A stretch of DNA of 64,000 nucleotides from assembly GCA_023078555.1 (NCBI GenBank), contig CM041197.1:11691257-11755256 (forward strand). Direction: 5' to 3'. Each line of letters opens with the position of its first letter. The stretch's first letter is position 1. Below are positions 1 through 64,000 of this stretch, piece by piece. This stretch comes from Ulva prolifera. Taxonomy: Eukaryota > Chlorophyta > Ulvophyceae > Ulvales > Ulvaceae. The translations under genes were made by a program, and so were the position numbers. Under the pieces are notes generated by a model. It saw only the letters and a program-made list of their open reading frames with translations. It was not told where the DNA came from and searched no databases.

Positions 1-51
1 CTACCGGGTGCAGGCGTGGACAGTGTCCGTGATGCCACGCACCCACACTAT

Positions 52-9927
<9,876 letters not shown>

Positions 9928-10510
9928 TGTGTTTGCCTCGCGAGGCCTCGATGGTTTGTGTAGATTAAAACGTGTGACAAGCTAGAGGCCCTAGACAAAC
10001 GCAGTAAGAAATCCAATTAGTATGAAGAACTTCGCATTGATAATGTATGTGCACGCAACAGCAGCTCCTCACTGGGCCATCATGCCGGTGTGTAGCTACC
10101 TCTTTCACACGAATGGTATAAATTCTTTAGCACGAGATAGCTGAATGGATCGGGCATGACCTCCTCGCACAATGTCACTCAGCATCTAAAGTACACTGCT
10201 GCAACGGCCGACGGGCAAAGCTTTGAAATTCTTGTGTAGACGCGTGTTTCCACCTACGCCACAATCGTGTCGCAGCGCTTCGGTTGCCACAGCTGCCCCG
10301 CAATCTGTAACATCGACAGTGCAGCCGGACGACTTCCACGAGCGTCCGAAGTCCCCTTTGAATTTCTCTGTCGTCTTTCGTGCAGCATTTCAGCACAGTT
10401 CATGAATCGGGCCCCAGCAGCAGGTGCATCCGTCACCAGAAGCTCTTTGAAGCAATTTATTGAGCGTGATTGCGCTGAGACATCAACTGTCGGTATATTA
10501 TAGGGGTATC
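9928..10510. promoter_or_regulatory. Divergent intergenic region between CHD and COX19 start codons
   Basis: A 583-bp spacer separates two head-to-head genes, so it must hold both 5' UTRs and both promoters. Locally it is richer in A/T than the neighbouring exons. I cannot identify a TATA box or named motif with confidence. Confidence 0.45.
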
Positions 10511-11021
10511 ATGAGCGCAGGCGGAGCATTTGGTGGATCTCGCGGGCTTCAAGCCAAAGCACCTGAGAAGGGAGTGTTTCCGCTTGATCACTTCGAGGAA
10601 TGCAAGCAGGTATGCCCATATCGTCATTCGTACACAGCTGGGGATCATTGTTCCTGCTGAATCGTTAGGTCGGAACAGCAGCCAGCGCCTGGTGCAATGT
10701 AGTCACAAGTGGAGTACATGGACTGCCTGAAGGCCAAGAAGAACATGGCAGAAGAATGCACAGACCTAGCAAAGGCATATCTTGTATGCAGAATGGATGC
10801 GTACGTTTCGTTCATGTCGCTTGCGCCTAACGATGCCTTTCCTCTCATCCCATGCGAAACAGCAATGCCTGATCCTGTACAGAGGCCTGATGGCAAAGCA
10901 ATCGCTGCAAGAGCTTGGTCTGGACGGATTATATCAGCCGGAGCGAGTCGATGTTGTACAAGACAAAAGGAGATCGTCACAGGGCTTCGTTGCCGGAGTT
11001 CGCTCGACTAGTGACAGTTGA
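10511..11021 (+). CDS. COX19: Cytochrome c oxidase assembly protein COX19
   Basis: Small intermembrane-space protein needed for assembly of cytochrome c oxidase (copper delivery and redox chemistry). Three exons, 10511-10609, 10703-10800 and 10883-11021, give 111 residues. A twin CX9C pair is visible: the Cys of FEECKQ to the Cys of YMDCL, and the Cys of AEECTD to the Cys of YLVCRM, each with nine residues between. The N-terminal EKGVFPLDHFEEC and the C-terminal GLMAKQSLQELG are characteristic of COX19. The exon-2 acceptor was fixed at 10701-10702 because only this choice restores the nine-residue spacing. The start at 10511 fits the family's short N-terminus. The last ~30 residues, after LQELGL, form a slightly long tail. 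It lies head-to-head with the CHD gene. Confidence 0.95.
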
Positions 11022-13657
11022 TATGATGGAGGTCCCCCAATCGTGCCCCTGCTGGACAACACCGCGCACGCTGGGGTCGTACACGTGGAGTATTTATTTT
11101 CACTGTCACTGACGTCCGCATATCCAAGACTGTGCTCGAATGGTCAGTTCTAGGCCTGGACGCCTGCTCGAGTACGCACGGTGAAGGCTGCTTGTATGGG
11201 GCTGTCTTCCGCCCATCCAAATTGCCACCATAGAATCCCGCATCCAGAAGAAGATTCTGTAGCCTCAAGAGAAGTACGCTCCGCAAGGATAGAGCCGTTA
11301 CACGCTGCAGTCCGAAGCAGTCTGCATGCCCAGGTCAAATGGACCCATACAGTCCCAAGACACGTGCCCAGCTCGCATCGTCTGCAGCCCGAGCGGGATC
11401 TCTATCAGCTGTACACAACATCAGAAGTGTATGACCACGAGCAGTGGCAGTGTGACTGCCAGATCCCTGCAGGCAGCACCAGGGGCTGACAGAGAGCATG
11501 GCGGGCATGTGATGACCGCAGTGCCGCCACAACTGCTCAGCCATGGGACTGAGCCTCTTGCAGGTCATAGAACCGTGACCGGCTTTGTGTGCAACTCCAT
11601 GATGCAGTACCATCGGGTTTTATGCAACACTTGGTAAGCTGTAGCAGCCAGTACATTGATTCTTTGTCTGCCTCCTGTACACATTGATAGCACATGCAAG
11701 ACAAAGGTGTACGCTGTAGCAGGCAGTACAGCAGTCCCGATTCTGTCGCCACTGACAATGTGACATATGCAAGATACACTTGTAGGCCACTGTAAATTTG
11801 CTTGTCTTGATACAGTCCCTTGAGACAGATTCAGAGAGTTTCGGAAAAGGTGGTGCATGCAAGGGAGGCTGCCTGGCAGGCGCACGCTATGCTGCTGTGA
11901 TAAGGTTGCCCGGACGTCGCTGCCGCTGCAGCGTGGGGCCATCGTCAGTACATCATGAATTTATCCTAGGGCGGAGTTTACACATTCGTGTGGGCCCAAG
12001 CGTCAAAGGCGGAGGCGCGGCCGCGAACCTGTCCAATCATGCCTGTCGCACCGCCGTGCTTCACACACACTCCCAAACTCCCACACACGGGGGCCACGCA
12101 AGGCTGGAGCCAGCCGCTTGATGGTGGTGGCGAGTGGCGGCTTTGGTAGGAAGGAGAGCGGCCGGTGCGCAGACCCACCCGTCGGTGATCGGATGCATCC
12201 ACCTCCTGCTTCGCATGCATTCGCGTACCAGGTGCCATGCACTAGGCAGGCCTGCCCCTGAAACGCTTCGCGCATGACGATGTTCGAGGTAGTTACATGA
12301 TGTGCCTCTCGCCGTTGCCTGCAACTGCCGTAGCTACATAAATGTCACCCTGGGCTATGATGTTGCAGTCATCCCGGCCTACCGGTGGGTCCGTCGTACT
12401 GACAATCGGGAACACGATGCACGATAACTCATTTTTGACGGGAATAAGCAGTGCCGTCAGGGGTGCCAGCGGGGTGGGCCGCCCCTTGAGCCACTGCCAT
12501 GGGGCGCCCCGAGGGTCTGCCTCCTCCCGTGTGTCGGGGCGCGAGGCGGCAACTGCCGCCGCTTGTTGTCCTACATGCAGTACCCACATGCAGTAGCCCG
12601 CCGGTGTGCCCTAGGTGTACAATCCGGGATCGCCGCTATAGCGTGTGGATACGGGCGGCGAGTGGCCGCATGCATGCCGGCGCCGCTGCATCCGTCGTCG
12701 TTCGCAATGTTGATCGGTGCTGGTAGAGCACCCATGCTACGGCCGGCGGGGGATGTCTGCCTCACGCAGGCCAGCGGTGCGCTGCAATCGCCGTGCTGTG
12801 TGCTGCGGACTGCTGCACCACTGTTGGGGCAGCGCTAGGGCGGGTGGTCACAGTGGAGGTAGCATCAGAGGCAGCGCTGGTGCATGGTAACGTCTCACTG
12901 ATGACGTCGGCGGAGTTGTTGACGTATACGCGGGGGTGGTCGTCTGGGAGGGGTGGGTGGTGCTGACAGTAGAGGGCTTATCACTGGAGGGCGGGTGGGT
13001 GGTGCGGCCAGCACCCTTTCAGGGAATGCACCCGATCTTTCGGAAACGCGGCCTTGCCACAGCACCCCTGAAGCCATGACCCTCGCATAGTGCGGAGTCC
13101 GGGCTCGACCACATACAGCGATGCCGAATATCAAGGGCGAAATTCTGGAATTCAGCCCCTGCAATACTGGCAGGCGACCCAACATTGCCTCGCACCCCTG
13201 CTGCCGATTGAGCCAGGATGGGACGGTCAGGGTGCCGAGTACAAGGCAGCGTCATCTGAGAGCGAGCACATAGCAGTCCACCATGCCACCTTTGAAAGCA
13301 TCAAACCAGACAGATAAAAACCTTTGCTGGCATGCAACAATGACACATTGCATGCCATCGGCATCAGCATCAGCAACAGAAACATGAGAAGACCGCTGCC
13401 CGCCAACCCACCTCCAGCACACCCCCCGCACCCTCCCACACACCTTCCCAGGCGTCCCCCCAGCGGCCCAAAGCCACGCCTGCATGCATGTGCACAGCTG
13501 TTACAGCAAGGAAACAAACAACGGTGCCGCAGCTTGGGCCCAGCTCGGCGTGTTCGGCCTGCCTTGGGCTGATGTCTCCTTCCTGGCAATCCGGCATACG
13601 TATGGCACATGCATGCGCGCATGCATGTCCCCCCCCCCCCCCCCCCCCTGCGTCAGT

Positions 13658-13688
<31 letters not shown>

Positions 13689-14690
13689 TTGCGTCAGTAC
13701 CACCTTGTCACGTCCGCACACAACCCCTAGAAGGCACAGATGCAATGGCAAAGGCCCCCTGGAGCATTTTGCGCTACAGCGACGAGAACAAGGTGTTCGT
13801 ATGAAGCGTCAGAGAGCATCGCAGGTGGTCGGTGTTGTTTGTTTACGGGGGCAGGGTGGGAGAGGCAGGCCGCACCGCAGCCGCCGAACAGCGACAACCC
13901 GGATCCCTTGGATTCTGTTGCGACGACATGAGCTCATGTCCTAGGAGACTTTGCGCGCTGCAGCATGCCTAGCTGGCGCACAGTCGATCCTGAGCCACTC
14001 CGCCCACTCTGGCGCAGCCTGGTAACAGGTGCCCCAAGAAGCAAGCCAACCCGGCCGCAACCCCACGCCCACACGGCCACTCAAACACCGACTCCAGTGG
14101 CCAGCAGCGCCACCCGGGCGCACCTGCTGCCCTGCCCGCCACCGAGGCGGCAGAACACACCACCCCCCAAGCCCCAGGCCCCCTCTGAGCGCCAACTGTC
14201 TACACGCATGACCAGCCCATCACGGCTCTCCGATTGAACGATGCGAGTCATGCGAGGCGGCCTGGAGTGCTCTGCGGCAGCCTCTGACGGGATACTTAGC
14301 ACCGCGGAACGGTAGCTGTGAGAGGTCAGATCGATCACGACAGATCCCACGGTAACTTGTATGTGTCATGTCACCAGGCGTGTGCATGTCATGGGGCAGC
14401 CACTGTGCAATAGTGCCGGCCGAAGGTGGTGTGTCAAGCGCGTGCAGCGCAGACCTCGCGATTGTCGTGGACATGTCTCGCCTGGCCGGGCGCAGTGCGT
14501 CGGCAGCACAGGAAAAATATAGAGAACTGAGGCTGTACGGCCCCTACTTGCCTGTAGTGCAGATTGGGCTTGATCTCGCGGCTGTCGGTGACTGATCAAT
14601 TTCAAAATGAAGTTGCTCGGTCAACCTCCTCAAGCGATACCAAGCGATGCATAACCGGTACTCGGTAATATGAAATGTGCTGGCTAAATT
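11022..14690. other. Intergenic region, no supported gene
   Basis: I see no reading frame with a recognisable domain or a consistent exon chain over these 3.7 kb. The segment includes COX19 3' sequence, a direct repeat of GCTGTAGCAG(C/G)CAGTACA near 11637 and 11709, and the two poly-C tracts at 13629-13688. A short open minus-strand stretch at 14350-14210 and a 40-codon plus frame at 14473-14595 are open but unassignable. Confidence 0.6.
13629..13688. repeat. Duplicated poly-C tract (C20 - TGCGTCAGTA - C30)
   Basis: Two C homopolymers (13629-13648 and 13659-13688) are separated by TGCGTCAGTA. The same GCGTCAGTAC word recurs directly after the second tract, so the tract plus flank has been duplicated. 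Confidence 0.9.
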
Positions 14691-17223
14691 ATGAGGTACT
14701 TAGATCGCTGGTCCTCCGACCGGCGCTGGTCGTCTCGACGTCGCCTTTACAGCCAGCGACTAGCTGTGTCAGCGATCATTGCTGTCCTATGTTTAGCTGT
14801 CATACTTCTTTACGAGAGCTTCGTGCTGTTTCGTCAGCACAGCGGCGTTCAGGCAGAATCCGCAGTATTGCTTCACGCCTGGTCGGGTTTGGGCAATCGC
14901 AGTGCCTGCGACAAAGCTAAGGCCAAGGGCAAGCACGATCAGACGATACAGAATCTGCTGCCTCATGATGGGAATGTCTATACTGTTCCGCGGGCTGCAA
15001 ATGCTTCCGTACACTCCCGCACGCGTGTGTCCATCCCCCAGATGATCTGGCAAACGGCCCGGTCACACAACGACACGCCTCCGCTTGGGATAGACCTCTT
15101 CAATTCCTGGACATCATTCAACCAGGGATATGATCACTTCTTTCTTGACGACGCTGAGGTTCTGGAGTTCGTGAGAGAGCATTACAACCAGAGCGTTGTG
15201 GACGCATTCAAGGCGATGCCGCTCGGTGTCATGAGAGCTGATGCTGTCAGGTGTGTCCTCCTGTCGTGTAATGGGATCTCTGTAAACGTTCCGAAGCCAC
15301 GGAAGCGGTGGCGAGTTGGCGACAGTACCGGTGCAGTTTGGTGACAGCTCGGCCATCCTTACCGTTCACTAGGACTCAAGTAACGTAGATCGTGGCGGAA
15401 ACATAGATAGAGTGTCTATGATGCCGCCGTCCAGGCTTAAGCGTGAGATGTTGTCGGTTGTTTACGAATGCTCGTCCTCAGTCGTGCTGTGGAGCAGTCG
15501 GTGATGCTGAGATAGTGTACACCTGGCCTCCCCGTCAGGAGGTGGACGCGCAGGATTGACTTGATCTTCCGCAGTCATCTGATGTAGCAGCTGTTTGTGA
15601 AGCAGTAGCAACCATGCGAGCCTGCGCAAACATGCAAGCCAGGGCCAGTCCCTTCAGAACTCCAGTCCCTGGAGTACTGCTCCTGCGTCTAAGCAGCCTG
15701 TACTACAGTCCCGCAGGCCTTGCATACATGCTGCTTCTCAACTTTGTGCCTGTCGCATGCATCCGCCCCATGCATTGCTCCCCGCCCTCCGCATGTCATC
15801 CTCACACCCCAGAGTTCCCCCCTGGTGGCGCCAAATGGCCCGCTGCGCGCCATGTTGGGTTGTGCATGCGCTGGTCATCGCTGTGGCGTGGGTGCATTGG
15901 GCTGCACAGGTGGTTGTGTTTCCGCGATGCTCGCTGTTTCCGCGATGCTGGCTGTTTCCGCGATGCTGCCGGCCACGCCCCCAGGTGTCAGGACCATGCA
16001 ACACCGGGGCCGCCTCACCCTGCACTCCTCCCCCTCCACTACTGAAAGGCTAGCGGTCGGCGCTAGCCATTCTCACTACTGCAGACCCACGATTCGACAT
16101 CACGCTGATGTCCAGGGTAGGGACGCTATGCAGCCCATTCATGGCTGCCACCGAGACATCGGATCCGAATGATCCGAGTTGTTCTATGTGGTCAGGCACA
16201 ACGGCTGAACGCTGCTCGTGTCCACCCTGCCATGCATAGCGCACATCGAATGGAGTGTGGTGTGCATCACCACCACCCGCAGCAACGCAGTCCCGCCTTC
16301 ACGGGAGACACTACACGATCGGTGGTGGCACTGGTTCTCTCGAATCGCCATTGAACGGTCTAGTCATGGCTGTGCAAATGCAGTGTAGCGAAACTGTACT
16401 TTGGCTGTTTTGTATATAGCGCCCGTATGAAACTCGGCCAAACACGCCGGTGTGGTCCAAACGAGCGGTCTGACATGACTGTCGCCCAGTACTCCACAAC
16501 CCGCCGCCAGGATTTGCGAAACCCGGCGCTGGAAACGGCTGCCAGGGCCAACAATCGCGAGCGCAGCCCGCTGGGGCCTGCGCCTCGGCAGCACAATGCC
16601 GCTCGATTCTGATTGAATCCAGCGGGATCCCCTCCGAGAACAAAAGAGGCCGTATTGAGCACCGCTGCCCCTGCAGGTACATGCTGGTGTACCACTACGG
16701 CGGCGTCTACGCCGACATGGACACGGAGTGCCTCGCGCCGATCGAGGCCTGGGCGCCGCGCGGCTGCCACCTCACCGTCGCCCTCGAGAACGCGAAGCAC
16801 TTCTGCCAGTGGGCGTTCGCGGCCGTCGCCGGCCACCCGGCGCTCGGCAGCGTCCTCGACCTCGTGCTCGCCCGCATGCTCGCCGCGGACTACCGCGACC
16901 GCAACGCGACCGACGAGCACTTTGTGCACCACATCACCGGCCCGGAGGTCTTCACGGAGGGTGTGCTGCGGTTCCTGCGGCTGCCGTTCGGCGGCGGGGA
17001 CCTGGAGGAGTTGCAGGCCGCGCAGCACGTGCAGCTGCGCGCGCGCGGGGTGTGCCTGCTGACGCAGGCGGAGCTCGAGGGGAGCCTCGTGAACCTGTAC
17101 AGCTCGCAGCGGGAGGACCTGCAGAGTGGGACGTGGCAGAGCTGGACGGAGGAGCGGGCGGCGTACCTCGGGATCGCGCCGCGGAGCGGCCGCGCGGCCG
17201 CCGCGCCGGCGCCGGCACCCTGA
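14691..17223 (+). CDS. GT32-family glycosyltransferase (OCH1/mannosyltransferase-like), type II membrane
   Basis: Likely Golgi enzyme transferring a sugar from a nucleotide donor to a glycan or lipid. Exons 14691-15250 and 16677-17223 join in phase 2 and encode 368 residues. A short basic N-terminus precedes one transmembrane helix (~25-47, containing AIIAVLCLAVILLY), so topology is type II with a lumenal catalytic domain. The GT32 / Gly_transf_sug features are IPQMIWQTARS, the WTSFNQGYDHFFLDD block, MPLGVMRADAVRYMLVYHYG and GGVYADMDTE, which holds the DXD metal/nucleotide-sugar motif as DMD. The splice falls inside the RADAVR-Y conserved helix, which strongly supports it. The acidic and Ala-rich tail ends in APAPAP. 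Substrate is unknown; family members transfer mannose, galactose or other sugars. The 1,426-bp intron holds a hAT-like MITE and an 18-bp triplicate. Confidence 0.93.
15918..15971. repeat. 18-bp tandem repeat, three copies (GT32 intron)
   Basis: GTTTCCGCGATGCT recurs three times with a period of 18 bp. It lies within the GT32 intron 15251-16676. Confidence 0.9.
16113..16214. mobile_element. hAT-like MITE, copy 2 (GT32 intron)
   Basis: 102 bp. Begins CAGGGTAGGGAC and ends GAACGCTG. It aligns end to end with 63455-63556, sharing GGCTGCCAC and GTTGTTCTATGTG in the same order. Flanking octamers CTGATGTC and CTCGTGTC match at 6 of 8. It is the most diverged of the three copies and has no coding capacity. 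Confidence 0.65.
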
Positions 17224-18492
17224 GCAGGGGCCAGGGGGTTGGCATTCGTGCTGGCTGTGGGGCCGGTGTGCCAGCTCAGCTCGAATACTGGCCGAAAATG
17301 GGTGCACCATGTCCTTCCAAATGAGCTTTGGCGGTGTTTAGGAAATTGCTGGAGTGTATATGTTGAGTTGCGGCCGGGCAGTGTGGGCCGCTCTCCTCGT
17401 CTTTCTTGGACCTCTACCTTCTGGCTGTCGGAAGGAGAATTTATGGGCAGACCGGGTTGTGCTCAACCCGGAGTGGCAGCATGGGCCCCCCGTCTCTGTG
17501 GGGGCCTGCGGCGTGCATGCATTGTCGCACGAGATCGGTTGCTCGCACGACATGTGGATTTCATTCAAGTTTGCCGTGATATTATTTCTCAAGTGGACCC
17601 CTGGCCGGGAGGTATCAGGGCGGTAGCAGGGACAGGTGGCAGGTGCAAGAAGCTGCATAGAGCTGTGCACGGGCCGGAGCGTGGGGGCCCCTCCGGCCAT
17701 CGAGCAGATGTCTCTGTGATGGCGATGCGGAGCCGCCAGCCATGCACACGGCTGCTTTTTTTCCCCCGATGGCGGCCCATTTTAGCAGCCCACGATGCGA
17801 CGCGCCGTCGGTGCTGTCTTTCGTGACGCGGGCCGATGCATCACGCACTGCTTCGTAGGATGTATAACTTGTGGGCGCGCAGGCATGGCCAGCGTCCGGG
17901 CCGAACGAGGATGGGCCGAGTGGATCATGTGAATGACGTTTCGATTGCAGCGACCAGGCGGACTTGGTGTAAAGGTCGCGATGCGTTCTTTGCCAGGAAA
18001 GGTCCACACGTGCAACTGTCTTGTGTTCTGACAGCACCTGCAGGTGCTCCATCTTCCTGGCCGCAGCGCCGCTGTAGACTGGATGTGTGTTTGACGGAAG
18101 CTTGGGACACTGCATGGCAGAGCACTGGGACAGTTCGCGTGGCGTTGCTGTAGTCTGAGATGCTCAATCACTCCTGTCGGCATGTTCGCCTCACAGCCTT
18201 AACAGGTGTGTCTGACTAGCATTTGCATGGTCCTCGCGGGAAATGCTGGGCTCACTTTTTCATGCTCTGCTCTCGCACGAATCGGTCCAGTCCCGTGGAA
18301 TGTCATATCTCAGAGATGGATTGCCAATCGCATGTGTTGGGCCACTACATGCAGGCTCAATGCGGAAGCAGAGCAAGAGGGCGCTGCGCCGCTGGCGTTG
18401 CGGAACGCTGAAGCATGGTATAGGACAACACGCGCCTGGGAGGCTCCAGTGAACACCCTTGGGCAGACAAGCGCCGAGCAGCAGCAGCAGAG

Positions 18493-18546
18493 GGCTGCTC
18501 TGGATCTGGGGCTGCTGTGCGCAGCAGCCCCAGATCCAGAGCAGCC
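18493..18546. repeat. Perfect 25-bp inverted repeat with 4-nt loop
   Basis: The left arm 18493-18517 is exactly complementary to the right arm 18522-18546; the loop is TGCG. Outer CAGCAGCAG and CTGCTGCTG extend partial pairing to about 18479-18558. A transcript would fold into a long hairpin. Confidence 0.92.
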
Positions 18547-19174
18547 ATGCTGCTGCTGGAGACACGCATTCATGCGGTGCCTCTGCTTTCCAAGGTCAGT
18601 CACAAGATATAATGTGGAAAGCTCATTGGAGCCCCCCCCCCCTTTTTTTTTATTTGTTTTTAATTAATTATCAGTGTGGCTCCTGTTGTATACATTGGTT
18701 CCATGCCTTAGCTGGTATGCAGCTCCATATGGAGTGATGCCAGGCACACGGCCTTTGCCGGTTTAGGTCCAGTGTGCGAACAGACTTGCCAGGTTCGGGC
18801 AATCAGGAGGTCTGCAGGCAACAACAGAAATGTATCGTTATGGACAAATACACGATAGATCGACGTCACGGCAGGATGTGAGGGCTTCTGCTACACAATG
18901 TCAGAGCAGAGTCCCACGGCAGAAATTTGAGCACGCCTGCAAGTACACTGTCCATGATCAGCGCATTGATGCACTCCTCTGTATTGCTTTCACAGATATC
19001 TGGCGTGCACCTACCAAGGTTGGCTACTGGGCTGGACTGTGCCCAGCAGCGGGCGACCCGTAAACATTGCCAAGGCTACAGCATGGAACAGAGCTGCAGT
19101 GCCTGTAGCTAGGGTGGTACGTACAGGTATTGAGACAATGGATTGCTCGGTGATGGCATCATGGCTGCACAAGG

Positions 19175-19223
19175 GAGCTGCTCCCTGCATGGAGCGGCTC
19201 TCGCTCCATGCAGGGAGCAGCTC
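19175..19223. repeat. Perfect 22-bp inverted repeat with 5-nt loop
   Basis: The left arm 19175-19196 (starts GAGCTGCTCCCTGC) pairs perfectly with 19202-19223; the loop is GCTCT. It is unrelated in sequence to the hairpin 700 bp upstream. Confidence 0.92.
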
Positions 19224-20831
19224 TCTGGCTGTCTCCGGGTGGCTTGATGTCCTTGCACTGTATTTCGGAACATCTTTGCACGTTCAGAGCCCAGAAAGGC
19301 ATGCAGATAATGTTGAGTGTAAGCTGCTTCAGAGCATAAGCTGACCTGAAGAAAGATGGCCACTCTTGGATTGCGGAAGAAGTATGGACCGACTTCTTCG
19401 GCGCCCACATAAGCATGTGTGTCTTTGGACGACACACGAGATAAACAAGGTGGTCGTCACACGATGTCCCCAGGTACGCGCGGTAGACGCAGGAGACGGC
19501 ACCACGGTGCATTGGTCGGACATACAGTTTGCGCCTTGTGCCTGGGAACATTAGGCTCCTACCACGACACATATGGAAGGAGCATTTGTATTCCTGCTGT
19601 GACTGGTGAGATCTACGCATTCACGACAGAGCCCTGTGAGCCTTCACAGTTGCATGCGCGATAGCGCTCGCCTTCAGCAGAGCGCTTAGCACTGCCACGT
19701 GGCGTACACAGACCTGACTGTTGCACTGCTTGCCCTCACCCTTTTAGAGCTCCGATGTTGTGCGAACGGGCATAACATCATACTTACCTGACCGGCGCTA
19801 AACGCGATCACGAAGCCGTTTGCGGCGGCTCTCCCTTCGTCTTCCTGTACAGGGGAGGGCTGTAGAGCTAGACAAGTTCTAGTTGTCTACGGTAAAATTT
19901 CTGGATTGCCGATTCGCTTTGCGTCTCGGCCCCCATTTCCATATGCACCCATCCCATGTGCAGCACAGTAAATTCCCGTGAGTCGAGTATGATCTGAAGC
20001 ACGCCACCGGTTCTCATCTGACTGGTTGACTTCCTGTCCCGCTACGTACATGTGCTCAGGGAACATGTGCTTGCCCTGCTGTTTCGAGATGTATGCACCT
20101 GCTGCAGCTACTCGGATCAAAACTCAATATGAGATAACCCTTCTCTCCGGTTCGTGGCGGCATTTGCATCTGGTGCAGTCCAACAGTGCCCTGGCTGTTC
20201 AAACGAAATAAAGATTCGTCGTCACCAAGCGAGTTGACATGACCCATACACTGTTCCCATACACTGTTCACGCAACAGCAGGCCTGGACACGACCGTCGT
20301 ACGTCGACAACTCACACCTGTACTGACTATTAGATGTTTGTATATGACAACTACACCATTACAGAGGCAGGTACCGAGCCTGTGGCACACCACGTTCTGT
20401 GTGAGCAACGCGGGCTTCACATGCGCCACCACTGCACGAAGAAGCAAAAGACACCGACAGTCAGTCGTGTGTACTACTTGCGGATCGTTAGGTGGGCATG
20501 GCATGCAGAGAGTTTGTCACCGCGCCACTGATGATGGAAGAGACTTTTTGCTTGCCCAGATGGAGAACGTCGTGAGATTGTGTCCGGGAACTGCAACCAT
20601 GCAAAAGGAACTAAACCAGTTTTACTGCTGTGCCTGGTGTTACCCGGGCATGAACTGCGGGTGAGTGGCTGAGATCTGCCGGTGGGGTTGTGATCCAACT
20701 GGATTAGATGGTAAAATGCAGCTTAGGGCAGGCCCACTGTTACGAAAGTACCAAAGACATGATCCTGAGACACTGTAGCTGTATATACGCTCAAAGTCAC
20801 GCCCCAACGTGACTTTAGTGGGTCAAAGTAA

Positions 20832-20857
20832 CCCCCCCCCCCCCCCCCCCCCCCCCT
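20832..20857. repeat. C26 homopolymer
   Basis: Uninterrupted run of 26 C about 425 bp beyond the stop of LRR gene A. Confidence 0.95.
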
Positions 20858-21281
20858 TTGGAACTGCGATGTGTGGCTTCGCATGCAACGCACTGGCACC
20901 AACCTACCACCCTGCTGCTATGCACCACACCCGATCACCTCGCGACATTCTCAACACACGAGCTACGTGGAACATCACGCAAAACGACACCACGGTTCCG
21001 CACCATCCTGTGCTCCTGGCCTGCAGCTCACCGGGCAGCCCGAAGGTTCCCAACGCCGCATACCGCCACATACATTCTGCATAGATTCCGTGCTGCCCAC
21101 CCTATCTGACAGCACAGCCACTCCCGTACTCTTGATATGCAGCTACTCTGTACAGGCCACGCCACGACGGCCAGGCCTCTACACTGCCCACCGGCTATTC
21201 ACCCCCATCCCAGCCCTGTCCAGCTGTGCCCGAGGCTCGCCCCGACAGCCCACGCCCCGCGCCGATCCCCGGTGCCCACGG

Positions 21282-24200
21282 CTAGCACCAAGAGCAGCAG
21301 CTGCCGCGGACCAGCAGCACCCGCAGGTCCGCCAGCGGCTCCGCGAGTTCGTAGATGAGGCTGCCGAAGGCCTCGTTGTGCACGAGGTGCAGCGCCTTGT
21401 GGCGCACGTGGCCGGCGCGGCGCAGCTCGACCGCGAGCTGGAACGCCATCTCGTCGATGCGGACGTCGAGGCTCGAGGTGCTTCGCAGGTCGAGGCGCGT
21501 GAGGGCGGTCATGCGCTGCATCGCCACCGCCAGGCCCTCGAGGTCCTCCTGTGCGACCTGCACCACAGCGCCACCTGCCATGCCCCACACCCACACACAC
21601 ACACACACACACCGGTCCCGGATGTCGGAGGTGTCAATGGCCAGATGGATACGGGGATGTGATCATGCATACACTGCAGCCTGATGCGATGTCACAGCGC
21701 CGCATCCTGCAGAATCTCAGTTGGGTGCGTCGAGCACCCTGGCTTGCCGGAGGAGGCACTGTCTCGCAGTGGATGTGGGTCCATATGCATATGAATGGTG
21801 TCACTGTATGATGCCTGCAGAGCTACCCGCCTCACTGTCTCTGTCCTTGCAACAATCCATCTGACACAAACAGCGCGGCACTTGTGTATGTATGTAGCTC
21901 TGTCTGTATGTCTGTCTGTACGACCACACACAGCCACAGCCGTGGGGGATCTGACAGCACCTCGAACTCGGATTCTCGGTTGACCGGGGCTCTGGCAGCG
22001 CACCTTAATGGAGTTGAGGCCGAGGTCGTGCAGCAGCGGCATCGCCAGCACGGCGCCCCGCAGCTGTCGCATCGCCTCCCCGTCGAGGCGGCACTCAGAG
22101 AGCGCGAGCGCCTGCAGGCCCGTCAGCGGCCGCACCGCCTCCAGCACCCCGCACCCGCCGTGGCCCCCCCGGCTGACCCCAATGCCCCACCCGAGGTGCA
22201 GTGCGAGCCGCGTGAGGCCAGCGTGCCGCGCGGAGCACAGGCCGCGTAGCGCGCGCGCCGCAAAGCACCGCTCTGGGTCTGGCGCCGCATGCATCGATAC
22301 CGCGCGGAGGCCGGGCAACGCACACAGAGCGTCGGCGACGTCGGCGGCGGCCGGCGGCGGCATCGAGCCGTCGTTCGTGCCGCAGAGGTGCACAGATGCG
22401 AGGTGGGGGAGGTGGTGGAGGTGCGCGGCGACCTGCGTCGCGCATGCATGGGTGCGGTCCGAGTCAACGCGCAGGTGCTCCAGGCCGGGACAGGCGGCGA
22501 GCGCTCCTGCACTTCAGGGGCTGATGTGGTCGTGTGGACATTCGGGGGCGGGGGGCACCGAGGCGGCCCTCTTTGTATGAGGGGTCTACCATGGTCACGG
22601 TGGTTTCTGCTTCCGAGGTGGCGTTGGTGATGTCGGCCCGTTTGATGGCGGCACCATGGCGTTTTGGAGCGTATTGATTCAGGGTAATTTGGTGGCCGCT
22701 CAAGTGGACTCAGTGAGTCACAGAGAGCGTGGGGCGGGACACCGCAGGCTGAATCTCCAGAGAGTCACAGCGGCAGCGTTTCACGGCGGCCGCATGCATG
22801 ATGCGGCGGCGTTGCGGAGAGGCGCACCCGCGAGCGTGCGCCAGATCTGCATCTCCCCATCGACGCTCTTGGTATGGCGCAGCTTCACAGAGAGGTGCCG
22901 CATCGCATCGCAGGGGGGGCCCCCCGCGCCAAATGGCAGCCAGTAGGGGTCTATGTGGGAGGGCAGCAGAGTGCGGCCGCAGCGGAGCTCGAACGAGAGG
23001 CGCACGAGCGCCGGGAACGCCGGGTGCGCCCTTGTGGCCGCCCCGCTCGGCAGGCCGACCACGTTCCGGAAGCAGCCTGCACGCGGCGGTGGCTGTGACG
23101 CGCATGCATGCGCACTCACACGAGTGTACGCTGCTGACGGGGCACAGGCGCGAGGACCCTGCCGTGTGGACGTTCCAGCTGGCCCCGTCAGCAGTTTGCT
23201 TCCTGGGTAGGCAGCAGAATAATCTACCGGCGGGGCTGGTGTCCCAAAGGTACAGTAAAAGAGCGAATGGCGAGGACGCAGCTGGTGATGTTGCTGCACA
23301 CATGAATGTGTTCATGGACGCCAAACACATGCCTATGTGACTCCGCCCCGGAACGGGAGTGTTTCATGGGCCACCGATGCCCTGGAAGCGGCTCCCGCAC
23401 ACCACACAGCGCACAGCACGCCCTGGGCAGCGCTCAGCCGGCCACGATGCCACAAGCGCAGTGCACCGTACGCGATTGACTCCTGGTAGCGCGCGGCGGA
23501 CATCCGGCAGCAGGCGTCAAGGGTTTTAGCGCCGTCACGCACCGGTGTCTCCGTCGGCGGACTCGCAGTGGAGCGTCAGCTGGCGGAGGTGCGGGAACGC
23601 CTCCGGCCACGGCAGCGGCGCGTACGCGTGCACGTACGCGAGGCTGAAGGCGGAGAGCGGCGCGTGCGCGGCCACGGCCGCGAGGAACGCGCGCCACTGC
23701 CGCCGCAGCTGCACCGTGTCCTCCGCCGACGGGAACTCAAACTCGACGCCGCTGCCGTGCGTCTTGCACATGTCCACCGGCCCGACCGACAGCTCCTCCA
23801 GCGCCGCGAGGGCCGGCAGCGCGTCCGCGAGCGGCTGCAGCACCTCGATCGGCGTGAAGCAGTCGTGGTTTGTGACAGTGAGGTGGCGCAGGCTCTCTGC
23901 GGCGCGCAGGGACGGGCACAGCGTGCGCATGACCTGGAGCGACGGGTACGTTTCCCCCGGGAGGTCGAAGCGCAGCTGCGACAGGCGGGGGTGGCTAGCG
24001 AGGGCGTCGATGAGGACGTAGCAGGTGCTCGGCGAGAGGATGAGGGCGTCGAGGAGGAGGGAGCGCAGGGGCGGGTGGCCCGTGGGTGGGAGGACGCGCA
24101 GCTGTGTGAGGAAGGGGTAGTTCACGACCTCCTCACTGAAGGGGTATTCGAGCTCACCGTCGGGGGTGATCATGGCGGCGACGATGAAGGGGTGGAGGGT

Positions 24201-24875
24201 GGGGGGGAGACAGAGGAGCGCCTCGTCGGGGGGCATGTGGGTGAGGAGCTGCTGCAGCGTCTGCGCGCGGATGTTGGACGGCAGGCTGAGCAGCGCCGCA
24301 TGCATCATCTCGGAGCTGACGCTGTCTCGCCAGTCTGTGGTTGCTGCGCGAGCGCCGAGGACGTGTGACCAAGCTTGCATGCGCTTGTCCGATAGAGCGT
24401 CGCCAACCTGCACGGCGATCGCAGTCAAGCGTTTACAGTTGTGACCGAGGAGTAGCACGGCTAAGGCTGCGGGTACATCTGAAGGATCCGACCGCCACAT
24501 GGGCGGGTCCCGCGTGCATGCTGCAGCATGATAGAGTGGCATTGGCTATCCGTCCTGTGGCTGTTGCCAACGGCTATCCCAGAAGCGCAATACATCGCGA
24601 TAGCGTGCCTTCAGCACTCGTACAAGGTCTTCTGTAGGCTCGGGAGGGAACTCTGGGCTAACGTTGCGCCAAAGCAGGAAGTCTTCGTCTGTCACATGCT
24701 CCGGCAGCTTCGCAATCCCGGGGGACCCGCATATGCCCTCAAGCACAGCAGATGCAGTCAGAGCATCTGCTGATAGCCTGATTGTGAAGTATGCGTGCGG
24801 GCCGGTGTCGTCGAAGCCTGACTCACATCCGTTGCTGGTGTGCAAGAACACACATTCGTCCAGCTCGGGCGGCAT
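21282..24875 (-). CDS. Leucine-rich-repeat (RNI-like) protein, tandem paralogue A
   Basis: Exons: 24875-24609, 24407-23543, 23076-22828, 22506-22004 and 21557-21282 (TAG stop), 719 residues. Exon 1 encodes an 89-residue module shared with paralogues B and C (LPEHVTDEDFLLWRN here). It may be a divergent BTB/Skp1-like fold; I do not recognise it firmly. The rest is an array of helix-strand leucine-rich repeats with RNI-like spacing, e.g. LRHLTVTNHD, LTRLALHLGW, LQALALSECRLD and LTRLDLRSTSS. No signal peptide, membrane segment or kinase domain is seen, so a cytosolic protein-interaction role is inferred. Exon 1 must end on a GC donor (AAG|GCACGC) to align with B and C. A has one extra phase-1 intron (23077-23542) absent from B and C. 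It is the most diverged of the three. Confidence 0.75.
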
Positions 24876-25334
24876 CGCATGCGACGATATCAGTGCGTAA
24901 ACAGCTTCAGGCGAATTTCAGATGTCTGGTATGGAGTTTAATATGTGCATTTGTGGCAGTAGTCAAAAGCACGAGGTCGTTTACGAGCGCAGGGCCTAGA
25001 TCTTGCAGCAACCTTTTCACGCGCCCACAACATGGAGGACTGCAAGGAATGTACCCTTCAAGAGTGCGTAGCTGACGCGATGTAGAGACGCTGCGCTCAA
25101 CGACTGTTTGCACGATCTCTCGATCGTTGTAGTGGTCTATCGTTGTGGTGGTCACAAGTGCAGCCTCATCTTGCGCCAGTACTATGCATCACGTCACATA
25201 CCATCAACTCATGTCAAAGGTGCGACCCCAGCCATTAGCTCCATGACATCCCTCTGCCACACACTGCTATCAGCCCCACAGCATGGCAGTTCTTCATCTC
25301 GCAGCATTGTGCACAGCTCCGGGTTCCAAGCCTT

Positions 25335-28300
25335 CAGGTGCAGACAGCAAGCACTTACACTTGGCCAGCATAACGTTGCGGCATGGGAAACACACAGTGA
25401 GTCTGAACATGCCTCCTGCGGCGCTGCAGCGGCACTGCATCGGCTGCGCACGTCCCCTGCCTCTGTTCGCTGACAAAGCTGCACCAAATGGAGAAGGCTG
25501 CAGGTACCTACCATTAATCGCCACTATTCGATATGCTGCTCTGCACAATGTCCTTCTGGCGCTTCCATGACACTCTGCCAAGTCATAAGGCCTCCATCCT
25601 ATACATCCCTGTCACAAGGTGCCATAGTTGGGACTGATGAATGAAGAGTGGACACATAGCGGAAGCCCCACAGCGATTTGCCACAGCCACATCACGTCGG
25701 GGCCTTCTCGTCCTCTCAGCGCTGAGCTGCGGCAGGTCGTGTTGCGGCAAGTCCGCCGTGGTGGTGTCGGTGGGTGACGGAGTGGCCCGTGGCTTTGTGG
25801 GGGCCATTGACTGGGTCGCGGACGGGCTGGTGAAGGGTGGTGGCTGAGGGAGCGCCATGCAGCACACGTGGCGCAGCCGCCGCAGTTGAACTGGGCTCAC
25901 CTTCACTTGCCCCGGACGGAGTGACGGAGACGTGCATGGCCGCAGCATTGGGCATTGACCCACCAGTGGAGCCAGCATGCTCAGCGAGCATGCATGGCTA
26001 CCTACCCAGCCTGACCAACCCAACACAACAAGTGCACATCAGAGACAGCAGATACCTGCGAGGTGTCACACGGTGAGCGCCTGGCCGGAAGCTGCACAAC
26101 ACCCCATTCACTGCGCTCTTCACTGCCGCCGCAACTATCGCATCCGGCTGCTGCATACGCCGCAAACACCCATCCCGACGTCTGCGTGGTCATTCAAAAG
26201 CGATGCCCGCGGCTCCGCGCGCCCGCACAGGCCACGACGCGGATGTTTGTCAGCTCGAGGTCCAGCGTGAGCTCCGCCAACCAGTCAGCGTTGTCCGGAG
26301 CCGCCACTGCAGTATGCACGAGCTCAAGTGGCGGCGCCGCAGGCCGACGGCGACGTGCGAGGCCTGTTGCGAGCAGCTGCAGCAGCTGCACGGCGGCCGT
26401 ATCTGAGCCGCCGGAGAGGTCCAGCACGTGCAGACACGGCATCGCGGTCAAAGCCTCGGTGAAGCTGGCGCACGACTTGCAGAGAGCCTCGGGCAGCGGA
26501 ACAAAGGTGTACTCGTTTGCGGCCTGCAGGCGGTCGGCTATGCTCATGCCGCAATGATGGCACGAGGATGAGACGGACCCCGATCAGAAGAAGACCCGCG
26601 TCATGCCAAGCGGTTCACCTGCTCACGCACTCAGCCTGGCGTACGCCGCTTCTATATGCACATTCTGCCCTCAGCAACCGGCGTCACTGCTGATACCAGC
26701 AGCTGCAGCGGAAGGCGGAGAGGCAGACACCGCGATGCCTGGCAGCTTTCGGGACGCTCAAACATGTCCCACGCGCACGTTTCCACGCAGCTGGCCACAT
26801 CGTGGTGGCGGTTTCAGAGGACGGTGTAAAAGGTGCAGCAGAGCGCAATCATGGCGCAGGCGTGCACAGCAGCGGGCAGGCCAGCATGCCATGCACAGCG
26901 GGTCAAGCAGGTCTCCGTGCAAATCCACCATGGCAGGTATCGGCGGTAAGAAGTGCCCATACCTTGATCCGCACGCGGTGCATGTGTAGACACCGCAGCG
27001 CCGGCAGCGCCGCGAGGCCCGGCCAGAGGGCGTTCGCGTCCACGATGCGGCAGCCCTCGAGGCGCACGATCTGCAGCGACACCAGCAGCGGCAGCCCCTC
27101 CCCATACACCGCCCCCACCAGCGCAGGCGCCCGCGTTGCGTTTTGGCAGGTAGATTGAAGGTGTAGCGTTGTCAGCTGCGATGCTTGGCGCAGGCGGTCG
27201 AGGAGGCGGTGCGTGACCATGCCCCCCTTGTCGGCGAAAGCGTTGAGGCAGAGGCTATGCAGGCTGAGGGGAAGTCTGGCGACAAAGCCTGGGCTGAGAG
27301 GCTGTGCGGTGAGGCCGCCATGGCTGGAGAGCTTCAGGCTGGAGAGGAGTGGCAGCCGGGCGAGGTGATCGGCAGCGTGGTGGGCTGCTGCGGGCAGAGC
27401 GATGCCCTCCAGGCGCAGGTCGCGCAGGGAGGGTGCCGCGCTGATGGCGCCTGCACGAGCACCGCTGAGCCGTCAGCAAGCACCGGGACGAATGTAGAGC
27501 ACGCATGTCTGCCGCTGCGGGTGTGCACAATGTCGACCGGCTCGACCGGCACCGCTGGAGCATGCGTGGCCGCCGCCTGGTGACACGAAGAGGGGCGCGC
27601 CTGCAAAGTTGCGCCAGATTACCCATTCAGCGTGGTCCTCAAGGGACAGCCTGACGGCGCCGACGTTGATGCCCAGTGACTGCAGTTCTGAGCATACGTC
27701 CCTGCGGCCGCCGATCGGCACCCAGCGGGGATACACCGCGCACTGTACCGCCTCCACCACCTCTCCGAGCCTCGCCCGGCGATCGTCAACCTTGAGTCCA
27801 AACTGGAGCTGCGTGAGCGCCGGGAAGCGCACGGCGCGGCCCGCGTCCGCCGCACGCTGCCGCTGCGCCAGCTCAGCAAACCATGGCTTGCCGGCCGGGT
27901 CTGCGAGCCAGCACATCACCTCGAGGTCGCGCAGCATCGGGAACACTGGAGGCCACGGCAGCGCAGCATGCATGTGCAGGCACTCGAGCTGGAGCTCGAC
28001 AATGCAGGGTTGCGCGGCCACGGCAGTGAGGAAGCGCGCGAGTTGTCGCTGCAGCCGTGCCGCGTGTGCGCGTGCACTGGTGGCCACGTCCAGTGCTGCC
28101 TCGTTCGGCTTCACTGCGCAGTCCACGTCCAGCACGAGGAGGGCCTCCAGGTGTGACAGGGATGGAAGGGCGTCTGCGAGGGCGTCCACGGCGTCCAGCG
28201 AGACAGTCTCATTGCGGCCCGGGCTGCAGATTTCGAGTCTCAGCAAGGCCGAGGCCGGGGCGAGCGGCGGGAGCGGGACATCTGAAAGGCCCAGGGTGAG

Positions 28301-29885
28301 GCTGGATAGTGCAGAGTTGTGCGAGAAGACATCGGTGAGGAGGTGGCAGGAGCTCGGCTGGAGTGCGGTGGCGGAGCAGTTGAGGCTGCGCAGCGGCGGG
28401 GCGGCGGAGTGTGCCAGCAGTGGGAGCGCTGCCATGAATGGAGGGGCAGCGAGGGGGTCGGGGGGAAGCGAGAGGGCACCGGAGGAGTCGAGCATGGCGG
28501 CGACTAGGTGGGGGTGGAGGGTGGCGGGAAGAGTGAGCACTGCTTTCGACGGCGACATGGACTTGAGCAGGTGCTCCAGGACAGCAGTGCGGACGTTCTT
28601 GGACAGCCTGAGCAGTATGTCATGCATGTCCTTGCTGCCACTGATAGAAGTCCAGGGAATATTGACCGCCTCGGAGGCGAGGAGTGCAACCCATCGCTCC
28701 ATGCGGGTGTCCGAGAGCGCCTCTGCGACCTGCAGTGTCAGGGCTCATGCACAGAAGATTTCGCGTCATGTGGTCAACATTTCAAGTGGCAGTGGAACGT
28801 GGTCGCAATGGACTGACCATACGCTCTGCCACGGCGAGTGGCATAAACTAATTGACCTGTGTGCTTCAGGTAGGCCATCACGACCGCTAGAGTATACAGT
28901 CAGACGCTTCCCCAGCAAAAGCAGAACACTGCCATCAGTTTGAAATCTTGTCTACAGTTGAGCGGCAAGTAGCAAAGGTGGATGTTGAGTGAGGCGACCT
29001 GGCCATGGCTAAGCAGTCAATTCGGCGATGAGGACAACCGTTATCCAGTATCCGTAGACCAGCTAGTACAAGAAAAAAATCAGTCTACCTCAATGATTCT
29101 GTGAAGTTCCGGAAGCGAACGGATGGCCTGCTCTGGGCAACTGCTTCGCCAAAGGAGCACATCTTCGTCCGATATGCCGCATGGCAGCTTCGCGTGGCCG
29201 AATGTTCCTGAAATCCCCATGAGAAGATCCGACGTCCGCAGAATTTCCGGAGAGAGCCTCACGGCCAGATACACGGATGCCTCGCCATCGCTGGCTTCGG
29301 ATGGCAGAGTGCCCTCGGGAAACAAGACTGCGCAATTTGCGCTCGCGTCAACCATCACGGAGGACATTTACATTTAAACGGAGCGAATGAGTGATGCCCT
29401 GACCGATTGAGAGTCAAAAGTGCAAGAGAACGATAACACACTACAGTGCCAAGATTCCGACCGACATGCACTGTAAATATACTCAGCCATCGCCGTGCAC
29501 GCTAGAAAGTCTTTGTTACAGCCTCACTTGACATCGAGCCTCTGGTGTCATCGGGCTCCCACCGGGGGTGCCGTGGTATGCTTCCGACGTCTTGTGGCTA
29601 AAGGGCGATAGCATCACAGCTGGTGCACGGTATCTGTGTTACAAGGCCTTGCAAGGGCGCAGTCGGAGTGGACGTTAGCACCGCCAGGTCGACGGGAAAG
29701 CACGCCAACGACAACGACGCAAGCAAGCTGCTCTCTGTGTAGGACAAATGAGCACCATATGATCCGAACTGCAGGAGCAATGCGAAGGGGCGGCCTGATC
29801 AGCACGAGAAGCTCCACTATGAGAGTGTGCAAGCGCGTAAGCACATTGCTACTGAAGCAGTGCATGGGTGTAGCTTGACGGTCCT
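25335..29885. repeat. Tandem segmental duplication, unit 1 (contains LRR gene B)
   Basis: Nucleotide similarity to 30395-34897 is visible in exons, introns, ~0.5 kb of 5' flank (e.g. CCGACCGACATGCACTG and TGCTTCCG..GTCTTGTGGCTA) and ~0.8 kb of 3' flank (e.g. GAACATGCCTCCTG). Boundaries are by eye, within about 30 bp. Confidence 0.8.
26194..29367 (-). CDS. Leucine-rich-repeat (RNI-like) protein, tandem paralogue B
   Basis: Exons: 29367-29089, 28729-27601, 27450-26963 and 26523-26194, 741 residues. The first 93 residues are the shared N-terminal module (YLAVRLSPEILRTSDLL, LPCGISDEDVLLWRS). The second exon starts VAEALSDTRM and carries ~375 residues of degenerate Leu-rich repeats. The third holds LRDLRLEGIAL, LHSLCLNAF and LQIVRLEGCRI. 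The last holds LHVLDLSGGS and ends SRGHRF. No targeting signal is seen; an adaptor or F-box/BTB-LRR-type recognition role is inferred only. The donor after NFAG is GC (GCAG|GCGCGC), where A and C have GT. Unless that GC donor works, the frame ends within ~40 codons, so B could be partly disabled. Exon phases (0, 1, 0) equal those of C. Confidence 0.72.
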
Positions 29886-30394
29886 ACCGTCGACATCTCT
29901 AATAGAAACACTTCGGCAAACACTGAGACTTGGGACAACACTGGTCACAGTTGCTGTTGAGTCCATCCTTGTAGAAAACCAGCTGCGGAATCTGCGATAC
30001 ACAATGGTGGTGGATGGCATCGTAGGGCTACTGCAGGGCCCGTCTAGGTGGCTGAGTGGCCGATTGACTGCGTGGGCGAAGAAGCCAGGGACCGGGCGGC
30101 TCTTTCGGACGGCTGGAACACAGCACGCCCAACACGGCCGCCGTGGTGAAGCCCAGCTCACCTGCGGACGAATCGGCAGATGTGATGGAGAGCCGCATCG
30201 GACATGATGCTGGGCTTCGCCCCACCAGGCGCAGCCGGCAGCCCAGGGAGCGAGCACGGCCAGCCGCCCACCACAGCCTCACAGCAGGGCCCAACGACTT
30301 CACACGAGGAACAGTAGATACAGAGGCAGATGAGTACAACACAGGGCATCGCACCGTGAGCATCGGGTTCGACCCATCAGGTGCGGGTTCAAAC
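29886..30394. other. Unique spacer between the two duplication units
   Basis: This does not align with the equivalent sequence beyond unit 2. A plus-strand frame of 126 codons (29827-30207) crosses the unit edge and shows no domain. Two copies of GGTTC-A-CCCATCAGGTGC lie at 30364-30404. No gene is supported. Confidence 0.55.
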
Positions 30395-33300
30395 CCATCA
30401 GGTGCAGATTTCATGAACACGAGCACTTACAGTTGGCCGGCTTGCCGCATTAGCAACACACACTGAGTCCGAACATGCCTCCTGTGGCACCTCAAGAGCA
30501 CGACATCGGCTGTGCCTTGCCCCTGCCTCTTTACGTTGGCAAAGCCACACCAGTTGGCAAGCCTGCAGATACTCACTGTCCATTGTCACTCTTGCAATGT
30601 GGTGGCCGCACGGGGGCGGGGGGGACCAAATGAAGCAGCTGAGCTCACATGCGCCACACTTGATGCCTGTCAGCAAGCAAGGAGGTGCCGCTGAGCTGCT
30701 GCTCTGCTCAAACACTGACCTGCCGCTGGCAAGTCCTTGACACTCTGATACGTCATATAGTCTCCCTCCCATGCATCCCTGACACAATGCGCCGTGATTG
30801 GGCCTCATTCATGAGCCACGTCACGTCAATGCCTTCGTCCATCTGAGCGCTGAGCTGCGGCACCTTGCTTTGCGGCTGGTACACTAAAGTGGCGTTGGTG
30901 AGTGACGGAGGGCCGGTGGCTTTGTGGGGGGTTAACATTGACGGAATCGCGACCAGGCTGGTGAGTGGGTGGCTGAGGGGGCGCCATGCAGCCCGCACGG
31001 CGCAGCCGCCGCGGTTGAGCTGGCCTCACCTGCATCTGCCCCGGACGCTGTAATGAATCCATTCACGGACTCTACATCAGGCATGTGCTTGGCATCGACC
31101 CACCGGTGGAGCCCTCATGCCCAGCGAGCTGCCTGCCCAGCCCGACCAACCCGGCACAACAAGCCCACATCAGAGACAGCAGATGCCTGCATGATACCAC
31201 GGGGTAACACACCGTGGGCGCCTGGCCGACAGCTGCGCATCATGCCATCCGTTGCGCTCCTTGCTTGAGGCACCGCAGCCATCACGCCGACTGCTGCACC
31301 CGCCCAGGCCCCCATCTCTGTATGTCTCCACGCGGTCACTCAATGAGGATGCCCTCTTCGTGGCCCTGAGCACCCGCGCAGGCGACGATTCGTATGTTTG
31401 TCCGATCGAGGGCGAGCGTGAGCGCATCCAGCCAGCCAGCGTTCAGCAGAGGCGCCGCTATGCCGTGCACGATCTCGAGCGGCGGCGCCGCAGGCCGCCG
31501 GTGTTCGGCGAGGACGGTCGCGAGCAGCTGCAGCAGCTGCACGGTGGCAGCGTCTGCGTAGCCGTACAGGTCCAGCACACGCAGCCGTGGCATCGCGGCG
31601 ACTGCATTGGTGAAGCTGGCGTGCGACGACAAGATGGCCTCGGGCAGCGGAAGGAAGACGTGTTCGTTTGTTACCTGCGAGTCATCGGCCGAACTCACAG
31701 AGCACATCCCGCCGTGCATGCGGCCAGTCACAATCTAGACATGACAGCCGTCGTTGGACCGCCCTGCAGTAGCTTGAGAGATGTAGATCTGAGCCTAGCT
31801 CCAACGGTTGTGGGTTGCTGCTGTGCGCAAAGATGGCACGCCGGCCGCAGCAGCTGCTGTGAATCGAGATGCCGACAGTAAGGTCTGACAATCCTCTGTT
31901 TTAGAAAGTATGCAAAAGGGTCACACACACCCCTCGCCAATGGTTCAGGGGCCGTCACGAAGCCGTTGTCGTCGCGGAGCGGGCAGCCACTGCAGGAGGC
32001 AAGCACTGATAGAGCGAGCATGGCGGCATGCAGGTCAGGTGCCCGGTGGTGAGGGAGAACGGCACCTTGACTTGCACAGAGTGGATGTGCAGGGACCGCA
32101 GCGCCGGCAGCTCTGCGAGGCCACGCCAGAGGGCGTCCGCCTCGGTGATACGCCAACCTTCCAGCCGCACGGTCCGCAACGCCACCAGCGACGGCAGGCC
32201 CTCTCCGAAGACGCCGCCCCGCAGCACCGGCGCCGCCGCGGCGTCGGTGAAGCCAGACTGCAGGAGCAGCGCCGTGAGGTGGGATGCGCGGCGCAGGCGC
32301 TCGAGGAGGTGCCGCGCAAACGCGCCGTCCGGGTCGACGTGCGCGCCGAGGCACACGCTCTGCAGGCTGAGGGGGAGCCTGGCGGCAAACCCCCAGGGTG
32401 GGCTATCAGAATCGAGCATGTGCCCGCCAGAGAGCTTGAGGCTGGACAGGACTGGAAGCTGCCTGAGGTGGTCGGTGGCGAATCTGGCCGCAGTTGGCAC
32501 ATCCACGGCTTCCAGGCGCAGGTCGCGCAGGGAGGGTTCCGCGCTGATGGCGCCTGCACGAGCGCCACTGAGCCGTCAGAAAGCACCGGGAAGCGGAAGC
32601 AGGACAGCTGTGCTGCTGGGAGCGTGTGCGTGCGCTCAGACGGTGACGCTGGGGCAGTTGCAAGAGCCGGGGGGCGCACATGCAAGGCTCGTCCAGATTG
32701 ATCGCTCGGCGTGTGCTCCGAGTGGCAGCCTAAAGTTCCCGACGTCGATGCCCAGCGACTGGAGTTCCGGGCAGAGGTCCGGCCCCAGGCCGGCGCCGAT
32801 CGGCACCCAGCCAGGGTGCACCGCCGCCTGCACCGCCCGCGCCACCTCCGTCTGCGACGCCCGGCCATCGTCTGCCGAGAGTGCAAACTGGAGGCGCGTG
32901 AGCGCCGGGAAGTGCACGGCGTGAGGAGCGTCCGCCGTGCGCTGCGCCTGTGCCAGGTCAGCAAGCCACGGCTTGCCGGCCGGGTCTGCAAGCCAGCAGG
33001 TGACTTCGAGGTCGCGCAGCACGGGGAACGCGGCCGGCCACGGCAGCGCGGCATGCATGTGGATGCACTCGAGCTGGAGCTCGGCGACGCGGGGGTGCGC
33101 GGCGACGGCGGCGAGGAGGCGCGCCAGTTGGCCGCGCAGCACTGCGGCATGTGCGCGCGCACTGGAGGCCACATCTGGCGGCGCCTCCGTCGGCGTCACC
33201 GCGCAGTCCACGTCCAGCAAGAGCAGAGTTTCGAGGTGCGGAAGGGACGCTAGGTCGCCCGAGAGGGCGTCCACGGCGTCCAGCGAGACAGCCGCACTGC

Positions 33301-34897
33301 GGCCCGGGCTGCAGATCTCGAGTCTCAACAGGGCCGAGGCTGCGGCGAGCGGCGGGAGCAGCGCGCGGAGGACGCGGGCGGCCCGCGGCGGGGAGTCTGG
33401 GAGGCCGAGGATTAAGTTGGACAGCGCGGTGCTGTGCGTGAGAACGTCAGTGAGGAGGTGGCAGGAGCTCGGCTGAAGAGCGGCAGCAGAGCAGTCGAGG
33501 TTGCGAAGCGGCGGCGCGGCGGAGTGTGCAAGCGACGGGAGAGCGACCATGAACGGAGGCGTGGTGAGGGGGTCCGGGGGGAGGGAGAGGGAGCCGGAGG
33601 AGTCGAGCATGGCGGCGACGAGGTGGGGGTGGAGGGTGGCGGGGAGAGTGAGTAGGGCTTTCGAAGGCGACATGGAGTCCAGCATACGCTCGAGGACGGC
33701 GGTGCGGGCATTGGTGGAGAGGCTTAGCAGCATGTCATGCATGTCCTCGCTGCCACTGCTAGATGTCCAGGGAGTGTTGACCGCCTCGGAGGCGAGGAGT
33801 GCAGCCCATTGCTGCATGCGGGTGTCGGAGAGCGCCTCGGCGACCTGCATTCTCAGATCTCATGAGCATCAGACATCGCGTCACGTTAACAGCTAGTTTG
33901 ACACACTACTTGTGAGTGTCTTCACAGGACTGACCATACGCTCTGCCTCGGAGAAGGGGCTCGTGCTTGTTCAGACCTGTGTGCGTCAGGTATGGGGCGT
34001 CACACCCGCAAGAGTTCGTAGACTGACACTTCCGCAGCACATGATGCACATCACATAAATTTGCTGGTTTGATCACAGGATGCGCGGCAAGCGTCCGAGG
34101 CGGACGTTGCGTGAGGCAACCTGGCCATGGCTACGCAGTCAATCCGGCGACCAGGACAAACGTAGTCCAGTATCCAGGGACCAGGTGGCACAAGAGGAAC
34201 ATAAACTTACCTTGATGATTCTCTGAAGTTTTGGAAGTGGAGGGACTGCCTGATTTGGGCTGCTGCTTCGCCAAAGCAGCACATCTTCGTCAGATATGCC
34301 GCATGGCAGCTTCGCGTAGCCGGATGTACCTGAAATGCCATCAAGCAGATCCGATGTCCGCAGAGTTTCTGGAGAGAGCTTCACGGCCAGATACACGCAC
34401 TCCTCGCCATCGCTGGCTTCGGATGGCAGAGCGCCCTCTGGGAACAGGAACGCGCAGGTTGCGCTCGAACCGATCATCATTTAAGACCCCTCTGGTTCAA
34501 ATGAACGAGTTACGGAAGCCGTGTCTAGATGAGAGTCGTACGTGCACCGTGACGCAATATCACACTACCGTGCCAAGACTCTGACCGACATGCACTGCAC
34601 GCGGACCCGACAATCGCCGTGCACGCCAAAATGTCCTCGTCGGAGCCTTATTCGCCATCGAGCGCCGCTTGACACCGGTCTCCCGCCGGGTGTGCCGTGA
34701 TATGCTTCCGCTGTCTTGTGGCTAGAGGGCGACTGGTTCCCAGCTGGTACCTGCTGAGGTCCAACATGTACGACGTTCCGGGCGCGGGGAGAAACGCTCA
34801 GGAGGGATGGCCTGATGAACACGCGAAGGTCCGAGTGCGTGCAAGCGTATGGACACGTTGCCGCTGAAGCAGTGCATGGGTAGCTTGAAGGTACTAC
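30395..34897. repeat. Tandem segmental duplication, unit 2 (contains LRR gene C)
   Basis: Partner of 25335-29885 in the same orientation. The units are separated by about 0.5 kb of non-matching sequence (29886-30394). Unit 2 carries a short G-rich insertion near 30605-30630 that is absent from unit 1. Confidence 0.8.
31336..34480 (-). CDS. Leucine-rich-repeat (RNI-like) protein, tandem paralogue C
   Basis: Exons: 34480-34211, 33844-32680, 32553-32066 and 31674-31336, 753 residues. The start is secure: an in-frame TAA stands immediately before the ATG. Residues 1-90 are the N-terminal module (YLAVKLSPETLRTSDLL, LPCGISDEDVLLWRS), followed by VAEALSDTRMQQWAALLASE. The repeats include LLRLEICSPGR, VAELQLECIHM, LTRLQFALS, LRDLRLEAVDV, LQSVCLGAHV, LRTVRLEGWRI and LRVLDLYGYA. 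All donors are GT (the first is a good AAG|GTAAGT), so C looks the most intact of the three. It is very similar to B along its length, including introns. Function is unknown; an intracellular recognition or adaptor role is inferred from the repeat architecture. Confidence 0.78.
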
Positions 34898-36600
34898 CTT
34901 CCCTAGGCGCGCCTACGAGCGCGTCCAAGGATTCGGGTTTGCGGGCGCAAGATTGCGCATGGGTAAACGGTGTCACGGCTGGAAATGCAGGCGTTTGCAC
35001 ACGTCAAGAATCATCCAGGACAACAAGAGCAGCCCTGAAACGACGCATATGGCTTTCCATCAGCGTACTGTCTGGGGATTTGGCAGTATCTCGAGGTAGT
35101 GCAAGGGCGCCAAGGGCACTTGTCGTCATCCATCTATCGCCACAGGACTTCCCACGCAGCCGGCGCATTCTAGAGGATCAGCATTCCCGGAAGAAGAGCC
35201 TGTTGGGCATGTGTGATGACCGCAAGATCGCTTCGCCTCGAATGAGTCAGGCATAGCAGCAATTGTGCCGGTTACCTTGGTTGCACGACTGCGTGCGTCG
35301 TGTTCATTCAGACAGGTACCGCGCCCAAGTGCATGTTCCTCTGAGCCTCAGCTCTTGCAGCATCTGCTTTGTGGCTGTGTACATCTTTGACATGAGTGGT
35401 ACGTACCCCGTTTGTCTTGTTGCGTAGCAACACGACTTCGGGATTCGGTGCGAGCGCACGTTCGGCCTGGGTCATCCAGGTGGAACAAATGCTACCAGTC
35501 CCAACTCGCTGTGCATAATAACATGCAGCTTCTGCTATGCATCAGGTGCATGTGTCGTATCAACATGGCTACGCACTCTGGACAGCAAATCGGCTGCTTT
35601 TTGGTTTTTTTCTTTGCAGCTGGCGGTCCTGCGCAGGACTGGCCCGGCAGACAAGGCAGACCTCGCCAGGCCAGAGCCATTGCAATCATCGAATTCGCAG
35701 CGGCCAGCGTGGCTGCACATCAGCTGCAGCTGGGGGCCGTGCTGTTCTGAATGCGTTGCGAGGTGTCCATGTGCGACGGCGCGCAGCAACAGGTCTTGAC
35801 GCACGGCACAGTCACCGCATGCGATCCATATCCACTATGTACCTGAATCCGGACTGCTGTCTGCCTCGCCAACCTCTTCATTGCATCTCATCGGCTGTCA
35901 GGGCTGCCAGTCATAATGCATGCTGAAACGTGCTGCGTCCATCGCGCTGGTATTTCATGGTGGCATGCCTTGGCCCTACCTCGCTTGATTGCCCATGCTT
36001 CCCAGCTGCAACTGAGGGCGTCGAACATGCGCCGGCCCCGTTCACACAGCTTCGCGGTTCACGCCCCAGCTGCACGCAAAGTTGCTTCATCGCGCCGGCG
36101 CTGTGTTGGCTGTCGAACATGACAGACGCATGGCCAAACCTGCGCGCCTGCTGAGTCATGCGAGGTCGTAACGGTACCGGCGCGCAGCACGGCGTTTCCA
36201 TGCATGGCCCTGTCCAACGCTGGCACACCACGCGGACTGGGTCGCGACGCGACAGTTGTTCACACGGTCCTCAGGTGGGGCACACCCGGCCCCTACCCCG
36301 GCCCCACTGATATAATCTCCAAGCACACTTTCAGGGCACATGCATGGTTGCAGAAGAGTGAACGGACATAGACCAACATCACAAAAATATCTCTCAAGGC
36401 ACATGCAAATCTAAATTTACTGAGCCGTATCCTATTGGACATTGACAACTCCGAGTTAACGGGCCCACATATGCCTATGCATGTGTTTGTCCACATTGAC
36501 CCCTCTCCCGCTGCAGGCCCGCCACCACCGCCGCTAGTCCTCTTGCAGCATCGACCCCCGAATGCTACCAGCCGGCACCCTAGCAGTGTCAGACAGCAAC
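34898..36600. other. Intergenic region, no supported gene
   Basis: Lies between the divergent starts of LRR-C (minus) and the secreted Cys/Pro-rich protein (plus). Open frames of 100-135 codons exist on both strands (for example 34849-35256 plus and 35537-35926 plus) but none shows a domain, signal peptide or exon partner. Confidence 0.55.
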
Positions 36601-37467
36601 ATGTCGCTTGCCAATGCGTGCGCCACGCCGCGCCGCTGCGGCGGACTCGCCGTCCTACTCTCTGGCCTCCTCCTCCTCCTCGCTATCCCCTCCGCATCCG
36701 CGGACTTCGTAGACCCCTTCGCCACCGTCTGCTCCAAACAGGCCGAAACCTGGCACCAGCTGGAGATCGAGGCCGGCCGGGCCATCAAGGCCTGCAGCGA
36801 CGAATACAAGCCCGACGAGCCGTCGCTCTGCGGCTACATCGGCCGCGACGGCAACTGCACCCTACAGGGAGACTGCGAGGACGGCGGCGTGGCTAAGGTG
36901 GAGTGCCCAGCTGGATCCTCCCGCAGCGGCGGCTGCTGCCTCATCCCAAAGATCTTTGACTGCGGCGGCCCGAACGGCACATGCATTACGACCAACGGTG
37001 GCCCCGAGTGCCAGAACACGTGCGAGGAGATCCCGATGCCGCCTGCCCCCGCTCCTGCGCCGGCTCCGATGGAGCCCCCCCTCGAGGCCCCCGCACCGGC
37101 CCCCGTCGCAGCGCCGGCTCCCGCGCCCGCTCTGCCGCCAGCCCCTGAGCCCACAGCCGTGCTGCTGCCGCCGCCGCCGCCGGCAGACGAGCCGGCGGTC
37201 GGGCCATCAGAGGTGCTGCCGGCCGCAAACGCGACGGCTCCGCCTGTGGCCGCCGCCATCGGCATATTCGCACCCGCGCCTGCGCCGGCGGATGCCGGGC
37301 CGGAGGCGGCGTTCGGCATCGGCACGCGTGACTTCTCACTGGCCCCCGTCGAGGCGGCGCCGGAGTCTGTGGAGGATGACGCGGGCGGCGCCACCGCGGC
37401 GTCCGCAGGCTTCTGGCCCGCCGCTGTTGCATGCAGTTCCGCTGCCGTCGCGCTTGCGATTCTGTAG
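36601..37467 (+). CDS. Secreted Cys-rich domain plus Pro/Ala-rich cell-surface protein, probably GPI-anchored
   Basis: Single exon of 288 residues. A signal peptide is clear (GGLAVLLSGLLLLLAIP, cleavage near SASA|DF). Residues ~35-140 form a compact domain with about 12 cysteines, including GYIGRDGNCTLQGDC, SGGCCLIPK and GGPNGTCITTNGGPEC. A long Pro/Ala/Glu-rich stalk follows (PAPAPAPAP, LPPPPPPADEP), typical of hydroxyproline-rich wall or matrix glycoproteins in green algae. The extreme C-terminus is hydrophobic with small residues before it (WPAAVACSSAAVALAIL), consistent with GPI-anchor addition. An upstream in-frame ATG at 36562 would add 13 residues; 36601 was preferred because it sets the signal peptide close to the start. 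I do not recognise the Cys-rich domain as a named family. Role in the extracellular matrix is inferred. Confidence 0.78.
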   Translation: MSLANACATPRRCGGLAVLLSGLLLLLAIPSASADFVDPFATVCSKQAETWHQLEIEAGRAIKACSDEYKPDEPSLCGYIGRDGNCTLQGDCEDGGVAKVECPAGSSRSGGCCLIPKIFDCGGPNGTCITTNGGPECQNTCEEIPMPPAPAPAPAPMEPPLEAPAPAPVAAPAPAPALPPAPEPTAVLLPPPPPADEPAVGPSEVLPAANATAPPVAAAIGIFAPAPAPADAGPEAAFGIGTRDFSLAPVEAAPESVEDDAGGATAASAGFWPAAVACSSAAVALAIL

Positions 37468-39175
37468 ACCCCCTCCGCACTTGCTGTGTTCAATTTGGCA
37501 GGTTGATCACTGGGTACCAGCTGGTCCTAGGGTTTTCAGAACACAGAGGCGGGTGGGCAATGCAAATAATGCCACCCTCACTGTGGCGGCTAGGGTATAG
37601 TGAGTTTTCAACAGTAGCATAAAGGGTCTTCGCGTAGTGGGCAAGGGTCAGGGGGCTCAAGGGTTAGCGGCCTGCCTGGAGCGAGCTGGTTCAGGTGGGA
37701 GCCACCAGTGGCCACCCGCTCGGGCTGAGCTCGCCTCTGCGTGTGGTGGGGTGGGAGATGCATTGTGGGAGGGTGCCACAAGGACGACCGCTGATGGGTG
37801 GATACGGAGCAGGGCCAATCGGGCTCGCTGTGTTTCGGTCCAACTGCTGGTTCGCATGGCATAGCATTCGTGAGGCAATGGCGCCGGCTGTCGAGGAGAT
37901 GCCATATGCTGCACCAGCGAGTTGAGTGGTTGTAGCCTGGAGCCCTTCGGACCTCCGTGGTGCCAGTGTGGCCAAGGGGGGCTGCCTCCACAGGCGTGCA
38001 ATTGAATGAGAAATGATCAGTAGGCTCGAATGAATGCTCTGGTGTGGGAGCTGCCAGGCGCACATGATGCTTGAGTGTTGCTGATGCATGAGTGTCAATG
38101 TCGTGCTAAAGATGTTGGCGCGCAGCTGGTGCGGGAGCACCTGCCCGGACTGTAGCTGGCTGGGGCGCTGGCATCACCGCTGCATCATCGGTTGGTTCTG
38201 CTGCTAGGCTTGTGTCTGATGCAGCGCAGGGATGTGGCCAGGCATACACAAGCAATAACAACAGTAATAAAAATCATGAAAATTAAAAAGACAATGACAT
38301 ATTCAAGGTGCAGGCTTACAAATCGGCATGAGGGCAGCCTGTACTCTGCCCACTGTCTCTCTTGCTGTACCAAGGGACATCTGGCGTAGGTCGTCTGTCA
38401 AGCAGTTTGTCGTGGAATGTGCATGCAGGCCCATGCAGTCAAGTGGGGCCGCAATGGCGCGGGCACCGGTGCTTCACCCCACAGCTTCAAAGAATAATGC
38501 ACACCAACGCCTTCAACAGGCTGCACAGCCCGTGCCCTGCTCAGGAAAGAAGTGACACCAGTGCTGCCGCAAAGCCGCTTGAATTGGTATCTCTTTTTTT
38601 CATTCCGCCACGGTGCGCTTGCGGATGGAGCCGCAGGCGACGCCCCAGACACACTCACACATTTGCATACACTTGCAAAGCGCCTCCTGATGGGCCATAA
38701 GTATTGGCGCTCTCGTGTACAGACTCTACCACAGTGTACCAACATACCAGCGCCCGTTGCCTGGTAGCGGATGATTCCCACGCTCTCGGCTGTCGAGCCC
38801 GACGCGCACCCCGCTCCTCCAAAAGCAACCACGCACCACACAGACGCGCCTGCGAGGCAGGCAGTCAAATCACTGCCATGTGCCTACAACACAGGCCGTG
38901 GATGAAGCTTCCGTGTCAGGCGTTCCATGGGAAGTACTTCCTCCCTCAGCACACAAGCACCCCCCTGTCGTGCCCTTGCGCAGGCGCTGACAGCACATAA
39001 CAGAGAAAACTCGTGCTGGCGATACTGCGTGACATTCAGCATCGCTCTGCGGGGCCGCGCTCCACCCGCACCTCCCGGCCGCCTCCATGCGCCAGGCTGT
39101 CACGCCCCGCCCGCACCGGCCCTCCCCTGTGCACATCATCGGCTCACGCCGCACACCAGTGCGCGGACCTCGCAC
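37468..39175. other. Convergent intergenic region, no supported gene
   Basis: Holds the 3' ends of the Cys/Pro-rich gene (plus) and the sulfotransferase gene (minus). An A-rich patch at 38245-38300 (AATAA-type words) is the lowest-GC part. No domain-bearing frame is seen. Confidence 0.55.
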
Positions 39176-40539
39176 TCACACGTACCCGAGCCGCACCAGG
39201 TCGAGAGCATACTGCTTCGCGAGGTTGTGCACCGTCGTCTCGTTCAGGTACTGCAGCGTGCGCGTGCTGTTGCATGCATGTGTCACCTTCGCCTGGCTCG
39301 TGACGTACGTCGCCTTCGCCGACCCCGCCTCCCCGGGCACCGCCTCCCCGGGCACCACGTGCCACACCGTCACGTGGCCAGGCGTGTGCAACAGCGGCGG
39401 CATGGCGGCGCCGCCGACGGCGGCGCCGCCGCCGCCGTGCCGCAGCGCGGCGGCAGCGGCCACCTCGCTGCGGCGCGGCTCGGCATACACCGCGTCGCGC
39501 AAGCGGCGGCCGCCGCCGCTGACACCGGCTGCGACGATGCTGGGGGAGCCGGTGCTGACGGCCTCGAGGACGTCGGCCCAGGCGGAGTCGAACATCTCGG
39601 TGAGGCCGATGTAATCGACCATGTGCTCGCCGTTCGGCATGAACATGCAGTGTGAGTGGTCGCCGATGTGGATGTTGACAAAGCCGGGCCACCAGGTGGC
39701 GCGGGGGGCGATGTAGGAGCAGCAGCCGTCGTCGGCACAGGTGTCGTACATGCGGCCGACGTCCTCGGAGAAGCTCTCAAACGGCAGGCTGCAGTGCTCC
39801 GAGGGCTCGTCGGTGAAGCCCTCCGGCCGCCTGCACACAGCCGTGCATGAGCGTACATGCATGAGTCTGTGGCCTCGAGCGTGGACCGGGGGACTCCTCC
39901 CGCCAAACAAAGCTTGCCCCCGACCGCGTGCATGGGTGTTGCTAGAGCATCAGACCAAGCCGATGGCGTTCTGGAGTACCGCAAGGCGGTCCGCGATCAA
40001 CATGTGAGCAGCATGTACGGGAAGCATGCGATCGGCAACTAAATTCGTGAGGGTACGTAGCGAGCAGAACAGGCTCGTGCCACGTTGCCTCCCATGCATA
40101 GCCCCGCCTTCAGTGATGGCCATGCATGGCGTCCAGGTGGTGCGCCATGGAATCGCTGGAGCTCAATGAATTTCTCGCCGCAGCAGGACCAAGACATGGG
40201 TAGAACAGGCAGAAATGCAGGAGCGCGGTTGGGGGGGGGGGGGGGGGGGGGGGGTGCCAGCTGTGAGGGGCCGCACTTGTAGAGGAAGTGCTGGTGGAAC
40301 ATGGAGTAGGCGCTCAGCGCGCGCGTCCAGGGGTTGCGCACAAACGTGAACACGAAAAGCTCCTGCAGACGCGGTGCGAGCGCCGGGTACTCGTCGAGCT
40401 CGACGAGCCGCAGCTCCTCGGGCAGGCAGGCCGCCCTCCGGCATAGGTCCTTGCGGATCGCGCGGATGACCATCTTCGACGACGACTTGGGCTGCCGCAG
40501 AAAGACAAAGTTCCAGCGCTCGCTCAGCCAGATCTGCAT
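39176..40539 (-). CDS. Carbohydrate sulfotransferase family protein (Sulfotransfer_2-like)
   Basis: Transfers sulfate from PAPS to a glycan, in the Golgi lumen in known relatives. Two exons, 40539-40277 and 39830-39176, join in phase 2 (YK|RPEGF) and encode about 305 residues. The 5'-phosphosulfate loop region reads FVFLRQPKSSSKMVIRAI. The 3'-phosphate motif is FVRNPWTRALSAYSMF. Further family features are the Cys-containing SYIAPRATWW block, HMVDYIGLTEMF and the C-terminal NLAKQYALDLVRLGYV. A ~75-residue Gly/Ala/Arg-rich insertion (from about SIVAAGVSGGG to VPGEAGSAK) separates the last two conserved blocks. No transmembrane anchor is present with the ATG at 40539. An AG acceptor overlaps this ATG, so an upstream exon with a signal anchor may exist but was not found. 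The intron has a G24 tract 22 nt after the donor. Confidence 0.85.
40231..40254. repeat. G24 homopolymer in sulfotransferase intron
   Basis: Run of 24 G on the plus strand (poly-C in the transcript), beginning 22 nt inside the intron. Confidence 0.95.
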
Positions 40540-41012
40540 GTGTTTCAGGGCTTGAGTGCGCAGAGAGACAGTTCTGGGAGGTGAGGCCACAGCTTCTGCA
40601 GGCGGCTATGGCGCATCCGTTCCAGCACAGCATGCCTAGTGGACCCTATGCGTTTTGATGTTGTATTAAGGAGCGACATTGCATAGAAGAATTCATCGGG
40701 CAAGAAGGTATGGCACGGATTGGATACGCTGCTCGAAGGGTAGAGTGAAAGACTTTGTGTGTTGCTGTCGGTGTGTTTCCTATCGGCATGGGTTGTGTGT
40801 CTATTCGGCGGGGTGTTTCAACATGTTTTGGTTACTATTATCATCATCATCGCGCCCCATCTGCTTCATGTGAGTGCAGGGCTGAGCAGCTGCACAGCCG
40901 CAATCGCTGCTGGTGTGGACGCTGGGGTGTGGGACATGCGCAAGCAAGGAAGCGGCGCGAGGAAGCGGCACGTGCATGGCCCACCCGTAGTGACGCCGCA
41001 GGTGCATGTGGC

Positions 41013-41212
41013 TGCTGAGCGCCTGGCCACTGCTCACCAGCCACTGCTGCTGAGCACCTGGCCACTGCTCACCAGCCACTGCTGCTGAGCGCCTGGCCAC
41101 TGCTCACCAGCCACTGCTGCTGAGCGCCTGGCCACTGCTCACCAGGCACTTCTGCTGAGCGCCTGGCCACTGCTCACCAGCCACTGCTGCTGAGCGCCTG
41201 GCCACTGCTCGC
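41013..41212. repeat. 35-bp minisatellite, about 5.7 copies
   Basis: The unit begins TGCTGAGCGCCTGGCCACTG and has a period of exactly 35 bp (starts at 41013, 41048, 41083, 41118, 41153, 41188). Copies differ by one to three substitutions. It lies 5' of the sulfotransferase gene. Open frames through it are repeat artefacts. Confidence 0.95.
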
Positions 41213-41937
41213 ACCTCGACACGGCCACACAACAGGCCACACAACAGGCGCGTGATCCACGAACCACACAACAGACGTGATCCTCCCTGCCACCCCCCGC
41301 CCCTCAGCACAGCACCCGGGGGTGGACAACGTGGGAGACACCTCCAGTCAGGCTCTCCATGCCACGTCGCCACTGTTCTTTGCACCTCATGCAATTGCAG
41401 CTTGGCAGCTCGTGATATAATGTATGTGTTACTTCTGCAGGCAGGAAATACCAGGGTAATCTGCCTTGAGATGGGTGCCTCCCAGGGTGAAGGCTGGCTG
41501 TGTTACAAGGATAAAGGTGGCAAGGCACTGCGAAAGAAGCCAGCAGACCAAGCACACACCCAGATACCCAGGCACGCAGCACACACATTCTGTCCCACCA
41601 CGTTCTCATCAAACAACACAGATCCGCAGACGCTAAGTACACACCCCCACACGCAAACCAACACAAACACAACGCCCCAAACACAACCACACCGAAGGCT
41701 GGCTGTGCAAGACGTGGCTGTGGAGAATGCCCAGGCATCATCCGTGCTGCTGAGGCGAAATGGTTGCACATTGTTGTGTTTGCCCTGTTGTGCGGTGCAC
41801 TGTGCACTTATCTGCCTGGTTATCGCTGGGAGGCAGCGCTACCTAGCGAGAGATAGAAGGGACATGGTCCCAGAGCAACGAATGCTCCCGAGAATGCGCA
41901 CGAGTACGGAAGCGAAACAGACACAGTGCAGCTACAG
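41213..41937. other. Intergenic region, no supported gene
   Basis: A long plus-strand frame (41252-41956, 234 codons) is rich in Thr/His/Pro from CACACA-type sequence at 41580-41700 and shows no domain. Treated as non-coding 3' flank of the small secreted-protein gene. Confidence 0.5.
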
Positions 41938-42529
41938 CTACGTCACAGGCTCGTAGTTCAGGTAAACTGTGTATTTGCGGTCATCATAGCTGGTCGCAGG
42001 CGTTGACGACAGCTTCACTACCAAGCAGCGATGTCCCGCGTGCCTGACACCGCTGCAGTGCTACATTACAAACGAGGAATCGTGCTGAATCCTCACGCAG
42101 TCGCGGCCAGCAAGCTGCGCTCGCGGACCGCAAATTTGGACAGCATGCCTGGCTTGGCTCACTCCAGCTGAGCGCAGTGGCGAAGCAGTGATGACTAGTG
42201 GCACGCACCTGGCAGGAGTCAAAGATCGGTACACCTGCAGCTCTGAACCTCTCAAGCTCCGTGTCTGTTGGGTCGAGGCTGTCGGGGATTTTGATGTTCT
42301 GGGATTTCGTGACGAAAGCGACCTTCGTCGGGGGTGTGCACATGAGGGCCCTAATATCTGGCGACGTGGCGAAAACTGCCTCCACACGAGCCTGAGCCTT
42401 CTCATGTTCGTCAACGATGAGTTTGACCTCGTCGCGCGGAATTGTCTTGACAGGCTGATCGCCGCGAACCATCCCGGCAGTGAGCAGTAACGCGCTCAGT
42501 ACCCATTGGCGCTGCTTTATGCGACCCAT
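41938..42529 (-). CDS. Small secreted protein of unknown function
   Basis: Two exons, 42529-42209 and 42012-41938, encode 131 residues ending at TAG. The N-terminus is a convincing signal peptide (RQWVLSALLLTAGMVRG, cleavage near VRG|DQ). The mature part is helical and charged (DEVKLIVDEHEKAQARVEAVF), then CTPPTKVAFVTKSQNIKIP, and has two cysteines (in LMCTPP and DSCQ). The last exon is only 24 codons (SYDDRKYTVYLNYEPVT end). It was placed because CAG|GTGCGT is a good donor and GAAG|CTG restores frame to a stop. The second exon is less certain than the first. No family is recognised. It could act in the secretory lumen or outside the cell. Confidence 0.6.
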
Positions 42530-44612
42530 GGCAGTTCTGCCTTGAATTTATCTTATCATTCGAATGTCGGTGGTTTACTGCAACTCGGCTGCGCAACAAC
42601 TGCCGACGACACACGAGCGCGCAATCGTTGCACAAACGTTCCCACAGAAGACCACTCCAAGCGGGCCACACAAACACTACTGTAGTACAATAGCGTTGAT
42701 GGAAAATTAAGCGAGGCAGGACGTGACCGGGACCGAGAGAGCGCGCGCTACGCCGGTGCAGATCAGTTGGATGTCGCCCCGGCCATCGCAACCGTCACAC
42801 GAGGGAATGGAAAAGCACCAGCGACAGCCCAGGAACACCATCTTGACTGACTGAGGCGCAAGTGATTGTCCTGGATCAACACCGACGACTCCGAGCAGAG
42901 CAACCTCGTGTCGCAGAGCACTCGGTGAGAGGCATGCATGTATAATGCATGAACACGTTTGCGGCCGTATCCTTTAAGAAACTGGCCATTCCGGACGCAA
43001 CACCGATAACTGCATGAGGAAACCATGCAGCACCATTAAGGCACATGCGAGGGTGCGACCAGGACTGACTGTGTCAATGCACCGGGACACAGAGGCAAAG
43101 ACGAATTCTGACACAGCAATGCATAGCCATGCATCACCCCATCGGCCAGTGCATGAGTCAGCAGCCTACTGGACGCGCCACAATTGAATCTGCATGACCA
43201 CTCGCAGCATGCATGCGGATTTATCCAGCCCATGGCGTTCGCGAGCACGGTTCGACGAATATGTTCCACAACAACAATGAAGCAAGACAACTAGACATTG
43301 CAGCAACTGATAAAACAACTTGTTAAGTACCTTTCATGCTTTGTTCGTGGTTTTATATGAATTCTGTGTGTGTGCGGATCGCGTTCCACTGAACACAGGC
43401 CGAGGACGCAGGAAGCATTGATCAAGCACAACGGCTCATGCACTGGCGTTGCCATAATGAGTACATAAACGTGCTGTTGCGTGCCTCAACGGTACGATGT
43501 ATTAATCGACCAAGCTTGATCGACATGTCAACATCCAGCATGCGCAGAGCCGCGCGCGTCCAGGATATCACGAAGCTTTGTATTACAGACAAGTGGATTG
43601 TGTTGAACGGATTCCGACGAACGCGGCTGTCCAGGCGATTGCAAACTATCCGCACGTAGCTGGCGCGCCGGCAGTGCAGGCTGGGCGGCTCCCCTGCTTC
43701 CTCGTCTGATCTGACGGAAACGGATTATTCTTATGTCGACAATGTCCCCCTCTCGTTACGCTTTGCATGGCGGCGGTGTTGATCCTGATCAGGATCATCC
43801 GCCTGCATGGCTCACTTGCGATCAGACTAGCTGTCACCTTCGTGTCAGAAAGTCAGCGTATCATGGATTCACAATCGCGCAGCCGCGATGTCTTGGCATG
43901 GCATGCTCTCGGCTGCGCATCATTGGATCCAATCGACCTTGTCTCGGCCACCTGCCACATGCATCAGTGCTGGTCGAGCACATCCATGAAATTCGACAAA
44001 CCTTCTGGCTCGCTGTCCTACGCTTTGTGCCTGAGCCTAGTGTCTGAGCTACGTGCGGTGGCCTCAACAAATTCGAAAGCCTGTCTTGGACGGTCGTCGA
44101 CAGGAGCCGGCGCCCTGCACCCGTCACTGAACTGTCAGAAAAGATGGATTCGTGCGGCCGATGGTTCGGTCCTCGGTTGCCATTGATGCAACTGTCTAAA
44201 GGCATTGCAAGGGTCGCGTTTAGCTAGATGCAGTCTCGCAGTGCAAGATGACCGGCAGGAATTCTTTGGTAACACTGCCGCTAGGCTAATGCTCATGGAG
44301 TCGCTGGGCATCAGGTGTGTATTTGGATGATGCCTGAATTTGGATTGCAGCGCAGAAGCAGACGGGGTAGCCAAACTTGTTTAATTTTAAGTTGATACTC
44401 CACTTCAGAGAAACCAGCTGCAGATTGCATGGTGATGCAGTGACTGGTCCACTATATCAGTGAAGTGCCACATGATGCACAACCTCATGAGTAAGGCTGG
44501 CATGTACCGGTACAGGTACATGTACCGGTACAAAAATATGCGGTACATTACCGGGATATTGGCAAAATGCGGGATACCAGGAACATTTGGGTGTCTCTTG
44601 ATGTACCGTTGA
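42530..44612. other. Intergenic region, no supported gene
   Basis: 5' flank of the small secreted-protein gene, followed by sequence of falling GC content. A plus-strand frame of 139 codons (43767-44186) and an overlapping minus frame (44205-43861) are both open; neither has a recognisable domain. A degraded copy of the 45-bp element may lie near 44428-44472 (CACTATATCAGTG then GCCACA). Confidence 0.5.
44501..44532. repeat. Interlocking palindromes TGTACCGGTACA / GGTACATGTACC
   Basis: TGTACCGGTACA occurs at 44503-44514 and 44521-44532, with GGTACATGTACC at 44515-44526 overlapping the second. The same CCGGTACA word recurs at 44613 and, inverted, at 45701-45709. Confidence 0.9.
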
Positions 44613-45709
44613 CCGGTACATATTGGAGTGGCAATGTTCCGATGTTCGGAATATTCTTCAGATTTATGAGGTTGCGGTCAGTCCTAAGGTCGTTTGCAGA
44701 GCGCGCGGTGCTTGTATTGCAGTGTGCGCGTTACGCTTTTCCGTGTGTGAGCGCTGGTGTACATGTGAACATAACAGCGCTACCGAGGCCTCGAGCCACA
44801 TCAAATTCAATTATCAAATGTTCAGGTTCATGTACGGTACACAACGGTGCTGCAAAATTGAGTGTTGCACGCATGCGAGTTGTTTGTCCCTGTGCAACGC
44901 GGCATCTTTATACTCTCGCTAGGCACCAAGGTAATAAGAGCACCAAACGTAGCATCGATGCTGGTTTATTCAAAGACACGCACGATTACCAGCGTGAAAG
45001 CAGCATTGCTCACACCGCAATAACGTCCTCGCCAAGCTTCCTTGAGCCGTGCCACACTCCATTGAACAGTACTGGATGGGGTTGCTATGCTTCTAGACAG
45101 TGTGGCTACGGCTAGGCAAGATAGGCTGTGTGCAAGGTGTCAGTGTCGCAAAGGTCTCAGACTCACAACCAGCCTGATAAAACACCAGTCGTTTGACCAA
45201 CGAAAAGCCATGTTTGACCACCTTCACTGCTTGAGCTTTACTCGACGATATACTTGCTCAATTCAGTGCTTTGTGGGAGCATTGCTGTGAACACAACTGC
45301 GCAGTGAGCTGCACATAGGGGGCAGCTACACAAGCACATATTTACTTGCATACAGATCATTCAATTATGTTGTTTTGTAATTATGAAAGCACTTGTTCTG
45401 TGCTTTCCAATGATATATTTCTTGTGTTGATCCGATGTCTCATAACATTGTGTCAATTGCATCAACACAACATGTCATTGAGCTCCGTTTTGAGAGATTG
45501 GACAATCGTATATAACCGCTACAGTAGCCCTCTCTGGTCCAACACAACTGAAACCTTGTCACAATGTGCCTAAAGCTGTTGCAAATCAGTTGCAAAAGAC
45601 CAAATGCTTTAATTTAAAATTTGCTAGCTGGTAGCTTCATGTTTCCGATTTGCATGGGTCTCAAATGTATGATATTCCGGAACATGTTCCATATGTTCCG
45701 ATGTACCGG
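44613..45709. mobile_element. Candidate ~1.1-kb AT-rich element with imperfect terminal inverted repeats
   Basis: The left end (CCGGTACAT ... ATGTTCCG ... GGAATAT, 44613-44655) and the inverted right end (same words in the same order, 45709-45668) are imperfect inverted repeats of roughly 40 bp. The interior is markedly richer in A/T than the rest of the window and contains no long open frame. No target duplication could be identified. It could also be a palindromic centromere- or replication-type AT island. Confidence 0.4.
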
Positions 45710-46993
45710 GAATAAATGCCCAATCGGTGTACCGCTTTTCCAGGCTTACTCATGAGGCCTCATGCAACCCATGCCTCTCCTGGTGTGTCCACAAGGGCAA
45801 ATGACCCGCGGGGCGGACGCATGCATGATGCATACAATGGCCACTTCAAAGTGAACCTCCTGTCACTGAAAATCTTCATCAATGATGTTGCGTGTCCTGA
45901 TTCCAAACAGCCCGCGAGCACTCACAGCACGGCCATAGCCACCCCTTCCGCAACGCCTCAGCAGGCAGGGCCAGGCGCTCCATGTTACAAAAGAGTCAAT
46001 GGATGCAGAGTAAGACAGCAAAAAATAAAGGCTCGTCCACATGAGCGACGCAGGGCTAGGCGGAGACAGCCCCCTGCGACAGGGCACCCCTGTGGCCACA
46101 AGCGGCGCCGAAACAAAACCTCCTTCAGTCAAACGACCCTCAGCTGGCCCTCCCGATCAGGCGGACGCGGCGGCGGCGCGAACAGAGTGGTGGGCGGCAC
46201 GGCCGTCACTGGCTGCCACACAGCCCCGCAGTTCAGCGCGTAGCAGCGCCGGTCGCAGGCTGAATTGTTGTAAATGGCACATTGTGCACAGTGAGGCAAG
46301 TACCCCATGCCTCTTCCTCGCAATCCAGCCGCGGCATTCCATCCCGCGGCGCCAGCGGCTCTTTTGCGGCCGGCAGCCCCCCGCGGCCCCCAGCAGGCGC
46401 GCTCGGTCACAATGCCAAGCGGAAGGAACTGGTGCCGGAAGTCACAGCACGCCTAAGCGCGGGCGGGCACGGTGCATGGCCGCAATCGGTGGGCACAGGT
46501 CATACTCTACATCCGCCAGCACCGTGGGCGCAAACATGGCTGTGTCAAATCGTGTTGGGGGGGGGGGGGGGGGGAGCGGACTCAAGAGCCTCGCCCGGAA
46601 CACCCACGCGCCGGCGGCCCCGGAAGCTAGCACGTCCAGTCAAAGCACAGATCCAGGTGAAAGCGCAGGTCAAAGCACAGATCAAAGCACTGATCCAGGG
46701 GCATAGGAGCGAGCAGTGCCTGGCCAGTCCATCCCCTGACAGCCATGCATGCGATGGGCAGTCAATCATAGCCTCGCCAGTCCCGCTGGGGACCGGCGCC
46801 ATCCTCCCACCAGTCTAGCGGAACGGTACACTTGCTGCCTCCCCGTCGGGCCAGTCGACCATCGACATTCTTAAGGCTGGTCATCATTCTTGAGGCACGA
46901 TCAGTCGCTCGTGCGGCCGCGTCGTACCCAGCCCAGCTTGGGCCCCCTGGCGCCCGCACGCCACACCTCGCTGCGCCACATGCATGCCCGCGC
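45710..46993. other. 3' flank of the SRCR gene; no supported gene
   Basis: GC content rises again here. Several overlapping frames of 90-220 codons are open on both strands because of high GC. One minus-strand frame (46410-46129) contains a Cys-rich stretch (LPHCAQCAIYNNSACDRRC) but lacks a start, signal or splice partner. A G18 tract lies at 46557-46574. Confidence 0.5.
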
Positions 46994-49900
46994 TCAGCAC
47001 GGCTCGACAGTGATCATCTTCTCAAACTCCCGCTGCACGAGCACCACGTTGTCCATCCGCCCGCCCGCATCCGCCACCTCCTCATCCTCCGGAAAGTCGT
47101 AATTTGTAGGGTTAGCGCGCGTTCTCAGGGTTTCCAGGAACTTGATGATGCCGACATTCCCCGCCCAGCCTCGTTGCGACAGCAGGCTCGGCGTCTTGTC
47201 ATCTGCGGCGCACACGCACTGGCTCCCGTCCGCGGCCTCCATGCATGAGATCGCGGCCTCCGTGCGGCCGTCGACCGTGTCGGTCGTGCGCGAGAACTTG
47301 CACAGTGGCACCCGGAACATCTCGGCAACTGCCGAGTTGAAGCACGTCTCGTGGCCGTCGGCCGGGTCAACGGCAGGGTAGCCGTCGAAGCCGCCAAACC
47401 ACTCGGCGAGATCGACGCCGCCGTCGGCGTGAACCCTGACGCCACAGGGGCGGAAGATCTCCCAGTCGCCCCACTGCTCGCTCTCGCCATTGACGCATAC
47501 CCTGTACCTGCCGTCGGGCCCGGGCGCGATTCTGTCAGCGGAGGATGTTGGGGGGGAGGAGGGTGGCTGTGCGGACGGCGCCGTGGATGGCGGCGGCACA
47601 GGTGGTGCTGGCGGTGGAGAAGACCGTGGTAGGACTTCTGGTTCTGGCACAGGTGCGGGCGGGTCTATCACTGGGGGTGGGGCTGTAGCGTCGGGTGGAG
47701 GAGGGTCGCCCACTGGACTGGGTGGAGCACCAGCTGGGGCAGGGTCTGATTCGGGGATTACTATGGTTGTGGGTGCCGCCTCTGGGACGGCAGCGTCTGG
47801 TTCATCCAGATCAGCATCAGTTGGCGGCTCGGCAGTGACTACAGGTGCCGTCACAGGCGCTGGTAGCGGTGGTGACCGCTGCAGTGGCTGCGGCGGTCGC
47901 GACCGCGGTGGCAGCAACGAAGGCTGCGGTGGCGGTGCCGGGAGTGGCAGCGGCGGGGTGACCTCGATGGGAAGGGTTGATCCTGGCTCAACTGGCGGTG
48001 AAGTGACTGGCAGTCGGTCAATTGGGACGGGATCAGCTGGTGGGGGGTCGACTGGTGGTTGTCTGATTGGCGGCCGAACAACTGGCAGAGGGTCAACTGG
48101 TGGTGGGGCGACTGGCGGTGGAGTGGCTGGAGGTGGAGCGACTGGCGGTGGTCTGATTGGCGGCGGGGCAAGTGGTGGAGGGGCGACTGGCGGTGGGGCA
48201 GGCTCCGAAACGGTGCCCACCATCACACCAGCCGGGCGCGGGGGCTCCCCATCTGCAGCGCAATGCAAACTTGGCAGCCGGTGCGGCGTATTTCATGTGT
48301 TGAGGGGTCGGGGGCAGGGTGAAGTGGAATGAAATGTGGACAGACGTGACCGGCAGCAGTCGCCGCGGCCACGGGATCAGGCTGCATGCTTTTGTGCAGC
48401 AGCAGCCGCCGCGCCTCAATGCCTGGACGTTACAGGGCGGCAGCCGCTGCGTCGCAGTGGCCCGTACATCCCACACTGTTTCGGAAACGCATGTGTCCCT
48501 TAGGGGTACATGCCCAACCCCACGGGCACCAACCCCCCCCGCAGCATGTCGCGGCGGTGTCAGTTGCGCACGTGGACAGTGATGAGGCCCGTAGAGCGTA
48601 CCTTCCAGCGGGAACATCGTGCACACGACTGCGAGCGTGCTGCCTGAGCAACGCAGCTGCGGCCCCCCAGGCCCCGGCGCTAGCGCGCCGTAGCCATCAT
48701 CATAAGCTACTGCGTACGCATCATAGTATGCACTCATCCCACCGAACCTGTCCCCCGCGGGTCCATCAGCGCTGGAGGCGACCTCGCACTCCACCAGGGA
48801 ATCTTCCATGCCCGTGCAGATAGCCATCTGCGCCGGTTCCGACGATCGTGCAGGTTGACTTGGCGGCTCTGCTGACTGCGTCAGAGGCGCCGCGACGGGC
48901 GCAGCGGCGGCGGCGGCGTGTGGGAAGCCGAGACTCCGGCACGCGACGGCGGCCACAAACGCGGCGGCGGCGGGGTCGGCGACACAGACAGGTGCCCATG
49001 CGCCGCCGGTAGACACCTCCACGGCGCCGGTGTGCACGGGGTCGCAGGGGGCTGACGGGGTGGCGAAGGGGTCCACTGGCGTCAGCCGGGCCGCGCCTTC
49101 GGTGGGGGGAGCCTCCGCTGCTTGGCACCCTGGAGGGGAAGGGCCTGGTTAGCGCGAAGGTGTCTATGAGTGCTGCGCTGCGTGCCTTGTGCCTGGTGGT
49201 ATAGAGAGCAACATTGTACAAATATGGGGACGGTGGCGGACGCAAGAGGACATCAGAGGCTGCAAGAGGACATCAGAGGCTGCAGAGATCAGCATCCTAG
49301 AATGCAAACACATGCATGCATCGGCACAGAGCATGTGCTTGGCTGTTGCCCAATACGCTCACTCGAAGAACTTCACGCCACAAGCTGTAAGTGGGGAGTG
49401 AGGGGGGTCGCGATGCTGATGACCGGCACAGCATAGCCACCCAAACTGTAGAATGCACATGGACTGCTGAGATTCTGATCCGCGTTTCCTGTTGCAATTT
49501 GTGACCACCAACGATTGCATGTCATGACATGCATGCACATCAAAACACAGACATAAGCGCACCACTCGGGCTGCTGCACATCACAGCCGCGTAGCTCTCC
49601 CCCGCCTCCACAGGCACCCCCATTGGCGACGGAGCCAACGCCTCCTCCGCAGTCGTAATGTCACACTCACTCAGGCCGGCCACCTCTCCATCCGGGCACA
49701 CAACGCTCACCACCGACTCAACATCGCCACCGGGGCCCTGCAGGGCCGTCAGGGTTCCGGTGTCCAGCGCCACCCCTGAGCTGTACCCGAGCCCCCTGCA
49801 TGCGGCGGCGGCTGCGCCGGGGCCGACGCCGGCGGCCGGCACTGAGCTGTACAACTCCCCATCAAAGACCTCAAGGAGGCCGTACTCCCACATGGCGCTT

Positions 49901-52900
49901 GCGTTGCCGCCGGACAGGCGCGCGCCGACAGCGGCTGAGGTTGACTCTGCAGTGCATTGCGACGGCAGTTACGACAGGGTAAGGCGGATGCATGTGGCTA
50001 CCAGTGCGGAAGCAACTGCCGCTGGCATCGACTTTCACCGTCTGTGGCATGGGCGTTCATCAACAAAGGTGACGAAAGCACATGCTGGAGCCCCACAGCT
50101 GTGGAGCAACACGTGCTTCCGTCACCTGGTCATTTGTTGAGGGACTAAGGTGCACAAAAAACCACATGCTGGAATTCGACACGTAGATGTTGCCGCACCC
50201 GCAGGGGAGGAGCACAGAAGCCGCTGGGTGCGGCCACAGGTGGCCACGTCCCCGAACGGGGGCAGCAGACACTCCTCGAGACCCTGCGCGGGGGTGCCTC
50301 CGGCTGCGCAGTCGATGCCTGCGAGCCACGGCGGCGCGAGGGAGGCGTTGGACGCGACGGTGGCGATGGGGGCGAACTGTCCCGCCGTGAAGCCGAGCTT
50401 CTGGCACGCCACCGCCGCTGCGTCCTGCAGGCCACCCGCTGCCGTCGTCTGCGCGTGCTGCGTGTGCTGTGCGCTGTTTGGGTGAGTATGCAGCTATACA
50501 AAGAGAAAGTGGGTGTATGCCAGCATGATGCTCATCTTCGTACAGACTAGTCCGCGTCAATACTACCCCGGCGGGACAGCGCCGCGGCCTGCCGTATTCT
50601 TCTGTGTGGAGAGAACCAATCGCTCCAGCTCTGTCTGTGGCGGCTCCGCCCGTGGCAGGCATGAACGTATGTGTGTGCATGCACAGCCGGTTCGGACGGG
50701 CCAGCCACTCACGCTAACTGGGCTCGATCGCCCACGCAAACCCTAGCCGGTTGTGATGTGTTGAGGGCGCCAGCGCACCTCGGAGAAGGTGGGTGCGGCC
50801 GCGGCGCCGGGCATGCCGGCGGCGCCGTCGCAGAGGGACCCCCAGGCGCCCGCGTGGAAGACCTCGGCGGTTCCAGACGTGGCGTCAGGGCCCTCGACTG
50901 CATCCACCAGCCGTACATCCAGCTCCTCCACACCTGTATCCACATTCCATCTGCCTGACAATGACCCCTCCCGTCCCACGCCCACGCGGCAACGCCGCCG
51001 TTTAAACGCCGCGACTGAAGTTGCACACGGCATGTCTGGAGACACGCATACAATGCAAGCCCGGAATTTGCACGTAGCAGTTCGCGCATGTGACCTACAT
51101 CTCAGTCCGCATTCGCCGCGCTGTGCCTTTGCTAAAACGATGGACCCACACACCCCGGGTATGCATTGGTGTTGTGGGCCAACCTCGCATCCAAAGCAGG
51201 GCTGTGGGCAGGGCCCACCTGTGATGGGCTCCGCGACACAGGCCAGCCGCAGGCCGGGGCTGTGGCCGCCGAAGCACTCCGGCACCTCCTCCGGCATCCC
51301 CGGCAGCCCCTCCGGGCCGGGGCAGTCCAACAGCCGCGCCTCGTCGCCGGCGCACCCCGGGAACGCGAGTGCAGCCTCAGGGTATACCAGTTGGCCGCCG
51401 CCGTCTTCGGCCGGAGTGACGGCTAGGGTTGCGGCGCCGTAGCCGAGCTGGCGGCACGCGACGGCCGCGTCGGGGGCGCCGAAGCCACCCCGGCACACCT
51501 GCCCCCAAGAGCCCTCGAAGAAGACCTCGAGGCGGCCGAGGCGCCAGGCGCCGTGCGATGCCTCCTCCACCAGCCTCACGTCACCCTGGGCTGCACGCAC
51601 AGGACTCTTGTCTCATACCATGCATGCGTAAGGTGTGACTCATGGAACGAATCTCAACCAAAGTGCCCAGCCGACCAAAAGCAAGCAATCCAGAACCAGC
51701 ACGTAAACCGCCGTGTAGCCTATGAATACACCGTGCGGGCACAGCCGCACCTGCGCCGGGGGTGGCCACGCTCTCCAGCGCCTCCACCACCGGGAATTTC
51801 CGGCACGCCACCCGCAGCCGCGCGGGCTTCTCCATGCACAACCCCCCGCCCCCGCCCGCTATCGCCCGCGCATCTTGGCACTCCCCAATCCGCTCCTCCG
51901 TGCCCCGGCACATCACATCCGCGAGGAAGCCCGGCTGCCCCGCATCAATCCCGTCCTCCATCATGTCCCCCCCTGGAGACATCTGGGAGCCGCCGGGTGC
52001 CGTGGCAAGGGTGGCCTCAGGGGTGCTGTACTGGAACCCTAGCTGCCGGCAGACGACGTCAGCAACCAGGCGGTCGTCAGGCGTGCCGGCGGTGCAGACG
52101 GCGCCCCAGGTGGCCACGTCGGCGCGGTACACCTCGACGACGCCGGAGTGCAGGTCGTCGCACGGCGTGCCGGTACCGCCGCGGAGGCGCACGGCGCCGG
52201 CCATCTCCCGGGGCTCCATAACGCACGCTGCAAGCACGGCAGATAGTCGCAGATATCAGCATATACTTACTAACTTTTTATATAGCTGCTGTGGCGGCGG
52301 GTGGGGCTGCAGCTGGCCTGGCGGCATGCGTTACCTTCAGAGCGTTAGGCTGCTGTTGTAGTGCACCGGCTTGACACGTGATGGAAAGATGCATGGGCCA
52401 CATGCACGCCCGTATACATGTCTTGGCGAGTCACATGCAACAGTCAGGAATGCATGGCAGCAGCGGCTGTGGCATGTGTGGCATGTAGTGCATGGTGGCT
52501 GCGGCTCACAGGCACGCGCTGTCCGCAGATTTAATGAGGACATTGGTTCCACTTAAAAGTATAACTATGACATAAATTTGCACACACATGCATAGGGGGT
52601 GGGGGGCCCACTGGGGTCGGTGGAGCCGCAGGCGAGGATGACGCCCTCCGTGGCTCTGGTGCCGCTGAGGCCGCACTCCGGCAGCTTGGAGTCGTCGGAG
52701 GGGCAGTCCAGCAGTGACGCCTCGCCGCCGTTGCAGTCGACGTTGGCAAGGCCCACCGGCAGCCGCTTCGCTAACACCTGCACCCCGGCGCCGCAGGTGT
52801 TATGCTATTGGCAGCACTGTGCAGGGTGTGCGTTGCTGCCCTGCTACAGAGAGCGATTCTTTCTGACCGACCAGTAGAGAGACCTCGGTGCAAAGCCGGG

Positions 52901-55900
52901 TCACAAATGCAACACATGACTAGTGAGCCCGATGCATGTAGGCCACCCACCGCTGCCTCGATCACGGCACGCCACCGAACCCATGCGACACCAAACAACT
53001 TCAGCATCGAAGACCGCGTTGAAGCATGTTTGTGAGGTCCTGAGGCCTCAATGCATTGGTAGCAGCACAAGAGTTCAGTTTGATATCATACAAACACATG
53101 CGATCTAAACAGTCAGCAACAGCGCGCACGTGGCTGGAGGCGGCGCCGCTGTAGGCCGGAGAGAACTCGAGGGCCACGCCGCCGGGGAAGCCGAGCGCGC
53201 GGCACGCGACCCGCGCCGACGGCGGCGCGAAGCCCTCCGCGGCGCACACGTTGCTCCAGAAGCCCCGCACAAACACCTCGAGCCGGCCGTAGCGGTACCC
53301 TGGGGCCTGCGCGCCGCCCATCAGCCGCACCGTGCCCTCGCCTGCCGCGCCCGGCCCTGCATCGCGATCATGCATACGTGCTCATACGGAGCCCTCTGCT
53401 GAACCTGATGTGTCTGTTTTGGATGACTTGAATGTGACATGCAGAATGGCCTGTACGCATATGCATGTGTATGGGGAGAACATATACATGATACCGGTCG
53501 CCATGGCTATTTGGATCCAGACGTACATGGACGATCCATGGACGAGCCACGCACTGTTGCCAAAAAATCCCATATGTCGATCACGCCCCCCTCAGATTGA
53601 GGCGGGCAATGGCCAGCTGTTCGGGATTGCACACATCCTGTTCCACTGTGCGCCTGTGCACAGACATGTAAATTACATGTAAATTACATGTAAATTACAT
53701 GTAATTTGAATAGCTGCGAAGAGTCGGTGTCACAAGCCACTACACCACTAATCCCTGGAATGTCGATATGTTGAACGGACCCGTGATGTAGGGCGCTGAG
53801 CGGATGTGTCCCGGATGCGGCACAGTGAGCGCTACGCACCTGGCGCAGCGTCACTGGAGCACAGCAAGTAGACGTCTTGGCTATGGCCGCATACGGCGCC
53901 GGTGTCACCGGCTGCGGCGCTGGGGCAGTCCAGCAGCGCCGCCTCCCCACCGGAGCAGCTGGCGCCAGAGGTGGCTACAGGTATCCTCCTCAGCAATGGC
54001 GGCACGTCCGGCTGCAAGCATACGCGACCGTCAGAGCCACACGCGCGTTCCTAGGCACCCCGACCTTGTGGAACATGTTGTTTTCAACGCTTCATATGGG
54101 ACGTGCACCGGGCCCTTCCCAGGTCAACGCCCCAGGCAGCTTCCATTCTACTGCTCTATTGTGCTTTGTGCGGTGGTGGCGTGGGGCACACCGTGGACTG
54201 GATGCGGATCCCATCGGCGAAGCCTAGCTGCCGGCACGCTACGCTGGCAGCCGCCGCTGAGAACGTGCCCCCTGCGTTGTCCTCATTGCCACTGGTGACG
54301 TCGGCGGCGACAGCGTCACCGGCGGCGGGGGTGCCGCAGACGGTGCCCCAGCCGCTGCCGGTGAAGACCTCGAGGCGGCCGGTCATGGCGCCCCCCTGCT
54401 CTGCCGTGGCCACCTTTGCCAGCCGCAGGTCTCCCGCCTCCGCTGCAGGCGCCGCGCGCTGTTCAGCACCTAATACGTGAACATCTTCTTTCTCGAATTG
54501 TCGGCTTTTAAAGCTTTAAAATTGAGCCTGTTGGGGACAATGGTGAAGAGGTGCACTTGAGATGCACAGTGCTCGTCAGTGGCAGCTAAAACATGTCTCG
54601 AGAGATCCCGGCAGGACCAAACCATGCCGCTGGTGCATGCGAATGGAACAACGCCCGCGAGCAGGCTCTTTGATGAGGCAGCGAGGCGCCAAGCGATGGG
54701 CTGCTCCTGGATATGTGCAGCTCAGACCACAATGACTCGTTGGACAACATGCTTGGTTTTGGTCTGTCAACTCTCAAATGAGCAGATGACACGCTCAGCC
54801 GCACATACCGGAGCACGGTCTATGCGCTGCGCACAGGCGGTGGGCAATCAGCTCTCCAGATCTAGAGGACAGGATATAGCAGCTCTGGAGTGGGGGGACC
54901 GGGCAGCGCACCGGCAGGAGCTGAAGCGTTGCCACAGGCGACAAACGCGTACGAGTCGCCAAAGGGGTCACACGGCTTCGCCGTCGCATTCAAGAAGAGC
55001 AACGTTTCCTGCAGGTCGACCGCGCAGTCGTCCAGCCGCGCCTCGTCGCCGGTGCAGCCCGGGTACGCCACCGCAAACGGCGCCAGCACCGCCTGCACGA
55101 CACCCCGCACCCTCTCCGTGCATGCATGCTGCCATCCCGAACCCTTGTAAGGGTAATTGCGACTCACGCGAGAGAAGGGCACCACCAAGCGGCAGACACT
55201 GATGCACTGCTCTGATGAAATGGGTTTGGAAATCCGGATTCGGAAATCCGGCCGCCTACCTGGTGCTGGGGACCATATATGGCGCTGACAGACGAGCACA
55301 ACTATGACTCCAGCAGTGCTACAGCTCAGGGCGAAGGGTAATTACATGTAACTTGTGAATACGTACCTGCAGGTCTGCCGCGCCGGGGTCGGCGTCCCGC
55401 GGCAGTTCCGCATCGGCGACGCCGAAGGGGTCCGGCAGCACAAAGGCGGGGCCCTGCAGGCCGAGCTGGCGGCAGACGACCTCCGCGTCGGCGGCGCTGA
55501 AGCCCGCGGCGCACACGGCGCCGTAGCGGCCGTCGCGGAAGAGCTGCACGGCGCCGGTGGCAAAGCCGTTGACCGCCACCTCCGCCACCAGGCGCACGTC
55601 TCCCTCCTCTGCACGCCAGAACACCCGCACTCGCGCTGTACAGTCAGCTTCTAGGGTCTGCGCGCTCATGGCTGTGTCATGGGTGAGATCTGTGAGCGGA
55701 CCCGTCCTGTGGACAGCCGCAGCAGCGAACGCTCCGGGAGTGATGGCAAAGCGCCTCGGTGATGCCGCCGCTGATGCTGTGCATGCATTCACTACTGAAT
55801 GCACGCCGACCACCCCACTCCTGTAGGGATAGGTCACTACTGTAGGGATAGGTCCGCGATTTACAACTGGCACGACGGCGGTGCAACAACATTGACCTCG

Positions 55901-56948
55901 ATCCTGGGCCCCGCCCTCAGGTGATACCATATATATCGTCAGCTGATGGCCGGGCATGCTGCTCATACAGGACCTCCGCGCTGAGCCGCAGCAAGCTGCC
56001 TCCTCTGATAGCTCACACCATGGCTGTGCAGCGTGTGGCAAGAAGGTGCGTGCTGCTCAAACCTCGCAGGGGGCCCCCTCGTGGGCACGCGCGGCCAGAG
56101 AGCCCTGTCCCCCCCCGGCTGTGCACCATAGCGCCTCGGTGCCACTGACCGTCCATCACGCAAGGCAGAGCTCTGCTTTACGAAAGCCATGCGTGGGCAT
56201 CAGCATGATGTAGACTGTGATGTCAACACAACCCAGAAGGCTGCATGCATGCAAGCTTACGCATGAGCCAATTGCTCTCCTGCTTTTGCAGCTGTGAATT
56301 CATGATCCTGACCTCACAGGATTCTTAGCATGAGGCAAGCTGGCGCCTACAGCAGTGAGTCACTCTGATGCTACCTGATACAATTCTCACGGACCCGTCA
56401 ACAGATCATACACAGCATGATCATATGGTGCCTGTTGATCATGCCGCTGCTTGGAGCCAAACACACAATTCGTTTGAGACAGGCCTTGTTGATAGGCCTG
56501 CTGTCTAGACAGCCGCAACACAAGTGCTGCAGAACTTCAAGAGCAGCAATATGGCAGTCTTTACATGCACAGTTATACAAGCACAGTTGGCGTTCAGCTG
56601 CAGTGTACGCATGGGCGATCTGGTCGTGCCTGCCATTTCGTCTGTGAGCACCAGAGCAGGTGCCACGGCCACAGGTGCCTCCACGATGGTGACCTCGACG
56701 TAGTCATCATACGGAGGCGGGGCGGGGGCCTCGGCGCCGGGGCCCTCGGCACTCGCGGGGCCGCCAAACCCCCGCACATTGACCGGGAACTCTGCCGGGC
56801 GTCCCGACTCGGGTCCCCCAGCGGCCATGCCTGCAGCTGCCGCGTCGGCCAGGCCTCTCCGGGCCTGCGCAAGGCCCCGTGCATCACAGCAGCAGGCGAG
56901 CACGAGCAGCACCGGGACTGACATGCATGCCTTCCATGCACCTTCCAT
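46994..56948 (-). CDS. Secreted multi-SRCR protein (eight SRCR domains, Pro-rich stalk, novel C-terminal domain)
   Basis: Fourteen exons: 56948-56609, 55608-55367, 55092-54912, 54442-54192, 54011-53840, 53356-53130, 52777-52612, 52227-51751, 51590-51219, 50933-50779, 50424-50199, 49946-49563, 49129-48602, 48252-46994; 1,659 residues in one frame. Exon 1 has a signal peptide (MSVPVLLVLACCCDARG). Eight scavenger-receptor Cys-rich domains follow. Hallmarks repeat: GDVRLV, GRLEVFFEGSWGQVC, VACRQLGYG, GDEARLLDC and a final LACVAE-type Cys. Domains 1, 2, 3 and 6 are split over two exons; 4, 5, 7 and 8 are single exons. A ~240-residue Pro-rich stalk (PPPVAPPP-type repeats) leads to a ~165-residue C-terminal domain (VCVNGESEQWGDWEIFRPCG, EMFRVPLCKFS, QCVCAADDKTPSLL) that I cannot assign. 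No transmembrane helix or GPI signal is seen at the C-terminus, so it is probably secreted. SRCR domains bind ligands in animals, and SRCR proteins are known in green algae. Role here is inferred: extracellular recognition or matrix. Confidence 0.9.
48000..48220. repeat. Degenerate short-period repeat encoding the Pro-rich stalk
   Basis: GTGGGGCGACTGGCGGTGG-like words recur at 12-30 bp spacing within the last SRCR-gene exon. On the minus strand they encode PPPVAPPP, PPVDPLPVV and PPIRPPP blocks. Confidence 0.8.
49242..49281. repeat. 20-bp direct tandem repeat, two copies (SRCR intron)
   Basis: GCAAGAGGACATCAGAGGCT occurs twice in perfect tandem in the SRCR-gene intron 49130-49562. Confidence 0.95.
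53664..53707. repeat. 11-bp tandem repeat, four copies (SRCR intron)
   Basis: ACATGTAAATT is repeated three times and then once as ACATGTAATTT, in the intron 53357-53839... specifically upstream (minus sense) of exon 53356-53130. A related TTACATGTAA word occurs at 55342-55351. Confidence 0.93.
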
Positions 56949-57313
56949 GTAGAGCAATCGCCCTGCACCACAGCTCCTGCTCAGCAGCCGCAATATTGCC
57001 ATTAAATTTATTGATATAATGCACATGCAATCCCATAGGTATGATAGGCGAGGGGCTATTCAGAGCAATTTAGTCTTCCCAATTGAGTCGCTCTGCGCAG
57101 TGGCTGCCGCACGCTCATGGATAGCATGGGTGACGTGAGATGGCGGCTGTCCTCAAATGGCTACAGGGGCATCAATGTCATCGTTCCGCGCCTCTGGTGC
57201 CCCGACACCAACGTTCACACATCATGTGTACTGTCGTAGAATTACAGGATGGGGCGCAGCACAGCGCGAGCGTTTGGACAGCAAATCCCCTGTCACACGT
57301 GACTTCACGTACG
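56949..57313. other. Spacer between hypothetical gene and SRCR gene
   Basis: 5' flank of the SRCR gene. In-frame ATGs upstream (57026 and 57002) could extend the SRCR N-terminus, but the signal peptide fits the start at 56948 or at 56924. No other gene is seen. Confidence 0.5.
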
Positions 57314-58017
57314 TTATGCGTTGTGCTGTCGCGGGCGCCCACCAGCAGCCCTCAGCGCTGCTGGCAATGGCAATTGCAACCCGATCGCCGGCTGGACGTT
57401 GTGCACAGGTGGCTGCGGGGTGGTCTGAGGCAGGAACAGAGGAAACCTCGCCCTCAGCCTCACACAGGCCTCGAAAGGTTTGGTGACCCGCAGAGAATTG
57501 GCTGCGGTGTTGCCAGAAGGCAGAGGCAAGAGCAGGATTGCGTACCGGAGCGACACTCCACGCAAACTTATCGTAGCAGCAGGACTACCGTCACTGAGCG
57601 CCACAGCCCATTCAAGCCCGATCAAGCGACCTTCTGCAGCTGTGGAGGCACTGGATATGTTCTCTTGCGCTGTGCAGCGTACGCTTGCCAGAGTTGAAGT
57701 CAACTTGCGGGAACAGCAGCGCCCAGCGTCGCCGCAATCGGCCACTGCGCAGAGTCAAGCTGAGATAAACCTTCGATCAATTTGCTACAGCAACTTATAT
57801 TTCGAAATGGCGCGGGATAGTCCCACCAGCAAGACAGATTACAGCAGCGTTAACACGTCGCACGGCTCTTGGCGTGGCCACGCTCTCGCGAAAGAAGTCG
57901 CCTCCACTCAACAAGGATTCTCGTATATACTGAAATTGATTTGCTCCGGTCATCCGGGGCGTGGATCTGGTGGCGCTCGGGCGGTCGCGATATGGTCTCA
58001 CGGCCCGCGCCATTCAT
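57314..58017 (-). CDS. Hypothetical protein, two exons (weak prediction)
   Basis: Exon 58017-57882 (ATG, 45 codons plus one base, donor C|GTGGCC) joins in phase to exon 57744-57314 after a CGCAG acceptor, giving 188 residues with a single stop. The first exon is basic and hydrophilic (RSKSISVYTRILVEWRRLL). The second contains LIGLEWAVALSDGSPAATIS and LRYAILLLPLPSGNTAANSL. No domain is recognised. An overlapping plus-strand frame of 201 codons (57480-58085) is an alternative. The prediction rests only on matching phases and open length in GC-rich DNA. Confidence 0.3.
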
Positions 58018-58412
58018 CGTCGTGGCAGGTGGGCTCACAGTTGGCGCAGTACGCGCGGGCTACGAGTTTGGTGCGGGTGATGTGACGGTGCACGGTGAAC
58101 GTGCGTGGCGGCGCCGCGCGCATGGCCACAGATTCACTTTCGCCACGCCACGTCACGCCTGTTCCGGAAGACATGAAGAGTACACAGATTCGCTGCGAGC
58201 CGGCGTATATATGGAGGCCCACTGGGACGCATGCATTGGGATGTCTCCCCGTGGTCGAGGTGTCCAGTGTGGCGTGACGTGGCACCTCCGCGACATCTTC
58301 GCGGAGGTCTCGACGATCGCCGCGTCACGAGGCATGCTGCATGCGCTTCGGCCGCGGCAGGGGCACGCGTGCTGGAGGCAGGCATCGCAGCCCCCAAGAT
58401 CGCGATGCATGC

Positions 58413-58414
<2 letters not shown>

Positions 58415-58454
<40 letters not shown>
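58415..58454. repeat. C40 homopolymer
   Basis: Run of 40 C, the longest in the window. It is followed ~30 bp later by four tandem copies of GGCCAGC (58487-58516). Confidence 0.93.
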
Positions 58455-58455
<1 letters not shown>

Positions 58456-59022
58456 TGGACTGCGCCCCTCTCAGGCCGAGATGGGCCGGCCAGCGGCCAG
58501 CGGCCAGCGGCCAGCGGGGCGTCAAAGGGGCGTCAAGGAGAAGGTGGTATAATAAGGTATTATAATCAGTCCCACTGTGGGTGGCTCGATGCAGTGCACC
58601 TTCCCTGGTTGAGTGTGCATGCGCCCACCTGCCATGGTTCAGCTGCAGCCTCGACTCGCCCATGCATATGGGTCACCCTCGACTCGATCCTCAGGCAGCC
58701 TATCGACACCCACACGGCCGTGCCACGCTGCAGCTGTTGTTTCTTTTGCCGCACCGGGTGCCGGGCTGTGTTGGGTCGCCCCGTCCGAATCATCAGATCA
58801 ATGCCGAACATTCAGGTATGATTCCTGCCACGTGGCAGCCCTGGAAATGCTGGAGGGCGATCCAGCGCTGGTACGCAGGCCGATGTGCACCGTGCTGCCA
58901 CGCCGCAATGCAATCAAGTGCACAGACGCTTCCAGCGTGAACGAGCTGCCCTAGGTGCAGGGGCATGATGCATTGCCGGTCTGCAGAGAACAGCCGGCCT
59001 GGTTGCTAACGTGCATGCCACA

Positions 59023-59028
59023 TCTCTC

Positions 59029-59059
<31 letters not shown>
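59023..59059. repeat. (CT)n microsatellite
   Basis: Dinucleotide TC/CT repeat of about 18 units interrupted once by a G. Confidence 0.95.
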
Positions 59060-60014
59060 GCTGACAGGCCGCTGCTGGGGTGATGAAGGTGCCACAGCTG
59101 GGGACCGACCCCATACCGTTGGCATCAGCTGACAGGTGGCTAGGCACAACCTGAAGTGCACAGCTGCTGTACAGGGCATGCTGTCCTAGTGCCATCAGCT
59201 GTCACCAGAGACGGATGAGCAGTGGACCAATGCATGGCAGCCCGCATCAGCTGGCAGGGCAAGCCCGCGCATGCAGCCTGAGGTCTGTCGCTATCGCCAC
59301 TGAGCCTTGTGAAGTGCACCTGATCATATCGAGTCGATAGGGGTCAACATCACCGACATAGCCATGCCCTGCATCCAGGAACGGATGCAGCAATGGCCGC
59401 ACTAGTGCACAGGTGGGCAGTGCCACCTTGGTGCTGCCTCCATGCCATGGAGGCCATGCATGCCATGGAGAGTCCATGGAGGTCATGACGACCTGTCCTG
59501 GCGGAGGAGGTGGAGGTGGGCGTGGGCTGGGACAGCCTCTAGGATGTACCACCATACCACGTGGCCACTATGCCACTGATGATGATTAAAACTAAAAAAT
59601 TTTGCAGCATGACACCACAAGGCCCTGAATGATCGGACCACCGTGTGGGAGATTACCACTGACCTTGGGAGCACCGCTCTATCTGCACTCCAACCATGCA
59701 TGGGACCCTCCGCTTCAGCCAGTATGATTTGTTGCATCAATGAGGCATTACATATGATATTATGAAAGCTATACGGTTTGTGCAAGTATGAATTACTGTC
59801 GCACACGGGGTTTGTCTGTGAACTGAACCACCTGAGCGAGACCACATTTGATGCTTTGCACATTTGATGCTTCGTACGCTGCTCAAGATCCGTTATGCAA
59901 ACAGGGCGCCCATGTTGCCACAAAAAGGAGTGCTGCTACAGCGCCACCGAGTGCAAAGACCACAGAATTGCCGGTAGGTACGCACCTGCGCTGGCAGGCA
60001 GGCTGCTGTGTTCT

Positions 60015-60114
60015 TGTGGCAATCCAGTGATATGGCCGCTATACCACTGGACCCTTGCACGTCGCGACGTGCAAGGATCCAGTGGTATAGCGGCCATATC
60101 ACTGGATTGCCACA
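60015..60114. mobile_element. 100-bp palindromic inverted dimer of the 45-bp element, with 5-bp TSD
   Basis: Arms 60015-60064 and 60065-60114 are reverse complements with a single mismatch (60052/60077) and no loop. Each arm starts TGTGGCAATCCAGTGATATG and resembles a whole 45-bp monomer (CACTGGACC near its inner end). GTTCT flanks both sides (60010-60014 and 60115-60119), an exact 5-bp target duplication. No coding capacity. Confidence 0.85.
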
Positions 60115-60689
60115 GTTCTGCACAACACTGTTCAGGTTCCCGGGGGCTGCGCGCAGATGGGTAAAGCAAGCAACATGTGGGCGTCGAAGCACTGTCATTG
60201 ACGGGAAAGACAACAATTACAAGCATTTCACATTTCATCTGGGGTTCCGTGTGCCCGCACTGAGCTGCCAGTGTTGTCGCAGCAGTCAAGCTGCAATGCC
60301 TTGAACCGGTGGTGCCGAACGATTTCTTCAGCCGAGTTCGGCTCGCTTGGTTTTTTGTGTCCCGTGCTCAGATCATACTTTCATGCGAGAAGGCTGCACC
60401 AACGCGGACCTGGCATGCACACGGACCTGGCATGCATACGGCCGGCCCAGGGCATGGTGGAGGGTGCATATGCGTGGGGCGGACCCGCAGCGCGGGCTGG
60501 GGCAGTCAGACTGAGTCACATCTGCCTCAGCGCTGCTCTGCTGCAGCTAGTTGGCCAGCACATAGTCCGGACTGGGGCTGAGCTGGGCACCTAGGTGTAC
60601 GTTGTAGCAGACCACCCAATACGCTGTGGTGGATTCTTAGCCCGCGGGCTCCTGGCGCCAGGGTCCAGGCCCCCCCGGGGGAAGGGGGG

Positions 60690-60733
60690 TTGGCAATCGT
60701 GTGATGTGACTGCTATACCCATGCATTGCCACA
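60690..60733. mobile_element. 45-bp element, diverged copy (44 bp)
   Basis: Begins TTGGCAATC and ends GCATTGCCACA, with GCTATACC inside as in the copy at 60015. One base shorter; no target duplication visible. Confidence 0.5.
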
Positions 60734-63454
60734 GAAACTCCGTATGGGAGCTTCCTGGTGGTGCACGCCGCTACAGTATGGCACCTGCAGCTTGCTGCCG
60801 CAACGGGCGCGGTTTCCTTTGGCTGTGCAGCGCCCCAGAGCTCGCCATGCCGCACAGAGATGATATCGTATGGCACATCATTCACAGTAGCCATGATGTT
60901 GCCGCTTCGACAAACAACCCAGACAGACCTGTCCTGCTAACTCTGACACCAAGACATATGGCGCGAGGACAGAATTCAGCACAATGCAGATGATGTGAAT
61001 GTTGCCTCCTCACTGACACTGCCACTTCAGGTCACTGTGACCAACGGCAGTGACATGGCATGCGTTCACGGCAACATGCTTGCAGCTTGGTCAAACCTTT
61101 CGGTTCAGAGCATGTGGGGCTGTGTAAAGTAGAGTAAAGTAAATCTAAAGTGTTCTTGCAAGACAGTCTGTGAGGGACACGCTGGCAGCCTCACTGCAGA
61201 CTTCAAGTACCAGCTCACCTCTTTATAGTACGAGGTGCTGTTTTTGACTGGAAACATGATGCCAGAGGACTCGTTCTGTGACTTGTCACCCATTTCCATA
61301 GCTGTTGCTGTGGAGTAGACAGCTGCTGAGATCAGACCGCCGTGGCATGGCCATCGATCAAGTGACTCCTCAAATCTCTTATCTATGCAACGAGTGGCTG
61401 TTGATATCTGGCTTTGGCTCCAGCGGCCTTGGGTGCGGCAGCGAGAGCGGCCATAGATGTGCCATGAGCATGCCACGAATCGTGCAGATACTCGAACAGT
61501 CTACAACGCGACAGATTCGTGGGGAGCTTTTGGTATAACGAGAAGGTTATTGACCAGTATATCCGCAGCGGCTGTGCTCGGCGATTGTGTTGATTGCAAC
61601 AGCCGCTACTGCCACTCATCAGCAAATCAGGGCCACCAGCTTGGGGACAGGCTGGGCGTTGAGTGCACTACTCTGCGTCATGCTGTGTGTATTAATTGTC
61701 ACTCTGCCTAGCCACATGCCTTTCGGACCGAGGTGATTACTTGTGCACGGCTCATGTGCGCATGGCACCGCAGGCGTTCACAGCTGAGTGCACCGACCTC
61801 GCGAGCGCTCGGGGTGTGAAATCGATGTCTACGACTGTCCAGGCATCGTACCAGCTGAGCGGCACGCATGGATCACACCAGACCGCTATAATCTTCAAAT
61901 GTCTGTAATGCGTCGAGCCTAGTCCAGTGTTCCGCTGCTGCGTGTAAGTTGCTTGAGCGCTGTACTCTCCATTTGAACGCTGACCAAGACTGAACCTATG
62001 TGATGATCCAAAGAAGGTTGGCCATTCACAACCTCTTGTGTTCTCTGAAGGAGCACCAAGTAGCTTTTGCACTAATTAGTGATGCAACAGGTCGGGCGCG
62101 TTTCATCGATTGCTGTGACCGGCTTGCAAGTATGACGCGGGTTCATTAGTTGTGATAATGCGAAGGGCATCACTTTGTGAGAGCGTCAGGTTTTTTGTTC
62201 AATGCAGAACAGCGCACCGCGGGGCTGTTGTGCTCGTGTTCAGGCATGCCCACAGGAGATCATGTTCGACAGGTGGCAGAGCAACGGCCGGCAAAGCCAT
62301 AATGACACATCTAAGGAGCAATATAGGATTGAAGTCGCTGTTGTTTGAAGTGACGGTGCGATTACCTGCCTCGGACAAAATGCTGTCGCCGTGGCTATCC
62401 TGCAGCATGATGCTTTTGAGCATTGATAAACTTGATGCTTCACGAGCGCCATTGCACTTCGTTGAATAAAATTTATCTGGCTGGCTGGAAGGCGCTCTTC
62501 ATGCTGGGCCCTTGGAGGCGTTTCCCTGCAGCTGTGGAACACACTGTGATGCACGTTGACTAGTGAGACTCTAAGGCACTGCCGATTTAGTGTCCATACC
62601 GATGCGTCAAAGCCTGACGTGATGCAACCGAAAGGTCGAATTCCTGTCTCCAAAGATATCACTTGGTCTGCTTGAGACAGACAGCTATTGGGGGTGGCAG
62701 TGCAGCAAGAAACAATGAGGCCTGAGACCGTATCAACCAACTGGCTGGCGTGGACCTCAAGATCTGCCTGTGTATGTCAAATTGAATAGGTTTCTCGCAG
62801 AAGTAGTTCCGCAGTTGTTTTTTCCTTCAGCTCTATAATATCTCAGTAAGCAAGCATGTCACACCAACCCAGCCATAACAAGTTTGGAGACTCAGCTGAT
62901 GCAGAGGCGATAGACCCCGAGCTAATGGCATGTACAGTCTGGATCAGCCGATGTTCACATCGTAGTGCTGCACCTACCTGTTGTGGCTGGAGCCCTGCTC
63001 AAGATCAGGCCATTCAGCACAGCCAACCCACTCTGCCGGAACCAAACCTAATTGCCATCAGTGACCCAGAGGTTTCTATCAGTCCTTGGCCTCAAGTCGC
63101 GGCAACCTTCCTAAGCCACTGTAGCCTCTGTGTATGCGTGAGTGCCTCCTTAAGCCACCATGCCAGGATCCAGCGGCTGGACGCTGCGGCACTGCATCAA
63201 TAACACATCACACCTGATTGAGGCTGCCAGTGGCTTCCGGTGGGCCAGGTCAAGGTCGTGTATACGTGTGAACTTGTAATGTACTTGCTCTCTAGTACAG
63301 CGCGTTTGCAATACGCACTTTACTTGTTGCATCCAGTGGGCCCATCTGGAGTTTCACGCCAACTGGGCGTGGCTGATGGCGGCAACTCGGCTGAACCACG
63401 TGGCAATTAGGGGGGGCGGGGCAACCATTGTTGACCTAGGCCTGGTGTGTACAG

Positions 63455-63556
63455 CAGAGTTGGGTCGCTTTACAGCATTTTCTGGGCTGCCACGCACAAA
63501 ATAGACCTGGATATTTGGAATTGTTCTATGTGATCGGGCCCGAAGACCCAACACTG
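63455..63556. mobile_element. hAT-like MITE, copy 3 (best preserved)
   Basis: 102 bp. Ends are CAGAGTTGGGTC and GACCCAACACTG, imperfect inverted repeats of ~12 bp. Flanking octamers GTGTACAG (63447-63454) and GTGCACAG (63557-63564) match at 7 of 8. CAG...CTG ends with an 8-bp duplication are typical of the hAT superfamily. No transposase is encoded. Confidence 0.75.
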
Positions 63557-63894
63557 GTGCACAGGAAGCATTGCCCAAGGACCAACAGCTGCGGCCCTGA
63601 CGATGACTGCTGCAAGCGATCTGGCATCTCATCAAAGCAGCCGCTGGCGTGCACACTCCAGGCCGGATGCCATGCCGGATCGCGGACTCTTGACTTTGGG
63701 CTTTCACTCCACAGGTGGCCGTGGAGAATGTATCTCATCGTGCGGCGTGACTGGACAGTGGCGTGGACGACTGCACGTGAAGGGGGTGGCCATGGCTGGG
63801 ACGGTGGTACTGGGATGATGACCACTGCCTGTGGAACACCTCAGCTGATATCCAGGCTTGTGATCCTGCCGTCTGCACTGCACTGGTGCCTGTT

Positions 63895-63959
63895 GGCTAT
63901 CCAGTCCAGTCGGAGTTCCTTCCGTGTGGTGGCTATCCAGTCAGAGTTCCTTCCGTGTG
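63895..63959. repeat. Imperfect direct repeat GGCTATCCAGTC...TTCCTTCCGTGTG
   Basis: Two tandem copies of about 30-34 bp; the first has an extra CAGTC. Confidence 0.9.
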
Positions 63960-63980
63960 CCAACAAACAGGGATGTCACA

Positions 63981-64000
63981 TGTGGCAATCCAGTGATATG
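63981..64000. mobile_element. 45-bp or dimer element, cut by the window edge
   Basis: The last 20 bases are identical to the left end of the element at 60015 (TGTGGCAATCCAGTGATATG). The rest lies outside the window. Confidence 0.6.

Follow-up and report, generated by a model that had tools for sequence, protein, structure and literature searches.

TRIM elements are recognised by a length below about 1 kb without retrotransposon genes, by a duplication of 4–6 bp and by TG...CA ends. Their terminal repeats are identical and direct, with a primer-binding site downstream of the left one and a polypurine tract ahead of the right one. Close to the lower limit of size stands FRetro129, described as 292 bp long with 85-bp terminal repeats (PMC3281118), and the TRIMp3 group is reported to comprise Cassandra, Helenus and Ajax (PMC10886601, PMC7215508). 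Duplications of 5 bp are described for fungal and plant Helenus, and the fungal elements are linked to Copia (PMC10886601, PMC7215508). Our literature searches listed no published description of a palindromic-ended copia hitchhiker. Foldback MITEs are palindromic and short and lie within a duplicated target, and parvovirus-type terminal hairpins are imperfect terminal palindromes that occur in both orientations.

We analysed a window of 64,000 nucleotides of Ulva prolifera DNA that contains a 100-bp palindrome (Table 1). This palindrome is probably (at about 0.75) a solo copy of a module, P, that forms the ends of P-INT-P, a miniature non-autonomous retroelement parasitising a resident Ty1/copia retrotransposon; this reading is drawn from DNA sequence. 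Most likely, P would move through copia cDNA, with copia integrase as the inserting enzyme, and would resemble an extreme TRIM whose ends are palindromes. P-INT-P resembles TRIM/SMART elements in having no protein of its own, a length below 0.4 kb, TG...CA ends, a 5-bp duplication, probable mobilisation in trans and a short motif in common with the LTR of its partner, but its ends are palindromes of 45–100 bp, unequal or inverted in some elements, and no polypurine tract lies beside its right end. P-INT-P works like a copia-driven TRIM, and because of the missing polypurine tract we do not file it as a TRIM. Judged by size, it falls within the TRIM limits of length and gene content, and P has both the duplication and ends typical of TRIMs and the terminal inverted repeats with a fixed-length duplication by which MITEs are recognised. 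TRIMp3 elements resemble P-INT in their Pol III-like boxes and, in Cassandra, in tandem LTR-int-LTR-int-LTR arrays (PMC7215508), whereas no tRNA or 5S sequence was recognised in a complete P-INT-P element (L012), the P-INT ends are palindromic, and the A box lies in P but the B box in INT. The resident Ty1/copia has the 9-bp end TGTGGCAAT and the 5-bp duplication in common with P, and the two form mixed-end elements. Unlike foldback MITEs, P appears to be joined to copia at the RNA level, and the likeness to parvovirus-type hairpins is one of form only.

Table 1. Features of the window, P/copia chimeras and P-INT-P composites. Unprefixed positions count from the first nucleotide of the 64,000-nucleotide window; L numbers are genomic loci.
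Feature	Position or locus	Strand	Details
P100, 100-bp palindromic end-module, solo copy	60015–60114	.	inverted repeat 98%, 0 spacer; family match genome-wide
Left arm: 37 bp in common with 45-bp form + 13 bp; C variant at arm position 38	60015–60064	+	
Right arm; T variant at arm position 38	60065–60114	-	
Target-site duplication GTTCT, left copy	60010–60014	+	exact
Target-site duplication GTTCT, right copy	60115–60119	+	exact
A-box-like TGGTATAGCGG, right arm	60083–60093	+	motif scan; mirror copy 60036–60046, - strand, left arm
Old diverged 45-bp relative	7493–7537	.	exact CATGT duplication
Old diverged 45-bp relative	2800–2844	.	duplication agrees at 3/5 bases
Old diverged 45-bp relative	4462–4506	.	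flanks GCCAG/GCCAC, 4/5
Old diverged 45-bp relative, 81%	60691–60733	.	no duplication seen
Start of another P copy, cut by window end	63981–64000	+	exact arm match just beyond, C2:11755284-11755320
Chimera P100-INT(1-144)-polypurine tract-LTR	L003		duplication AGAAG
Chimera P45-INT-RT...LTR	L107		duplication GGTGC (L107/L114)
Chimera P100 (truncated)-integrase...LTR	L117		duplication ACGAG (L117/L118)
Chimera LTR...integrase-CTTT-P45	L119/L120		duplication GCGTG
Chimera LTR...INT(125-193)-truncated P	L115/L116		
Chimera copia 3' end-LTR-poly(A)-INT-P100	L028		
Chimera P45-INT(1-92)-RNase H	L131		
Composite	L012 (=L005)		outer duplication AATGC
Composite	L017		outer duplication TTAAT
Composite	L019		outer duplication GCAGT
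Composite	L020		outer duplication GAGGC
Composite	L021		outer duplication AGCTC
Composite	L024		outer duplication CAGTT
Composite	L026		outer duplication GTTGG
Composite	L031		outer duplication TGATA
Composite	L094		outer duplication CTTTG
Composite	L105		outer duplication CACCT
Composite	L111		outer duplication GTAGA (by eye)
Composite	L132		outer duplication GGCCC (by eye)

The original prediction had described two 50-bp arms without a spacer, and we found 49 of 50 positions to be complementary (98%) with a spacer of 0 bp; its word 'perfect' goes too far, as one pair, C60052 against A60077, is mismatched. The exact GTTCT duplication that it named is present on both sides. By contrast, its reading of each arm as a complete 45-bp monomer, and of the whole as an inverted dimer of such monomers, has to be given up: an arm holds the first 37 bp of the monomer, lacks the last 8 and adds 13 bp of its own (YCCTTGCACGTCG), so that only 37 of 45 bp are in common.

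Genome search and flank tabulation agreed with the predicted transposed, multi-copy element with 5-bp duplications. A 110-bp query matched about forty places at 96–100% identity (82 matches with both strands of the palindrome; 40 of 555 candidates scored). Across the whole 88.9-Mb, 44-contig genome, with up to three mismatches allowed, the 37-bp arm (TGTGGCAATCC...CACTGGA) gave 475 matches, 242 on one strand and 233 on the other, among which an intact P100 counts twice; its reversed control gave none on either strand. The 45-bp near-palindrome P45, which consists of the arm plus TTGCCACA, gave 199 matches under the same conditions (100 + 99; controls 0), and these strands are not double-counted because P45 differs from its own reverse complement at five positions. 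Far from being single-copy, the palindrome centre matched 86 times genome-wide (up to three mismatches), compared with 0 for its reversed control. Many copies are recent, as had been suggested: 62 of the 199 45-bp matches are exact, and the P100 places are 96–100% identical. A larger autonomous element with TGTGGCAATCC ends, also foreseen, was not found as such, and the partner found is a Ty1/copia retrotransposon. A 25-base P pattern had no match in the IMG/VR viral contigs.

To describe the flanks, we tabulated 78 distinct short units, of which 41 were 100 bp and 34 were 45 bp long, the others measuring 59, 76 and 86 bp. The loci behind these flank statistics were best-scoring, first-listed or chosen copies and not a random sample; the match counts above refer to the whole genome. 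An exact 5-bp duplication surrounds 46 of the 75 distinct 45- and 100-bp modules at the loci examined (21 of 41 at 100 bp and 25 of 34 at 45 bp), whereas mismatched pairings of left and right flanks from different copies agreed at 5 bp in 21 of 5,550 cases. Duplications reaching 6 bp were found in 0 of the 75 modules. A SINE with LINE-type insertion was therefore rejected, as it needs duplications of variable length, and those of P are exactly 5 bp. Seventeen of the 20 100-bp modules without a duplication of their own lie in composites or chimeras (L003 and L004 representing one duplicated segment); the remaining three are L016, L027, which is preceded on the left by 22 bp of INT, and L041. 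Similarly, nine 45-bp modules have no exact duplication; three of them lie in composites (L020, and L094 twice), and the other six are L044, L049, L059, L066, L090 and L100. In all, nine of the 75 modules have no duplication and no place in a composite, a point against the copia-driven reading. Exact duplications were also present at P variants of 76, 86, 88, 90 and 93 bp, and at L106 both 45-mers are separately duplicated (TTTAC and CATGG, by eye).

The sequence of P45 equals P100 minus 55 bp between two CACTGGAT repeats, and a deletion across the hairpin would be a plausible origin of P45 from P100. The 45-bp form may nevertheless have come first, with P100 as its young derivative, because a length of about 45 bp is seen in all four diverged relatives within the window. 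At arm position 38, 16 of 41 P100 copies have C in both arms, 12 have T in both and 13 have one of each (L003 and L004 again representing one duplicated segment); the P100 of the window is such a C/T hybrid, and the arms differ at this position in 10 of the 21 duplicated solo P100 modules. The other positions of P100 hold 15 changes that are unmirrored between the arms and none that is mirrored. Judging from these arms, P100 is copied as a whole unit. Snap-back copying of one arm for each new P100 was ruled out, since it would erase the C/T difference that 13 of the 41 copies retain. As a possible source of the P100 arm we also considered a 55-bp monomer such as that of L019, and dropped it (4 loose matches versus 1 for the control). 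Several unusual units were seen along the way. In L064 (1501–1803), about 200 bp with an apparent 8-bp duplication, CGTCGCGA, interrupt a P100 close to its centre, and this piece is perhaps another element inserted into the palindrome. An 88-bp element in L085 (2901–2988) has two nested palindromes and the duplication ATGCC and is a relative with another inner sequence, and a second, unrelated long hairpin (CACAGCTATATATATGACTTTGGCTCCGCG...) lies near a P variant in L045 (about 2240–2310). L127 and L128 contain half-P units that end just past the palindrome centre, with the 5-bp repeats ATCTA and GGTGT at or near the break; they are either one-arm deletions or true half insertions.

Besides its solo copies, P flanks a 194-bp unit, INT. 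Composites of the form P100-INT-P100 at L012, L017 and L024 are 394 bp each and, judged by this size and an INT of 194 bp, would lack retrotransposon genes. L020 pairs a P100 end with a P45 end (P100-INT-P45), L021 is an array, P100-INT-P100-INT-P100, INT is shortened in L026, L031 and L105, and L094 contains inverted INT pairs. One exact outer 5-bp duplication surrounds 12 of the 13 composites in which both outer ends were identified; the sole miss is L110, which has no exact outer duplication. Outside these 13, with one end not identified, are L027, L064, L104, L108, L109, L133 and L134. INT matched at least 43 places (40 of 62 candidates scored), and the 69 INT-to-P junctions found genome-wide (38 + 31; at most one mismatch; controls 0) indicate that INT borders a considerable minority of P modules. 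Among the first 30 exact 45-bp loci (L074–L103), INT or a copia LTR was seen in the examined stretch only at L094. Where P45 stands at both ends (n = 3), the two are inverted in L105 and L110 and direct in L094; P100 is symmetric and hence silent on repeat direction. One end of L132 consists only of TGTGGCAAC before INT, which suggests that 8 bp may be enough for an end, provided that the remainder was not lost afterwards. The structure of INT was not unusual (z −1.13 and 0.51). We found no polypurine tract next to the right P, where INT runs straight into P with ...GGACCCAGCTTT. Taken from the 194 end, INT carries TGGGTCC 5 nt after P, the same distance at which TGGGTCC follows the LTR in copia. 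In the place expected for a primer-binding site, positions +6 to +12 after P read TGGGTCC or TGGGTTC, agreeing with copia at 7/7 or 6/7 bases, but the preceding 5 bases differ, and of the 12 bases GGTTATGGGTCC that follow the LTR of copia only 7 are kept beside P.

The resident copia element is about 5.2 kb long. Its 420-bp terminal sequence was recognised as an LTR because it recurs in pairs on the same strand, spaced by about 4.7 kb (40 of 90 candidates scored); it reads TGTGGGAAG...CATATTGCCACA, and a purine-rich GCGCTTGAGGGGGTG precedes the 3' LTR (pieces L028, L112 and L113). All three copia duplications that we read are exact and 5 bp long: CAGGG, at pieces L028, L112 and L113, GGCTT and GTGGA. 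Pfam matches over the cut-off were RVT_2 in L107 (1.1e-7) and SH3_retrovirus in L117 (9.3e-7), integrase-core matches in L120 and L124 were below it, and L028 and L121 gave no Pfam match; the RNase H and RT pieces at these last two loci are presumed such from copia motifs. RVT_2, the only family profile-searched genome-wide, matched at least 150 places among 676 candidates, which indicates that copia elements are abundant in the genome; the matches listed do not include the copia LTR pairs named here. Read inverted, the copia U5 end is TGTGGCAATATG and has 9 bp in common with the P end. No likeness beyond these 9 bp was detected, as the copia LTR query had no match to P modules at E 1e-3 or better. 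A solo LTR of the copia family compared here was therefore rejected as the identity of P. A complete copia (C1:11906099-11911276, duplication GGCTT) lies 311 bp from the L064 INT-P unit, which has no recognisable left P; an upstream ATACA followed by TG could be the duplication of this unit. The unit is in opposite sense to the copia, and we did not count the pair as a junction.

P is joined to copia at seven loci (Table 1). In all four chimeras in which both ends were read unambiguously, one exact 5-bp duplication surrounds the P end together with the copia LTR end, pointing to one integration that used both ends. The chance of one exact 5-bp match is about 1 in 1024. In L115/L116 the duplication is ambiguous, as GGTAT is possible but P itself contains GGTAT. 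Only L003 and the examined part of L028 were read without gaps; that L107, L115/L116, L117/L118 and L119/L120 are each a single element is taken from their ends, LTR matches and common duplication, across middles of about 0.8–4 kb. At L028, the copia LTR continues through TGTAA plus 14 nt and then passes by way of a run of A's into INT. UGUAA is reported as the major poly(A) signal of Chlamydomonas (PMC4025486). This poly(A) junction at the copia LTR points to RNA. The predicted left boundary of L028 (AAATG plus the copia LTR start) had 0 matches in the genome search. INT lies in the sense of copia in all five chimeras that contain over 50 bp of INT (L003, L028, L107, L115 and L131; p about 0.06, two-sided). 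For L120, we had considered entry of P into the copia integrase gene by homology (GAAGCTTTTGTGGCAATC); this was dropped because an intact copia piece reads GCAGAAG|TGATTTGTG, so that the CTTT of L120 is most simply the tail of INT. The L003 chimera recurs at L004 with the same right flank on a different chromosome (C9 and C1), probably as a segmental duplication.

How might so small a sequence use copia? We propose that P-INT RNA would be copied into cDNA by copia reverse transcriptase, that template switching onto copia RNA could occur during this copying, and that copia integrase would insert products with two TGTGGCAAT-like ends. The enzyme could accept P because the outer TGTGGCAAT of P equals the inverted copia U5 end, and P, being a palindrome, would offer this end in either orientation. 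Solo P modules would then arise by P-to-P recombination, as solo LTRs do, or by direct insertion of P-only DNA. Within this copia-driven scheme, P could be a tiny normal LTR, so that P-INT-P would be a TRIM/SMART element with LTRs of 45–100 bp and single P modules would be solo LTRs. We hold this to be possible, at rather less than even odds. It fits the TG...CA ends, the 5-bp duplication, the LTR-int-LTR order and the TGGGTCC that follows P as it follows the copia LTR, as expected for LTR-type priming; arrays like that of L021 are reported for the Cassandra TRIM (PMC7215508), and solo LTRs derived from 85-bp LTRs are described (PMC3281118). It fits less well with the missing polypurine tract, with the P45 ends that are inverted in two of three elements (L105 and L110) and with the unequal P100/P45 ends of L020, which are unlike LTRs fresh from reverse transcription. 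P is also very short for a promoter plus a poly(A) site, and only 1 of the first 30 exact 45-bp loci has INT or the copia LTR in the stretch examined, whereas complete elements are described as outnumbering solo LTRs by 50:1 to 3.4:1 (PMC3281118). The missing tract and the inverted and unequal ends would be explained if the P-INT-P ends were independent self-complementary hairpins, with the right P folding back to self-prime cDNA and copia integrase accepting the product. Separate inheritance of the ends would yield the mixtures (P100 with P45, P with LTR) as well as the two orientations of P45, and the putative self-priming would make LTR jumps, a polypurine tract and a tRNA primer dispensable; we nonetheless regard this version as unlikely.

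Also compatible with a copia-driven P-INT-P, though somewhat unlikely in our judgement, is that P-INT is a SINE-like Pol III gene resembling TRIMp3, with its A box in P, its B box in INT and a TTTT terminator at the INT/P junction. In minus orientation, TGGTATAGCGG, which we take to be an A box from its general consensus, lies at nt 14 of P45, GTTCGACAC follows 56 nt downstream, and TTTT stands at the INT/P junction. Dinucleotide shuffles reproduced an A–B spacing of 30–90 nt on either strand in 8 of 5,000 cases, and an A box within the first 40 nt of the + strand at the right A–B spacing in 2 of 5,000, but the motifs and the shuffle test were chosen after the sequence was seen. TRIMs with Pol III promoters are described (PMC10886601). 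On L012, however, a tRNA search found none, and Rfam gave no tRNA or 5S family but seven sub-threshold matches, of which five were microRNA hairpin models on P modules and two were weak and outside P and INT. Moreover, L110, an older copy, no longer has the B box, a TTTT terminates INT on its opposite strand too, and a transcript ending at TTTT would be without the right P. A different account would do without copia altogether: P would be a classical foldback MITE, moved by cut-and-paste by a DDE transposase with 5-bp duplications, P-INT-P would be composite MITEs, and the copia chimeras would be secondary. Terminal inverted repeats, the fixed 5-bp duplication, the many solo copies, the inverted P45 ends in two of three elements and the possibly sufficient 8-bp end of L132 are all in keeping with such an element. 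We still consider it quite improbable, as the common duplication in four chimeras indicates single chimeric integrations, the poly(A) junction of L028 points to RNA, and both the duplication length and the 9-bp end agree with copia.

The many near-intact, loop-free 100-bp palindromes indicate that such sequences persist in this nucleus. If P is indeed carried by copia, 45–100 bp would be enough for a mobile sequence that uses a retrotransposon integrase, well under the 292 bp of the element that was presented in 2012 as the smallest LTR retrotransposon (PMC3281118). P seems able to replace copia's own ends, an unusual spreading route for so small a sequence. The mixed P/LTR elements would be natural evidence for the end that copia integrase needs (about TGTGGCAAT) and for template switching, in one case at a poly(A) tail, and a hairpin-ended P-INT-P, if true, would be a retroelement counterpart of hairpin-ended replicons. 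As such families would easily be annotated as MITEs, retro-derived hitchhikers may hide among 'orphan' MITEs with 5-bp duplications.
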